51,170 nucleotides of DNA from Prevotella sp. (GTDB lineage Bacteria; Bacteroidota; Bacteroidia; Bacteroidales; Bacteroidaceae): assembly GCA_017475005.1 (NCBI GenBank), contig JAFVGI010000035.1, forward strand, positions 1 through 51,170, written 5' to 3'. The notes under the pieces were generated by a model. The model did not search any database. It was not told the DNA's origin and saw only the letters and a list, made by a program, of their open reading frames with translations. Each line of letters starts with the position of its first letter. Position 1 is the stretch's first letter. A program made the translations under genes and the position numbers. Below, one piece after another: positions 1 to 51,170 of this stretch.

Positions 1-168
1 GACACCTCGCACATCGGCATAGCAGAGTGGGGGAGCGACGGATTTCTCCACCTCCTCAATGCCTCGAAGATTTTCAAGAAGGTAGTCCTCGACAGCCGCC
101 CCATCCATAAATACATGGCAACCCAACGGCTCCAGCAAGGCGTATGGGTGATAAGACCAAACCTATAA
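1..168 (+). CDS. C-terminal end of a probable DUF1460 / NlpC-P60-like amidase (partial)
   Basis: The window opens inside a plus-strand gene; 55 codons remain before the TAA at 166-168. The piece begins DTSHIGIAEW, continues with a hydrophobic LLNAS motif and VVLDSRPIHKYM, and ends in VRP-like IRPNL. A histidine in an HxGI context followed by LLHAS/LLNAS and a late tyrosine is what I recall from the C-terminal half of DUF1460 (N-acetylmuramoyl-L-alanine amidase-like, papain fold) proteins of Bacteroidetes. The catalytic cysteine would lie upstream and is not in the window, so this is a tentative family call. The gene is followed directly by a hairpin terminator. Confidence 0.5.
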   Translation, partial: DTSHIGIAEWGSDGFLHLLNASKIFKKVVLDSRPIHKYMATQRLQQGVWVIRPNL

Positions 169-170
169 AC

Positions 171-205
171 TAAAAAAAAGGAGGCGATTGCCTCCTTTTT
201 TGTTT
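171..205. terminator. Bidirectional intrinsic terminator
   Basis: A perfect six-base stem GGAGGC (180-185) and GCCTCC (190-195) encloses a four-base loop. It is flanked by an A-run on the left and a T-run on the right, so it can end transcription from both sides. It separates the convergent partial gene on the plus strand from the minus-strand gene whose stop is at 204. Confidence 0.85.
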
Positions 206-1130
206 AATTCTCCGTGCCACCGGCATTGGGATCCGGATCCGGCGTTGTACCGCCACCACCCGTGCCAGGGTTTTCGTTTTGGTTTTGGTTTTCGTTCCCA
301 GAACCACCCTGGTTTTCGTTTTCGTTTTCGTTCCCAGAACCGTTTTCGTTTTGGTTGGTTCCTGCGCCGGTGTCGGCTGATGACGGCTTGCCGAGAATGG
401 TCTTCTTGTAGTAGTTTATGTCCTCGTTCAGGCCGCGTATTAGCGTGAGATAGCGTGTCTCGTTATTGTCCATGAGGGCAGCAGCCGCGAGCATCCTTAT
501 CATCCACTCATACTCCACATCGGTAGCTGTGCGGGCATTCTTCAGGGCCGATGTCTCCTGCAGTGCGCGCTCGTCGTTGCGGTCGCCTGCAAGCTGACGG
601 CACTCCGTGTTTATCGTATCCAGTTGCTGCAAGGCTTCCGTCAGTCCCAGTGTGGCAGCAGCAGCTGTGAGTTCTGCCGATGCAAACTGTTCCTGCAGCC
701 ACTGCGAAATCTTCAGGCCCTCGGTCTCAAGGTTCTCGCGGGTGTCTATTTCATACTTCTTCTCCACCTTGAGCATCTTCTGTGCAGCAGTCTGACGGGC
801 GGTGTCGATGGAGTTCTCTGCATACATGCTCAGCATATTGTGGATGTTGCGGAATAGCGGGTCGCGCTCGTTTTGGTCCTTGTTGAAAAGTACCTCCGTC
901 AGGTCGCTGCCCCTCTGCAGACGATACACATCGTCTTCGTGGTTCTTGGTAGAAAGGAATGCCGTCAGCTGTGCTACTACCTTAGCAGGAAATTGGTCTT
1001 CGGTGGCACCCTCTGGGCGGTTGAACTTCACCATGCGGTCACATGCACGTTCCATGAACGCCAGATGAAGCGCGATTGTCAGTTCCGACAGTCTCGTCAT
1101 CTTCTCCGGTAACAAAATGTCTTTAATCAT
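204..1130 (-). CDS. DUF6261-like protein with Asn/Glu/Gln-rich C-terminal tail
   Basis: A 308-residue protein without a signal peptide or membrane segment. Residues 1-245 are predicted mostly helical and resemble the Bacteroidales DUF6261 family, including the ALKNARTATDVEYEWMIRML region near residues 197-216. No function is known for the family as far as I know. From about residue 257 the protein changes to a low-complexity tail: alternating Asn with Glu or Gln, broken by Gly-Ser-Gly, then a Gly/Pro/Thr/Asp-rich end. The tail is encoded by AACGAA/AACCAA hexamers at 270-360, the same repeat that interrupts tamB 10 kb away. No promoter of the usual type was found upstream; a block of 41-bp repeats precedes the gene. 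Confidence 0.7.
   Translation of the reverse strand: MIKDILLPEKMTRLSELTIALHLAFMERACDRMVKFNRPEGATEDQFPAKVVAQLTAFLSTKNHEDDVYRLQRGSDLTEVLFNKDQNERDPLFRNIHNMLSMYAENSIDTARQTAAQKMLKVEKKYEIDTRENLETEGLKISQWLQEQFASAELTAAAATLGLTEALQQLDTINTECRQLAGDRNDERALQETSALKNARTATDVEYEWMIRMLAAAALMDNNETRYLTLIRGLNEDINYYKKTILGKPSSADTGAGTNQNENGSGNENENENQGGSGNENQNQNENPGTGGGGTTPDPDPNAGGTEN
270..360 (-). repeat. Hexanucleotide (AACGAA/AACCAA) coding repeat
   Basis: Read on the minus strand, runs of AACGAA and AACCAA encode Asn-Glu and Asn-Gln pairs in two blocks separated by Gly-Ser-Gly. The same repeat type occurs in tamB at 10044-10130. Confidence 0.9.
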
Positions 1131-1207
1131 AGTTGAAATAAATAATAATTAGTTGAATATAAAGTCTTTCAACGCCGTAATGGCCAACATGACCCTCGTG
1201 ACGACGT

Positions 1208-1330
1208 TTTACAGTTAAGTAATGTGAATTTCGACCCTCGATTTTTCGTTTACAGTTAAGTAATGTGAAATTCGAGCCTCGATTTTGCCGCTACATTTAA
1301 GTAATGTTAAATCTAACCCTCTTTTTCGCC
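1208..1330. repeat. Three degenerate 41-bp tandem repeats in a spacer
   Basis: The unit contains TACAGTTAAGTAATGTGAA followed by a CGACCCTCG-like segment and a T-run. Copies begin near 1208, 1250 and 1291, with divergence growing toward the third. The spacer 1131-1446 has no gene that I can support. Confidence 0.8.
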
Positions 1331-1357
1331 ATTACGCGCCTGTTTGGTCAAAACCCG

Positions 1358-1404
1358 AGGGTCGGGACGGCCTTTACAGCCCTGCGACAGGTCGTTCCGA
1401 CCCT
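1358..1404 (-). terminator. Imperfect hairpin after the lipoprotein operon
   Basis: The arms are GGGTCGGGACG (1359-1369) and CGTTCCGACCC (1393-1403), with one G-T pair, plus an A-T pair outside. It lies 43 bases past the stop of the minus-strand repeat lipoprotein. Only a short T-run follows on the minus strand, so it may be a terminator or a dispersed repeat element. Confidence 0.5.
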
Positions 1405-1446
1405 GGGAGGAGAGATTATTGTCATATTGAAATAGAGGAGCGCTAT

Positions 1447-3519
1447 TTACTCTTCTTGTACAGTCCAACCACTTGGAACGCCTCCTTTTCCGAAATTTGT
1501 GGTAGTTCCTGGGCTATTTCCAATTGGCCATGAAACGTTTTCTGCTTTGACAAATGTTCCTGTTGATGCTACCCCCCAAAGCCATGATGAAATATAGCTT
1601 CTATTATTTTCACTTATATTCGTTGCCAGACATTTTACGTAGTTTAGACTGGTACAACCATAGAACATATAAGAATAGCAATAGTATACCAACGTCGTCG
1701 CGGGCAATTCCGGCGCAGTAGTCAGGGCAGTACAACCATAGAACATAGAGCGATAACAATATTTAGCCAACGTTGTGGCAGGCAATTCCGGTGCAGTAGT
1801 CAGGGCAGTACAATCATGGAACATACGCCAATAACACCCTTCAGCCAACGTTGTGGCAGGCAATTCCGGCGCAGTAGTCAGGGCAGTACAACCTTGGAAC
1901 ATATAATAATAACAATATGAAGCCAACGTTGTGGCAGGCAATTCCGGTGCAGAAGTAAGGGCTGTACAATCTTGGAACATAGATAAATAACAATATGAAG
2001 CCAACGTTGTGGCAGGCAATTCCGGCGCAGAGGTCAGGGCAGTACAACCTTGGAACATACTTTCATAACAAGATGTAGCCAACGTTGTGGCAGGTAATTC
2101 CGGCGCAGAGGTCAGGGCAGTACAACCTTGGAACATACTTTCATAACAAGATGTAGCCAACGTTGTGGCAGGTAACAACAGCTTCTTAGAAGGATGGTTC
2201 TTTATTCGTTTGTTTTGATAGAAAAGACGAGCAAATGTATATGGCTCTGTCAGCGATGTTGTGGTAGAGTAGTTTTTACTGTTTATCAAACTCATGATAT
2301 TACCATAAACATAGCAATCCTCAGAACAAAGTATTTTGCTTTGTATGTCATCATCAGTGTTACCATTTGCATAGGTTTTGTTATCGCCGAAGAAAGAGAC
2401 CTTCTGTCCAGCCGTAACATAAATGGTCTTACTTGTATTTGGTGCTATAGTTTGCGGAGCATAGCCGCCAACCCTGTATGTTACGTCGCCTGCTGCTTTG
2501 TTCTGGAAAGTAATTGAACCACCTGCTATTGGTTCCAAAGTCAGAGGTGTAGAATTAATGTCAGGATAAACAGGCTCTACGCCTTCACCACCAGGATTTT
2601 GTACTTCCCATCCGCTTGGGATACCGCTTGCTCCGCTTGTCCATGAAGTCATGTCATCTGACATCACGAATACACCCGTGGAGGAAACCCCGTTAAGCCA
2701 TTGGTATGTACACAATGAAGCCGAATTATCTGTAGCATAACACATTACGAAATCAAGATTTGTACATCCATTAAACATCATAAAATAGCAACCTTTTGCA
2801 AGGGTTTCTGCAACCAATTCTGGTGAAGAAGTAAGACTTGTACAACCTGAAAACATTGCAAAATAGCACTCCTCAGTTAAATCCATTGCTGGTAAGGATG
2901 GGGCTTTAGTGAGTCCGCTACAATTAAAAAACAATCCACTGTAACATCCTTTGGTTAAAGTCGTAGCTGGCAATAATAGTCGACGTGATGGATGATTTTT
3001 TAAATTAACTGAGTTTTCAAATAAACCATGGAAAGTATAATCACCTGACAAAACCTTAGCAGATTCATATCCAGTGCTTTTAATCAAACTCATCATATTG
3101 CCATAAGCATAGAATTCAGCAGTACTACTTATGTTACTATACAGATTATTAACCTCATCATTATATGTTGCATTATCACCGAACAATGCTACCTTCTGTC
3201 CTGCAGAAACGGGAATATGTCCGTCCGTACCAGCTGCAATCGTCTGAATATTACCATTGTCTATTCTGTAAGATACTGGTCCTGCTGCTCTGTTCTTAAA
3301 TGTTATGGTTCCATTACTAATTGCTTCAAGAGTTAGAGGATTTCCAAGTTGTTGACCATCCTGATCACCACCGTTTTGATCTTCTGTTCCTGAAGTTGAT
3401 GGTGGAGTCTCTGGAGGCGAGCCGCCATCATCATCACCACCGCCGCAAGATGTCAGTGTCATACACAACGCTGCCACAATAAACAAAGGCAGTAAGGTCA
3501 GAAAAGTTTTCTTTTTCAT
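1447..3519 (-). CDS. Surface lipoprotein with tandem 26-residue BspA/DUF285-like repeats
   Basis: A 690-residue lipoprotein: a Lys-rich, hydrophobic signal ends in the lipobox LTSC near residues 22-25, followed by a Gly/Asp/Pro linker, so it is probably anchored on the cell surface. The rest is an internal duplication. Each half starts with a beta-rich domain (PLTLEAI or PLTLEPI, then a GQKV..FGDN motif), continues with repeats, and ends with an LxGVxSTGxFV...GIPSGW segment. The first half has three repeats, the second seven. The unit is LPATTLxxxCYxxMFxxCTALTxAPE, with conserved Cys, Met-Phe and Pro. This resembles BspA-type leucine-rich repeats and the DUF285/PARCEL repeats found in surface proteins; adhesion is a likely but unproved role. 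The gene lies 14 bp after a second lipoprotein gene and is probably co-transcribed with it. Both are AT-richer than the TAM genes beside them. Confidence 0.8.
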   Translation of the reverse strand: MKKKTFLTLLPLFIVAALCMTLTSCGGGDDDGGSPPETPPSTSGTEDQNGGDQDGQQLGNPLTLEAISNGTITFKNRAAGPVSYRIDNGNIQTIAAGTDGHIPVSAGQKVALFGDNATYNDEVNNLYSNISSTAEFYAYGNMMSLIKSTGYESAKVLSGDYTFHGLFENSVNLKNHPSRRLLLPATTLTKGCYSGLFFNCSGLTKAPSLPAMDLTEECYFAMFSGCTSLTSSPELVAETLAKGCYFMMFNGCTNLDFVMCYATDNSASLCTYQWLNGVSSTGVFVMSDDMTSWTSGASGIPSGWEVQNPGGEGVEPVYPDINSTPLTLEPIAGGSITFQNKAAGDVTYRVGGYAPQTIAPNTSKTIYVTAGQKVSFFGDNKTYANGNTDDDIQSKILCSEDCYVYGNIMSLINSKNYSTTTSLTEPYTFARLFYQNKRIKNHPSKKLLLPATTLATSCYESMFQGCTALTSAPELPATTLATSCYESMFQGCTALTSAPELPATTLASYCYLSMFQDCTALTSAPELPATTLASYCYYYMFQGCTALTTAPELPATTLAEGCYWRMFHDCTALTTAPELPATTLAKYCYRSMFYGCTALTTAPELPATTLVYYCYSYMFYGCTSLNYVKCLATNISENNRSYISSWLWGVASTGTFVKAENVSWPIGNSPGTTTNFGKGGVPSGWTVQEE
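1629..2175 (-). repeat. Seven-copy 78-bp tandem coding repeat
   Basis: Seven in-frame copies of a 78-bp unit lie within the second half of the lipoprotein. The first two copies in reading order (about 2020-2175) are almost identical, while others differ mainly at the residues before and after the CY pair. Three older copies occur near 2741-2974. Confidence 0.9.
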
Positions 3520-3533
3520 AATTACTATATTTT

Positions 3534-4472
3534 TTAGATGTATTTTGTTGGAATGCTGAAGCGTTGACCGTTAATCTCCACGAAAAATTCAAAAGTGGTG
3601 TAATTAGCTATCTCATTCAATATGTCGGTATAATCTTTCAATGCCTCTCTTTCTTCTGAAGTCAAAGATTGTCCTGAGTTTTGTTTTGCCTTGATAGAAT
3701 CATATATTTTGAGGAAAATAGAAGTATTAGCATTTAAACTTAGCAAATTATCAACATGGAGATTGTTATTATCATTGAAAGAATATTCTTCATATCCATT
3801 TCCATACCTCGCACCTGGCACATTTGTATCTACAACTACGACGTATTTTATCGTTTTATTAGGATATTTTTGGCCAAGGTTTGAGGTGATGTCTAATTGT
3901 CGATGGAAATTGTCTGTTTTCTTGATATTGGCAAGCACGCCACTCTTTACAGCTGCCTCATAGCCTGAGGCATCAAGTGCTTCAGCCAATTCTGTACGCA
4001 ATGTTGACATCATGTTTTGGTCATCTGATGTGAGATCAATTCCTGAATAAATGTTTCCTCCAGAATCAAGATATGATTCATTAAATGTCAACGTTTGCGA
4101 ACCACCATTATTAAGGTAATTAATTATAACACTGTTACCCTGAACATAATAATTAAAGAACATCTTTCCTTCTTTGCGAGATGTTCCGAAATATGAATCG
4201 ACTTCTTTTGTTCTATAGACATTTACACCATGTTGCCCGTCAAGGAAATAAAAGTAATCCCTGCTTGTCTCTACCGCAGCACCATAAGAATATTCATTAT
4301 AGTCACTGGAAGAAGTATGCCATCTTTTTGCCATTAGTTTTCTCACGATTTCATTATTTGCAGGATCGTCACCACCACCGCCGTCACCATCACCACCGCC
4401 GCAGGCAGTAAACATTGTCATTCCGAAAAACAAGCCAAGCAAAAGACTTAGGTAATAAAAATTCTTTTTCAT
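3534..4472 (-). CDS. Lipoprotein of unknown function
   Basis: A 312-residue protein with a signal peptide and lipobox FTAC near residues 21-24, then a Gly/Asp-rich linker like that of the lipoprotein just downstream. Residues 45-140 contain many Tyr, Phe and Asn and read as beta strands; residues 150-200 and 255-285 look helical; the end returns to strands (FEFFVEINGQRFSIP). I do not recognise the family. It is the first gene of a two-gene operon, 14 bp ahead of the repeat lipoprotein, and is preceded by a consensus promoter and a long structured leader. The similar linkers suggest a shared origin for the pair's N-terminal regions or a common export route. Confidence 0.75.
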   Translation of the reverse strand: MKKNFYYLSLLLGLFFGMTMFTACGGGDGDGGGGDDPANNEIVRKLMAKRWHTSSSDYNEYSYGAAVETSRDYFYFLDGQHGVNVYRTKEVDSYFGTSRKEGKMFFNYYVQGNSVIINYLNNGGSQTLTFNESYLDSGGNIYSGIDLTSDDQNMMSTLRTELAEALDASGYEAAVKSGVLANIKKTDNFHRQLDITSNLGQKYPNKTIKYVVVVDTNVPGARYGNGYEEYSFNDNNNLHVDNLLSLNANTSIFLKIYDSIKAKQNSGQSLTSEEREALKDYTDILNEIANYTTFEFFVEINGQRFSIPTKYI

Positions 4473-4540
4473 TGTTTGTTAATATTTAATTGTTAAACTT
4501 AAGGTTAGATAAATTATTGTTTGGTATTTATTAGGCACGC

Positions 4541-4628
4541 AAAAACCCCGCGCACGCTCCGCCGGTATCACTCCCTCCCCTTGGTGAGGGTCGGGGTGGG
4601 GTCGACGGAACATGCGCGGGGCATGTTC
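4541..4628 (-). promoter_or_regulatory. Candidate attenuator in the lipoprotein-operon leader
   Basis: In the minus-strand transcript a hairpin GAACATGC-loop-GCATGTTC (4608-4628) comes first. Its loop and arm contain CCCCGCGCA, which is also perfectly complementary to a downstream TGCGCGGGG (4546-4554) followed at once by five T residues. The two pairings are mutually exclusive, the layout of an antiterminator and a terminator. The enclosed GC-rich segment (4571-4600) resembles a repeat I recall as widespread in Bacteroidetes spacers, so a mobile repeat is the alternative. Confidence 0.5.
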
Positions 4629-4653
4629 TTGTATTTTTTCTTTTAGAGGGTTA

Positions 4654-4672
4654 TAGGTAGGTAGGTAGGTAG
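4654..4672. repeat. GTAG tetranucleotide microsatellite
   Basis: Between four and five uninterrupted copies of TAGG/GTAG lie in the leader of the lipoprotein operon, between its promoter and the candidate attenuator. Such tracts can change length by slippage. Confidence 0.85.
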
Positions 4673-4773
4673 TACAAAAATATTTGACATAGCCAAATTA
4701 TTTCTGTTAATTCTTGTTATATTTCCACACCTATTTTGCATACCTGTTTGGGTTAGAATTAAGATTCACGCTG

Positions 4774-4805
4774 CAAAAGTAAGAATAAATTTTTAACCAC
4801 GCAAA
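4774..4805 (-). promoter_or_regulatory. Promoter of the lipoprotein operon
   Basis: On the minus strand TTTG (4802-4805), a 20-base spacer and TACTTTTG (4774-4781) match the Bacteroidetes consensus exactly. It predicts a leader of about 295 bases before the start at 4472. Confidence 0.8.
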
Positions 4806-4874
4806 AAAAACTACAAAAAGAAAGCGTTTTTTCTTAATTGACATTCGTCGATACTGCTAACGCACAGCATTCTT

Positions 4875-4895
4875 CACTCTTCACTTTTCACTTTT
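4875..4895. repeat. Heptamer tract (CACTCTT/CACTTTT)
   Basis: Three direct 7-base repeats immediately before the stop codon of the minus-strand TamL-like gene, one of a set of 7-base-period tracts found through this window. Confidence 0.75.
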
Positions 4896-4899
4896 CTCA

Positions 4900-7092
4900 T
4901 CAGAACGGCATGCCAACGGCGAAGTGGAGGGCGTAGTCGCGGCTGAAGCGGGGATAGATAAGGGGATAGTGTTCCTTGTTGGTTTCATAGCTCGGATTGA
5001 CGGCCTTCATGCCGAGGTCGAGACGAAGTACGAAATAGCTGAAGTTCATCCTCAGTCCGACGCCGTAGGCTACTGCCATCTCCTTCCACAGGCTGCTGGC
5101 CTTGAACTTACCGCCCGGCTGGTCGGCATAGTCGCGGAGGGTCCACACATTGCCGGCATCGATGAAGAGGGCGCCCTGGAATTTCCAGAAGAGATTGCCA
5201 CGCAGTTCGGCATTGAGGTCTATCTTCATGTCACCCGTCTGATTGATGAAGTCGATGCGGCCGTCTTTACGGGAATAGCATCCCGGACCGAGCGTGCGCA
5301 CACTCCATCCGCGAACGCTGTTGGCACCGCCAGAGAAATAGCGTTTCTCGAAGGGCAGCATATTGCTGTTACCATAAGGCACAGCAACACCGACACGGGC
5401 ATGGAGGGCAAGACTCAACGACGAGAGCGGACCGGACGGCTTGTCGGGATTCACGCGAAAATCCTCACTCAATGCTATGAGGCGCGTATAATCGATGTCG
5501 AACTTGGCATACTGCGCAAAGGCTATGCGGAAGGCCTTGTAGTCGCCATTGTCGTTCTTGGGGAATTTGAAGATGTTTGCCAAGCCATAAAGCAGATTGC
5601 CCGCCGTCTCGACATTCGCCTTGATGGAGTTGTATCTGTCGGTGTATGTGATGCCATAACCCATCTTCATGATGAAGAGGTCTTCGTAGTTATACCTCAG
5701 TATGGCATTACGGTTGGTATTGTTGTCGAGATAGTCACGCCTGAAGGTATCGGATATCCACGGCATTGAGACATAGTTGAGGTCAAGGAAGTCGTACTGA
5801 TATGTCGTGTTGCCGGAAGCATTGCGCCACCTGTAGCGCCACGCGCCGGTGAAGACGCGGCGGTGGAACTCCGGACGGTTCTGGCGGTTGTAGCTCACCA
5901 CCACGTCCGTCTTTGCATTATGCCTGCGCTGGTAGTCGGTAGAGAGCCAAGGGGCGATGATGGTGGGGAACGTCAGTTTTCCCTCTATGCCGAACTCAAA
6001 ATAGTTATGGGTGTCATACCCCTCCAGACCGCGTATGGCCTCAAAGGCAGCACGGGTAGAGAGGCTGAACACCTCGCTGCCGTGGAAGATGTTACGGTTT
6101 TCGTAGGTCACGGACAGCGCTGCTCCGAAGTCGCCGGAGGTATTGGTGCCCTCGGGTTGCACCTGTATGGAATGGGGCTTGCGCTTGGTGAGGTTCACCT
6201 GAACATCGAGCGGTATGAGGGCCGAAGCACTGTCACTTAACAGCGAGTCGGCATTGGCAGGTTCCGTAAACGTGATGTTCGTGGAGCGTACCGCCTGCAG
6301 GCGTGCAAAACGGTTGTAGGTATCCTGCACCTTCTTGTCGCTATACAGCTCACCGGGTTGGAAGACGGTATTGGTATGCAAAGTGTTTTCGCGAAGGAAG
6401 TCGGCACCGTTGTACGTCACCTTGTTTATATAATAGCGCGGATGGAGATAGGAGCCCGACTGCGGATTAGGACGATAGAGACCGATATACAATGCCACGT
6501 CGGCAAGATGGTACTGACGTGAGGTATCTACATCGAATGTCAGCATCTGCTTATTGAAATTACGGTAACCGCGATTGGTGAGATAGGAAGTGAATTTCAA
6601 CTGCTCTTCCTTAAGCTTGTCTGCCGAGAAGGCATTGCCTCGCGACAGGTCACCATTATAAAGTCCGCCGGCACGCAGAAGGGAATCGATGCAAGGATCT
6701 GCCACATCATACCACGTATTGCGCACCTTGTACTGAGAGTGAGGCGATATGACATAGGCCACCGTTGCCCTGCGGTCATGGATATACATCGCAGTATCGA
6801 CAACGGCATTGAAGTAGCCCTTATTCTCCATCATCTGCTGAAGATTACGCATGCTCACCGCCACAAGGGCTGTATCGAGAATAGTGCGCTTGCGGGAGAA
6901 CATACTGCCTTGCGGCTTCTGCTGTATGTAGTCGATATATTCGCTGACGTTGACGCTGTCATCTACGGAACGCACCACATTACGCTTCAGTATCAGCTCG
7001 TCATCCTTCAAACCCTTGAGGGGGGAACAGCCTATCGCCAGCAAGAAGATTGCTGACGGCAAGAGCAGGTATAATAGGCGTAAACTTCGCAT
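4900..7092 (-). CDS. TamL-like lipoprotein of the Omp85/BamA family
   Basis: A 730-residue outer-membrane protein with a signal peptide and lipobox AIGC near residues 19-22. Residues 30-330 are the periplasmic POTRA-type part; residues 350-730 form the 16-stranded barrel of the bacterial surface antigen (D15) family, including FSGGANSVRGW, the conserved lid-loop motif, then LFIDAGNVW and a final FAVGMPF strand with the terminal Phe typical of barrel proteins. The lipid anchor on an Omp85 protein defines TamL, the Bacteroidetes counterpart of TamA. It is divergent from tamB-tamL and is a paralogue of the 826-residue TamL there. Its TATCTTTG -7 box lies only 7 bases before the ATG, so the mRNA should have almost no leader. 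It probably helps insert or export outer-membrane or surface proteins. Confidence 0.88.
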   Translation of the reverse strand: MRSLRLLYLLLPSAIFLLAIGCSPLKGLKDDELILKRNVVRSVDDSVNVSEYIDYIQQKPQGSMFSRKRTILDTALVAVSMRNLQQMMENKGYFNAVVDTAMYIHDRRATVAYVISPHSQYKVRNTWYDVADPCIDSLLRAGGLYNGDLSRGNAFSADKLKEEQLKFTSYLTNRGYRNFNKQMLTFDVDTSRQYHLADVALYIGLYRPNPQSGSYLHPRYYINKVTYNGADFLRENTLHTNTVFQPGELYSDKKVQDTYNRFARLQAVRSTNITFTEPANADSLLSDSASALIPLDVQVNLTKRKPHSIQVQPEGTNTSGDFGAALSVTYENRNIFHGSEVFSLSTRAAFEAIRGLEGYDTHNYFEFGIEGKLTFPTIIAPWLSTDYQRRHNAKTDVVVSYNRQNRPEFHRRVFTGAWRYRWRNASGNTTYQYDFLDLNYVSMPWISDTFRRDYLDNNTNRNAILRYNYEDLFIMKMGYGITYTDRYNSIKANVETAGNLLYGLANIFKFPKNDNGDYKAFRIAFAQYAKFDIDYTRLIALSEDFRVNPDKPSGPLSSLSLALHARVGVAVPYGNSNMLPFEKRYFSGGANSVRGWSVRTLGPGCYSRKDGRIDFINQTGDMKIDLNAELRGNLFWKFQGALFIDAGNVWTLRDYADQPGGKFKASSLWKEMAVAYGVGLRMNFSYFVLRLDLGMKAVNPSYETNKEHYPLIYPRFSRDYALHFAVGMPF

Positions 7093-7099
7093 TCGCTCG

Positions 7100-7107
7100 C
7101 AAAGATA
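7100..7107 (-). promoter_or_regulatory. -7 box of the TamL-like gene
   Basis: TATCTTTG on the minus strand, 7 bases from the ATG at 7092. No clear TTTG -33 element is present. A start site at the usual distance would fall within a few bases of the ATG. Confidence 0.6.
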
Positions 7108-7116
7108 TAGAAAATT

Positions 7117-7144
7117 GTTTAGAGTTGGGAGTTTAGAGTTGAGA
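7117..7144. repeat. Heptamer tract (GTTTAGA/GTTGGGA)
   Basis: Four consecutive 7-base units upstream of the TamL-like gene: GTTTAGA, GTTGGGA, GTTTAGA, GTTGAGA. Confidence 0.8.
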
Positions 7145-7189
7145 GATTTGTGTTAAAAAGCCGTATAAAAGAAATAATCGTACTTTTAT

Positions 7190-7220
7190 TTTGTCGTTTC
7201 GTTTTTTTTAAATATCTTTG
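7190..7220 (+). promoter_or_regulatory. Promoter of the tamB-tamL operon
   Basis: TTTG (7190-7193), a 19-base spacer and TATCTTTG (7213-7220). It predicts transcription start near 7225 and a leader of about 270 bases. Confidence 0.8.
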
Positions 7221-7229
7221 CAGGCGCTG

Positions 7230-7494
7230 TGTATAGAAATGAGATGTAAGAGGTAAGAAGTAAGAGGTGTCGCTGACGCGAGGACAAAGTACAAAGTACG
7301 ATGTAGGAGGTAGGAAGTACGATGTGTCGCTGCGCGAGTAGTAAGTATAAAGTACGATGTACGAAGTAACTTCAACCTTCCAACTTTAAACATCAACCTC
7401 GGCAAAGCCGATACATCATACTTCAAACTTCATACTTCAAATCTCTAACTCGGCGCAAGCCGATACATCAAAATTCATAATTCAAAATTCTAAA
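7230..7494. repeat. Mosaic of heptamer tracts and GC mini-hairpins in the tamB leader
   Basis: Successive blocks with a 7-base period (for example AAGTACA, AAGTACG, ATGTAGG, AGGTAGG, AAGTACG) alternate with short GC-rich modules. Two modules are TGTCGCTG followed by (A)CGCGAG, near 7267 and 7326; two are CTCGGC-loop-GCCGATACATCA, near 7398 and 7450. No gene is visible. The last tract runs into the tamB start codon. Confidence 0.8.
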
Positions 7495-10400
7495 TTGAAG
7501 AAACTGTCTGTCATATTAAAGGTTCTGCTCGGGGTTATACTGACTCCAATAGTGCTGGTAGTGCTGTTGGCGATAGCTCTATACATACCGGCTGTGCAGA
7601 ACTGGGCCGTTGACTATGGCAGCAAGATTGCCTCCGAAAAGACTGGCATGCAGATATCCATCGGCACCATCCACATAGTATGGCCTCTGGATTTGGAGGT
7701 GACGCAGTGTAAGGTGAGGACTGCCCAATGGCTGGAGCCCTGCGATACCCTACCCGACAGTCCGCAGTTTGACATCTACTTGGGACGTGCCACAGTAGGT
7801 TGGCAGCCGCTGGCCCTGCTGGACAACAATATCGACATCACCACTCTTGAGGCAGACAGCGCCGACATAAACCTTGACCTTAACTACGAAGCACCGGAGG
7901 ACACGTCAAAGTCAGAACTGCCATATACCATAAACCTGCAGAAGGCGAACATCACGAATGTAAACCTGTGGATGATGATGAAGGGTGACAGCATTCCTGT
8001 TGTCGTGAGAGGCGTCATGGCGAAAGCAGAAGATGGTGTCTTCGACCTCGGAAAGCAACACTATAGCGTCGGCACTTTCAACGGCGGCGTAAAACGATTC
8101 AACGGCTACGGCGCAAAGGTGGACACTCTGTCGTTGAATGCCAGCGGCATCGACTTCGCGATGCAGGAGAATGAAGACCCTCGCGACACGATGGTCAACA
8201 TGCAGTTGGGTATCAAAGGCATCGGTGCCGGCATCAGAGCAGCCACCTACGACACTTACCGGGTAGAGAATCTGAAAGCAACAATAGAAGACCTGTCCTT
8301 CGCCCTCGCAAACAGCAAACCGCTGTTCGCCGCAAACATAAAAGAATGCACGGAAACGGTGTTCTTGTGGGAGAAGTTCAAAGGTTCAAAGGGTTCAAGA
8401 GTTCAAGGTGTTGACGGGTTGACTTCAACGTTGTCTGCTAAGGTGGATATGGATACCACAAAGGTTGTTGTAGATGGTTCGTTGCAGACCTCTGCAAGCA
8501 GGATTTCCACACACCTGAATATGGACCTCAATGCTTTTGAACAAAACAGCACAGGACTCATCGACGCACGACTGGATGCCAGCATCGGACGCAGCGATGT
8601 GCTGAATATTGTTGAGGGACTGAAACTGACGGATGCAGCACCATTGCGACAGTATCTGCCTGCTATGCCAATAACTGTTTCGACAGAGGTGCATGGCAAT
8701 ATGCAAAATCTGCACATCCCGTTTGTCAAGGCAGACATCCCTACCCTCGCCTCGGTGGACATAAGACCTTTCGACTTGTCATATCCAATGAACTATGACA
8801 GCCCGATGTTCAGGGCGAAAGCGAAGGCAAAGGTAAAGACATACAGATATCTCAGAGCCCAGGGTGACATCGACGCCACCATCAGCGGTGCCAACATCGA
8901 CTATATTGCCGACATAAGGACTGACGACGGCGGTAAGCTGAAAAGCAGCGGAACCTTCAACTACAAGACGATGGCATATAATGTTGATGCCGGCATGAGC
9001 AACTTCAGGATGAACAGCAGCGACCTGCGCAAGCTGGGAATGCCGAACCTGCAGCAGTATGGTCTTGGCGACCTGACACTATCAGGAAAGGTGCATGCCG
9101 ACACTCGTGCCATAACGGCCACCCTCAACCCTCGCAGCAAGGCGCTGGAGGGAGAGATACTGCTCGATGCCCTGATGGACAATATGAAACCGACAGGCAT
9201 AAAGGCGACATTATATACTGACATAAGAAACATAGACCTCTACGAGATGCACCTGGCAGAGGTGCCTCTGAAGATTGGATTCTGTGGACATTATAACTTT
9301 GAGGTACGCCAGAGCGGCATAAAACTGCCAAAGATTCCCGGGTTGCCACAAAACACGGATGTCTATGACGACATAAATCTAAACGGCATCATCAGCGACA
9401 TCACCATAACAGACTCTGTGCAGACATTCCATCCTGACGACATAGCATTGGGACTGCTGACACGTCGAGACACGACAAGGGCAGACATACATTGTGGTGA
9501 CTTCGAATCGCTCATCACTATGCGAGGCGGATACGAATGGCTCATGAGACAAGCCAACGAACTGTCGAGGGTATTGAACAAACAGATGGACAACTACACC
9601 TTCGACCAGGCAGAAATAAGGGATGCATTGCCAAAGCTGAACTTCTACCTCAGATGTGGCAAGGAGAATCCTATAGCACGCTTTGCAAAATACTACGACA
9701 TAAACTTTGACAGGGTACTGGCAAGATTCCATGTTTCAAGAGAAAACGGCATCAATGGTGAACTGCGATTGCACAAACTGCTGACAGCAGGATATCAGCT
9801 CGACACCATAGGACTGAGAATTAACAGTACCAACAACATACTTGACTCGTTGGGCAACATCATCGAGCCGATGAAGATGACATATGCCCTGAAGGTGCAG
9901 AACTACAAACCAAACGACATCGTCTTTGCAGCACTCGTTGACGGAGAACTGATGGAACATGGACTGACCCTGAATACCAATCTCTATGACGACAATAACG
10001 AACAGGCACTGAAACTGGGTCTGGAAGCGATGGTGGTGAATGTAAACGAAAACGAAAACGAAAACCAAAACGAAAACCAAAACCAAAACCAAACCGAAAC
10101 CGGAAACCAAAAGCAGAACCAAAACGATAATCGGAGGTTGAGGATTCGTCTTACGCCTGACGAGCCGGTGATAGGATATGCGAAATTCCACCTCAACGAG
10201 GACAACCATATCACTCTCGGAAAGAGGAATGCCATTACAGCCAATGTGAAGATGAGGTCGGATGACGGCATGGGATTAGAACTAACGTCAGGATCATTTA
10301 ATCCATACATCGAAACATCAGCGGAGGACGGAAAGAAAACGGCATGGCAGGATTTGACGCTGTCGCTGACTCGCATAAACCTTCAGAAACTTACCAGCGG

Positions 10401-12243
10401 AATACCATATGCTCCGAAAGTCAGCGGTATGTTAGACGGAGACTTCCATATCGTGATGAACAGCATGACAGAGATGACTGTATCAACAGATATAAATGTT
10501 GATGATATGGTATATGAGAAATGTCCTATCGGCAACCTCAGCACGCAGTTTGTGTATATGCCGGAAGAAGAAGGTAACCAACACTATGTTGACGGAACCG
10601 TAATGCTTGACGACAAAGAGATAGCAACAGTCATAGGACGCTATAACAACACAACAAAGAATATCTCCCTGACTGCCGACCTGAAGAAATGTCCTCTCAA
10701 TCTTATCAATGGTTTCATAGAAGACCAAATAGTGGGATTGGAAGGTACTGCAGACGGTTCTCTTGATATTAAGGGTACTACAGACACGCCAATCGTAAAT
10801 GGTGAACTTTTCCTTGAGAATGCCAGCCTCATCAGCATACCGTATGGTGTGAAGATGCGCTTTGATGACGACCCAGTAAGAGTGCAAGATTCAAAGCTAT
10901 TGTTGGAGAACTTCCAGGTTTATGCCTCTAACGACAGTCCTCTCATAGCAAGTGGTGACATCGACTTTGCTGACCTTGACCACATCACAGTAAACCTGAG
11001 GATGAAGGCTGAGAACTTCCTGCTTATCGATGCGAAAGAAACGCCGAAGTCAGAAGCCTACGGCAAGGCCTTCGTAAACTTCTATTGCGGCATGCGAGGT
11101 GAATTATCAAAACTGAGGGTTGTAGGACGACTGGATGTGCTTCCGACAACAGACCTTAACTACATCCTGAGAGACTCTCCTATCACAACAGATAATCGCC
11201 TGAAGGAACTCGTTACCTTCACCAATCTCAACGATACCACAAATGTCACCACAGTAAAACCTGCTGTCGATGGTATGCAGATGAGCTTTACTGTCAATGT
11301 CATTGACGGAGCACATGTGAAGTGTTGGATAAATGCTGACCATTCCAACTACCTCGACCTCGTGGGAGGCGGTAACCTGAAAATGAAATACGACTCTGGA
11401 GAAATCACCATTACAGGCAGATATACCATCCATGAAGGTGAGATGAAATATTCTCTTCCTGTCATTCCGCTCAAGACCTTCACTATTGCCAATGGTTCAT
11501 GGCTGGAGTTTACGGGCGACCTTCTCAATCCTCGCATGAACATCACGGCAACGGAACGTGTAAGGGCTTCTGTATCCGATAATGGAGCAAACAAGATGGT
11601 AACATTCAATTGTGGTGTTGTGATAACAAAGTCACTGAAGGACATGGGACTTGAATTCATCATCGAAGCACCAGAAGACCAGGCAATAGCAAACGAGCTG
11701 GCAATGATGTCAACAGAAGCAAGAGGAAAGGTGGCAGTAACGATGCTTACAACTGGTATGTATCTCTCTGACAGCAACACATCATCATTCTCAATGAGTT
11801 CTGCCCTGAACAGCTTCCTGCAATCAGAAATCAACAACATTGCCGGCAATGCTCTCAAGACAATGGACTTCCAGATGGGAATGGACAAGACTACCAGCGA
11901 TGATGGTACTATGCATACCGACTACACCTTCAAGTTCGCAAAACGTTTCTGGAACAACAGGCTGAATATCTCTGTCGGAGGAAAGATTTCTACCGGCAAT
12001 GATGTATCAGGACAGAACAGGTCATTCTTTGACAATGTCGATGTGCAATACAGGCTCTCAGAGACATCTAACCAATACATGCGACTATTCTTCAAGGATA
12101 ATGTCTATGACTTCCTCGAAGGATATGTCAGCCAGTATGGAGCAGGTTATATGTATAAGAGGAAACTGCAGAAACTTAAGGACCTCTTTTACCCACCAAG
12201 ACCAGTAGAGCAACAAAGTCGTCCACAGCGTTCACAACAATAA
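7495..12243 (+). CDS. tamB: Translocation and assembly module protein TamB
   Basis: A 1,582-residue inner-membrane-anchored protein that spans the periplasm as a long lipid-groove beta structure and works with TamA/TamL. Residues 7-31 form the N-terminal signal anchor; an AsmA-like beginning is followed by hundreds of residues of alternating strands. The TamB (DUF490) C-terminal domain covers about 1,150-1,560, with GTADGSLDIKGT, DLLNPRMNITATERV and LAMMSTEARGKVAV regions. The TTG at 7495 was chosen because it is the only start that keeps the membrane anchor. Two low-complexity insertions are odd: four GTTCAARR units at 8376-8408 (residues about 294-305, a linker-like Lys/Gly/Ser stretch), and an Asn-Glu/Asn-Gln tract at residues about 851-879. 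tamL follows after 7 bp, so the two are translationally close and probably co-expressed. Confidence 0.93.
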   Translation: MKKLSVILKVLLGVILTPIVLVVLLAIALYIPAVQNWAVDYGSKIASEKTGMQISIGTIHIVWPLDLEVTQCKVRTAQWLEPCDTLPDSPQFDIYLGRATVGWQPLALLDNNIDITTLEADSADINLDLNYEAPEDTSKSELPYTINLQKANITNVNLWMMMKGDSIPVVVRGVMAKAEDGVFDLGKQHYSVGTFNGGVKRFNGYGAKVDTLSLNASGIDFAMQENEDPRDTMVNMQLGIKGIGAGIRAATYDTYRVENLKATIEDLSFALANSKPLFAANIKECTETVFLWEKFKGSKGSRVQGVDGLTSTLSAKVDMDTTKVVVDGSLQTSASRISTHLNMDLNAFEQNSTGLIDARLDASIGRSDVLNIVEGLKLTDAAPLRQYLPAMPITVSTEVHGNMQNLHIPFVKADIPTLASVDIRPFDLSYPMNYDSPMFRAKAKAKVKTYRYLRAQGDIDATISGANIDYIADIRTDDGGKLKSSGTFNYKTMAYNVDAGMSNFRMNSSDLRKLGMPNLQQYGLGDLTLSGKVHADTRAITATLNPRSKALEGEILLDALMDNMKPTGIKATLYTDIRNIDLYEMHLAEVPLKIGFCGHYNFEVRQSGIKLPKIPGLPQNTDVYDDINLNGIISDITITDSVQTFHPDDIALGLLTRRDTTRADIHCGDFESLITMRGGYEWLMRQANELSRVLNKQMDNYTFDQAEIRDALPKLNFYLRCGKENPIARFAKYYDINFDRVLARFHVSRENGINGELRLHKLLTAGYQLDTIGLRINSTNNILDSLGNIIEPMKMTYALKVQNYKPNDIVFAALVDGELMEHGLTLNTNLYDDNNEQALKLGLEAMVVNVNENENENQNENQNQNQTETGNQKQNQNDNRRLRIRLTPDEPVIGYAKFHLNEDNHITLGKRNAITANVKMRSDDGMGLELTSGSFNPYIETSAEDGKKTAWQDLTLSLTRINLQKLTSGIPYAPKVSGMLDGDFHIVMNSMTEMTVSTDINVDDMVYEKCPIGNLSTQFVYMPEEEGNQHYVDGTVMLDDKEIATVIGRYNNTTKNISLTADLKKCPLNLINGFIEDQIVGLEGTADGSLDIKGTTDTPIVNGELFLENASLISIPYGVKMRFDDDPVRVQDSKLLLENFQVYASNDSPLIASGDIDFADLDHITVNLRMKAENFLLIDAKETPKSEAYGKAFVNFYCGMRGELSKLRVVGRLDVLPTTDLNYILRDSPITTDNRLKELVTFTNLNDTTNVTTVKPAVDGMQMSFTVNVIDGAHVKCWINADHSNYLDLVGGGNLKMKYDSGEITITGRYTIHEGEMKYSLPVIPLKTFTIANGSWLEFTGDLLNPRMNITATERVRASVSDNGANKMVTFNCGVVITKSLKDMGLEFIIEAPEDQAIANELAMMSTEARGKVAVTMLTTGMYLSDSNTSSFSMSSALNSFLQSEINNIAGNALKTMDFQMGMDKTTSDDGTMHTDYTFKFAKRFWNNRLNISVGGKISTGNDVSGQNRSFFDNVDVQYRLSETSNQYMRLFFKDNVYDFLEGYVSQYGAGYMYKRKLQKLKDLFYPPRPVEQQSRPQRSQQ
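8376..8408 (+). repeat. GTTCAARR repeats inside tamB
   Basis: Four near-identical units of GTTCAAAG/GTTCAAGA type, like the spacer repeats elsewhere in the window but in frame within tamB. Confidence 0.75.
10044..10130 (+). repeat. Hexanucleotide (AACGAA/AACCAA) coding repeat in tamB
   Basis: About fourteen hexamer-like units encode alternating Asn with Glu or Gln. The nucleotide unit is the same as in the DUF6261-like gene at 270-360. Confidence 0.9.
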
Positions 12244-12250
12244 AGCATAC

Positions 12251-14731
12251 ATGAGACAACATATTCTTTCATACATATATATCCCCATTTGCCTGCTGCT
12301 AATTGCTGCATGCTCTACCACCTCACATCTGGAGGAGGGCGAACAGTTATATATCGGTTTGGAGAAAATCGACTGGCAGGGAGAGCCGCAAGGACATCAT
12401 ACCCACTTTGCAGACACGAAGGCGGAGGTGGAGGCAGCACTTGCCACAAAACCAAATGGTGCGCTATTTGGTAGCAGCTACTATCGCACCATCTTCCCTT
12501 ATGGCTTGTGGATATATAATTCTTGGCACAACAAGGACAGCCGTTTTGCGAAATGGCTCACCAGTTCTTTTGGAAAAGCACCAGTCCTCATGAGCAATGT
12601 CAACCCTACCCTACGTGCTTCGGTGGCAGAAAGCGTTTTACAGAATAATGGTTATTTCTCTGGCAACATCACATACGAGACGACAGATCACGGCAAAAGA
12701 GATTCGTCGGGAATGGCAAAGCAGCAAAAGATCAGGTATCATGTAAACCTCGGGCATCTTTATACTCTGGATACCATCAGTTACTCCAACTATCCGACGG
12801 ATATCCTTACCAGAATAATCTATGGTGACTCCTTCTCTCCTACCAAGCGAAACAAGAACCTCTCAAGCCTTCATAGCGGAGACCCATTCTCGGTTGCAGG
12901 CCTCGACAACGAGAGAACGAGAATATACCGATTATTGAGAAATCATGGATACTATGATTACAAGCCATCCTATACATCATATCTGGCTGACACTGTAGCA
13001 ACACCCGGGAAGGTACATCTGCAGATTCATCTTGCTGATTCCCTACCCGAGGATGCTTTGAAGAAATGGGTTATCGGAACAACGAATGTGACAATAAAAC
13101 GTGAGATGAGAGAACAGATAACAGACTCTGTTTCCACTCGTTTCCTGACATTGAAATTTGCACGCAAACATAAAGAAGACAGTATCAGGCCAAAGTCCCC
13201 TATCCGCCCAAGGATTATTCTTGCTGATACGAAACTGAGACCTGGCATGCTTTTCTCACAAGATGCCTATGACGAGAGTATCAACGCCTTGGCATCGAAG
13301 GGTGTATTCTCAAGCATCGATATCTCTTTCAGGAAAAGAAAAAATCCAGACGGCACTCTGTACACCATTGCAGACTCTATAGGCGTCAGACGAGGCAACG
13401 ACTCCCTTGACACCAGGGCAGGAGCAGGAGTGCTAGATATGTATGTGACGACAGTTCTCGACAAGCCATACGATGTTACCTTTGAGGCTAACGGCATCGG
13501 AAAGACATCAGGGCGTGTAGGCCCAGGTGTGAGAGTGGGTCTTACAAAACGTAATGCTTTCAGGGGAGGAGAATCGCTGACAATCTCAGCAGGAGCCAAC
13601 TATGAATTCCAAGTAGGTGGAGGACAACACATGGGAAACAGCTATAACTTCGACCTATCCACGGAATTATCTTTTCCACGACTGCTCTGGCCAAACTTCC
13701 TGACAAAGTCAAGAAGCACTCAAGAAAATGCTAACAGAAGGTTCAGACGCAGATGGTACACCACTCCTGCGACAATTATATCTGCTTCCGGAGAGACAAT
13801 ACGCAGGGCGGGATTCTTCAGAAGGAATATTCTTTCCGCAGAATTTTCATACATCTTCCAACCAACAGCCACCAGTGTACACCGTTTGTCGCCATTGATT
13901 CTAACCTATGGACGAACAACGGATATCACAGATGACTATATGGAGAAGGTAAAGGATTCGCCAACAGCCATTGTAGCATTGAATGACGAGATGACACCAA
14001 AGATACGCTATACCTATACGTACAACTCTCCTGTGGCATTCCGCAATCCGATATTTTTCCAAGGAACAGTAAGCGAAGCAGGTAACCTCTGCGACTTAGG
14101 AGCACTCATTGGTGGTAATAAACTCAACGAGAAAGGTAAGAAATTATTTGGCACACCTTTCTCACAATTCCTGAAATTCGAAGCAGACATAAAAAAGACA
14201 TGGACAATTGGAGGTATTGACAGCCAGACCAGTTTTGTGATGCACTTCTACGGAGGCATAATGACAGCATATGGAAATAATGCTATGGCACCATTCTCTG
14301 AGTTATTCTACATCGGTGGCGCCAATGACATGCGTGGTTTTACGATGAGAAGTATCGGACCAGGTGAAGTACACTATGATGACAGAACATTAGCATACCT
14401 CAACCACAATGGTGACTGCAAAGCTGTATTGAATCTGGAATATCGTCCACATCTTTTCGGAAGCTTGTATGGAGCAATCTTCCTGGATGCCGGTAACGTA
14501 TGGAGCCTGAGACACAGCAGTCGTGAATATTTCAAGCAAGAAGGACTTGGCGACCCTGCAAAGTTTGATGTTGCAACAGATATTGGTGTCGGCATAAGAT
14601 ACGACCTCGACTTCTTTGTTATTCGTCTGGATTGGGGTTATGCTGTTCATACTCCTTATCAAAAGGGTTTCTTCAAAGAAAAATTCCACAACGCACAAGT
14701 ACTGAACTTTGCAATCGGATATCCTTTCTAA
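12251..14731 (+). CDS. tamL: TamL, lipoprotein Omp85-family partner of TamB
   Basis: An 826-residue protein with a short signal peptide ending in the lipobox AAC near residues 19-21 (LLLIAACSTT). Residues 30-400 form the POTRA-containing periplasmic part (TYSNYPTDI, SKGVFSSIDISF); residues 420-826 form the barrel, with IGGANDMRGFTMRSIGPG near 690-707, IFLDAGNVW, and a terminal FAIGYPF. TamL is the lipid-anchored form of TamA in Bacteroidetes; with TamB it is thought to insert or move proteins or lipids into the outer membrane. The gene starts 7 bp after tamB. It shares the same architecture as the divergent 730-residue gene at 4900-7092, so this genome region carries two TamL forms around a single tamB. 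Confidence 0.92.
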   Translation: MRQHILSYIYIPICLLLIAACSTTSHLEEGEQLYIGLEKIDWQGEPQGHHTHFADTKAEVEAALATKPNGALFGSSYYRTIFPYGLWIYNSWHNKDSRFAKWLTSSFGKAPVLMSNVNPTLRASVAESVLQNNGYFSGNITYETTDHGKRDSSGMAKQQKIRYHVNLGHLYTLDTISYSNYPTDILTRIIYGDSFSPTKRNKNLSSLHSGDPFSVAGLDNERTRIYRLLRNHGYYDYKPSYTSYLADTVATPGKVHLQIHLADSLPEDALKKWVIGTTNVTIKREMREQITDSVSTRFLTLKFARKHKEDSIRPKSPIRPRIILADTKLRPGMLFSQDAYDESINALASKGVFSSIDISFRKRKNPDGTLYTIADSIGVRRGNDSLDTRAGAGVLDMYVTTVLDKPYDVTFEANGIGKTSGRVGPGVRVGLTKRNAFRGGESLTISAGANYEFQVGGGQHMGNSYNFDLSTELSFPRLLWPNFLTKSRSTQENANRRFRRRWYTTPATIISASGETIRRAGFFRRNILSAEFSYIFQPTATSVHRLSPLILTYGRTTDITDDYMEKVKDSPTAIVALNDEMTPKIRYTYTYNSPVAFRNPIFFQGTVSEAGNLCDLGALIGGNKLNEKGKKLFGTPFSQFLKFEADIKKTWTIGGIDSQTSFVMHFYGGIMTAYGNNAMAPFSELFYIGGANDMRGFTMRSIGPGEVHYDDRTLAYLNHNGDCKAVLNLEYRPHLFGSLYGAIFLDAGNVWSLRHSSREYFKQEGLGDPAKFDVATDIGVGIRYDLDFFVIRLDWGYAVHTPYQKGFFKEKFHNAQVLNFAIGYPF

Positions 14732-14760
14732 TGCATAGTTCATAGTTTAAAATCGACATT

Positions 14761-15435
14761 ATGAGAATAAAAGTATGCGGCATGCGAGATGCCGACAATA
14801 TACAGCAGGTAATTGCATTGGGAGTAAATATGATAGGTCTCATCTTCTGGCCCAAGAGTCCACGCTATGTGCAAAGCATCAGCACAAATGCAGGTATTAT
14901 ACCAGACCTCAAGAATCCAGCAATAAAAGACATCAACAATCCCGATGTCTCATACGTTGGTGTCTTTGTTGACGAAATGCCGCAGAATGTTGTAACACAC
15001 GCATATAATTACAAGCTTGACTACATTCAGTTGCATGGTAACGAATCACCGATATATATTGACAACTTGAGAAACACTTTGGTGCCGGACATCCTTCCCA
15101 ACGTAAAAATCATCAAGGCGCTGAGCATTAGTGAAGCAGCAGATATCCTTAAATGGAAAACATACGAAGGGCATGTTGATATGTTTCTCTTTGATACCAA
15201 GAGCACGCAAACTGTCGGGGGAACAGGAAAGCATTTTGACTGGTCGCTGATAAACATGTATGACGGAAATATTCCCTTCCTGCTCTCTGGAGGCATTGGG
15301 CCAGATGATGCAGAAGCCGTTAAGTCATTCCATCATCCTATGTGCGTAGGTATAGACCTTAATTCCAGATTTGAAAAAACACCTGGATTAAAAGATGTTG
15401 ACAAACTGAAAGCCTTCCTAAAAGCATTGATATAA
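14761..15435 (+). CDS. trpF: Phosphoribosylanthranilate isomerase
   Basis: A 224-residue (beta/alpha)8 barrel enzyme converting N-(5-phosphoribosyl)anthranilate to CdRP in tryptophan synthesis. It begins IKVCGM, where Cys is the expected general base, and has GVFVDE, IQLHGNE, DTKSTQTVGGTGKHFDW (phosphate loop region with the catalytic Asp) and LSGGIGPDD, then GIDLNSRFE. Length is normal. It lies 29 bp after tamL with no promoter in between, away from any other tryptophan-synthesis gene in the window; trpS three genes on is a tRNA synthetase, not a pathway enzyme. Confidence 0.96.
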   Translation: MRIKVCGMRDADNIQQVIALGVNMIGLIFWPKSPRYVQSISTNAGIIPDLKNPAIKDINNPDVSYVGVFVDEMPQNVVTHAYNYKLDYIQLHGNESPIYIDNLRNTLVPDILPNVKIIKALSISEAADILKWKTYEGHVDMFLFDTKSTQTVGGTGKHFDWSLINMYDGNIPFLLSGGIGPDDAEAVKSFHHPMCVGIDLNSRFEKTPGLKDVDKLKAFLKALI

Positions 15436-15479
15436 GGAAATAAATACTATTATTATTAGGTTGTTTGAGATTTTTTTTA

Positions 15480-15487
15480 TAACTTTG
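15480..15487 (+). promoter_or_regulatory. -7 box upstream of fabD
   Basis: TAACTTTG, 37 bases before the fabD ATG. A TTTG at the standard distance is missing, although TTGTTTG lies closer than usual. Confidence 0.6.
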
Positions 15488-15524
15488 CACGCGAAAATTT
15501 TATAAACATAAAACGAATATAACA

Positions 15525-16421
15525 ATGAAAGCATTTGTATTTCCTGGTCAGGGAGCTCAATTCCCTGGTATGGGCAAGGACCTATACGAGAGCAATCCTA
15601 AAGCAAAAGAACTGTTTGACAAAGCCAATGAAATCCTTGGTTTTGAAATAACAAAGATAATGTTCGAAGGAACAGCAGAAGAGTTGAAGCAGACAAAGGT
15701 TACCCAGCCTGCTGTATTCCTGCATTCTGTTATCTCAGCCATCTGTCTTGGCGATGCTTTTGATGCTGAGATGACAGGTGGTCACTCTCTTGGAGAATTC
15801 TCTGCATTGGTAGCTGCCGGTGCACTGACCTTTGAAGATGGCCTGAAACTCGTTTCACAGCGTGCACAGGCAATGCAGAAGGCATGCGAGGCTGCTCCTT
15901 CAACAATGGCTGCTATCATAGGTCTCGACGACAAGACAATAGAAGATATCTGTGCTTCTATCAGCAAGCCAGGCAACATCGTTGTGCCTGCTAACTATAA
16001 CAACCCAGGCCAGTTGGTTATCTCTGGTAACAAGGAGGCTATCGCTGCCGCTTGTGAGGCAATGACTGCTGCTGGAGCAAAGCGCGCTCTGCCATTACCT
16101 GTAGGCGGCGCATTCCACTCTCCTCTCATGCAACCAGCAAAAGACGAACTGCAGGCAGCTATCGAGGCTACAACATTCTCTACACCACGCATTCCTGTTT
16201 ATCAGAATGTTGATGCTAAGGCACATACTGATGCAGAGGAGATAAAGCAGAACCTCATAGCACAGCTGACAGCACCAGTGAAGTGGACATACGAGGTGCA
16301 GCAGATGCTTAAGGACGGTGCTACAGATTTCGTAGAGTGTGGTCCTGGTAAGGCTCTTCAGGGAATGATACTGAAGATTGCCAAGGGTATCGAGGGTATC
16401 ACAATCTCTGGCATTGCATAA
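15525..16421 (+). CDS. fabD: Malonyl-CoA:ACP transacylase
   Basis: A 298-residue enzyme that moves malonyl groups from CoA to acyl carrier protein for fatty-acid synthesis. It has FPGQGAQ at 6-12, the nucleophile in GHSLGE (Ser88), the substrate-carboxylate Arg in SQRAQAM (Arg113) and the catalytic His in GGAFHSPLM (His198). Length and motifs are those of a full FabD. It has its own -7 box and is followed after 13 bp by the GH13 gene. Confidence 0.97.
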   Translation: MKAFVFPGQGAQFPGMGKDLYESNPKAKELFDKANEILGFEITKIMFEGTAEELKQTKVTQPAVFLHSVISAICLGDAFDAEMTGGHSLGEFSALVAAGALTFEDGLKLVSQRAQAMQKACEAAPSTMAAIIGLDDKTIEDICASISKPGNIVVPANYNNPGQLVISGNKEAIAAACEAMTAAGAKRALPLPVGGAFHSPLMQPAKDELQAAIEATTFSTPRIPVYQNVDAKAHTDAEEIKQNLIAQLTAPVKWTYEVQQMLKDGATDFVECGPGKALQGMILKIAKGIEGITISGIA

Positions 16422-16434
16422 TTCTTAATTTTCA

Positions 16435-18090
16435 ATGTCCAATAACAAGATTATAATCTATCAGGTTTTCACCCGCCTTTATGGTAACAGAAATACTACC
16501 AGAAAGGAATGGGGAACGATAGAGGACAACGGCTCTGGTAAATTTGATGACTTCAACGAGTCAACGCTGAAGCACATCAAGGATATGGGCATCTCCCATG
16601 TTTGGTTTACCGGCGTTATACGTCATGCTACCCAGACGGATTATTCTGCCTATGGCATTCCAAAGCAGCATCCTGCCGTCGTAAAGGGAAAGGCTGGGTC
16701 GCCATACGCCATCTGCGATTATTATGATGTTGACCCAGACCTTGCGACAAACGTCGATAAGCGCATGAAGGAATTCGAGGCCCTCATACGCCGTACTCAC
16801 AAAGCAGGCTTGAAGGTCATCATAGATTTCGTGCCAAATCATGTTGCCCGTCAGTATGAGTCAATAGCAAAGCCAAAGGGTGTCATTGACCTCGGTGCTG
16901 ATGACAATACCAATGACGGTTTCAATCCGCAAAACAACTTCTACTACTGTCCTGGCTGCAAACTGGAGCCATGCTTCGATATTCAGGATTATGTGGAGCA
17001 GCCGGCAAAATCTACCGGCAACGACCACTTCGACAATCATCCTGGAATAAACGACTGGTATGAGACGGTGAAACTGAACTACGGCAAGGATTACTGGACC
17101 GGCTTTGGTCACTTCGACCCTATTCCTGATACTTGGCAAAAAATGACCGACATACTGCTGTTCTGGGCAAAGAAAGGTGTTGACGCCTTCCGTTGCGATA
17201 TGGCAGAGATGGTACCGGCAGCTTTCTGGGCATGGGCTACCGATAAGGTGAAGACCGCCTACCCTGACATAAAGTTCATTGGCGAGGTATATAACCCATC
17301 CGAATACCGTAACTACATCGGTGCCGGTTTCGATTATCTGTATGACAAAGTCGGCATGTACGACACCATGCGTGCTGTCATTTGCGGTCATGCTCCTGCT
17401 ACGTCAATAACAAATGCATGGCAGCAGACGGATGACATCAAGGACCACATGCTCTACTTCTTGGAGAACCATGATGAGCAGCGTGTTGCCTCTGACTTCT
17501 TTGCCGGCGATGCAAAGAAAGGTATTCCGGGCCTTGTGGCAAGCGTACTGATGAGGAGCAATCCTTTCATGCTCTATGCTGCCGAGGAATATGGTGAGCG
17601 CGGCATGGACAAGGAAGGTTTCTCCGGATGCGACGGCCGCACGACAATCTTCGACTACTGGAGCATCGACACTCTGTGCAGAGCAGCAAGTAGCAAGCTG
17701 AAGAAGAGCGAGCAGCAGATATACGACATTCACGAGAAGGTGATGCAGATAGCCCGCACGGAGAAGGCTGTGGATGGTGATACATACGACCTGATGTACG
17801 TGAATCCTGCCAGCGAAAGCTTTAATCCGGAAAAGCATTTTGCCTTCCTCCGCAAGAAAGACGACGAGATGTTGCTCGTTGTATGTAACTTCAACGACAA
17901 GAAGGATAGCATCAGCGTAAACATTCCGAAGCATGCCTTTGAGTGGTTCAATATTTCGGAGAAGAAATACGAAGCCAAAGACCTGCTGACAGACGAAAAG
18001 AAACAACTTGCTTTGAAAGCTGACAGCGGCGTGAAGATGACTGTGCCAGCTTATGGAGCACGAGTCTGGAAGATAATTCAAAATTCATAA
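16435..18090 (+). CDS. Cytoplasmic GH13 alpha-amylase-family enzyme
   Basis: A 551-residue glycoside hydrolase or transglycosylase acting on alpha-glucans. Four GH13 regions are visible: VIIDFVPNH, GVDAFRCDMAEM with nucleophile Asp255, FIGEVYNP with acid/base Glu284, and LENHDEQR with the transition-state Asp347. It starts MSNNKIIIYQVFTRLYG and has no signal peptide, so it should work on intracellular glycogen or imported maltodextrin; the exact specificity cannot be read. The domain after residue 450 is the usual C-terminal beta sandwich. The last codons and stop overlap a heptamer tract. Confidence 0.9.
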   Translation: MSNNKIIIYQVFTRLYGNRNTTRKEWGTIEDNGSGKFDDFNESTLKHIKDMGISHVWFTGVIRHATQTDYSAYGIPKQHPAVVKGKAGSPYAICDYYDVDPDLATNVDKRMKEFEALIRRTHKAGLKVIIDFVPNHVARQYESIAKPKGVIDLGADDNTNDGFNPQNNFYYCPGCKLEPCFDIQDYVEQPAKSTGNDHFDNHPGINDWYETVKLNYGKDYWTGFGHFDPIPDTWQKMTDILLFWAKKGVDAFRCDMAEMVPAAFWAWATDKVKTAYPDIKFIGEVYNPSEYRNYIGAGFDYLYDKVGMYDTMRAVICGHAPATSITNAWQQTDDIKDHMLYFLENHDEQRVASDFFAGDAKKGIPGLVASVLMRSNPFMLYAAEEYGERGMDKEGFSGCDGRTTIFDYWSIDTLCRAASSKLKKSEQQIYDIHEKVMQIARTEKAVDGDTYDLMYVNPASESFNPEKHFAFLRKKDDEMLLVVCNFNDKKDSISVNIPKHAFEWFNISEKKYEAKDLLTDEKKQLALKADSGVKMTVPAYGARVWKIIQNS

Positions 18091-18104
18091 TTCAAAATTC
18101 ATAA
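18077..18104. repeat. Heptamer tract (TTCAAAA/TTCATAA)
   Basis: Four units, alternating TTCAAAA and TTCATAA. The first two form the final codons and stop of the GH13 gene, so this spacer-type repeat reaches into coding sequence. Confidence 0.85.
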
Positions 18105-18113
18105 TTATTGTTG

Positions 18114-19211
18114 ATGGAAAAAGTAATACTGACCGGTGACAGACCTACCGGCAAGTTACATATAGGTCATTATGTTGGCTCATTACGCCGTCGTGTGGAG
18201 TTGCAGAACTCTGGCGAATATGACAAGATATTCGTGATGATAGCCGATGCCCAAGCCTTGACCGACAATTTCGACAATCCCGAGAAGGTGCGTCAGAACA
18301 TCATTGAAGTAGCTCTTGACTACCTCTCTGCCGGTCTCGACCCTGAGAAGACAAACATCTTCATACAGAGTGCCGTGCCAGAACTCACGGAGTTGTCATT
18401 CTACTTCATGAACCTCGTGACGGTACAGCGTCTACAACGCAATCCTACCGTGAAGACAGAACTGGAGATGCGTAACTTTGAAGGCGGTACGCCAACAGGT
18501 TTCTTCTGCTACCCTATCTCACAGGCAGCAGACATCACCCTCTTCAAGGCTACGACAGTGCCTGTAGGCGAAGACCAGAAGCCTATGTTGGAGCTGACCA
18601 ACGAAATCGTGCGCCGCTTCAACCACACCTATGGCGAGACGCTGATAGAGCCAAGGATACTGCTTCCTGACAATGCAGCCTGCCTGCGTCTGCCCGGCAC
18701 CGACGGCAAGGCAAAGATGAGTAAGTCGCTCGGCAACTGCATATATCTCTCTGACAGTCCGAAGGAGTTGAAGAAGAAGGTGAACTCTATGTTTACCGAC
18801 CCTCTGCACCTGAAGATTGAAGACCCGGGACATCTGGAGGGCAATACCGTCTTCACATATCTCGATGCCTTCTGCGTCGATGACGACTTCGCACAGTTCC
18901 TGCCGGAATATAAGAATCTTGACGAGCTCAAGGCTCACTATACCAAGGGCGGACTCGGAGACGGCACATGTAAGAAATTCCTCCTTAATGTCCTCAATGC
19001 ACGTCTTGAGCCAATACGCGAACGTCGCCACTATTGGGAGCAGCACATCCCCGAGGTGTATGAGATTCTCCGCAAGGGAACAGAGGCAGCCCGCGAAAGA
19101 GGCAAGAAGACACTTGAGGAAGTAAAGGCAGCAATGAAGATAAACTATTTCGAAGACACCGCTCTGATAGCAGAGCAGGCAGAGAAATATAAAGAAGCTG
19201 CAGCAAAATAA
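18114..19211 (+). CDS. trpS: Tryptophanyl-tRNA synthetase
   Basis: A 365-residue class I aminoacyl-tRNA synthetase that charges tRNA-Trp. The HIGH signature is at residues 16-19 (TGKLHIGHYVGS) and KMSKS at 201-205. I use the ATG at 18114; two TTG codons just upstream (18108, 18111) would add only two residues and lie next to a heptamer tract. The gene is the last of the tamB-to-trpS plus-strand run and is closed by a strong terminator. Confidence 0.96.
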   Translation: MEKVILTGDRPTGKLHIGHYVGSLRRRVELQNSGEYDKIFVMIADAQALTDNFDNPEKVRQNIIEVALDYLSAGLDPEKTNIFIQSAVPELTELSFYFMNLVTVQRLQRNPTVKTELEMRNFEGGTPTGFFCYPISQAADITLFKATTVPVGEDQKPMLELTNEIVRRFNHTYGETLIEPRILLPDNAACLRLPGTDGKAKMSKSLGNCIYLSDSPKELKKKVNSMFTDPLHLKIEDPGHLEGNTVFTYLDAFCVDDDFAQFLPEYKNLDELKAHYTKGGLGDGTCKKFLLNVLNARLEPIRERRHYWEQHIPEVYEILRKGTEAARERGKKTLEEVKAAMKINYFEDTALIAEQAEKYKEAAAK

Positions 19212-19241
19212 ACTGCGCCCCACATCCTGTGGACAGCAAAA

Positions 19242-19290
19242 AATAAGCGGATAGACTGGAACTCCCAGAACTATCCGCTTATTTTTTTCT
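19242..19290 (+). terminator. Strong intrinsic terminator after trpS
   Basis: A 13-bp perfect stem AATAAGCGGATAG (19242-19254) and CTATCCGCTTATT (19271-19283), with a small CTGG/CCAG stem in the loop, followed by a T-run. Confidence 0.93.
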
Positions 19291-19366
19291 TGCGTGATTT
19301 GAAAGATTTGAGCAGAGGTGCAACGTTTTAGTTAAAAAAATCCGAAAATAAAAAAGCGAATCCTTT

Positions 19367-19394
19367 TTTGTACGCGAGAAAAGTCGTTACTTTG
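19367..19394 (+). promoter_or_regulatory. Possible orphan promoter
   Basis: TTTG (19367-19370) and TTACTTTG (19387-19394), a near-match with a short 16-base spacer. No plus-strand gene follows; a transcript would cross the 22-bp repeats and run antisense into the DUF5715 gene. Confidence 0.35.
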
Positions 19395-19423
19395 CAGGCG
19401 GAAACCAATAGGGCGAAAAATCT

Positions 19424-19489
19424 AAACCAACTGGTTTACGAATGAAAACTAACTAGTTTACGAATGAAAACTAACTGATTTACGAAAAT
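19424..19489. repeat. Three 22-bp tandem repeats
   Basis: Units at 19424, 19446 and 19468, of the form AAACyAACTrGTTTACGAATGA. Two copies contain ATGAAAACTAAC followed by a stop, a four-codon mini reading frame. Apart from this, the trpS terminator and the weak promoter, the spacer 19212-19513 holds nothing I can name. Confidence 0.9.
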
Positions 19490-19513
19490 AAAGTAACTGA
19501 TAACCGCTACCCC

Positions 19514-20290
19514 CTACCTCACCGTGATGTGGAAGCAGCCTTGCTTTACCTCATGCTTTATGTAGCAGCGGCCGGCGACGCGCTTGTCGCGAAGCACTTC
19601 GGCAAGCACCCACTTGAGGGTATCGTTACGCACCTGACGGCGGGGCTCTTCCGATGTTGACACCGTCTTGTATCTGTTGTAGCCGATATCGAACGTCGTG
19701 CCGTAGCGATGGCACGAATTTTCCGTCGCGTTACGGTTGAACTGCTTCAGACGCGCCACATCCTCATCGGTACGCAACACGCTGGTCACGATAATCTGAT
19801 GCAGGGGAATACCTTTTACATATAAAGAGTCATAGAACGACTTTCCGATGTCATGCAGCAACATTGCAGCCTTCGGCACAAGATACGGTATGCTCTGCTT
19901 GAGGTTGTCCATATAGAAATACGGATTAGCTCCGACGAACACCAAGTCCTCCATACGATGCTCTGCCTCCTCACGATTCTTTGGAGGGCGGACGCCGTTC
20001 TCGTCAGCGGCTATCAGCTGCACGTCGTTTTCGTCGGGAAATGTCTGTGAGAAGTCCGGCACGGAATATACCCTGTGCGGCATGCCTTTTACGGACTTAA
20101 ACGCAGGAGGATTGGAGAACTCATAATTCATTTTTGACACAGCGACCTTGCCGTCAACAGTGGTTGCCAAAGAGTCGGCCGGCAATGCCGCATCGTTTTT
20201 ATGAGTAAAGTCATATCCGCACCTTCCGAGGGCCAGAATAATGACTATAAAGGTAAACCCATTGAGATATGTATGCTTGTTTAGTTGCAT
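19514..20290 (-). CDS. DUF5715 family protein (possible M15-like peptidase fold)
   Basis: A 258-residue protein with an N-terminal hydrophobic segment (residues 10-24) that should anchor it in the membrane or send it to the periplasm. The conserved C-terminal half contains IIVTSVLRTDEDVARL near 165-180, a SCHRYGTTFDIGY motif and a final CFHITVR. The spacing His...Asp...His recalls the zinc-site pattern of LAS/M15 peptidases such as D-Ala-D-Ala carboxypeptidases, so a peptidoglycan role is possible but inferred. I recall the DUF5715 name for Bacteroidetes proteins of this length. A TAATTTTG -7 box lies 20 bases upstream of the start. Confidence 0.75.
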   Translation of the reverse strand: MQLNKHTYLNGFTFIVIILALGRCGYDFTHKNDAALPADSLATTVDGKVAVSKMNYEFSNPPAFKSVKGMPHRVYSVPDFSQTFPDENDVQLIAADENGVRPPKNREEAEHRMEDLVFVGANPYFYMDNLKQSIPYLVPKAAMLLHDIGKSFYDSLYVKGIPLHQIIVTSVLRTDEDVARLKQFNRNATENSCHRYGTTFDIGYNRYKTVSTSEEPRRQVRNDTLKWVLAEVLRDKRVAGRCYIKHEVKQGCFHITVR

Positions 20291-20309
20291 TTTTTCTTTT
20301 TTTTCGGCA

Positions 20310-20317
20310 CAAAATTA
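20310..20317 (-). promoter_or_regulatory. -7 box of the DUF5715 gene
   Basis: TAATTTTG on the minus strand, 19 bases before the start. No TTTG at the usual -33 distance. Confidence 0.5.
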
Positions 20318-20349
20318 CAAAAAAATATTGATATATAGAAAAAAAAATG

Positions 20350-20357
20350 TAACTTTG
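20350..20357 (+). promoter_or_regulatory. Possible upstream -7 box for phoH
   Basis: TAACTTTG on the plus strand about 80 bases before the better promoter of phoH; no good -33 element. Confidence 0.35.
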
Positions 20358-20409
20358 ACTTCGTCGAACTTACTTCATCACGGAAATACAAACAAAAAAC
20401 GACATTTTT

Positions 20410-20441
20410 TTTGTATTTCTCGTAATTTAATTGTAACTTTG
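20410..20441 (+). promoter_or_regulatory. Promoter of the phoH-purC run
   Basis: TTTG (20410-20413), a 20-base spacer and TAACTTTG (20434-20441), an exact consensus. The phoH ATG is 12 bases further, so the leader is only a few bases long. Confidence 0.88.
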
Positions 20442-20453
20442 CGTCCACGTTTT

Positions 20454-21422
20454 ATGACAGAGAAGCATATTATACTTGAAGATATTGACCCCGTAGCATT
20501 CTATGGTGTGGGCAACAGCCACCTGCAGATGCTCCGTTCGCTGTTTCCGAAGCTGCGCATCATGGCGCGTGACAACGTCATCAGGGTTTTGGGCGACGAA
20601 GAAGAACTGTGTGCCTACGAGGAGTCTATGGAGAAGATGCAGCAGCATCTGGTGAAATACAACGTCATTACCGAGGAGGACATCCTCGACATCGTAAAGG
20701 GTCGCAAGACACGTGAAAGCAGTGCCAAGGATGTTGTGGTCTATAACCTGTCAGGCAAACCCATCAAGAGCCGTTCCCACAATCAGCAGGAACTTATCGA
20801 TGCCTACATGTCTAACGATATGGTCTTTGCCATCGGTCCTGCCGGCACGGGTAAGACATATCTCTCCATCGCCCTTGCCGTAAAAGCCCTGAAGGAGAAG
20901 ACGGCAAAGAGGATTATCCTGTCGCGCCCCGCTGTGGAAGCCGGAGAGAAACTCGGATTCCTGCCAGGAGACATGAAGGAGAAGATCGACCCGTATCTAC
21001 AGCCTCTTTACGACGCGTTGGAAGACATGATTCCGCAGGCCAAGCTGCAAGACATGATTGACAAGCACATCATACAGATAGCACCGCTTGCATTCATGCG
21101 AGGCAGGACATTGTCGGACGCTGTGGTGATACTCGACGAGGCACAGAACACTACTCCTGCACAAATCAGGATGTTCCTGACGCGTATGGGATGGAACACA
21201 AAGATGATTATCACCGGCGACCTGACACAGGTGGACCTCCCACGCAGCCATACCAGCGGCCTGCAACAGGCAATGGAAATACTGGAAGGCACCAAAGGCA
21301 TTGGCGTCATACACATGGACAGCAAGGACATTGTAAGGCACAAGCTGGTAACACGCATAGTAAACAAATTCCAAGAATACGACGATATTAACAAACTAAA
21401 TAGAAACAACGATGGCGAATAA
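20454..21422 (+). CDS. phoH: PhoH-family ATPase (PhoL/YbeZ type)
   Basis: A 322-residue cytoplasmic ATPase linked in other bacteria to RNA metabolism and ribosome maturation together with YbeY. The nucleotide site is clear: GPAGTGKT (Walker A), [25 protein letters not shown] (Walker B) and [10 protein letters not shown]. The frame is open further upstream to 20241, but the ATG at 20454 is right because the promoter lies just before it and the protein then starts [12 protein letters not shown], the family's usual N-terminus. Its last 11 bases overlap the start of purC (ATGGCGAATAA), which implies translational coupling. Confidence 0.93.
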
Positions 21423-22365
21423 AGCATTAACAAAGACAGAGTACCACTTCGAGGGTCAGACAGCAGTGTATCATGGTAAAGTACGCGATGTATATACCAT
21501 TAATGATGACATCATGGTGATGGTAGCTACAGACAGAATTTCTGCTTTCGACGTAGTACTGCCAAAGGGAATTCCTTTCAAGGGACAAGTTCTTAACCAG
21601 ATTGCAGCAAAATTCCTTGATGCTACAAAGGACATCTGCCCAAACTGGAAACTGGCTACACCAGATCCACAGGTTACAGTAGGTCTGAAGTGTGAAGGCT
21701 TCAGGGTAGAGATGATTATCCGTGGCATCCTCACAGGTTCTGCATGGCGCGACTACGAGAAGGGCTGCCGCGAGATATGCGGTGTGAAACTGCCTGACGG
21801 CATGAAGGAGAACCAGCGTTTCCCAGAACCAATCATCACTCCTACCACAAAGGCTGACGAGGGACACGACATGAACATCTCCAAGGAAGAGATAATAGCA
21901 CAGGGTATTGTTTCAAAAGAGGACTACGAGATAATGGAAGACTATACTCGCAAGCTCTTTGCACGCGGTCAGGAGATTGCAGCAAAGCAGGGCCTCATCC
22001 TCGTTGACACAAAGTACGAGTTCGGCAAGCGCGACGGCAAGGTATATCTTATTGACGAGATACACACACCGGACTCTTCACGCTATTTCTATGCTGACGG
22101 CTACGAAGAGAAGTTTGCCAAGGGCGAGCCACAGAAGCAGCTGTCAAAGGAATTCGTAAGACAGTGGCTCATCGAGCACAACTTCATGAACGAGCCAGGA
22201 CAGACAATGCCTGAGATTACAGACGCTTATGCAGAGTCTGTAGCAGAACGTTACATCGAACTCTACGAACACATCGTTGGCGAGAAGTTCGACCGCTCAA
22301 CCGACCAGAGCAATATCGAGGCTCGCATCGAAAAGAATGTGACCGATTATCTGAAGACACTGTAG
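21412..22365 (+). CDS. purC: Phosphoribosylaminoimidazole-succinocarboxamide synthase
   Basis: A 317-residue ATP-dependent enzyme that joins aspartate to CAIR to give SAICAR in purine synthesis. It shows [20 protein letters not shown] near the start (the ATP-binding region of SAICAR synthases), [11 protein letters not shown] and the substrate signature [11 protein letters not shown]. It is of the longer form usual in Bacteroidetes and eukaryote-like lineages. It overlaps phoH by 11 bp and precedes ubiE across a heptamer tract. Confidence 0.96.
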
Positions 22366-22370
22366 TAAAC

Positions 22371-22398
22371 GGTTAGCGGTTAGAGGTTAGCGGTTAGC
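22371..22398. repeat. Heptamer tract (GGTTAGC/GGTTAGA)
   Basis: Four consecutive units between purC and ubiE: GGTTAGC, GGTTAGA, GGTTAGC, GGTTAGC. Confidence 0.9.
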
Positions 22399-22413
22399 GA
22401 AAGCAAGCATGGC

Positions 22414-23151
22414 ATGTATAAACAGGAAGAAATAAAACCCTACTCTTCGGAGGGCGATAAGGCAAGTCAGGTGGAGAAGATGTTCGACAACATCGCTCCC
22501 ACCTACGACACGCTGAACCATCGCCTTTCATGGAACATTGACAAATACTGGCGCCATACTGCTATCAAGACCCTGAACAATTATGTGACGGGAAAAGACA
22601 CATCCATTCTTGATGTTGCAACAGGCACTGGCGACTTGGCATTACAGATGGCGAAGAAGATGCCTCTGGCTAATATCACCGGCATCGACATCAGCGAGGG
22701 AATGCTTGAAGTGGCAAGACAGAAGGCAGAGAAAGAGCAGCTGCAACTGACATTCGCAAAAGAAGACTGCAACGCGCTCTCCTACCCCGACAACCACTTC
22801 GACGCCGTGACAGCAGCATTCGGAATTCGCAACTTCCAAAACCTTGAGCAGGGACTGGCTGAAATGTATCGCGTACTGAAACCAGACGGAATGTTCTGCG
22901 TCCTGGAACTCACCACGCCGGTGTCATTTCCCATGAAACAACTTTTCCACATATACAGCAACCTCATACTGCCATTCTACGGCAAGCACATAAGTCATGA
23001 CACCTCGGCATACTCCTACCTCAACAAGACCATTGAGGCTTTTCCGCAAGGAGAGACAATGATGGTTATTTTGAAGAAGATAGGATTCAGCAAGACAACA
23101 TTCAAGCGGCTGACGTTCGGAATATGCACGATGTATGTGGCGTATAAGTAA
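22414..23151 (+). CDS. ubiE: Demethylmenaquinone methyltransferase
   Basis: A 245-residue SAM-dependent methyltransferase for the last step of menaquinone synthesis. Motif I ILDVATGTGDLAL is near residues 66-78, followed by GIDISEGML and AAFGIRNF, and the UbiE-specific MFDNIAPTYDTLNHRLS near 24-40. Length is normal. Bacteroidetes use menaquinone, so the menaquinone (MenG) function is the likely one. It sits between purC and aroE. Confidence 0.95.
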   Translation: MYKQEEIKPYSSEGDKASQVEKMFDNIAPTYDTLNHRLSWNIDKYWRHTAIKTLNNYVTGKDTSILDVATGTGDLALQMAKKMPLANITGIDISEGMLEVARQKAEKEQLQLTFAKEDCNALSYPDNHFDAVTAAFGIRNFQNLEQGLAEMYRVLKPDGMFCVLELTTPVSFPMKQLFHIYSNLILPFYGKHISHDTSAYSYLNKTIEAFPQGETMMVILKKIGFSKTTFKRLTFGICTMYVAYK

Positions 23152-23196
23152 AGGGGAGTGAGAAGGGAGTGAAAGGGATATTAAAAAGTAAATTAA

Positions 23197-23982
23197 ATGA
23201 AAAAGTTTGGTATTATCGGCATGCCTTTGGGGCATTCTTTCTCACCTGGATATTTCAACGAGAAATTCCAGAACGAGAACATTGACGCCATCTATGAGAA
23301 GCATGAGTTGAAGAACATTGCAGACTTGACGACACTCCTTGACAAGGAAGAGTTCCTGTGTGGCCTCAATGTCACTATTCCATATAAGGAAAAGGTGATG
23401 GAATACCTTGACTATGTTTCTCCCGAGGCACGTTCTGTCGGAGCCGTCAATGTCATCAAAGTAACACACACCACAGACAACGGTGCCGTACAGGAACTGA
23501 AGTCGAAGGTGACAGGTAAGAAGACATACTATACCGAGGGTTACAACAGCGATGTCTTTGGCTTCATCAACAGCATCAAGCCACTCCTAATGTCATACCA
23601 TAAGAAAGCCCTCATCCTTGGCACCGGTGGCGCCAGCAAAGCCATCAACTATTCTCTGCAGCAACTGGGATTGGAGACATTATTCGTTTCTCGCACCGCG
23701 AAAGACAACATGATAACATACAGCCAGATAACTCCCGAACTGATGCAGGAATACCTCGTCGTCGTCAACTGCACACCGTGCGGCATGGCACCTCACTATG
23801 ACGAATGCCCTGATATCCCATATGATGTTCTCACATCACGTCATATATTGTACGACCTCATCTACAACCCTGACGAAACTCTTTTCCTAAAAAAGGGAAA
23901 GCAGCAAGGTGCGATGACAAAGAACGGCCTTGAGATGTTGCTGCTTCAGGCTGATGAGTCATGGCGTCTCTGGAACAAGTAA
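23197..23982 (+). CDS. aroE: Shikimate dehydrogenase
   Basis: A 261-residue NADPH enzyme that reduces 3-dehydroshikimate to shikimate in aromatic amino-acid synthesis. It starts KKFGIIGMPLGHSFSP (substrate Ser pair), has NVTIPYKE with the catalytic Lys, SVGAVNVI, the nucleotide loop LGTGGASKA and a late NGLEMLLLQA. Residues about 90-110 contain a Lys/Thr-rich loop longer than in many homologues. The ABC-F gene begins 10 bp later. Confidence 0.95.
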   Translation: MKKFGIIGMPLGHSFSPGYFNEKFQNENIDAIYEKHELKNIADLTTLLDKEEFLCGLNVTIPYKEKVMEYLDYVSPEARSVGAVNVIKVTHTTDNGAVQELKSKVTGKKTYYTEGYNSDVFGFINSIKPLLMSYHKKALILGTGGASKAINYSLQQLGLETLFVSRTAKDNMITYSQITPELMQEYLVVVNCTPCGMAPHYDECPDIPYDVLTSRHILYDLIYNPDETLFLKKGKQQGAMTKNGLEMLLLQADESWRLWNK

Positions 23983-23992
23983 AGAATACTAT

Positions 23993-25921
23993 ATGATAAG
24001 CGTAGAAGGACTGAAAGTAGAATTCGGCGTCAAGCCACTCTTTACGGATGTATCATTCGTAATCAATGAGCGTGACCGTATTGCCCTCGTTGGGAAAAAT
24101 GGCGCGGGTAAATCAACTATGCTGAAGATACTTGCAGGCCTTCAGACTCCTACAGAAGGAACTATTACTATTCCCAACGACTGCACCATAGGCTATCTGC
24201 CCCAGGTGATGAAGTTGCAAGACAGCACTACTGTACGCGATGAGGTAAGAAAGGCCTTTGCTGACATCAGCAAGATGGCATCAAAGGTAGAGCGTCTGCA
24301 GAAGGAGATGGAAAGCCGCACAGACTATGAGTCCCAGGATTACATGGACCTCGTAGAACGCTTTACCCTCACCCACGAACGCTATATGATGATGGGAGCA
24401 GAATCAAGGGAGGCTGAGATGGAACGTACCTTGGTAGGTTTGGGATTCCTACGTACCGATTTCGAGCGCCCTACATCAGAATTCTCCGGAGGATGGCGCA
24501 TGCGAATAGAACTTGCGAAACTGCTTCTCAGCCATCATGACGTAATACTTCTCGACGAGCCTACCAACCACCTCGACATCGAATCAATACAATGGCTCGA
24601 GCAGTTCCTCTCACAGAGTTCGCAGGCAGTAGTCCTCGTTTCCCACGACAGGGCGTTTATCAATAACGTAACGAACAGAACCCTCGAGATATCCTGCGGA
24701 CATGTAATAGACTACAAGGTGAAATACAACGAATATGTAGTACTACGTCAAGAGCGCAGGGAACAGCAGTTAAGGGCTTACGAAAACCAACAGAAAGAGA
24801 TTGCCGACACCAAGGCTTTCATAGAGCGTTTCCGCTATCAGGCAACAAAAGCCATACAGGTGCAGCAGCGCATACGACAACTGGAGAAGATAGTTCCTAT
24901 AGAGGTTGATGAGGTCGATAATTCAGCACTGCGCCTGAAATTCCCGCCATGTCTCAGGTCGGGTGACTACCCCGTCATCTGCGAAGATGTAAAGAAGAGC
25001 TATGGCGAGCATAATGTCTTCCACGATGTCAACCTCATCATCAAGAGAGGAGAGAAAGTGGCATTCGTCGGCAAGAATGGCGAAGGAAAGTCAACCCTCG
25101 TGAAATGTATCATGAATGAGATTGACTTCGGAGGTACACTGAAGATAGGCCACAACATCCAGATAGGATACTTTGCACAGAATCAGGCACAGCTACTCGA
25201 CGAATCACTTACCGTCTTTGAGACCATCGACAATGTAGCACGCGGCGACATACGTCTGAAGATACGAGATATTCTGGGAGCCTTTATGTTTGGTGGTGAG
25301 GCATCCGACAAATACGTAAAATTCCTCAGCGGCGGCGAACGTTCCCGACTGGCTATGATACGTCTGCTCCTCGAACCTGTCAACTTCCTCATCCTCGACG
25401 AGCCTACCAACCACCTCGACATGGTGTCAAAGGATGTCCTGAAGGATGCCATAAAAGCCTTCGACGGTACTGTAATCGTTGTGTCGCACGACCGTGAATT
25501 CCTCGACGGACTCGTTGACAAGGTGTACGAATTCAGCAACGGAAAGGTACGTGAACATCTTGGCGGCATCTACGACTATCTCAGGGATAAGAATGCCGAA
25601 ACCATCAACGATGCCGTAAGCCAGCAGAATACGCAGCAGACAGAGAAGCCTGCCAAGGAAGTAACTCCTGCCAAGAAAGAGGAGGCTCCAACGCTGAGCT
25701 ACGAAGAACGCAAGGCAGAACAGAAGCGCCTAAACCGTCTGGAGAAGCAGCGCAAGAGTCTTGAGGAAAAGATTTCTTCTCTCGAGAAACGCAGAGACGA
25801 ACTCAACGACCTGCTGATGCTTCCCGAGAATGCCGCCAATATGCAGATGGTGAATGAATACACCGCCGTGCAAGAAGAGTTAGATAAGTTGGAAGAAGAA
25901 TACTTCGCTCTAGAGGGCTAA
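23993..25921 (+). CDS. ABC-F family ATPase (ribosome-associated type)
   Basis: A 642-residue cytoplasmic protein with two ABC domains and no membrane segment. Domain 1 has GKNGAGKST and the signature SGGWRMR with LLDEPTNHLD; domain 2 has GKNGEGKST, LSGGERSR and ILDEPTNHLD. The linker between them (about residues 235-325) is helical and charged, and residues 545-642 form a Lys/Glu-rich coiled coil as in Uup-like members. ABC-F proteins act on the ribosome to rescue or tune translation. I use ATG 23993, 10 bp after aroE; an upstream in-frame ATG lies inside aroE. Confidence 0.93.
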   Translation: MISVEGLKVEFGVKPLFTDVSFVINERDRIALVGKNGAGKSTMLKILAGLQTPTEGTITIPNDCTIGYLPQVMKLQDSTTVRDEVRKAFADISKMASKVERLQKEMESRTDYESQDYMDLVERFTLTHERYMMMGAESREAEMERTLVGLGFLRTDFERPTSEFSGGWRMRIELAKLLLSHHDVILLDEPTNHLDIESIQWLEQFLSQSSQAVVLVSHDRAFINNVTNRTLEISCGHVIDYKVKYNEYVVLRQERREQQLRAYENQQKEIADTKAFIERFRYQATKAIQVQQRIRQLEKIVPIEVDEVDNSALRLKFPPCLRSGDYPVICEDVKKSYGEHNVFHDVNLIIKRGEKVAFVGKNGEGKSTLVKCIMNEIDFGGTLKIGHNIQIGYFAQNQAQLLDESLTVFETIDNVARGDIRLKIRDILGAFMFGGEASDKYVKFLSGGERSRLAMIRLLLEPVNFLILDEPTNHLDMVSKDVLKDAIKAFDGTVIVVSHDREFLDGLVDKVYEFSNGKVREHLGGIYDYLRDKNAETINDAVSQQNTQQTEKPAKEVTPAKKEEAPTLSYEERKAEQKRLNRLEKQRKSLEEKISSLEKRRDELNDLLMLPENAANMQMVNEYTAVQEELDKLEEEYFALEG

Positions 25922-25961
25922 AAAGAAAAGAATATCAAAATCCGAAGAAAGGAATACCAAA

Positions 25962-26885
25962 ATGCCATTAAGACTACCTGACAAACTACCCGCTATCAAG
26001 ATGCTCGAAGACGAGAATATCTTCGTCATCAACGAAACTCGCGGTCATTCACAAGATATCCGTCCCCTGAAGCTCGTTATCCTCAACCTCATGCCGCTGA
26101 AGATAACGACGGAGACCGACCTCATACGTCTGCTCTCAAACACTCCGCTGCAGATAGACGTGACGTTTATGAAGCTGAAGTCGCATACCTCAAAGAACAC
26201 CCCTATAGAACACATGCGACAGTTCTATATTGCTTTCGACGAGTTGCGTAGCCGTAAGTTCGACGGCATGATAATAACAGGTGCTCCCGTTGAAGACTAT
26301 GCCTTTGAGGATGTCACCTACTGGCAGGAGATACAGGAAATCTTCGCATGGGCAAAGACCCACGTCACCTCTACCCTATACATCTGCTGGGCGGCACAGG
26401 CAGCGCTGTATGCATTCCACGGCATCGACAAGACACAACTGCCAAAGAAGCTTTTCGGAATATTCCCGCAGACCATCAATCCCGACATTCAGGATATCCC
26501 CCTGCTGCGTGGTTTCGACTCTTTCTTCTATATGCCACACTCACGCCACTCCGGTACAGACATCAACGACGTCAAGGCTTGTCCTGATATCAGCATCCTG
26601 ACGAAATCGGATGTCACAGGCCCATCTATCATGATGGAACGTGACGGCAGAGAGATATACATCACAGGTCACATGGAGTATAACCCTGAGACCCTCGACA
26701 CGGAATATCGTCGTGACCTCGGCAAGCGTGACGATGTGGAGAAGCCTATCAATTATTATAAGGACGACGACCCAGAGAAGGGACCAGTCATAACATGGCG
26801 CGCCCATGCAAATCTCTTCTTCCACAACTGGATTAACTACTACGTTTACCAGAAGACACCATACAACATCGACGAAATTAACTAA
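25962..26885 (+). CDS. metA: Homoserine O-acyltransferase MetA, probably acetyl-CoA-using
   Basis: A 307-residue enzyme activating homoserine for methionine synthesis. The catalytic Cys is Cys142 in YICWAAQAAL; the His/Glu pair is in ITGHMEYNPETL. Residue 111 is Glu (GAPVE); in MetA proteins Glu at this position goes with acetyl-CoA and Gly with succinyl-CoA, so despite the common succinyltransferase name this one is likely an acetyltransferase. The numbering matches the E. coli family without gaps to this point. It is preceded by a 14-base imperfect direct repeat in the 40-bp gap after the ABC-F gene. Confidence 0.95.
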   Translation: MPLRLPDKLPAIKMLEDENIFVINETRGHSQDIRPLKLVILNLMPLKITTETDLIRLLSNTPLQIDVTFMKLKSHTSKNTPIEHMRQFYIAFDELRSRKFDGMIITGAPVEDYAFEDVTYWQEIQEIFAWAKTHVTSTLYICWAAQAALYAFHGIDKTQLPKKLFGIFPQTINPDIQDIPLLRGFDSFFYMPHSRHSGTDINDVKACPDISILTKSDVTGPSIMMERDGREIYITGHMEYNPETLDTEYRRDLGKRDDVEKPINYYKDDDPEKGPVITWRAHANLFFHNWINYYVYQKTPYNIDEIN

Positions 26886-26892
26886 TTTTTTC

Positions 26893-26920
26893 TTAACTCT
26901 TAATTCTTAACTCTTAACTA
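26893..26920. repeat. Heptamer tract (TTAACTC)
   Basis: Four units between metA and pyrH: TTAACTC, TTAATTC, TTAACTC, TTAACTA. Confidence 0.9.
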
Positions 26921-26928
26921 TAATTGTC

Positions 26929-27636
26929 ATGAAATTCAATCGCATTCTATTGAAGCTCTCAGGAGAGAGTCTGCAAGGTAACCAGGGTTATGGCATTGAC
27001 GTAAATCGTCTCAACGACTATGCTCATCAGATAAAAGAGATTGCCGACATGGGTGTACAGATAGGCATCGTAATAGGTGGTGGCAACATCTTTCGTGGAT
27101 TGTCTGGTGCCGGCAAGGGTTTCGACCGCGTCAAGGGCGACCAGATGGGTATGTGTGCTACTGTCATCAATTCTCTCGCTCTCTCCTCTACCCTTGATGC
27201 AGCAGGTCAGAAGAACCGCGTCCTGACAGCAATCCGCATGGAGCCAATAGGCGAATTCTATACTAAGTGGAAGGCCATTGACGCCATGAAACAGGGCGAA
27301 GTAGTCATCATGAGCGGTGGCACAGGAAGCCCCTACTTCACTACCGATACTGGTTCTTCTTTACGTGGCATCGAAATAGAGGCTGACGTGATGCTGAAGG
27401 GCACACGCGTTGACGGCATCTATACAGCAGATCCGGAGAAGGACCCTACCGCAACAAAGTTCCACGACATCACATACGAAGAAGTGATATCACGCGGCCT
27501 GAAGGTAATGGATATCACAGCAACAGCAATGTGCATGCAGAACAACCTGCCTATCTATGTCTTTAATATGGACATCCTCGGAAACCTCAAGAAGGTAATG
27601 TCCGGCGAAGACATCGGAACGCTGGTACATAACTAA
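26929..27636 (+). CDS. pyrH: UMP kinase
   Basis: A 235-residue hexameric amino-acid-kinase-fold enzyme converting UMP to UDP. It has LLKLSGESL near 7-15, VIGGGNIFRG, DQMGMCATVIN, GTGSPYFTTDT and DGIYTADPEKDP, all standard. The start ATG follows the heptamer tract by 8 bases with no strong Shine-Dalgarno sequence, as is usual in this phylum. Confidence 0.97.
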   Translation: MKFNRILLKLSGESLQGNQGYGIDVNRLNDYAHQIKEIADMGVQIGIVIGGGNIFRGLSGAGKGFDRVKGDQMGMCATVINSLALSSTLDAAGQKNRVLTAIRMEPIGEFYTKWKAIDAMKQGEVVIMSGGTGSPYFTTDTGSSLRGIEIEADVMLKGTRVDGIYTADPEKDPTATKFHDITYEEVISRGLKVMDITATAMCMQNNLPIYVFNMDILGNLKKVMSGEDIGTLVHN

Positions 27637-27648
27637 TGGTATTTGACC

Positions 27649-27683
27649 TTTAAACTTTAAACTCTAAACTCTACACTCTAAAC
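27649..27683. repeat. Heptamer tract (TTTAAAC/TCTAAAC)
   Basis: Five units between pyrH and the kinase gene: TTTAAAC twice, TCTAAAC, TCTACAC, TCTAAAC. Confidence 0.9.
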
Positions 27684-27688
27684 TAACC

Positions 27689-28645
27689 ATGTACAAGTGG
27701 CAAGATTTAAGTAAGGTAAAGACCGTCAACGACGTAAATACCGTCATACGATTAGGTCACTCCACCACCCTCATCAATGTCGGTGAGGCATGGCAGGAAC
27801 GTAATTTGGCACGCATCGCCAACGACATCGCCAACCAGGAGGATGTCCGTGTGGTTCTCATTGCCGGTCCGTCAAGCAGCGGTAAGACCACCACCTGCAA
27901 GCGCCTCTCCATACAGTTGGTGCTTAATGAGATATGGCCTGTGTCGCTGAGTCTCGACGATTATTTCCTCGACCGTGAGAAAACTCCACGCGATGCTGAC
28001 GGGAAATACGACTTCGAATCGCTTTATGCCCTCAATCTTGAGTTGTTCAACCAACAGCTTTCCGACCTTATCGCCGGCAAGGAGGTAGAGCTGCCACGCT
28101 ATAATTTCGTGACTGGCAAGAGCGAGAAGAGCGGCGAGAAGATAACCCTCGCCAGCAATGAGGTCTTGGTTATCGAAGGCATTCACGCCCTCAATCCGGA
28201 ACTCACGGCAAACATACCCCAGGAACAGATTTTCCGCATCTTCGCAGCACCGATGATAATATATCCACTGACAGTCGATACGGAGCTGCGTCCGGAAGAC
28301 AACCGTCTGCTCCGTCGCATCATCCGCGACTACAAATATCGCGGCAACAGTGCACAGGCGACGCTCAGCCAGTGGGCTTCAGTACGTGCCGGAGAACAGA
28401 AATGGATTCTTCCCTACAAGCAATACGCTAATGCTGTCTTCAACACATCCATGCCATACGAAGTGGGTGTCATAAAGAATCAGGCAGTACCTCTTTTGCA
28501 GAGTGTCCCAAAGGATGATGCAGAATATGCCAAGGCACAGGAACTGCTGTCATTCATGACATATTTCGAGAGAATTCCAGAGAATGACGTTCCCAAGACC
28601 AGTCTCCTGCGTGAATTCCTCGGAGGCAGCAGCTTTGAGTATTAG
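27689..28645 (+). CDS. Uridine-kinase/phosphoribulokinase-family nucleoside kinase, short form
   Basis: A 318-residue P-loop kinase: Walker A GPSSSGKTT near residues 60-68, SLDDYFLDREKTP, then LVIEGIHALNPEL and LRRIIRDYKYRG. This is the kinase half of the Bacteroidetes nucleoside kinases, which I recall as about 550 residues with an N-terminal TGS/tRNA-synthetase-like part. Here the protein begins just before the region that normally links the two halves (VKTVNDVN...RIANDIA), so the N-terminal part is absent. The upstream spacer is a heptamer tract without coding remains. The substrate may be uridine or cytidine, but this is not readable. Confidence 0.82.
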   Translation: MYKWQDLSKVKTVNDVNTVIRLGHSTTLINVGEAWQERNLARIANDIANQEDVRVVLIAGPSSSGKTTTCKRLSIQLVLNEIWPVSLSLDDYFLDREKTPRDADGKYDFESLYALNLELFNQQLSDLIAGKEVELPRYNFVTGKSEKSGEKITLASNEVLVIEGIHALNPELTANIPQEQIFRIFAAPMIIYPLTVDTELRPEDNRLLRRIIRDYKYRGNSAQATLSQWASVRAGEQKWILPYKQYANAVFNTSMPYEVGVIKNQAVPLLQSVPKDDAEYAKAQELLSFMTYFERIPENDVPKTSLLREFLGGSSFEY

Positions 28646-28668
28646 TTGATAATTATTCTTCACTCTAA

Positions 28669-30021
28669 ATGGCACGCGGTAATTTCGGAAGCAAGATAGG
28701 TATCATTTTAGCGACGGCTGGTTCTGCTGTCGGTTTGGGAAACGTATGGCGTTTTCCTTACATGACGGGTCAGAATGGTGGTGCCGCTTTCCTTCTTGTA
28801 TATATAGGGTGTATTCTTCTTCTTGGCATCCCCGGCATGCTCTGTGAGTTCATCGTGGGTCGTCACGGACAATCAAATGCTGCCAAAGCATACGACAAAC
28901 TCTCTGGAGGTCGTCCCTGGAAGCTTATAGGTTATCTCGGCATTTTAACTGCCACCATTATTCTGGGCTTCTATGCTGTCGTTGCAGGATGGTGTTTGGA
29001 ATATCTCTTCGCCTCTTTGACAGGACGCACCTTAGGCGATGCTGACTATATCCAGAACTACTTTGCTGAGTTCTCCAGCGATACGTGGCATCCATTGCTG
29101 TGGGGCTGTGTCTTTGTTATGATAACCCACATGGTAGTCATTCGTGGTGTACGAAAAGGTATTGAGCAGGCTTCCAAGTTACTCATGCCAGTCCTGATGG
29201 TATTACTGCTCATTCTGATGATAGCATCCTGCAGCCTGCCAAATGCCATTGAAGGAATACGTTTCCTTCTAATGCCCGACTTCTCCAAAGTAAATGGTCA
29301 GATGGCTCTCGAAGCCCTCGGTCAGGCATTCTTCTCCCTGTCATTGGGAACAGCCGTATTGTGTACCTATGCAAGTTATTTCACACGTGATATAAATCTG
29401 CTAAGGTCATCCAGCCAGATAGCTATTCTCGACACCTTCATTGCCATACTGTCAGGTCTTATGATATTCCCTGCAGCATTCTCTGTAGGAATCAGTCCCG
29501 ACAGTGGCCCGTCGCTTATCTTTATCACCCTGCCGAATGTCTTCCAGCAAGCCTTCGGTTCCATTCCGGCATTAGCCTATGTCATCAGCATCATGTTCTA
29601 TGCCCTTCTGGTATTTGCTGCTCTTACCAGTACCATCTCCATGCACGAGATTGGCACAGCATTTTTTACCGAAGAGCTGAATCTGCCACGCGAGAAGGCT
29701 GCATGGATAATTACAGGCGTTGCCTCCGTCCTGTGCATCTTCTGCGCATGGTCAGTGGGAGCCTTCGACAGTATCAAGGTAATGGGTGTTTCGCTGATGG
29801 ACTTCTGCGACATGCTGACAGCAAACTTCATGCTGCCGCTGGGTGCACTGCTGACATGTCTCTTTGTGGGATGGTACGTTCCAAAGCAAATTGTCTTTGG
29901 CGAATTTACCAACGACGGCACCACGAACACCATGTTCTTCAGCCTGTTCCTCATTGCCGTCCGTTATATCTGTCCCCTCAGCATCGTTCTTATCTTCCTC
30001 CATCAACTGGGAGTGATATAA
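28669..30021 (+). CDS. Sodium-dependent transporter (NSS/SNF family)
   Basis: A 450-residue inner-membrane symporter with about 11-12 membrane segments. The N-terminus has the family signature GIILATAGSAVGLGNVWRFPY near 11-31, which forms the sodium and substrate sites in TM1 (LeuT fold). The usual substrates are amino acids or related amines; which one cannot be told. Its 3' end overlaps the 3' end of the convergent MATE-fusion gene by 32 bp. Confidence 0.93.
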   Translation: MARGNFGSKIGIILATAGSAVGLGNVWRFPYMTGQNGGAAFLLVYIGCILLLGIPGMLCEFIVGRHGQSNAAKAYDKLSGGRPWKLIGYLGILTATIILGFYAVVAGWCLEYLFASLTGRTLGDADYIQNYFAEFSSDTWHPLLWGCVFVMITHMVVIRGVRKGIEQASKLLMPVLMVLLLILMIASCSLPNAIEGIRFLLMPDFSKVNGQMALEALGQAFFSLSLGTAVLCTYASYFTRDINLLRSSSQIAILDTFIAILSGLMIFPAAFSVGISPDSGPSLIFITLPNVFQQAFGSIPALAYVISIMFYALLVFAALTSTISMHEIGTAFFTEELNLPREKAAWIITGVASVLCIFCAWSVGAFDSIKVMGVSLMDFCDMLTANFMLPLGALLTCLFVGWYVPKQIVFGEFTNDGTTNTMFFSLFLIAVRYICPLSIVLIFLHQLGVI

Positions 30022-31765
30022 AGACAGTATTCTGACCGTACATATATTTATAGGTGATGTCAGGGATAATACTTGTCACCAGGCGCAGTCCCAGGTGCTC
30101 GTTATCCTTGACATCATCTTTTTGCTGCTTTTCCTTCTTGCCCGCCTTTACAGGGTCAAAAGGTTTTCCGGCATCCTTCAGGGTAATAAACACACCATCG
30201 GCATTCTCCTGTATATGTACGTCAAACGTCTTTTTTACGACACGTCCTTTAGAATACCTTACGATGTTTGTCATCAGCTCTTCGCAACACATATTTATCT
30301 TAAAGGCATTCTCTGCTGACACATTGACATCCTTTAGGAATGTGTCAATGTCAGTCAGTGTTGCATAGACATCATCGTTATTATATTTTACAGACCTGTC
30401 ATAAGTGTGTCCTCCCGTCTCGTGCGGTATCATTGTCAATGGGGATATATTCGCCTGAAAAATGCGGCTGCGGGCAGTGGTATATCCCACCTGGAACAGC
30501 AGTACCAATGCACATGCTCCAACAAAGCCCCACCACAGCTCTACACCCTCAAGCTCTGCCACAGCCCATACTCCCAGTACCAGCATGACCGTCTGTGCTG
30601 TTGCCGTTACTACGCTGGCTTTGTCGTGGCCTAATATCTGGTATGTGCTCAACAGTATCTGTGTCACTGCAAATGGTATCAGCATCAGGGCAAAGATACG
30701 TAGTACGCGGTCCAGTTCGAATGCCATCATGGTACCCGTCTTCACACCGAAGAGGTTGCCCACCAGTCCTGGCATATACATCATGAAGATGACGATAGTC
30801 ACCAGCATGGCAATGACAATCAAAGCCTGCTTTACGAGAATATCCAATCCCTTCAGGTCACGCTCTCCCACCAGCACGCCGCCAATGGCAAACATCGACT
30901 CTATCACGCCGTCGATAAACACATACGACAGCAACAGCATCTGCAAACATACAGACCAAATAAACAATCCGTCGCTGCCCAGAAATCTCAATACTATATC
31001 ATTGATAAGCATGATGGTCACCGCCATCAGCGAGTTACTCAGCGTAATCGGAGCGCCCTCCTTTACGTTATTGATGAAGATGCTACCAAGACTCTTACCT
31101 GGCCACTTCAGGCGATACGAACTGCTTGGTTTACGCAGATAGCTGATAAGAATAATAATGTTTACGGTAAACATCGACAGCGAACCGATGGCAGCACCAT
31201 CTACTCCCATACCCAATACCGATATCGTCAAAAAGTCCACTATGATGTTTGCTATGGCACCTGCCACCACCGCTATTGTCACCATGCGAGGACGCCCGTC
31301 CGTAGCCACGAAGAGGCACAATCCGTACGACATCATCTGCAGCCATCCACCCATAGCATAGGTGTGTATATAGTCGTATGCCATACCGTTCAGACGCGGT
31401 TCCTCTGACATGAGGCTCACAATCTCCTGACTGAAGAAACTGATGCCCAGCGACACCGCCAGTCCCAATGTCAATACTGTCAGTATGGTAGTCGTAAAGG
31501 TGCGTGCAGCCTTGTTCAAATCGTTGCTTCCGATAGCCTGTGCGCACATAGCGTTAGCACCAAAGCAGATGAGGAATCCCATACAGTTAAGTACCTCCAC
31601 CAATGGCAGTACCAGGTTGATAGCTGATACGGCATCCTGTCCCACCACATGACCCACTATCATAGAGTCTGCAGTATGAGCCAATTGCGATGCCGCCGCC
31701 GTCAGCACAGCAGCCATCACAAACGTCCTCAACGCCTTAGAAACAATAAAAGAATTTCTTTTCAT
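29990..31765 (-). CDS. MATE transporter fused to an RsbW/SpoIIAB-like ATPase domain
   Basis: A 591-residue fusion. Residues 1-440 are a MATE-family multidrug/organic-cation exporter with about 12 membrane segments (ADSMIVGHVVGQDAV near 32-46 is the TM1 region of the family). Residues about 455-591 are cytoplasmic and match the HATPase_c fold of anti-sigma-factor kinases: N-box NMCCEELMTN (491-500), G1 box LKDAGKPFDP (about 529-538) and G2 region LGLRLV. A basic/acidic insert (KKEKQQKDDVKDN) lies where the ATP lid belongs. The start is 66 bp after luxS on the same strand, the gap being eight heptamers, so co-transcription with luxS is likely. No partner anti-anti-sigma or sigma gene is adjacent. 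The transported compound is unknown. Confidence 0.9.
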   Translation of the reverse strand: MKRNSFIVSKALRTFVMAAVLTAAASQLAHTADSMIVGHVVGQDAVSAINLVLPLVEVLNCMGFLICFGANAMCAQAIGSNDLNKAARTFTTTILTVLTLGLAVSLGISFFSQEIVSLMSEEPRLNGMAYDYIHTYAMGGWLQMMSYGLCLFVATDGRPRMVTIAVVAGAIANIIVDFLTISVLGMGVDGAAIGSLSMFTVNIIILISYLRKPSSSYRLKWPGKSLGSIFINNVKEGAPITLSNSLMAVTIMLINDIVLRFLGSDGLFIWSVCLQMLLLSYVFIDGVIESMFAIGGVLVGERDLKGLDILVKQALIVIAMLVTIVIFMMYMPGLVGNLFGVKTGTMMAFELDRVLRIFALMLIPFAVTQILLSTYQILGHDKASVVTATAQTVMLVLGVWAVAELEGVELWWGFVGACALVLLFQVGYTTARSRIFQANISPLTMIPHETGGHTYDRSVKYNNDDVYATLTDIDTFLKDVNVSAENAFKINMCCEELMTNIVRYSKGRVVKKTFDVHIQENADGVFITLKDAGKPFDPVKAGKKEKQQKDDVKDNEHLGLRLVTSIIPDITYKYMYGQNTVFISLPVDGGR

Positions 31766-31771
31766 TATTTG

Positions 31772-31827
31772 GTTTACCGTTTACTGTTTACCGCTTACCG
31801 TTAATTTTCAATGTTCAATGTTCAATT
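31772..31827. repeat. Eight contiguous heptamers between luxS and the MATE fusion
   Basis: GTTTACC, GTTTACT, GTTTACC, GCTTACC, GTTAATT, then TTCAATG, TTCAATG, TTCAATT. They fill the spacer almost exactly and change unit halfway without losing the 7-base register. Confidence 0.9.
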
Positions 31828-31831
31828 AACT

Positions 31832-32326
31832 CTACGCGTCAGCAAACACCTTGCCATCCTCCAGGGTCACCTGCAGGTTTGTGTATTCGCAGTGGAAGTC
31901 ATTCTCCAGCCGGTCGAGATACCTCGCACACTCCCACTTACACATCGGCAGATCATGTAGCAAATAGTTGCCACACGTCTGCGGTTCTGTTGCAGGCACT
32001 TCTTTCTGTGTTAGAATCCATCTAAGGCACCTTATCGTCAGCTGTCGCATATCCTCCACTGTATAATCCCCCGTCATGATAATATACATTCCCGTGAGGC
32101 ATCCCATCGGACCAACATACACCACATCCTCCTTCACCTCGCTATTGCGAAACCATGTTGCCATCAAGTGTTCTATGCTATGAATGGCAGCAGGCGCTAC
32201 GGCAGGCTCCTTATTCGGTTCTGTAATACGCAAATCGAAGGTTGTGAAACCCTTATCCACACGCGAAACATAAATCCCCGGCTTCAGGTGAGTATGATCA
32301 ATGGTAAAACTCTGTATAACTTCCAT
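31832..32326 (-). CDS. luxS: S-ribosylhomocysteine lyase
   Basis: A 164-residue metalloenzyme that splits S-ribosylhomocysteine into homocysteine and DPD, the precursor of autoinducer-2. The metal motif HSIEH is at 49-53 with the third ligand Cys118 in TCGNY, and the catalytic Cys76 is in GPMGCLTG. Length is normal. It is the first gene of a likely luxS-MATE unit and has a consensus-like promoter and a leader of about 170 bases full of inverted repeats. MetA nearby on the other strand belongs to the connected methionine cycle but is not in the same operon. Confidence 0.97.
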   Translation of the reverse strand: MEVIQSFTIDHTHLKPGIYVSRVDKGFTTFDLRITEPNKEPAVAPAAIHSIEHLMATWFRNSEVKEDVVYVGPMGCLTGMYIIMTGDYTVEDMRQLTIRCLRWILTQKEVPATEPQTCGNYLLHDLPMCKWECARYLDRLENDFHCEYTNLQVTLEDGKVFADA

Positions 32327-32346
32327 AATAACTTATTTTTTTTCGG

Positions 32347-32505
32347 GAGCAATGCTCGTGCAAACCGAACGCAATCAAGCTTGCTTGAATTGCTGAGGTA
32401 CAGCCGAGTATCGCAAACGGTTAAATCTCTGCAGGAGATTTGCAAATGGAAAACTCGTTTTTTCAGTTGCCTGAGAAAAACTTGCTTTTTCTCATTTCCG
32501 TTTGC
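32347..32505 (-). promoter_or_regulatory. Structured leader of luxS
   Basis: Perfect or near-perfect stems in the leader: GAGAAAAA-CTTGC-TTTTTCTC (32473-32493), AAATCTC-TGCAG-GAGATTT (32423-32441), GCAATCAAG with CTTGAATTGC (32371-32393, one bulge) and GAGCA-A-TGCTC (32347-32357). CCGTTTGC (32498-32505) could pair with GCAAACGG (32413-32420), but part of that segment belongs to the promoter. I do not recognise a named riboswitch. It may be a dispersed repeat. Confidence 0.5.
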
Positions 32506-32534
32506 AAAGGTACAAAAAATTCCGCAACCCCAAA
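32505..32534 (-). promoter_or_regulatory. Promoter of luxS
   Basis: On the minus strand TTTG (32531-32534), an 18-base spacer and TACCTTTG (32505-32512). Confidence 0.7.
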
Positions 32535-32546
32535 AGGATTGCGGAA
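32520..32546. promoter_or_regulatory. Inverted repeat over the luxS -33 region
   Basis: TTCCGCAA (32520-32527) and TTGCGGAA (32539-32546) with an 11-base centre containing the -33 element. On the minus strand the hairpin is followed by a T-run. It may be an operator or a terminator for upstream minus-strand transcription; no minus-strand gene lies just upstream. Confidence 0.55.
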
Positions 32547-32680
32547 AAAATTGTTTAAACTATAACCGTTAACCTTAAAACGTTATCAATAACAAAACCG
32601 AGAGGATTTCCCCATGAGGTTGTAGGGATATATACCCCGCATATTAGGAGTATTCTCTTTTATCTTTCATGAAAACACCT

Positions 32681-32688
32681 TACTTTTG
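32681..32688 (+). promoter_or_regulatory. -7 box of the small exported protein
   Basis: TACTTTTG, giving a leader of about 50 bases before the ATG at 32747. No clear TTTG -33 element. Confidence 0.6.
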
Positions 32689-32746
32689 CAGTGTGATTCA
32701 GAACATAGGAGTCTAATCACAGTACATAAGTCTAACGTTTTTAAAC

Positions 32747-33139
32747 ATGAAGATTATGAAGAGAATTAATATGGTGATAGTTGCCACAATGACGATGGCT
32801 ATCACATTCACAATGCCAGCAATGGCAATCGCAAGAAGGAGTAGCAACACTAACCACGACAAGAAAGCTGTTGTGACAAACGACCGTAAAGCTCCGCGTG
32901 TCGACAGGGTTGACAATAGAACTACCCACTTCGACTCTCACAGACATGCCAGTCATCCGGACGTGAAGACCTGCACCATCAAATTGGGCCGCCATGACTC
33001 TCACAGAAAGATTGCAGCAAGGGCAGAGAATATGAAGGGAGTAATGGATACGAAGTGGAATTCCCGTACCCGTGAACTGACCATCACCTACGATGCACGA
33101 ATCACATCAGCACGTACCATCACGCGCAACGTGGTATAA
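32747..33139 (+). CDS. Small exported His/Arg-rich protein with an HMA-like C-terminus
   Basis: A 130-residue basic protein with a signal peptide (MKIMKRIN, hydrophobic core, cut near AMA at residues 25-27). The middle (30-70) is rich in His, Arg, Lys and Asp and probably disordered. The end (CTIKLGRHDSHRKIAARAENMKG... then TKWNSRTRELTITYDARITSA) follows the beta-alpha-beta pattern of heavy-metal-associated domains, where a GV turn, a W-x(n)-L-x-I-x-YD strand and a final helix are typical. It lacks the CxxC metal motif, having only one Cys, so copper transport by the classic route is not supported; the many His residues could still bind metal. The HMA link is my inference. Confidence 0.7.
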   Translation: MKIMKRINMVIVATMTMAITFTMPAMAIARRSSNTNHDKKAVVTNDRKAPRVDRVDNRTTHFDSHRHASHPDVKTCTIKLGRHDSHRKIAARAENMKGVMDTKWNSRTRELTITYDARITSARTITRNVV

Positions 33140-33168
33140 CCATATACCACTCCATATATAATTACAAA

Positions 33169-33197
33169 GGAGGAGCCCTTCGGGACTCCTCCAATTG
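33169..33197 (+). terminator. UUCG-capped hairpin terminator
   Basis: GGAGGAG (33169-33175) pairs with CTCCTCC (33186-33192) around CCC-TTCG-GGA, a stable tetraloop. The following T-run is short. It lies 29 bases after the small exported protein. Confidence 0.75.
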
Positions 33198-33286
33198 TTT
33201 CCGCCACCTTCACCTTTTTGCTCTCAAACAGAATCTCGAGCAGGCAAGACTTAGTTTTTATTTTCAACTTTTTTGCCCCGTTTTTA

Positions 33287-33349
33287 ACGAGATTACGGCT
33301 CACTCATGACGAGATTACGGCTCGTGGGCAATGAGATTACGGCTTGCTG
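33287..33349. repeat. Three tandem copies of a 22-bp repeat overlapping a stop codon
   Basis: Each unit contains GAGATTACGGCT followed by a variable half. On the minus strand the copies read AGCCGTAATCTC; the first supplies the TAA stop of the metallopeptidase gene. Confidence 0.85.
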
Positions 33350-35571
33350 GTGCCTTTAATAACCTTTTTCCCATCGATGATATATATGCCGTCACGTAAT
33401 TTTGAGACAGGCACAGGGCCGAGGCATCTTCCGTTGAGGTCATAGACAACGCCTTGCTGCCTGTTCTTCACACCGTTTACCGCAGGCACGCCAACGGGGG
33501 CTGGCTCCACATAGTCTATCTTGCTCAGGCGGCTGCTCGGCGCAGCATTTGCCTTGAAGGTAATGTTGAACACAAGGTATGCCTTTGCCGTTTTTTCGGA
33601 AGCATCAATATATCTCAGCAACTCCCTGATGGTACGCGTAGTGCCGTCAGGGTTGGCACCGGGGTACTGTCCGACGAGTGCGCTCTTGGTGGATTTCGTA
33701 AACTCGGCAAAGACACTGCCGTTGCTGCCATACGATATAGCAGAGCCGGAGGCATTGAACCAATGGCCGAAATCGCCGTTCGTCGTCTTACCCAATGACT
33801 GCATCACGCCCCTTGCGGTGACAGGGAAATTCATGATAATGCCTTTCTTCTGGCTGCTGCTATAGGTCTGGACACTATTGAAAATATCATCTCCCGACAT
33901 CTGGAAAGCAGTACACAGCGCATTGAGTCCGCTGCCGGCAAAGGTGACAGTCGTACCGTCATAGCCGTTGGTGGGCGGCAGTACGACATCATAGGTAAGG
34001 GTGACATCAGCTATCTCCCTTCCGTCTATAACCATCTCGAATTCAGGCTCTGCCTCATCAACGGTAATGCTTTTTGCCGTAGTGCCCACAAGCTCAAACT
34101 GGTATGGCCACTGGTCGTCATTGACAATATTCTCATCCCAACGGTGACAAACATATCTGTCTAACGACGGAGTAACGACAAGGAACATACGCGAGGTTCC
34201 GGAAGGGACGATTGCCGTTATCTCTTCCGTCTTTTCGTCCTGACCCTGACAATGTACTATGCCATCATCATAGTATTCCGTCGTGCCGTCAGTCTTATAG
34301 AAAGCATATCCCACGCGAAAGCCACGGGCCGAGGGCTGGCTCACCGTATTATAGTTCTTCACATTGGCAGCAACAAGGCTGTTGGCAACGCCATTGTTAT
34401 ACACACCAGGGTCACCAGTAGCGAGGGCACAGCCAGGAACAAGTCCCGTAAGGCGCGTCGTCACACTCTCGCCAGCAGCAGGCACAGAGATTTCTATGAC
34501 GTTGAATCCCGCACACTGGGGAGTACTTGAATATGACACCTGGTACATCTCCTCTCCTACCCTGACGGCATGATAGTCGAACCTGCCAATATAGTTGTTA
34601 CGGTAGTTCTTGGCAGCGGTGAAATCAAATGTAGCACAATGCATGGCATAGTCGTGGTAGCGTTCAAAGAACTGTTCTGCCGTCAGTCCCTTCAGAGCCA
34701 TATATGCCATACAGAAGTCACTCGCCAGACCGTCGGTCTGTCCCGTCATAGGCTGATTCCATATCTGCCCCACCATAGTCATATCTTTATAGTAGTCGCA
34801 GAGGTAGTAGTGGAACCAATAGGATTGGTAGCGCATCCATTCGTGCGAGAAGGCATAGTTGGCACAGTTACCGAACAGCGGATAGCTCTGGCTGAACACT
34901 TCCGCAGGATAGGCATTGGCAGCTTGCCACTGAGCCGTCTGTTCCCATATACCCTGTCCGTTGCCACAGCGCAGATGGAAGCCTGTATTCACCGTCGATG
35001 ACTCGCTATGGTTGCCTGCTTCAGCAAAGCACATATAATGAAACGCATGGCCAATCTCATGAGCCACTGTATGACCGATGGGCTTGCATGTTGAAGGATT
35101 TATCCATAATGCCGGTATCACATAGTCATATCCGCCACCGTATGCCATCCAGGTCTCAGTATGGATAAGGCATATTATGCACTTATATTTCGACATCGTA
35201 GCCGACTTCTCCGGATCAACAAAGCCGAGGTCATCGGTATATAGCTTATAGAACTCCTCAGCTCGTCCCAGCATATAGTCGATATCCACATAGTAGAAGT
35301 CCGACGAAGCCAGTTTGTCAGGCGCCGTGGTTCCATATTCGCTTGACCAGAACACCACAAAGTTTTCGCTCTCGCGAGAGCGTGCAAGGCTATATGACAC
35401 CCCGTCATATGTGTATTCACCGGTAGAAGAATCATAACCGTTCTTCCACACACCAGGAAGATACAGGCCCTTCTCGCCCGTTTCAGCATTGTATGCACGA
35501 ATCTCATTGTAAGCATGTGCCGTCATCAAAGTCAGTACGGCAAGAATTGTTATTAAGACAATCTTCTTCAT
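33337..35571 (-). CDS. Secreted zinc metallopeptidase-like protein (DUF6055 type) with T9SS-like tail
   Basis: A 744-residue secreted protein: signal peptide cut after AHA (residues 18-20). Residues about 75-330 hold a gluzincin-type motif HTVAHEIGHAFHY (His171, Glu172, His175) with a likely third ligand in GIWEQTAQW about 40 residues on. I recall this as DUF6055, found in Bacteroidetes. A beta-rich middle (360-500) is followed by a domain (about 510-690) that may be DUF4859. The last 60 residues (GVVYDLNGRCLG... then GIYIIDGKKVIK) resemble a type IX secretion sorting domain. It follows the clostripain-type lipoprotein by 46 bp on the same strand, giving a two-protease unit. Confidence 0.82.
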   Translation of the reverse strand: MKKIVLITILAVLTLMTAHAYNEIRAYNAETGEKGLYLPGVWKNGYDSSTGEYTYDGVSYSLARSRESENFVVFWSSEYGTTAPDKLASSDFYYVDIDYMLGRAEEFYKLYTDDLGFVDPEKSATMSKYKCIICLIHTETWMAYGGGYDYVIPALWINPSTCKPIGHTVAHEIGHAFHYMCFAEAGNHSESSTVNTGFHLRCGNGQGIWEQTAQWQAANAYPAEVFSQSYPLFGNCANYAFSHEWMRYQSYWFHYYLCDYYKDMTMVGQIWNQPMTGQTDGLASDFCMAYMALKGLTAEQFFERYHDYAMHCATFDFTAAKNYRNNYIGRFDYHAVRVGEEMYQVSYSSTPQCAGFNVIEISVPAAGESVTTRLTGLVPGCALATGDPGVYNNGVANSLVAANVKNYNTVSQPSARGFRVGYAFYKTDGTTEYYDDGIVHCQGQDEKTEEITAIVPSGTSRMFLVVTPSLDRYVCHRWDENIVNDDQWPYQFELVGTTAKSITVDEAEPEFEMVIDGREIADVTLTYDVVLPPTNGYDGTTVTFAGSGLNALCTAFQMSGDDIFNSVQTYSSSQKKGIIMNFPVTARGVMQSLGKTTNGDFGHWFNASGSAISYGSNGSVFAEFTKSTKSALVGQYPGANPDGTTRTIRELLRYIDASEKTAKAYLVFNITFKANAAPSSRLSKIDYVEPAPVGVPAVNGVKNRQQGVVYDLNGRCLGPVPVSKLRDGIYIIDGKKVIKGTSKP

Positions 35572-35617
35572 ACTATGATTGCCATCTTTCCTATTTTGAA
35601 TATTTGTTAGGAGTTAA

Positions 35618-37153
35618 TTATGGGCAATTAAATGGTGGGTTGCCTGTTGGGAAATGAGTATTTGTCTCCAACCACTTTGACCATCCTGTGGTTTTATCAA
35701 AGGCTGTCGTTCTATAAGAATTATCCCATGCTCTATTTGCATCACGAGGTTCCTCTGTATCTAGTTCACATGTACTTTCTCCAGGGGTGTAATAATAATA
35801 ATAACCATTGCTTTCGTTACAACTTATCTTTCCCGCACTATTTGGAATATCCGCACGCAATAATACTAACCCACCTACCTTGGCACCGAGGTTTACGGTA
35901 TAAGATAGTTTCTGATATTCCATACTGCTTAGATCCTCCAGCACCTTGTTTGTATAGTAATGACATACCTGTGCATTCTCCATTGCTGACTTCAGTGTTG
36001 CTGCTACATCATTCATGTTTGCATTTCCCTTTGCCAGCCAATGAACATACTGTCCAATGTCATACAAACTGTAGCCAACAGCTGGTTGATAACAATTGTT
36101 AGCAGCTTTCTGAAGATCATCATCTGCAAAATGGCCTGCGTTATACTCACTGATAAGCTTATCTGTAAAAGCTTTCACAGCAGTAGGGACTGTAGCCCTG
36201 AACTTTGCTGTATTTGTCAGTAGCCAGTCGCAACGCTTTGGAGTATTTTCAGGCACAAACTTTGCATTATTGTCGCCTTCTGTCATTGAGTTATACATAT
36301 TCTGAATGGTGCTATTCAGATAACTACTCATGTTTTTCTCAAAGATAGCATCATTGTCAGCACCCCTCAAGGAGTTTACTAATTCTGTGTAGTTACCGCC
36401 ATTCGAGATATGAGAAGATGCCATTACATAATCTGTCTCATTCATTACCTCAGTTATTACCTCAATATTATTCATCAAACAAGCATCGAAGTTTATCATC
36501 TTCACATGCCTCATGTTCGAATTCTTTATACCATCACGGATGTCGCATATCGAAATAGATTTTTCACCTTGGAATTTGTCTGAAACAATAGCTCGGGTCT
36601 TAGGATAATCAGCCCATACTGCGTATCCGCTACCATGATCACTGAACAGCAGGATATAATTCTTTGCAGGAGCCACACGCTGACAGTAGTTGATGAACGA
36701 TGTTATACTGTCTGAACGATATATCTGTGAATTTTGTTGCTGACTGCCATAGAGCATGTTCTCATTGAAATACTCTAATACACCGTTTGCATTGATATGG
36801 CTCGGCAGCAACTCAAAACGATACAGTCCACCAGCAACACCACATGGAACATAATTTTGTTCTTCCTTTTGTTTATCAAGACCTGCCTGTGTGGAGTACT
36901 TATACTGTACAATAAAGCGCACCTGTTTGTCAGAAGCCTGCAAAGCCTTTGCCGCCTTTAACAAATCATTTTCGGTCTCACAATCCAAGTTCTCACCACC
37001 AGCAGAATAGAACATTATTGTGTAATCCACAGGTGTGTTATCTCTTGGTGGTATCGGTACTGGTGAACTATCACTACTTGAACAGGATACAATTGCGAAG
37101 CTCCCAGCTACCGCTGTGACCATCATCCAAAGAATACTTTTAATCTTAATCAT
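35618..37153 (-). CDS. Clostripain-family (C11) cysteine peptidase lipoprotein
   Basis: A 511-residue lipoprotein: signal peptide and lipobox AIVSC near residues 20-24, then a Ser/Pro linker. The C11 dyad is visible as His in LLFSDHGSGYAVW and Cys in MINFDACLMNNIEV. C11 enzymes cut after basic residues and often need activation by cleavage. The protein is AT-richer than neighbours and is the first gene of the protease pair. Its promoter is TTTG (37311-37314), a 22-base spacer and TACATTTG (37281-37288). Confidence 0.93.
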   Translation of the reverse strand: MIKIKSILWMMVTAVAGSFAIVSCSSSDSSPVPIPPRDNTPVDYTIMFYSAGGENLDCETENDLLKAAKALQASDKQVRFIVQYKYSTQAGLDKQKEEQNYVPCGVAGGLYRFELLPSHINANGVLEYFNENMLYGSQQQNSQIYRSDSITSFINYCQRVAPAKNYILLFSDHGSGYAVWADYPKTRAIVSDKFQGEKSISICDIRDGIKNSNMRHVKMINFDACLMNNIEVITEVMNETDYVMASSHISNGGNYTELVNSLRGADNDAIFEKNMSSYLNSTIQNMYNSMTEGDNNAKFVPENTPKRCDWLLTNTAKFRATVPTAVKAFTDKLISEYNAGHFADDDLQKAANNCYQPAVGYSLYDIGQYVHWLAKGNANMNDVAATLKSAMENAQVCHYYTNKVLEDLSSMEYQKLSYTVNLGAKVGGLVLLRADIPNSAGKISCNESNGYYYYYTPGESTCELDTEEPRDANRAWDNSYRTTAFDKTTGWSKWLETNTHFPTGNPPFNCP

Positions 37154-37280
37154 AATTGAATTATTTAGGAATATTGTTTATTTTCTTTCAACCACATTTA
37201 CCAAACGCCTCCGGGGGTGTCAACGACTGGATCTTCTGGTTCGGTAGTGACAGGATTTAGATTTGCACTATTTTATGGCG

Positions 37281-37314
37281 CAAATGTACTACTTTTTTTC
37301 TTATTCGCAACAAA
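37281..37314 (-). promoter_or_regulatory. Promoter of the protease pair
   Basis: On the minus strand TTTG, a 22-base spacer and TACATTTG; a leader of about 120 bases precedes the ATG at 37153. Confidence 0.65.
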
Positions 37315-37339
37315 AGAGAAATATTTTTTTCTCTTTTTC

Positions 37340-37370
37340 TTGCATTTCTCAAAACTTAATTGTAACTTTG
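37340..37370 (+). promoter_or_regulatory. Promoter of the small membrane protein and greA
   Basis: TTG (37340-37342), a 20-base spacer and TAACTTTG (37363-37370). The ATG at 37382 is 11 bases after it. Confidence 0.75.
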
Positions 37371-37381
37371 CAAATTCAGAT

Positions 37382-37636
37382 ATGAAGAAAATTAAATTAT
37401 GGTTACAGTCGCTATCATTCCGTACTGGGGTGATAGTTTTATTGTGTTGCATACCTTTTTATATATTATCTTTTGCCCAGATGCTGTTACCCATCAGCGT
37501 AGCGGCAAAAGGTGTGCTATGGGGAGTACTCTTCGGATTGGCAAAAACCTGCCAGTATGGAGGGTTGACAATTCTTGGAGTAGAAGGATATAAACGGCTG
37601 AAAGTAGCCATTAAAGGTCAAAAGTTTGAGGTCTAA
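37382..37636 (+). CDS. Small conserved membrane protein upstream of greA
   Basis: An 84-residue protein with two predicted membrane segments (about residues 14-34 and 38-62) between a Lys-rich N-terminus and a basic C-terminal tail (GVEGYKRLKVAIKG). I do not know its function; I recall similar short proteins in Prevotella. The ATG at 37382 was chosen over an open extension to 37217 because the promoter lies directly upstream and would be inside a longer version. It ends 16 bp before greA and should be co-transcribed with it. Confidence 0.75.
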   Translation: MKKIKLWLQSLSFRTGVIVLLCCIPFYILSFAQMLLPISVAAKGVLWGVLFGLAKTCQYGGLTILGVEGYKRLKVAIKGQKFEV

Positions 37637-37652
37637 GGTCAAGGGTTATCAA

Positions 37653-38117
37653 ATGGAATACATGTCACAAGAAGGCTACGACAAGCTAGTAGCGGAACTG
37701 GAACACATGGAGAAGGTAGAACTTCCCCAGGTGAAGGATGCTATTGCAGAAGCACGTGCCCAAGGCGACCTAAGCGAGAACTTTGAGTATCATGCTGCAA
37801 AGCGTGAGCAGGGACGACTCTTGAGCAGAATACGCTTCAAGCAGAGAGTACTCGAGCATGCAAGGGTGATAGATATGTCATTACTCGGCAGCGACAAAGT
37901 AGGACTGCTAAGTAAGGTGACAATAACAAATATGGGGAACAATGCCACAATGACTTATACAATTGTGAGTCCTCACGAGGCAAATATGAGCGAAGGGAAG
38001 ATTTCGATTAAATCCCCTATAGCACAGGCTTTACTAAACAGAAAAGTAGGCGACACTGTCACGGTACGTGTTCCGGCAGGAATGCTGAATCTCAGAATTG
38101 AGAATATCACCCTGTAA
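37653..38117 (+). CDS. greA: Transcription elongation factor GreA
   Basis: A 154-residue factor that enters the RNA polymerase secondary channel and makes stalled complexes cut their transcript. It starts MEYMSQEGYDKL, the usual GreA beginning, and has the coiled-coil acidic tip in ARAQGDLSENFEYHAAKREQ, followed by the FKBP-like C-terminal domain. The ATG at 37653 was preferred to one at 37626, which would overlap the upstream gene and add nine unusual residues. Confidence 0.96.
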   Translation: MEYMSQEGYDKLVAELEHMEKVELPQVKDAIAEARAQGDLSENFEYHAAKREQGRLLSRIRFKQRVLEHARVIDMSLLGSDKVGLLSKVTITNMGNNATMTYTIVSPHEANMSEGKISIKSPIAQALLNRKVGDTVTVRVPAGMLNLRIENITL

Positions 38118-38126
38118 CACAAATGA

Positions 38127-38165
38127 AAAGCGTAGCATGCAACAACATACTACGCTTTTTTTATT
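38127..38165. terminator. Terminator between convergent greA and the DUF5686 gene
   Basis: AAAAGCGTAG (38127-38136) and CTACGCTTTT (38151-38160) form a 10-bp stem followed by a T-run on the plus strand; four T residues follow on the minus strand. Confidence 0.88.
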
Positions 38166-40765
38166 TAGAATGTCAGCCTGAAACCGAAGCGGACACCATT
38201 TTTGGAAGCTGTCGGCAAGTTGAGATAGTTGAAACGATGCACGTATTCTATCTGCAATAGTTTGAAGATATTGTGGATGCCCACACGCAATTCGCAATAC
38301 GGAACATGAGTATTCATGACATAGGCTCTTTCCGGGAATTCCATCAATCTACTTATATCTATGCCCTGAGCAATTGCTTCAGCAGGGTTGTTCTTATCTG
38401 ACAATCCACCATAGAGTACGTTGAAGCCTATCAGTTCACGCCATTGCAGCTCCTTGAGGAATGGTATGCGGTTGAATATCTTACCGTTTAAGTCCCACTC
38501 CATCATCAATGAAACGTACTTATCATTGAGGAACTCCATATTGTTTATCAACTCGAAGGTCTCGCGCTGCCATATATAAGAGATGTTGGCAGCAGGAGCT
38601 ATGAGCAATGGGAATGGTACCTGGCTCCATTGTCTGCCTCCCTTCAGATAGAAGTCCATCTTACCCCACGACTTTAGCCACTGACGATAATAGACACTTG
38701 CCTCGGTAACGTGGTAATTATACTGTCCTCCAAGGAGTCCCTTGATACCCATAGTATGCCTAAGTTTGAAGATTGGAGAGTCTCGATTTGCAGGACTGCG
38801 TTTCTGCTTAGAGTTGATATATGTCTGACCAGGAGAATAGCTGGCCTGCAGATAGACTTCCGTAAATCGGAAGGAACCTCTGTCGTTCTCTGTAACAATG
38901 AAATTAGGATCGCTGAATTTCTTGAAGAACAAATCGCCAGCAGCTTCCTGATATTCAGCACGGATGCCTCCAGCAATAGCGAAGCCCCAGTCTTCCTCAC
39001 GCTCAAAGTCGAGATTCTGGCGTTTATAGTATGCCATATTCATCACCTTGCTCCAACGGATTGAGGCGAAGACATTATCCTTATCAACATTCAAGAACTT
39101 ATCTGAAGGTGAACATATGTCATAGGTACTGGTGAATGAGATGTTACGACGTGGGAACTCATCAGGAGTGTATTGTTTCTTATTAAAGGAATAGGTGACA
39201 GTAGCTCCATAGTAGTTATTGTTTGTCTTGAAGCCGTGAGCCAAATATCCTTTCAAGAAGAGGTGGTGGTTCAGATTGCCTGTTGTCTGTCCTGACAGAC
39301 GGAAGCGGAAGCCGTCAATACTATTAGTGGAAAGCATAGAGTTGACTGGACCGATATCAAACTTACTTGGATTTGGGTCCTTGGTTGTCTCTATATAGTT
39401 CTCCAATACAGCTTTCAAGCCTACGAGGAGCCATCCGAAGCCCTTGGTACTCTTCATTCCCTTTATGAACTTGTCCATGCCTTCCTCACCGCTGGTCAGA
39501 GCCACCTCGCGGTTGTCTTCCCAGTATTCCTTATCTCGCATCTCGCTATAAGGGTCACGTTTCTCCAACGCTTTTCCCCTAAAGACCTTTTCATCAATGG
39601 GAGCAAAGGAGTAGTCATTGCGTCGTGATGTTCGAGTAATCTGGAAATCTCCTGTCCTCTCCCCTATCAAGGCGAGTTCTACAAGCATATCGTTAACATT
39701 GAGAACCCAATCGCCAGAAGAGAGTTTCAGATACTCCTGATCAATGGACATATTACGGACGAAGTTTACATCTGAACGTTTCGGAATGCTCAGGTGTACT
39801 TTCTTGACATGCAGTGTGGAGTCGTTGATAATCCATATATCACCCCGGAAACCAAAGTCCTGCTGATTATTGGGAAGGAAGCTAACTTGTATGCAAGAGT
39901 CGCCTCTGACATCAAGAGTATCGACGATGTAGAAACGATAGAAACTGATAGCATCCCTGCCAATTGGAGAGGTAAATGGATATTGCAGCAGGCGAACCTG
40001 ATCGTCATATATATCTACTTCTGTAAATACATCCGCTGCCATCTTGGTGAAGATATCTCCTGTCTCTATGAGGTCATTGACACCTGTACTATGTTCCGCG
40101 TCTACATAGATACGCTCCTTTTTAGGGTCTTTACGATAGTACTTATGGAATATCTTCTCTGTTGTAATGACAGGAAGTACATTCTTTCCTGTAAGCGGAC
40201 TTTTCTCCACCTGCTCCTTCAGCCAAGGCTTGCGAGAATATTTACCAGAGTCGAGAGTCGCCTGGGAAATATCATTAAGAGCTATAGTAAGACGTTCGTA
40301 ATTGCGATACTGATAGAAGTCTTTGTTCTCTAACTTTGTCTGCTGTTTCTTTGCAATAACACGACGCATAAGTTCCACTGCCGGATTCTCCTTGCGGGAA
40401 TAACGCACCTTCTTTGCCTTCACTACCACCTCGTCAAGGTTGTGGGTGTCAGACTTCAGCTTTACAACAAGGTTGTTTGTTTTGTCGCCGATATACACGT
40501 TCTTCGCCTTGTAACCCACGGCAGAGAAAGTGATGTACATACCACTGTGACGAGCTATAGAGAACATACCCCACCCGTCCGAAATAGTTGAGACATGACT
40601 ACCCTTATATTTCAAACTGACATAAGACAAGCTGTCGCCAGTATCGGCATCAACAACGACACCGCGTACTGCCTGCGCCAAAGCCGGTACAGACATTATC
40701 ATAGCAAAGAGGTAAACAAACAGACCTCTAAGAAACAACATTCTATTATTTATTGCATTATTCAT
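38165..40765 (-). CDS. DUF5686 outer-membrane protein with carboxypeptidase-like regulatory domain
   Basis: An 866-residue protein with a signal peptide (cut after ALAQA near residue 30). Residues 31-115 are a carboxypeptidase-regulatory-like beta domain (VRGVVVDADTGDSLSYVSL) typical of Bacteroidetes outer-membrane proteins. The rest is the DUF5686 region, ending in strands consistent with a barrel and a terminal Phe (FGFRLTF). Its function is unknown. The ATG at 40765 overlaps the stop of the upstream permease (ATGAATAA), which points to translational coupling with the efflux operon; a start at 40741 is possible. Confidence 0.85.
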   Translation of the reverse strand: MNNAINNRMLFLRGLFVYLFAMIMSVPALAQAVRGVVVDADTGDSLSYVSLKYKGSHVSTISDGWGMFSIARHSGMYITFSAVGYKAKNVYIGDKTNNLVVKLKSDTHNLDEVVVKAKKVRYSRKENPAVELMRRVIAKKQQTKLENKDFYQYRNYERLTIALNDISQATLDSGKYSRKPWLKEQVEKSPLTGKNVLPVITTEKIFHKYYRKDPKKERIYVDAEHSTGVNDLIETGDIFTKMAADVFTEVDIYDDQVRLLQYPFTSPIGRDAISFYRFYIVDTLDVRGDSCIQVSFLPNNQQDFGFRGDIWIINDSTLHVKKVHLSIPKRSDVNFVRNMSIDQEYLKLSSGDWVLNVNDMLVELALIGERTGDFQITRTSRRNDYSFAPIDEKVFRGKALEKRDPYSEMRDKEYWEDNREVALTSGEEGMDKFIKGMKSTKGFGWLLVGLKAVLENYIETTKDPNPSKFDIGPVNSMLSTNSIDGFRFRLSGQTTGNLNHHLFLKGYLAHGFKTNNNYYGATVTYSFNKKQYTPDEFPRRNISFTSTYDICSPSDKFLNVDKDNVFASIRWSKVMNMAYYKRQNLDFEREEDWGFAIAGGIRAEYQEAAGDLFFKKFSDPNFIVTENDRGSFRFTEVYLQASYSPGQTYINSKQKRSPANRDSPIFKLRHTMGIKGLLGGQYNYHVTEASVYYRQWLKSWGKMDFYLKGGRQWSQVPFPLLIAPAANISYIWQRETFELINNMEFLNDKYVSLMMEWDLNGKIFNRIPFLKELQWRELIGFNVLYGGLSDKNNPAEAIAQGIDISRLMEFPERAYVMNTHVPYCELRVGIHNIFKLLQIEYVHRFNYLNLPTASKNGVRFGFRLTF

Positions 40766-41981
40766 ATCGTATTGCTTCAATAGGATCCATGCGTGCAGCT
40801 TTCTGTGCCGGGAAATAGCCAAAGCCTACACCAATGAGTGTGCAGACGATAAATGACACCACGATAGACCACATCGGGATACTTGTGGGCAAGCCGAACA
40901 ACAGATTAGCTCCTGTGGAGAGCAGTGTCCCAAGTCCGATACCGAGGATTCCTCCTGTAACTGATATTATTATCGATTCAATAAGAAACTGATTCGAGAT
41001 ATCGATACCTCGTGCTCCTACCGACATACGCAAACCTATTTCCTTGGTACGCTCTGTTACCGACACAAGCATGATATTCATAATACCGATACCGGCCACA
41101 AGGAGCGAAAAGGCTGCTGCAACAACAAGGATGAGGGTGACAGTATCCATTGTAGAAGACATCGTCTCCATAATCTCTTGCTGGGAACGAATAGTAAAAT
41201 CTTCCTCGCCATCAGCCTTTATCTTATGCTGCTCACGAAGTATGGCTGTCAGTTCCTTTATAGCGTCTTCTGTCATCTCCTCTGTAATAGCAGAACAGTT
41301 GATAGTAGAGAACCATGTTTGAGCCGTAAGACGCTTCATGACAGTAGTGTATGGAGTGATACAAAGGTTATCCTGGTCCATACCGAAGGAGTTGTAACCC
41401 TTGCTTTTCAACACACCTATAACCCTAAAAGGAATACTCTTGAAACGCACCATCTTGCCGACTGGATCATGACCAGAGGGGAAGAGTTCATCAGCAACAG
41501 TCTTTCCGATAACGCAGACCTTAGCAGCCTTTTTGATGTCTTCATCCGTAAAGGCAGAACCATTTGATATCTCCCATTGCTTGATGTCAAAGTATTCAGT
41601 ACTCTCGCCATACATGGTGGTACTGGTATTGTTGTTGCCGTTGATAATCTGTCCAGAAGAGGTTACTTCTGGCGATACATAGGTGCAATATTTTGCATCT
41701 TCCTTTATCTTCTCGTAGTCATCCGGCTTCAGTGTCTGCATAGCAGAAGGATCTTGACGTACACCGCCAGGACCTCTGTCGGCACCAGGACGTATCATAA
41801 TGATGTTTGAGCCCATCTGCGAGATATTCTGACGGATAGACTCCTTGGAACCCTGTCCTATGGCCATCATAACTATAACGGCAGCAACACCGATGATGAT
41901 ACCCAACATCGAGAGGAAAGAGCGGAACTTATTATTTGCAATGGCCTTGATGGCCACCTTCAGTAAGTTTACGAAATTCAT
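40758..41981 (-). CDS. MacB-type ABC transporter permease (FtsX family)
   Basis: A 407-residue inner-membrane protein with the MacB/FtsX layout: one membrane segment near 22-42 (LGIIIGVAAVIVMMA), a large periplasmic domain (about 45-275) and three segments near the end. The ending RMDPIEAIRYE is the family's usual C-terminus. Together with the ATPase gene upstream it would form the two-polypeptide equivalent of MacB, which drives efflux or lipoprotein-like substrates from the periplasm through a TolC channel. Confidence 0.93.
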   Translation of the reverse strand: MNFVNLLKVAIKAIANNKFRSFLSMLGIIIGVAAVIVMMAIGQGSKESIRQNISQMGSNIIMIRPGADRGPGGVRQDPSAMQTLKPDDYEKIKEDAKYCTYVSPEVTSSGQIINGNNNTSTTMYGESTEYFDIKQWEISNGSAFTDEDIKKAAKVCVIGKTVADELFPSGHDPVGKMVRFKSIPFRVIGVLKSKGYNSFGMDQDNLCITPYTTVMKRLTAQTWFSTINCSAITEEMTEDAIKELTAILREQHKIKADGEEDFTIRSQQEIMETMSSTMDTVTLILVVAAAFSLLVAGIGIMNIMLVSVTERTKEIGLRMSVGARGIDISNQFLIESIIISVTGGILGIGLGTLLSTGANLLFGLPTSIPMWSIVVSFIVCTLIGVGFGYFPAQKAARMDPIEAIRYE

Positions 41982-41993
41982 CTATAATAAATA

Positions 41994-42743
41994 CTAATCG
42001 TCTTGTGGTGCTGGGAGTTGTGCTAATGCTTCCGCAGCAGATAATATATTTTCATTCTGCACATCTTCGCGTATCTTACCATCCCTGAGCATGATGTTTC
42101 TTGAAGAGTAATGTGCTATGTCTGGATTATGAGTTACAAAGATAATGGTGCGGCCCATAGAGTGGAGTTTCTGGAAGAGCACCAGCATCTCGAAGGATGT
42201 GCGGGTATCGAGGTTTCCCGTTGCCTCATCGGCAAGGATAACGGCAGGATTGTTGACAAGGGCTCTTGCTATCGCCACACGTTGCATCTGGCCACCAGAC
42301 ATCTGGTTACTCTTATGGTAGAGCCTGTCTCCAAGACCTACTTCATTGAGTGCCTTTATGGCTGCCTCACGACGCTGGGAAGCGCTATACTCGCTATTGT
42401 ACATGAGGGGCAACTCTACATTTTCAATAGATGTAGTCTTGGCGAGAAGATTATAGTTCTGGAATACAAAACCAATCTTCCTGTTGCGCAGTCGGGCACG
42501 CTGGCTCTTGGACATCTTCCTGACACTGACACCATCAAGATAATACTCACCAGAGGTGGGAGTATCGAGACAGCCAAGCTGATTGAGAAGCGTTGATTTT
42601 CCTGAGCCGGAGGTTCCCATGATGGTGACAAATTCGCCCTCATAAATCTTGAAGGAAACGCCGCGCAACGCCTTTACCACCTCGGTGCCTACCTTGAACT
42701 CACGACGAACATTGTCTAATTCTATAACTGCTTTCTTTTCCAT
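41994..42743 (-). CDS. MacB/LolD-type ABC transporter ATP-binding protein
   Basis: A 249-residue ATPase: Walker [10 protein letters not shown] near residues 43-51, Q-loop VFQNYNLL, signature MSGGQMQR, Walker [13 protein letters not shown] and the switch His in FVTHNPDIA. The C-terminal 25 residues are a short tail. It lies 12 bp before the permease gene and 18 bp after the fusion-protein gene, with which it forms a tripartite pump. Confidence 0.95.
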
Positions 42744-42761
42744 TGGAGCAGGGTTGCGTTC

Positions 42762-43940
42762 TTATTTCTTCTGTTGCTGTTGTTTGTTGTTTCGTGGACG
42801 AGGCATGAATGGGTTGTTGTTGCTATTGTTGTCTGCTGCAACCTCTTCACCACTCATCTTGAACTCAGTAATAATCTTCTGACCTGGTTTCAGACCTCCT
42901 ACTATCTCTGTCATAATACCATTGCTGATGCCTATCTGTACAGGATATGCCCGGAAAGTATTACCGTCAAGAACCCAAACCTTATGCTCTCCCTTACAAT
43001 CCTTGATGGTCTGATCTTCTGTAAGCATCTTCTCATTAGGAGTAAACTTCAGGGCTTTCGTAGGAACTGTTACAATATTGTTCTTTTCCTTTGTATAGAT
43101 AGTAACATTTGCTGTAAGACCTGGCTTGAGTTTGAGGTCTGCATTAGGAGCAGAGATAACTACTTCGTAGGTTACGACATTTGACTCTGTCGTAGCCTCA
43201 AGGCGCACCTGTGTAACAGTACCGTTAAAGGTGTCGTCTGGGAAGGCATCTACAGTGAACGCCACACGCTCTCCTTCATGCACCTCACCTATGTCTGCCT
43301 CATCAATATTTGCTATAACTCGCATATTGGTAAGGTCTTGTGCAATCTTGAAGAGTTCCGGAGTATTGAATGATGCAGCAACTGTCTGTCCCTCTTCTAC
43401 GGATTTGGATATCACAATACCATCAATTGGTGCAGTAATAGTAGCATATCCGAGGTTTGTCTCAGCCTTCTTTACATTTTGTGTAGAAGTGAGGACCTGC
43501 TGCTCTGCCTGCTGATAAGACAAGCGTGCCTTCTCAAAGTCATCAGCACTGATAAGACCTTTGTCAAACAGTTGATGCTGACGATTGAAGTTTGCTCTTT
43601 GGTAGGCCAGATTGCTCTGCTGAGATGAGAGATTAGCTCGTGCAGAAGCAAGCTCTGACATAAGATTTGTCTTGTCGAGTTCTGCTATTACCTGTCCTTT
43701 CTTTACTATGCTGTTGTAGTCAACATAAAGGTGGGAAACGATACCACTAACCTGTGTACCGACAGTAACGCTTGTAACTGCTTCGATAGTACCTGTGGCT
43801 GTAACACTAGTGCGAACATCGCCTACCTCAACAGGAACTGTAACATAAGAAACTTCTGCTTCTTTTTCACCACCTAGTGCAAAAAATAATGCAATGGCAA
43901 CTATCGCTACCACTACCAAACCTATAATCTTCTTATTCAT
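42762..43940 (-). CDS. MacA-like periplasmic membrane-fusion protein
   Basis: A 392-residue adaptor with one N-terminal membrane segment (residues 5-23), then the two lipoyl half-motifs (SVTVGTQVSGIVSHLYVD and ATITAPIDGIVISK), a helical hairpin between them (about 90-160) and beta-barrel domains. It ends in an Asn/Gln/Lys-rich tail. It links the inner-membrane ABC pump to the outer-membrane channel. Its ATG overlaps the stop of the TolC-type gene by 4 bp (ATGA). Confidence 0.94.
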   Translation of the reverse strand: MNKKIIGLVVVAIVAIALFFALGGEKEAEVSYVTVPVEVGDVRTSVTATGTIEAVTSVTVGTQVSGIVSHLYVDYNSIVKKGQVIAELDKTNLMSELASARANLSSQQSNLAYQRANFNRQHQLFDKGLISADDFEKARLSYQQAEQQVLTSTQNVKKAETNLGYATITAPIDGIVISKSVEEGQTVAASFNTPELFKIAQDLTNMRVIANIDEADIGEVHEGERVAFTVDAFPDDTFNGTVTQVRLEATTESNVVTYEVVISAPNADLKLKPGLTANVTIYTKEKNNIVTVPTKALKFTPNEKMLTEDQTIKDCKGEHKVWVLDGNTFRAYPVQIGISNGIMTEIVGGLKPGQKIITEFKMSGEEVAADNNSNNNPFMPRPRNNKQQQQKK

Positions 43941-45256
43941 CTTTTGTAAAATTCTAACATCTTAATGCAAAATATCGTTGTGAATTTTGCTTCTAATTCT
44001 GCTTGCTGAGCAGAAAGCAGACGCATCTTGCCTTCTTGCAACTCAACAATATTCTTCAGTCCTACCTGAAACTGTTCTGACAGCAGGTCATAAGACTCTT
44101 GTGCACTTTCGGTACTAGCCTTTGCAGACTTGTATTGCTGCTGGTTGTTGTATGCCTGAATCCAGAAGTCGCTGATAGTGCTGTAAAGTGTTGTCTCCTT
44201 ATCGCGAATATCAAGCAAGGCCTGCTGTTTCTGAATAGCTGCCTTATTGATAGCTGTCCTTGCTTCTCTTCTGTCCAGAATCGGAACATTGATGCTAAAG
44301 CCGCCGCCAAGATTGAAACCATTCTTAATCTGTGTGCCCCAAGCATTGTTGCTTTGAGAAGAATTGTTGGTTGTGGCAGAAGCATTTAGGGTAACTGTCG
44401 GGAGGCGCTGTGCTGAAGCGATTCTGCGTTGGACGTCAGCAGATTCAATAGACAGGCGAGCACGTTTTATCTCAGGACGATTCTCAAGTGCTGCCTCATA
44501 AACGCTTTGTATAGAGGGTATTGGCTGTAGCGCCATCGCATCAGTAGTTTTCGTGGCTGTTACATCAAACTCCTCTTCGTCGGTAATCTGCATCAAGGCC
44601 TTCAGCTGACGCTTGAAGTTACGCACATTACTCTCGCTCTGCACCAGACCATACTCATCCTGGGCACGCTGAGAGGTAAGTTGGGAAAGGGCTGCCTTAC
44701 TCAGGCTTCCTACCCTATACATCTCCATACCACGATTCTCTGTCACCCTGGATGCCTCGAGTGTACTCTCACAAACCTTCACAGCTTCCTTTGAGTACAG
44801 AATCCTGACAAAAAGCGTAGCCAACTGTTCCTCAAGATTACGAGCCTTTACAATACTATCCTCAGCAGCTGCCTGCTCAGCAATATCATTGAGCTTTACC
44901 TGATTGTGGTTTCTGTTTCCATTCCATACTGTCCAGTTGCCACCAAGGGTGTAAGCACCATTATAACTGGTCTTCTTGGTTACTGTCTGCACCTCATTGT
45001 TCTGAACAGTCATACCTTGCTTCCAAGGCTGATAGGCTACATTCTGGTTTGTGGAAAAACTAAGGGAAGGAAACAGGGCTGCCTGAGAAGACTTCAGGGT
45101 TTCCACAGCCGTCTGGCGGGTGAGGCCCAATTTTTGCAGGGAAATATTGTTTGTCAGGCAGTAGTCAAGACATTCCTCAAATGTCCACACTCTTGCCTGA
45201 ATATTTTGGGAAAACAAAATGATTGTTCCCAGTATCGCAACAAGATATTTCGTCAT
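43937..45256 (-). CDS. TolC-family outer-membrane efflux channel
   Basis: A 439-residue protein with a signal peptide (cut near QARVWT, about residue 22) and two repeats of the OEP (outer-membrane efflux) domain: long helices with the motif LEECLDYCLTNN-like WTFEECLDYCL at 24-34 and a second half from about 245 (YEAALENRPEIKRARL). It is the first gene of the minus-strand operon TolC-MacA-ATPase-permease-DUF5686. A TAACTTTG -7 box lies 28 bases upstream. Confidence 0.93.
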   Translation of the reverse strand: MTKYLVAILGTIILFSQNIQARVWTFEECLDYCLTNNISLQKLGLTRQTAVETLKSSQAALFPSLSFSTNQNVAYQPWKQGMTVQNNEVQTVTKKTSYNGAYTLGGNWTVWNGNRNHNQVKLNDIAEQAAAEDSIVKARNLEEQLATLFVRILYSKEAVKVCESTLEASRVTENRGMEMYRVGSLSKAALSQLTSQRAQDEYGLVQSESNVRNFKRQLKALMQITDEEEFDVTATKTTDAMALQPIPSIQSVYEAALENRPEIKRARLSIESADVQRRIASAQRLPTVTLNASATTNNSSQSNNAWGTQIKNGFNLGGGFSINVPILDRREARTAINKAAIQKQQALLDIRDKETTLYSTISDFWIQAYNNQQQYKSAKASTESAQESYDLLSEQFQVGLKNIVELQEGKMRLLSAQQAELEAKFTTIFCIKMLEFYKR

Positions 45257-45284
45257 TTTTAATATAGAATATTAATTTCGGGCA

Positions 45285-45292
45285 CAAAGTTA
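45285..45292 (-). promoter_or_regulatory. -7 box of the efflux operon
   Basis: TAACTTTG on the minus strand, 28 bases before the TolC-type start; no TTTG at the standard distance, so an activator may be used. Confidence 0.6.
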
Positions 45293-45392
45293 CATTATTT
45301 TTTTCAAATATAAAACTTTTTGACACACAAAACGTTTTATTTTACATATTTTTCACTACAAATTTTTCTCCAAACCGCGTTTGAAAATTATT

Positions 45393-45510
45393 TCCTCCGA
45401 GGAGAATTTTATGTTTCAGCCCCTGAAACACCTGTACAAGGTCTGTAAACATGTGTCCAAGGCCCTTGGACACATGTTCAAGGCCCTTGAATATAAATTC
45501 TCTCGAGGGG
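45393..45510. repeat. Array of consecutive palindromes in a divergent spacer
   Basis: In order: TGTTTCAG-CCC-CTGAAACA (45413-45431); ACCT-GTACA-AGGT-like (45431-45443, imperfect); arms of 15 bases around one base (45449-45479, core CATGTGTCCAAGG and its complement); TTCAAGG-C-CCTTGAA (45478-45492). They are enclosed by imperfect outer arms near 45400-45413 and 45492-45505. The spacer 45257-45574 holds no gene, only this array and two divergent promoters. Confidence 0.9.
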
Positions 45511-45532
45511 AAAAATATTTTTCTTCATAGTT

Positions 45533-45566
45533 TTGACATATTTTTAAAATATAATTTGTATCTTTG
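45533..45566 (+). promoter_or_regulatory. Promoter of the cyclo-ligase gene
   Basis: TTTG (45533-45536), a 22-base spacer and TATCTTTG (45559-45566). The ATG is only 8 bases further on. Confidence 0.75.
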
Positions 45567-45574
45567 CACAAGCT

Positions 45575-46027
45575 ATGAATAAAGAAGAACTTCGCAAATA
45601 CATTTTTGAACAGACAAAGGGGCACTCCACACAAGAACTGGAGGATGCTTCACGCACAATATGCGAAAAGTTGATGGAGCACGAGAAAATCAAGAAGGCA
45701 GAGACAATTGTGCTCTTCTGGTCAATGAAAAATGAAGTCAAAACTCATGACCTCATCCCAAGACTTGTGCGCGATAAAAATGTCATCATCATAACACAAT
45801 CTGCTGACACAAAACCTGTTGTTCCTCCTTCGGATGCTGTCATCATTGTGCCAGGAATTGCCTTCGATAACAGAGGGTACCGACTGGGCAGAGGAAAGGG
45901 GTATTATGACCGATATTTATCAAAATTAGAAGAAAACTATAAAATTGGTATCTGTTTTCCTTGGCAAATGATAGAAAAAGTGCCAACAGATAGCCATGAT
46001 GTGTGCGTTAACGAGGTTATTTGCTGA
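45575..46027 (+). CDS. 5-formyltetrahydrofolate cyclo-ligase, shortened
   Basis: A 150-residue enzyme of folate one-carbon metabolism that turns 5-formyl-THF into 5,10-methenyl-THF using ATP. The C-terminal signature PGIAFDNRGYRLGRGKGYYDR is intact (quoted in parts: PGIAFD, RLGRGKGYYDR), as are WSMKNEVKTHDLI and CFPWQMIEKVPTD. Homologues I recall are about 175-190 residues. Here the segment between KNVIIITQ and DAVIIVPG is only about 12 residues instead of 40 or so, removing strands that help bind folate. The frame is intact, so this is an internal deletion and not a frameshift. Activity is uncertain. Confidence 0.85.
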   Translation: MNKEELRKYIFEQTKGHSTQELEDASRTICEKLMEHEKIKKAETIVLFWSMKNEVKTHDLIPRLVRDKNVIIITQSADTKPVVPPSDAVIIVPGIAFDNRGYRLGRGKGYYDRYLSKLEENYKIGICFPWQMIEKVPTDSHDVCVNEVIC

Positions 46028-46052
46028 TTTTTATCAAATTTCTTAACAAAAA

Positions 46053-46084
46053 TTTGGCGGGAAACTGAAAAATTCCTAATTTTG
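46053..46084 (+). promoter_or_regulatory. Promoter giving a leaderless RelA/SpoT mRNA
   Basis: TTTG (46053-46056), a 20-base spacer and TAATTTTG (46077-46084). The ATG at 46089 begins only 4 bases after the -7 box. Confidence 0.85.
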
Positions 46085-46088
46085 CAAA

Positions 46089-47990
46089 ATGGAACCCATC
46101 AAAATAACAGAGGAAGAGATACAGGACCGCGCCAACAAGGTTTTCTCCGCAATGGAGAAGCGATGTTCTGTAAAAGAGATGCAACTGGTGCAAAAGGCTT
46201 TCAATTTTGCACGAGAGGCACATCGTAATCAAACGCGCAAGTCTGGAGAACCCTACATTATCCACCCTATTGCTGTAGCGATGATTATCGCTAATGAAAT
46301 GCAATTGGGAGCAGCACCTGTTTGTGCAGCTTTCCTGCATGATGTAGTAGAAGACACACCATGTACTGAGGAGAAAATCAGGCAGGAATTCGGAGATGAT
46401 GTGGCCTTTCTTGTCAGTGTGGTTACAAAGAAAAAGAAGAACCAGTACGAGATGTCAAAACAGCTTGACAACTTCAAGCAGATGTTGGATTCCATGCACT
46501 ATGACATCAGAGCAATCCTCATAAAACTTGCTGACCGCCTGCATAATATGCGAACTCTGTCATCAATGGGGCCTGCAAAACAGATGAAAATCGCAGGTGA
46601 GACAGATTTCTTCTATGCTCCGCTGGCGAACAGATTGGGGCTTTATACTATTAAAATAGAACTCGAGAATCTCTCCTTCCATTATCGTTGTCCACAAGTT
46701 TACGACAGAATCCTGAAACTCATAGAAGAGGACAAGAAGCGTGACGAAAAACGCATGGCTCCATTCTACAAGAAGATGGACGAGATTCTGAAGAATAACG
46801 GAATAGCATACGAACGCGAAGTGTTATACAAACAGCCTTATAACATTTGGCGGAAAATGATACAGCAGAATATCGACTACGAACACCTGGAATGTAGGCA
46901 TTTCACCAAAATCGTTTTCAAGTCTGACATGTATATGACAGACAAGAACAGGGCTCTGAAGATATATTCTCTGTTAACTGACGTATTCAAGGAGAGACCT
47001 AATTCTGTCATAAATTACATCGACCTTCCAAAGCAAAACGGATATCAGGCTTTCCACACACAATTGCTCAGCGATTATGGAATATGGGAAGAGGTACACA
47101 TACAATCGGAGAAGATGGCAACCAAGACAAAGCTGGGATACCTCTTCGACAGCGGTGATCGAGAGATTGATATCAATATGTGGCTGGAGACATTCCGTAA
47201 AGTGCTGAAGGATGTATCAAATAACCTGGAGTACAACGAAGAAAACAAGCACTTCTTCATCGAGAGTGTTCGCACTACTCTGTATAATGATGATATACAG
47301 GTATATACTCCAAAGGGAAAAGCAATGTTGCTGCCAAAGAAATCTACAGCAATAGATTTCGCATTCGCCATCAGCAACGAAGTCGGCATGCATGCGAAAT
47401 ATGCTAAGATAAACGGACATCTGGCTTCAGTAAAAACCATTCTGAAACGTGGGGATAGCGTAGAGATAGGTGTTGACGAGAACATCACGCCACAGGAAGA
47501 CTGGAGAAATAGTGCAAAGACCTATGAAGCTCTAAGAAGTATCAATATTTATCTGGATCATCTTCCCAAGCCCAAATATTGCAGATGCAGTAGCTGTCAC
47601 CCTATACCAGGAGAAGAAGTTATCGGATTTAAAGAAAATGATGGCACCATAACAGTACACCGCAGGGATTGCACACTCGCAATAAGCCTTGTTTCACAAT
47701 TTGGTGACAATATTATAGCTGCTGATGATTTCAAAGAGAATTCTGAAACCCTATATCCAGCTTCGCTGACCTTGAAGGCTGTTGACAGAAAGCATCTCCT
47801 GAGCGACATCATAGAAACTATTTCCAACCAACTACGTCTGTCTATCCTTAGCCTTGATACAACTACCGTTGACGAGATTGTGACAACAACAATCAATTTC
47901 ACCATTCACAGCTATCAGGAACTAAGGACTATCGTGCAGAATATACAAAGCATCCCAGATGTTGACGAAGTTATCTACAATAACAAATAA
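46089..47990 (+). CDS. RelA/SpoT-family protein with intact hydrolase and degenerate synthetase
   Basis: A 633-residue (p)ppGpp enzyme of the long RSH type. The HD hydrolase site is complete: IIHP (His59), HDVVED (84-89) and KLADRLHNMRTL (Asp149, Asn153). The synthetase domain (about 235-350) keeps IWRKM (253-257) and NGYQAFHT (317-324) but departs from the family at the usual RPK-type G-loop (here YKQPYN) and at the conserved Asp and Arg of the DxxAxR-type motif (here LECRHFTK). A TGS domain (about 398-460), a Cys-rich zinc-finger-like segment (CRCSSCHPIPGEE) and a C-terminal ACT-like domain follow. Other RSH proteins of this phylum are, as I recall, about 100 residues longer. It is probably mainly a hydrolase. 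Confidence 0.88.
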   Translation: MEPIKITEEEIQDRANKVFSAMEKRCSVKEMQLVQKAFNFAREAHRNQTRKSGEPYIIHPIAVAMIIANEMQLGAAPVCAAFLHDVVEDTPCTEEKIRQEFGDDVAFLVSVVTKKKKNQYEMSKQLDNFKQMLDSMHYDIRAILIKLADRLHNMRTLSSMGPAKQMKIAGETDFFYAPLANRLGLYTIKIELENLSFHYRCPQVYDRILKLIEEDKKRDEKRMAPFYKKMDEILKNNGIAYEREVLYKQPYNIWRKMIQQNIDYEHLECRHFTKIVFKSDMYMTDKNRALKIYSLLTDVFKERPNSVINYIDLPKQNGYQAFHTQLLSDYGIWEEVHIQSEKMATKTKLGYLFDSGDREIDINMWLETFRKVLKDVSNNLEYNEENKHFFIESVRTTLYNDDIQVYTPKGKAMLLPKKSTAIDFAFAISNEVGMHAKYAKINGHLASVKTILKRGDSVEIGVDENITPQEDWRNSAKTYEALRSINIYLDHLPKPKYCRCSSCHPIPGEEVIGFKENDGTITVHRRDCTLAISLVSQFGDNIIAADDFKENSETLYPASLTLKAVDRKHLLSDIIETISNQLRLSILSLDTTTVDEIVTTTINFTIHSYQELRTIVQNIQSIPDVDEVIYNNK

Positions 47991-48079
47991 ATCAAGCCCT
48001 CTTCTGTAAACAAATGTTAAAAACAACCAGAAAAGTGAGATTTATAGCAATAAAATTTACTTGATTTGATTTTTTTTTC

Positions 48080-48087
48080 TACTTTTG
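48080..48087 (+). promoter_or_regulatory. -7 box of the ECF sigma gene
   Basis: TACTTTTG, giving a leader of about 70 bases. The only TTTG nearby is 11 bases upstream, too close for a standard -33. Confidence 0.55.
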
Positions 48088-48162
48088 TGCCGATATTAAC
48101 GTTTAAACCAAAAAATTATTGCCTATAGAAAAACATTTACTTGACTAAAAAAGTTTAAGGAA

Positions 48163-48765
48163 ATGAAAAAACTATCTCTGCTAACCGACGAAGAGTTGGC
48201 AATGGAGTATGTAAAAGGTAATAATCGTGCGTTTGACGAATTGTTAGGTCGTACGCAAACGGGAATATTCTCTTACATCATTTTTATTGTACACAACAAG
48301 GAAGTGGCAAACGACCTCTTCCAAGAGACTTTCTTGAAAGCTATCACAAAGTTAAAGGAAGGTAAGTACACCCCATCTGGTAAATTCAACGGATGGTTGA
48401 TTCGTATTGCGCACAATGCCATTATGGATTGGTATCGTCGTCAGAAGAGCCAGCATCTTATTGATACTGATGGTAGCGATATCACTATTGCCGAGATGTC
48501 TGATCAACAGATAATGGAGACATCACGCGAAGATATTATGGCAAATGCCCAGGTATTGGAGGATGTAAAGGCAATGATAGACTTCTTGCCTGAAAATCAA
48601 CGCGACATCGTAAAAATGCGCTATTACCAGAATCTCTCTTTCAAGGAAATAGCTGTTTTGACTAACTGCAGCATCAATACTTGTCTCGGACGCATGCGTT
48701 ATGCCCTGATAAATCTGAGACGACTGGCAAAGCAAAATAGCATGCAACTCCAGCTGGCACTATAA
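48163..48765 (+). CDS. RNA polymerase sigma factor, ECF subfamily
   Basis: A 200-residue sigma factor with only regions 2 and 4. Region 2 (about 20-95) has DLFQETFLKA and FNGWLIRIAHNAIMDWYRR; region 4 (about 140-190) has LPENQRDIVKMRYYQNLSFKEIA and a helix-turn-helix NCSINTCLGRMRYAL (parts quoted separately). No anti-sigma factor or SusC/SusD-type gene lies beside it, unlike many ECF genes in this phylum. It is 21 bp before the kinase-like gene, probably in one transcript. Confidence 0.94.
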   Translation: MKKLSLLTDEELAMEYVKGNNRAFDELLGRTQTGIFSYIIFIVHNKEVANDLFQETFLKAITKLKEGKYTPSGKFNGWLIRIAHNAIMDWYRRQKSQHLIDTDGSDITIAEMSDQQIMETSREDIMANAQVLEDVKAMIDFLPENQRDIVKMRYYQNLSFKEIAVLTNCSINTCLGRMRYALINLRRLAKQNSMQLQLAL

Positions 48766-48786
48766 TTCTCAGAAATAATTTAGCGC

Positions 48787-49596
48787 ATGAAACTAACTGC
48801 TGACAGCGGTAGCACTAAAACAACATGGCTTCTTAACACCAATGGTGCTGAGAAGCTATATTTCTATACACAAGGCATCAACCCTTTCCATATGGATATC
48901 GAGACAATGGAATCCATATTGGAGAAAGAACTGCTGCCACAACTACAGTCATCAGAATATCCCATTGACGATATAGAATTCTATGGCGCAGGATGTACAG
49001 TCGAGAAATCTGTAATTCTCAAAGAAATCCTGCAGAAGGTTTTTCCTTCAGCAAAATCCGTCATCGTGGGAAGCGATATGTTGGGAGCAGCAAAGGCGCT
49101 ATTCAATAACGAACCCGGAATAGCATGTATTCTCGGAACTGGTTCCAATTCTTGCTTATACGATGGCGAGAAGATAGTCGAGAACATCTCTCCTATGGGA
49201 TATATCCTGGGCGATGAAGGAAGTGGAGCCGTTATAGGTAAGACATTCCTGAATTGTCTGTATAAAGGAGCACATCGCGATTTCATAAATGTTTTCAAAT
49301 CAGAAACAGGGCTCACCCTTCCTGATATTATAAATAAGGTATATCGCGGTCCCCTACCCAACCGTTTCCTTGCTTCCCTCTGTCCTTTTATCCATAGCCA
49401 CTTGTCTGAGCAATGGATAGAAGAAATGGTAATAGAATGCTTCCGTAAGTTCTTTGAAAACAATATTAAGCATTACAATTCCAATCTTAATATCGGTTTT
49501 GTAGGAAGCGTAGCATTTTATTTTGAGAAACAGCTACGCAAGGCGGCAGAAAAAGAAAGTTCCCTCATTACCAAGATAATGAAGGAACCGCTATAG
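48787..49596 (+). CDS. N-acetylglucosamine-kinase-like protein (BadF/BadG ATPase family)
   Basis: A 269-residue ASKHA-fold protein. The phosphate-1 motif DSGSTKTTW is at residues 6-14, phosphate-2 ILGTGSNSCLYDG near 117-129, GDEGSGAVIG near 142-151 and the adenosine motif GFVGSVAF near 237-244. Bacteroidetes members act as or resemble N-acetylglucosamine or glucosamine kinases; the sugar cannot be read. Its last 12 codons contain a strong hairpin that seems to serve the convergent gene. Confidence 0.87.
   Translation: MKLTADSGSTKTTWLLNTNGAEKLYFYTQGINPFHMDIETMESILEKELLPQLQSSEYPIDDIEFYGAGCTVEKSVILKEILQKVFPSAKSVIVGSDMLGAAKALFNNEPGIACILGTGSNSCLYDGEKIVENISPMGYILGDEGSGAVIGKTFLNCLYKGAHRDFINVFKSETGLTLPDIINKVYRGPLPNRFLASLCPFIHSHLSEQWIEEMVIECFRKFFENNIKHYNSNLNIGFVGSVAFYFEKQLRKAAEKESSLITKIMKEPL
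49559..49588 (-). terminator. Terminator for the minus-strand lipoprotein, inside the kinase gene's end
   Basis: GTTCCCTCATTA (49559-49570) pairs with TAATGAAGGAAC (49577-49588), one mismatch, six-base loop. On the minus strand it is followed by TTTCTTTTT. The stop codons of the two convergent genes are only 13 bp apart, so the signal lies within coding sequence. Confidence 0.7.
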
Positions 49597-49609
49597 TAAA
49601 AGAAGTTTA

Positions 49610-50155
49610 TTATTCGTCTATGTCTTCTTCTTTTGGTGCTTGATAGGCTTCACATTTTGTGTTGCCAAGATTATCTATAGTCACCAATACGAGGTAGAAC
49701 TCCTCATTATTCTCATCCGGCGAACCAATACTTGCAACAAATTTCAGATAGTTGCCTTCCGCCTTATAGAAGTTCATCCCCAGCAATACACCACTCTCAA
49801 AGAATGACTTCGGTACTACACTCTCGAAGTTTTTCTTGCTGAATTTCTTCTCAAAGCAAACCGACTCGTCACTACGTTTGATAACGAGATTTATTGTATT
49901 ATCATAATAATCCTGATCGTGGTTCTTTACCTTTGGAAGAGAAGTATCCTGTGCACGAGTAATAACATATGTGTATTTGGAATCACTTATCCAATTAACA
50001 TTATCACTCTGGGTATTCGACGCCATCCCTATAACACCAGGACTGTGCTCTTCTACCTGATCACGTTCAACAATAATATCGTCAGAACGCTTATTGCCTC
50101 CGCAACTGACAAGAAGCAGCAGACACAATACAATTAGAGTGAATGATGTTTTCAT
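49610..50155 (-). CDS. Lipoprotein of unknown function
   Basis: A 181-residue lipoprotein: MKTSFTLIVLCLLLLVSC gives a signal with the lipobox LVSC at residues 15-18. The ATG at 50155 was chosen because it begins a clean signal peptide; an open frame to 50197 would add 14 residues. The mature part has mixed strands (YTYVITRA, INLVIKRSDESVCFEKKF) and an acidic end. I do not recognise the family. It follows the TPR gene by 49 bp and is likely co-transcribed. Confidence 0.75.
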   Translation of the reverse strand: MKTSFTLIVLCLLLLVSCGGNKRSDDIIVERDQVEEHSPGVIGMASNTQSDNVNWISDSKYTYVITRAQDTSLPKVKNHDQDYYDNTINLVIKRSDESVCFEKKFSKKNFESVVPKSFFESGVLLGMNFYKAEGNYLKFVASIGSPDENNEEFYLVLVTIDNLGNTKCEAYQAPKEEDIDE

Positions 50156-50204
50156 GCACATAACACTATATATACTATTCACACCCTTCACTCCCAAATA
50201 TTAT

Positions 50205-50897
50205 TTACTCAGAAACTCTTTCGATATACTTGTCTATATCCTGAGAAGAAACGCTGTTAACATACTTCTCCTTTACTTCCTTATAGATTTCAAGAGCCTC
50301 AGACTTCTTGTTCTGACTCTCCAGCAAACGAGCTGCAGAAATCATATAAGTAGGAGCTAGTGAGTTATTCACATTATCCTCAGCCTTAGAATCAGCCATC
50401 TCAGCAGCCTTCTTAAATGTGCTGATAGCCTTATCTACATCACCAGTATTAGCATAAGCATTTGCCAAAGCACCAGTAATAGCCGGACTAATCATCATAT
50501 CTTCACGTGCAGAGAAGTCCTCAAGGTAAGTAACTGCCTCTTTCCACTTAGCCATATTTGCATAGCACAATCCAGCATAAGCCTTAGCGAGGTTAGCAGC
50601 ATCTGTGCCACTATAGTTCTCAGCAACTGCAAGGAAACCCTCCATTGTCTTGTCACCATTCAGAGCCTTCTGGAATTCACCCTGTCCGAACAACTCCTGT
50701 GCTCTTGCCAGAGCTGTTGAAGCCTTTTCCTCACGAGGACCAGCTACCAGGTTAGAGTAAGCAGCCCAACCACCAACTACAATAATAAGAGCAGCTACAG
50801 CAATAAGTATCTGCTTACGAAACTTCAAGAAAAAAGCTTCCTGCTTGTTTAATTCCTGCTCTGCTGGAGCAGCATTTGGAATGTTTTTATTTGCCAT
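50205..50897 (-). CDS. Membrane-anchored tetratricopeptide-repeat protein (YfgM-like)
   Basis: A 230-residue protein with a charged cytoplasmic N-terminus, one membrane segment (about residues 30-50: ILIAVAALIIVVGGWAAY) and a periplasmic part with TPR-like helices (AKAYAGLCYANMAKWKEAVTY, ALANAYANTGDVDKAISTF, quoted loosely; and SEALEIYKEVKEKY). The layout is that of YfgM/TPR_21-type proteins that assist chaperones near the Sec translocon; that role is inferred. The promoter is TTTG (50964-50967), a 20-base spacer and TAATTTTG (50936-50943), and the rRNA terminator lies just upstream. Confidence 0.88.
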   Translation of the reverse strand: MANKNIPNAAPAEQELNKQEAFFLKFRKQILIAVAALIIVVGGWAAYSNLVAGPREEKASTALARAQELFGQGEFQKALNGDKTMEGFLAVAENYSGTDAANLAKAYAGLCYANMAKWKEAVTYLEDFSAREDMMISPAITGALANAYANTGDVDKAISTFKKAAEMADSKAEDNVNNSLAPTYMISAARLLESQNKKSEALEIYKEVKEKYVNSVSSQDIDKYIERVSE

Positions 50898-50935
50898 TTT
50901 TTTATCTGATGTTATTATTCTCTAAAATTGCGCTG

Positions 50936-50967
50936 CAAAATTACAAAAAAAAAATTAGAATACCAAA
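50936..50967 (-). promoter_or_regulatory. Promoter of the TPR gene
   Basis: On the minus strand TTTG, a 20-base spacer and TAATTTTG, an exact consensus, about 40 bases before the start codon and directly after the rRNA terminator. Confidence 0.85.
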
Positions 50968-50983
50968 TATTTTTATATTATAG

Positions 50984-51024
50984 CAAAAAAAAATCGTATC
51001 GAAGAAGATTATCTCCGATACGAT
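50984..51024 (-). terminator. Terminator of the rRNA operon
   Basis: On the minus strand ATCGTATCG and CGATACGAT form a perfect 9-bp stem followed by ten T residues. It lies 8 bases after the 5S gene. Confidence 0.93.
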
Positions 51025-51031
51025 ATATAAA

Positions 51032-51145
<114 letters not shown>

Positions 51146-51170
51146 TGGGGTTGACGTATTGACAAGAACA

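Follow-up and report, generated by a model that had tools for sequence, protein, structure and literature searches.

The DNA analysed here, called the window in the following, is a stretch of 51,170 bases. The element under study is located in the gap between the divergently oriented genes for a TolC-like outer membrane efflux protein and a 5-formyltetrahydrofolate (5-FTHF) cyclo-ligase (Table 1). It is an array in which a 17-bp quasi-palindrome followed by a 4-nt linker occurs four times, giving a period of exactly 21 bp. Its combined dyad-plus-period score of 60 makes it the top place in the whole window, and none of 2000 mononucleotide shuffles of the window intergenic region reached this value (maximum 46). 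The three inverted repeats named in the original prediction are all present, the longest palindrome indeed pairs perfectly over 15 bases on each side of a single central base (45463), and the imperfect outer arms said to enclose the set correspond to two CCTNAGG-like dyads. The 21-bp organising rule and the weak unit 2 had been overlooked. In several genomes the outer dyads follow at steps of about 21-22 bp (flank consensus, by eye). They do not obey the core code of the respective genome and are retained in the sister species G114, which is without the core at this place.

Two sequences in the gap match the consensus of the Bacteroidota-type promoter motif. The array is upstream of the candidate promoter of the ligase gene and does not overlap it; since about 35 bp separate the end of the array from this promoter, an effect on the ligase gene is possible.

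Table 1. Features of the window, with positions counted from its first base.
Feature	Position	Strand	Basis or remark
Outer membrane efflux protein (TolC-like), left neighbour	43937..45256	-	Pfam OEP 4.7e-45
Candidate promoter TTTG...TATATTTG, outer membrane efflux gene	45305..45331	-	consensus match only
Left outer dyad CCTCCGAGGAG	45394..45404	.	CCTNAGG-like
Core array, four 21-bp steps (17-bp dyad + 4-nt linker)	45413..45496	.	dyad-plus-period score
Unit 1, dyad GTTTCAGC-C-CCTGAAAC	45413..45429	.	dyad scan
Unit 2, weak dyad GTACAAGG-T-CTGTAAAC	45434..45450	.	4/8 pairs
Unit 3, dyad GTCCAAGG-C-CCTTGGAC	45455..45471	.	8/8 pairs; 15 pairs including linkers
Unit 4, dyad GTTCAAGG-C-CCTTGAAT	45476..45492	.	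dyad scan
Right outer dyad CTCTCGAGGGG	45500..45510	.	CCTNAGG-like, weaker than core dyads
39-aa ORF through the array	45411-45530	+	open frame; both strands open here
Candidate Bacteroidota-type promoter TTTG...TATCTTTG, 5-FTHF cyclo-ligase gene	45532..45566	+	consensus match only
5-FTHF cyclo-ligase, right neighbour	45575..46027	+	Pfam 5-FTHF_cyc-lig 4.6e-34
RelA/SpoT-type (p)ppGpp enzyme (HD, TGS, ACT domains), directly 3' of the ligase gene	46089-47990	+	
5S rRNA gene near the contig edge	51032-51144	-	Rfam scan

When the 141-bp element was compared by BLAST with its own genome (G000, a 2.36 Mb draft that is 81% complete), ten loci were detected. Copy counts in this and the other draft genomes are lower bounds. 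All ten loci have four units and no indel inside the 84-bp core, and sequences that depart from the unit consensus at no more than one base are confined to them. A DNA search of 39 relatives with the element gave no match at E 1e-6. With a profile derived from the translated frame of the array cores and run on 100 genomes of the genus, we found 12 loci in G114, and five other genomes gave one or two each. All of these loci have four units; the arm sequences differ in the more distant genomes. Exactly four units score above 3 bits in 62 of 69 arrays. Four array places are clearly common to G000 and G114, and a fifth probably is. The region is thus not unique to the strain, and the paired arms are not lost in relatives, although G114 is without the core at the place of the window element. 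Within one genome, the array pairs L232/L233 and L260/L262 have common flanks, which suggests recent copying. A separate repeat of about 50 bp (L017:2869-2922), with a promoter-like TACCTTTG on its minus strand, has about ten further places in G114, some of them adjoining arrays.

The gene beside array copy c29 of our genome, G000 (L016:3183-3848, contig C29), encodes an HU-HIG protein. It matches the family PF18291 with 63.7 bits (2.3e-17; curated cut-off 26.2), while its score of 64.5 against TIGR01201 (HU_rel) is just below the cut-off of 68.6. In G007 and G058, two more distant genomes for which the profile search returned one copy each, this copy is found at the same HU-HIG gene. A search with the HU-HIG protein only (E 1e-15) revealed matches at 41 places in 25 of 120 genomes of the genus. 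An upstream array of four 21-bp dyad units scoring above all 100 mononucleotide shuffles of the region was present at 29 of 30 such loci (the exception is L123; the array of L137 is weak and the gene start of L140 uncertain), and 6 of seven further loci, compared with 20 shuffles, also had one; together the two sets cover 37 of the 41 places. As a control, the same detector was applied upstream of the 5-FTHF ligase gene, where it found no array at any of the 28 scorable loci (of 29). The original prediction knew of no protein family that would explain the palindromes; HU-HIG (PF18291) provides the probable answer.

Different genes have different arm words, such as GTTCAAGG, GTTCCGCA, GTTCACCG, GTACCCAA, ATTGCAAA, GTTTCCGC and AAACCACG. 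In 13 of 23 HU-HIG arrays, including that of our genome, the array starts exactly 16 nt after a -7 box TAnnTTTG, and in 19 of the 23 such a box is located within 45 nt. Judged from this spacing, the place of the array at the HU-HIG gene looks like that of an operator. Arrays without HU-HIG in the surrounding stretch examined were seen at L066, L067, L068 and L070 (G099, G049 and G057).

Pfam describes PF18291 as HU fused to wHTH, Ig or Gly-rich parts. The C-terminal 75 residues of HU-HIG resemble a winged helix-turn-helix (alignment, by eye); by sequence, no solved structure matching HU-HIG was found in the PDB. Among 23 HU-HIG genes, array similarity correlates with identity in the C-terminal part (r 0.55) and in the N-terminal part (r 0.50), both values being inflated by shared descent. 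The partial r (Mantel) is 0.25 for the C-terminus with the HU part held constant (0/2000), and 0.06 for the HU part with the C-terminus held constant (484/2000). This is no more than suggestive of an array word that goes with the winged-helix-like C-terminus rather than with the HU part, as co-evolution is not fully separable from descent.

Matches to PF18291, ordinary HU included, occur in 143 of 149 genomes, with up to 20 in one. Upstream arrays were flagged at 3 of 6 other PF18291 genes of our genome, with periods of 21, 22 and 23 bp, and, less regular, at 9 of 19 and 4 of 6 further genes of other genera; these counts are based on 20 shuffles and ad hoc gene starts, and some of the flagged arrays consist of poor dyads. 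The three genes of our genome (L180, L176 and L179, contigs C17 and C19) have arrays of their own: TTGGTGCGCGCCAA at 22 bp, ATCATGTATCATGAAT at 23 bp with about six units, and a 21-bp array before the promoter. Two of these arrays occur only once in the genome, and the third has a near-identical counterpart at one further place and partial ones at two.

Nine HU-HIG genes, each from a different genome, contributed their arrays to a search of all nine genomes. Every array recovers its own HU-HIG locus. Outside these loci, 41 of 54 places are best matched by the array of their own genome (manual tally), compared with one in nine expected if there were no preference. The 41 places are distributed over seven of the nine genomes (G095 12, G125 7, G098 7 including one 28-nt match, G061 4, G114 4, G058 4, G097 3); in G049 and G064 no dispersed copies of the tested own array were found in this search. 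The remaining 13 places are closer to the array of another genome (G097 3, G061 1, G058 4, G064 3, G098 1, G095 1). The three in G097 resemble the second HU-HIG array of this genome, one of them being that array, and the one in G061 is a near-tie, while neither applies to the nine in G058, G064, G098 and G095. Inspection of 40 places (39 of the 41 and the near-tie) revealed four units throughout, with the exception of L255 (three), L266 (five) and L268 (seven); four of these arrays have a marginal score for an extra unit. When 20 dispersed arrays of G000 and G114 are added, 56 of 60 arrays have their best match in the HU-HIG array of the own genome, a figure that counts G000 and G114 as one group and is inflated because the arrays were largely chosen by similarity to the own array. 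The array of the window also finds its best match in the own HU-HIG array or the orthologous one of the sister species, and it is 68-80% identical (mean 75%) to the other arrays of its genome.

The gap between tolC and the 5-FTHF ligase gene is occupied in G125 as well, by an array (L246) written in G125's own code. It is 56% identical to the array of the window, while its identity to the other G125 arrays is 70% on average (49-92%). Likewise, G125 has an array at the place of copy c2 (the set L249, L011 and L058) and, judged by one neighbour, at that of L056. Besides selection by the protein, gene conversion between copies may contribute to a uniform code within a genome.

The matched change in both arms had been described as compensated and read as selection for pairing, with RNA or a cruciform among the options. 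Strong RNA folds are predicted for both strands (z -7.3 and -5.9). However, 236 of 320 arm positions match in our genome, and shuffling the right halves between units gives 234 (sd 6.1). The wider test comprised 69 arrays with 276 units, belonging to nine array families in eight genomes. Here the mean arm match was 5.89 of 8, compared with 6.11 for right halves taken from the same genome and with an expected 4.27 (sd 0.08) for right halves taken from any genome, where 0 of 1000 shuffles reached the observed value. Only one family, that of G058, exceeds its within-genome shuffles when taken alone (9/1000), and an exception among the pairing tests is unit slot 1 of our genome taken alone (53/2000). 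Thus, compensation holds between genomes and not within a genome, and selection for pairing is unsupported. Further, G-T (141) and A-C (160) mismatches in the units are about equal, so that neither strand is favoured as RNA, and as one long hairpin the whole element pairs more poorly than shuffled copies do. The Rfam scan of the window returned the 5S rRNA only, with no match at the array. With neither an excess over within-genome shuffles nor a bias between the two kinds of mismatch, pairing as an RNA hairpin or a cruciform lacks support, and a structured RNA or cruciform maintained by selection for pairing is extremely unlikely and not needed to explain the element.

Instead, each genome has one repertoire of half-sites, and the units act like pairs drawn from it. 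The arms match because the half-sites of one genome come from one small repertoire. Such a pattern is the trace that a protein reading DNA half-sites would leave, rather than pairing within a strand, and a matched change of arms between genomes is expected if the half-site of one dimeric protein changes. In the G125 arrays L244-L250, many dyads join two different half-words, GTTTCCGC and GTACGCGG, resulting in asymmetric units. The arm match in G125 is 4.28, which is below the 5.22 of the within-genome shuffle.

Since 21 bp equal seven codons, the array can also be read as heptads (MFKALEH-like), and this raises the question of a small protein gene. An open frame runs through the array on one strand or both in all 10 copies of our genome and in 84 of 89 arrays checked. 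Both strands are closed in 3 of 69 arrays, while about 9.6 would be expected from draws of half-sites and linkers per genome. This deficit could, however, be explained by a polarity shared by descent, and the half-site words hold few stops in themselves. Which strand is open varies. At the HU-HIG genes L136, L138 and L140 the array carries 3 to 5 stops on the gene's sense strand, and both HU-HIG genes of G114 (L059 and L182) have arrays closed on both strands. No Pfam match near the cut-off was found for the array frame. Based on these sequence features, translation of the array frames is disfavoured, and we regard a small protein gene as highly unlikely. It should be noted that the open heptad frames are likely to get annotated as small proteins.

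Arrays were also found in named species. All four HU-HIG homologs found in PLSDB (two from Parabacteroides distasonis and one each from Phocaeicola massiliensis and Bacteroides finegoldii) are preceded by a 21-bp array that outscores 100 shuffles. When a collection of 72,556 records, with few such genomes among them, was searched with the array of the B. finegoldii gene WP_022275387.1, eight further records matched, each from the same strain. As they are large and designated as non-mobilizable, we take these records to be pieces of the chromosome. By eye, six of the eight copies have four units, one has five and one three. No annotated gene lies underneath them (the gene table is incomplete), and they occupy tandem, divergent and convergent gaps, two of the eight being located between convergent annotated genes. 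For the P. massiliensis array (L273) no match was found in other records of the collection, and the P. distasonis array (L275) matches, at three places, its own record only. Plasmid records contained no match to the window element, and phage records no homolog of the HU-HIG of our genome at 1e-4. Among viral contigs there were four pattern matches and no relative, in a search with a single protein as query that reaches close relatives only.

From the association with HU-HIG genes and the code match within genomes, we infer that the element of the window is quite probably an array of binding sites for the HU-HIG whose gene stands at another place in this genome. Each HU-HIG subunit would use its winged-helix-like domain to read one 8-bp half-site. 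Four dimers could thereby be placed on the four dyads, two helical turns apart and on one face of the DNA, where the HU bodies may bend or wrap the DNA and contact one another; the weaker outer dyads might enlarge the complex. At the HU-HIG gene the array would serve as an autoregulatory operator: with an array located 16 nt after the -7 box, its occupancy should switch off the gene's own transcription. The dispersed arrays, by contrast, may act as docking or bridging points that organise the chromosome rather than control adjacent genes. The multi-site operator among the original options would thus be retained as a predicted multi-site binding array, operator-like at the HU-HIG gene, while chromosome organisation is favoured elsewhere.

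A role of HU-HIG in regulating the neighbours of its arrays, in the window the efflux operon and the 5-FTHF ligase gene, would be in line with the operator-like placement at its own gene. In our genome none of the ten copies is located between convergent genes, and G125 and G000 have two array places in common at which both neighbouring genes are preserved as well (the window gap and L249/L011). On the other hand, all gap orientations are used when 66 loci are considered: by our own ORF calling 29 are tandem, 16 divergent and 14 convergent, and among the remaining seven a long ORF overlaps in four and three lie at a contig edge. The convergent B. finegoldii copies point in the same direction. 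A promoter box is rarely seen near dispersed arrays, at 10 of 120 sides, somewhat above the 4 of 119 in the control, and few neighbour families are common to different genomes. Given the mixed orientations and the few nearby promoter boxes, an architectural role appears roughly twice as probable as local regulation, and we consider a local regulon unlikely, although it is the most serious of the competing explanations. Less probable still, and in our opinion improbable, is a MITE or another selfish element, similar to BrickBuilt, that happens to contain palindromes. The arrays are indeed multi-copy and intergenic, they can be present or absent at one place, as in the window gap where G114 is without the core, and some copies such as L232 and L233 have flanks in common. 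As for terminal inverted repeats, outer dyads stand at both sides, with no sharp end of the element, and one filled/empty comparison (G000 and G114) showed no clear target-site duplication. But flank similarity drops past about 40 nt. With G125 as outgroup and the outer dyads left in G114, the missing core is most simply explained by a loss. One place carries differently coded arrays in different species, so that transposition alone is insufficient; in the window gap, where G125 has an array of another code, the sequence was not inherited with the place.

Taken as predicted HU-HIG binding sites, the arrays may be part of a species-private address code, in which an HU-type protein is paired with about a dozen four-dyad arrays and their word is rewritten in place together with the winged helix while the positions are kept. 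We propose this tentatively and give it a little less than an even chance. If true, paralogous HU-HIG proteins in one cell would use several codes in parallel. The agreement of dispersed arrays with the code of the own HU-HIG, and its change between species, points to a way of marking the chromosome that is so far undescribed. This would be a rare case in which a protein and its sites in the genome seem to have moved to a new specificity in step, with the positions kept. HU-HIG-type genes are common in Bacteroidales, and the arrays offer predicted and directly testable binding sites for individual HU-HIG paralogs, also in named gut commensals.

The HU-HIG family was reportedly described and defined in a paper from 2017, and we know of no role assigned to HU-HIG-type proteins. 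Among open-licence papers we found none describing binding arrays for the HU-HIG/TIGR01201 family, of which the protein paired with the arrays here is a member according to Pfam (PF18291). Dispersed short palindromic sites that are recognised by one chromosome-organising protein are known from ParB-parS and MatP-matS, where the sites are conserved over wide groups. The arrays share with these systems the dispersed palindromic sites and the one predicted reader protein, but their code is private to a species or a paralog and the protein fold differs. REP/BIME elements with RAYT are likewise palindromes that occur between genes in many copies and have a partner gene, which encodes a transposase. 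Unlike them, the arrays have a fixed format of 4 x 21 bp, and the partner seen is an HU-type protein and not a transposase. Also similar in appearance is BrickBuilt of Porphyromonas gingivalis, which consists of 23-nt tandem repeats, corresponding to about two helical turns, in 19 dispersed intergenic copies with 1 to 22.8 repeats and flanking inverted repeats, and is called MITE-like (PMC4596501). One copy, BrickBuilt_14, adjoins the gene of a DNA-binding protein with PF00216 (PMC4596501). Both elements are dispersed intergenic tandem repeats with a period of about two helical turns and flanking inverted repeats, while the unit number of the arrays, in contrast to that of BrickBuilt, is nearly fixed at four. 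By analogy, BrickBuilt is a lead to a possible array of the same kind, and some repeats filed as MITEs may be recast as architectural binding sites.
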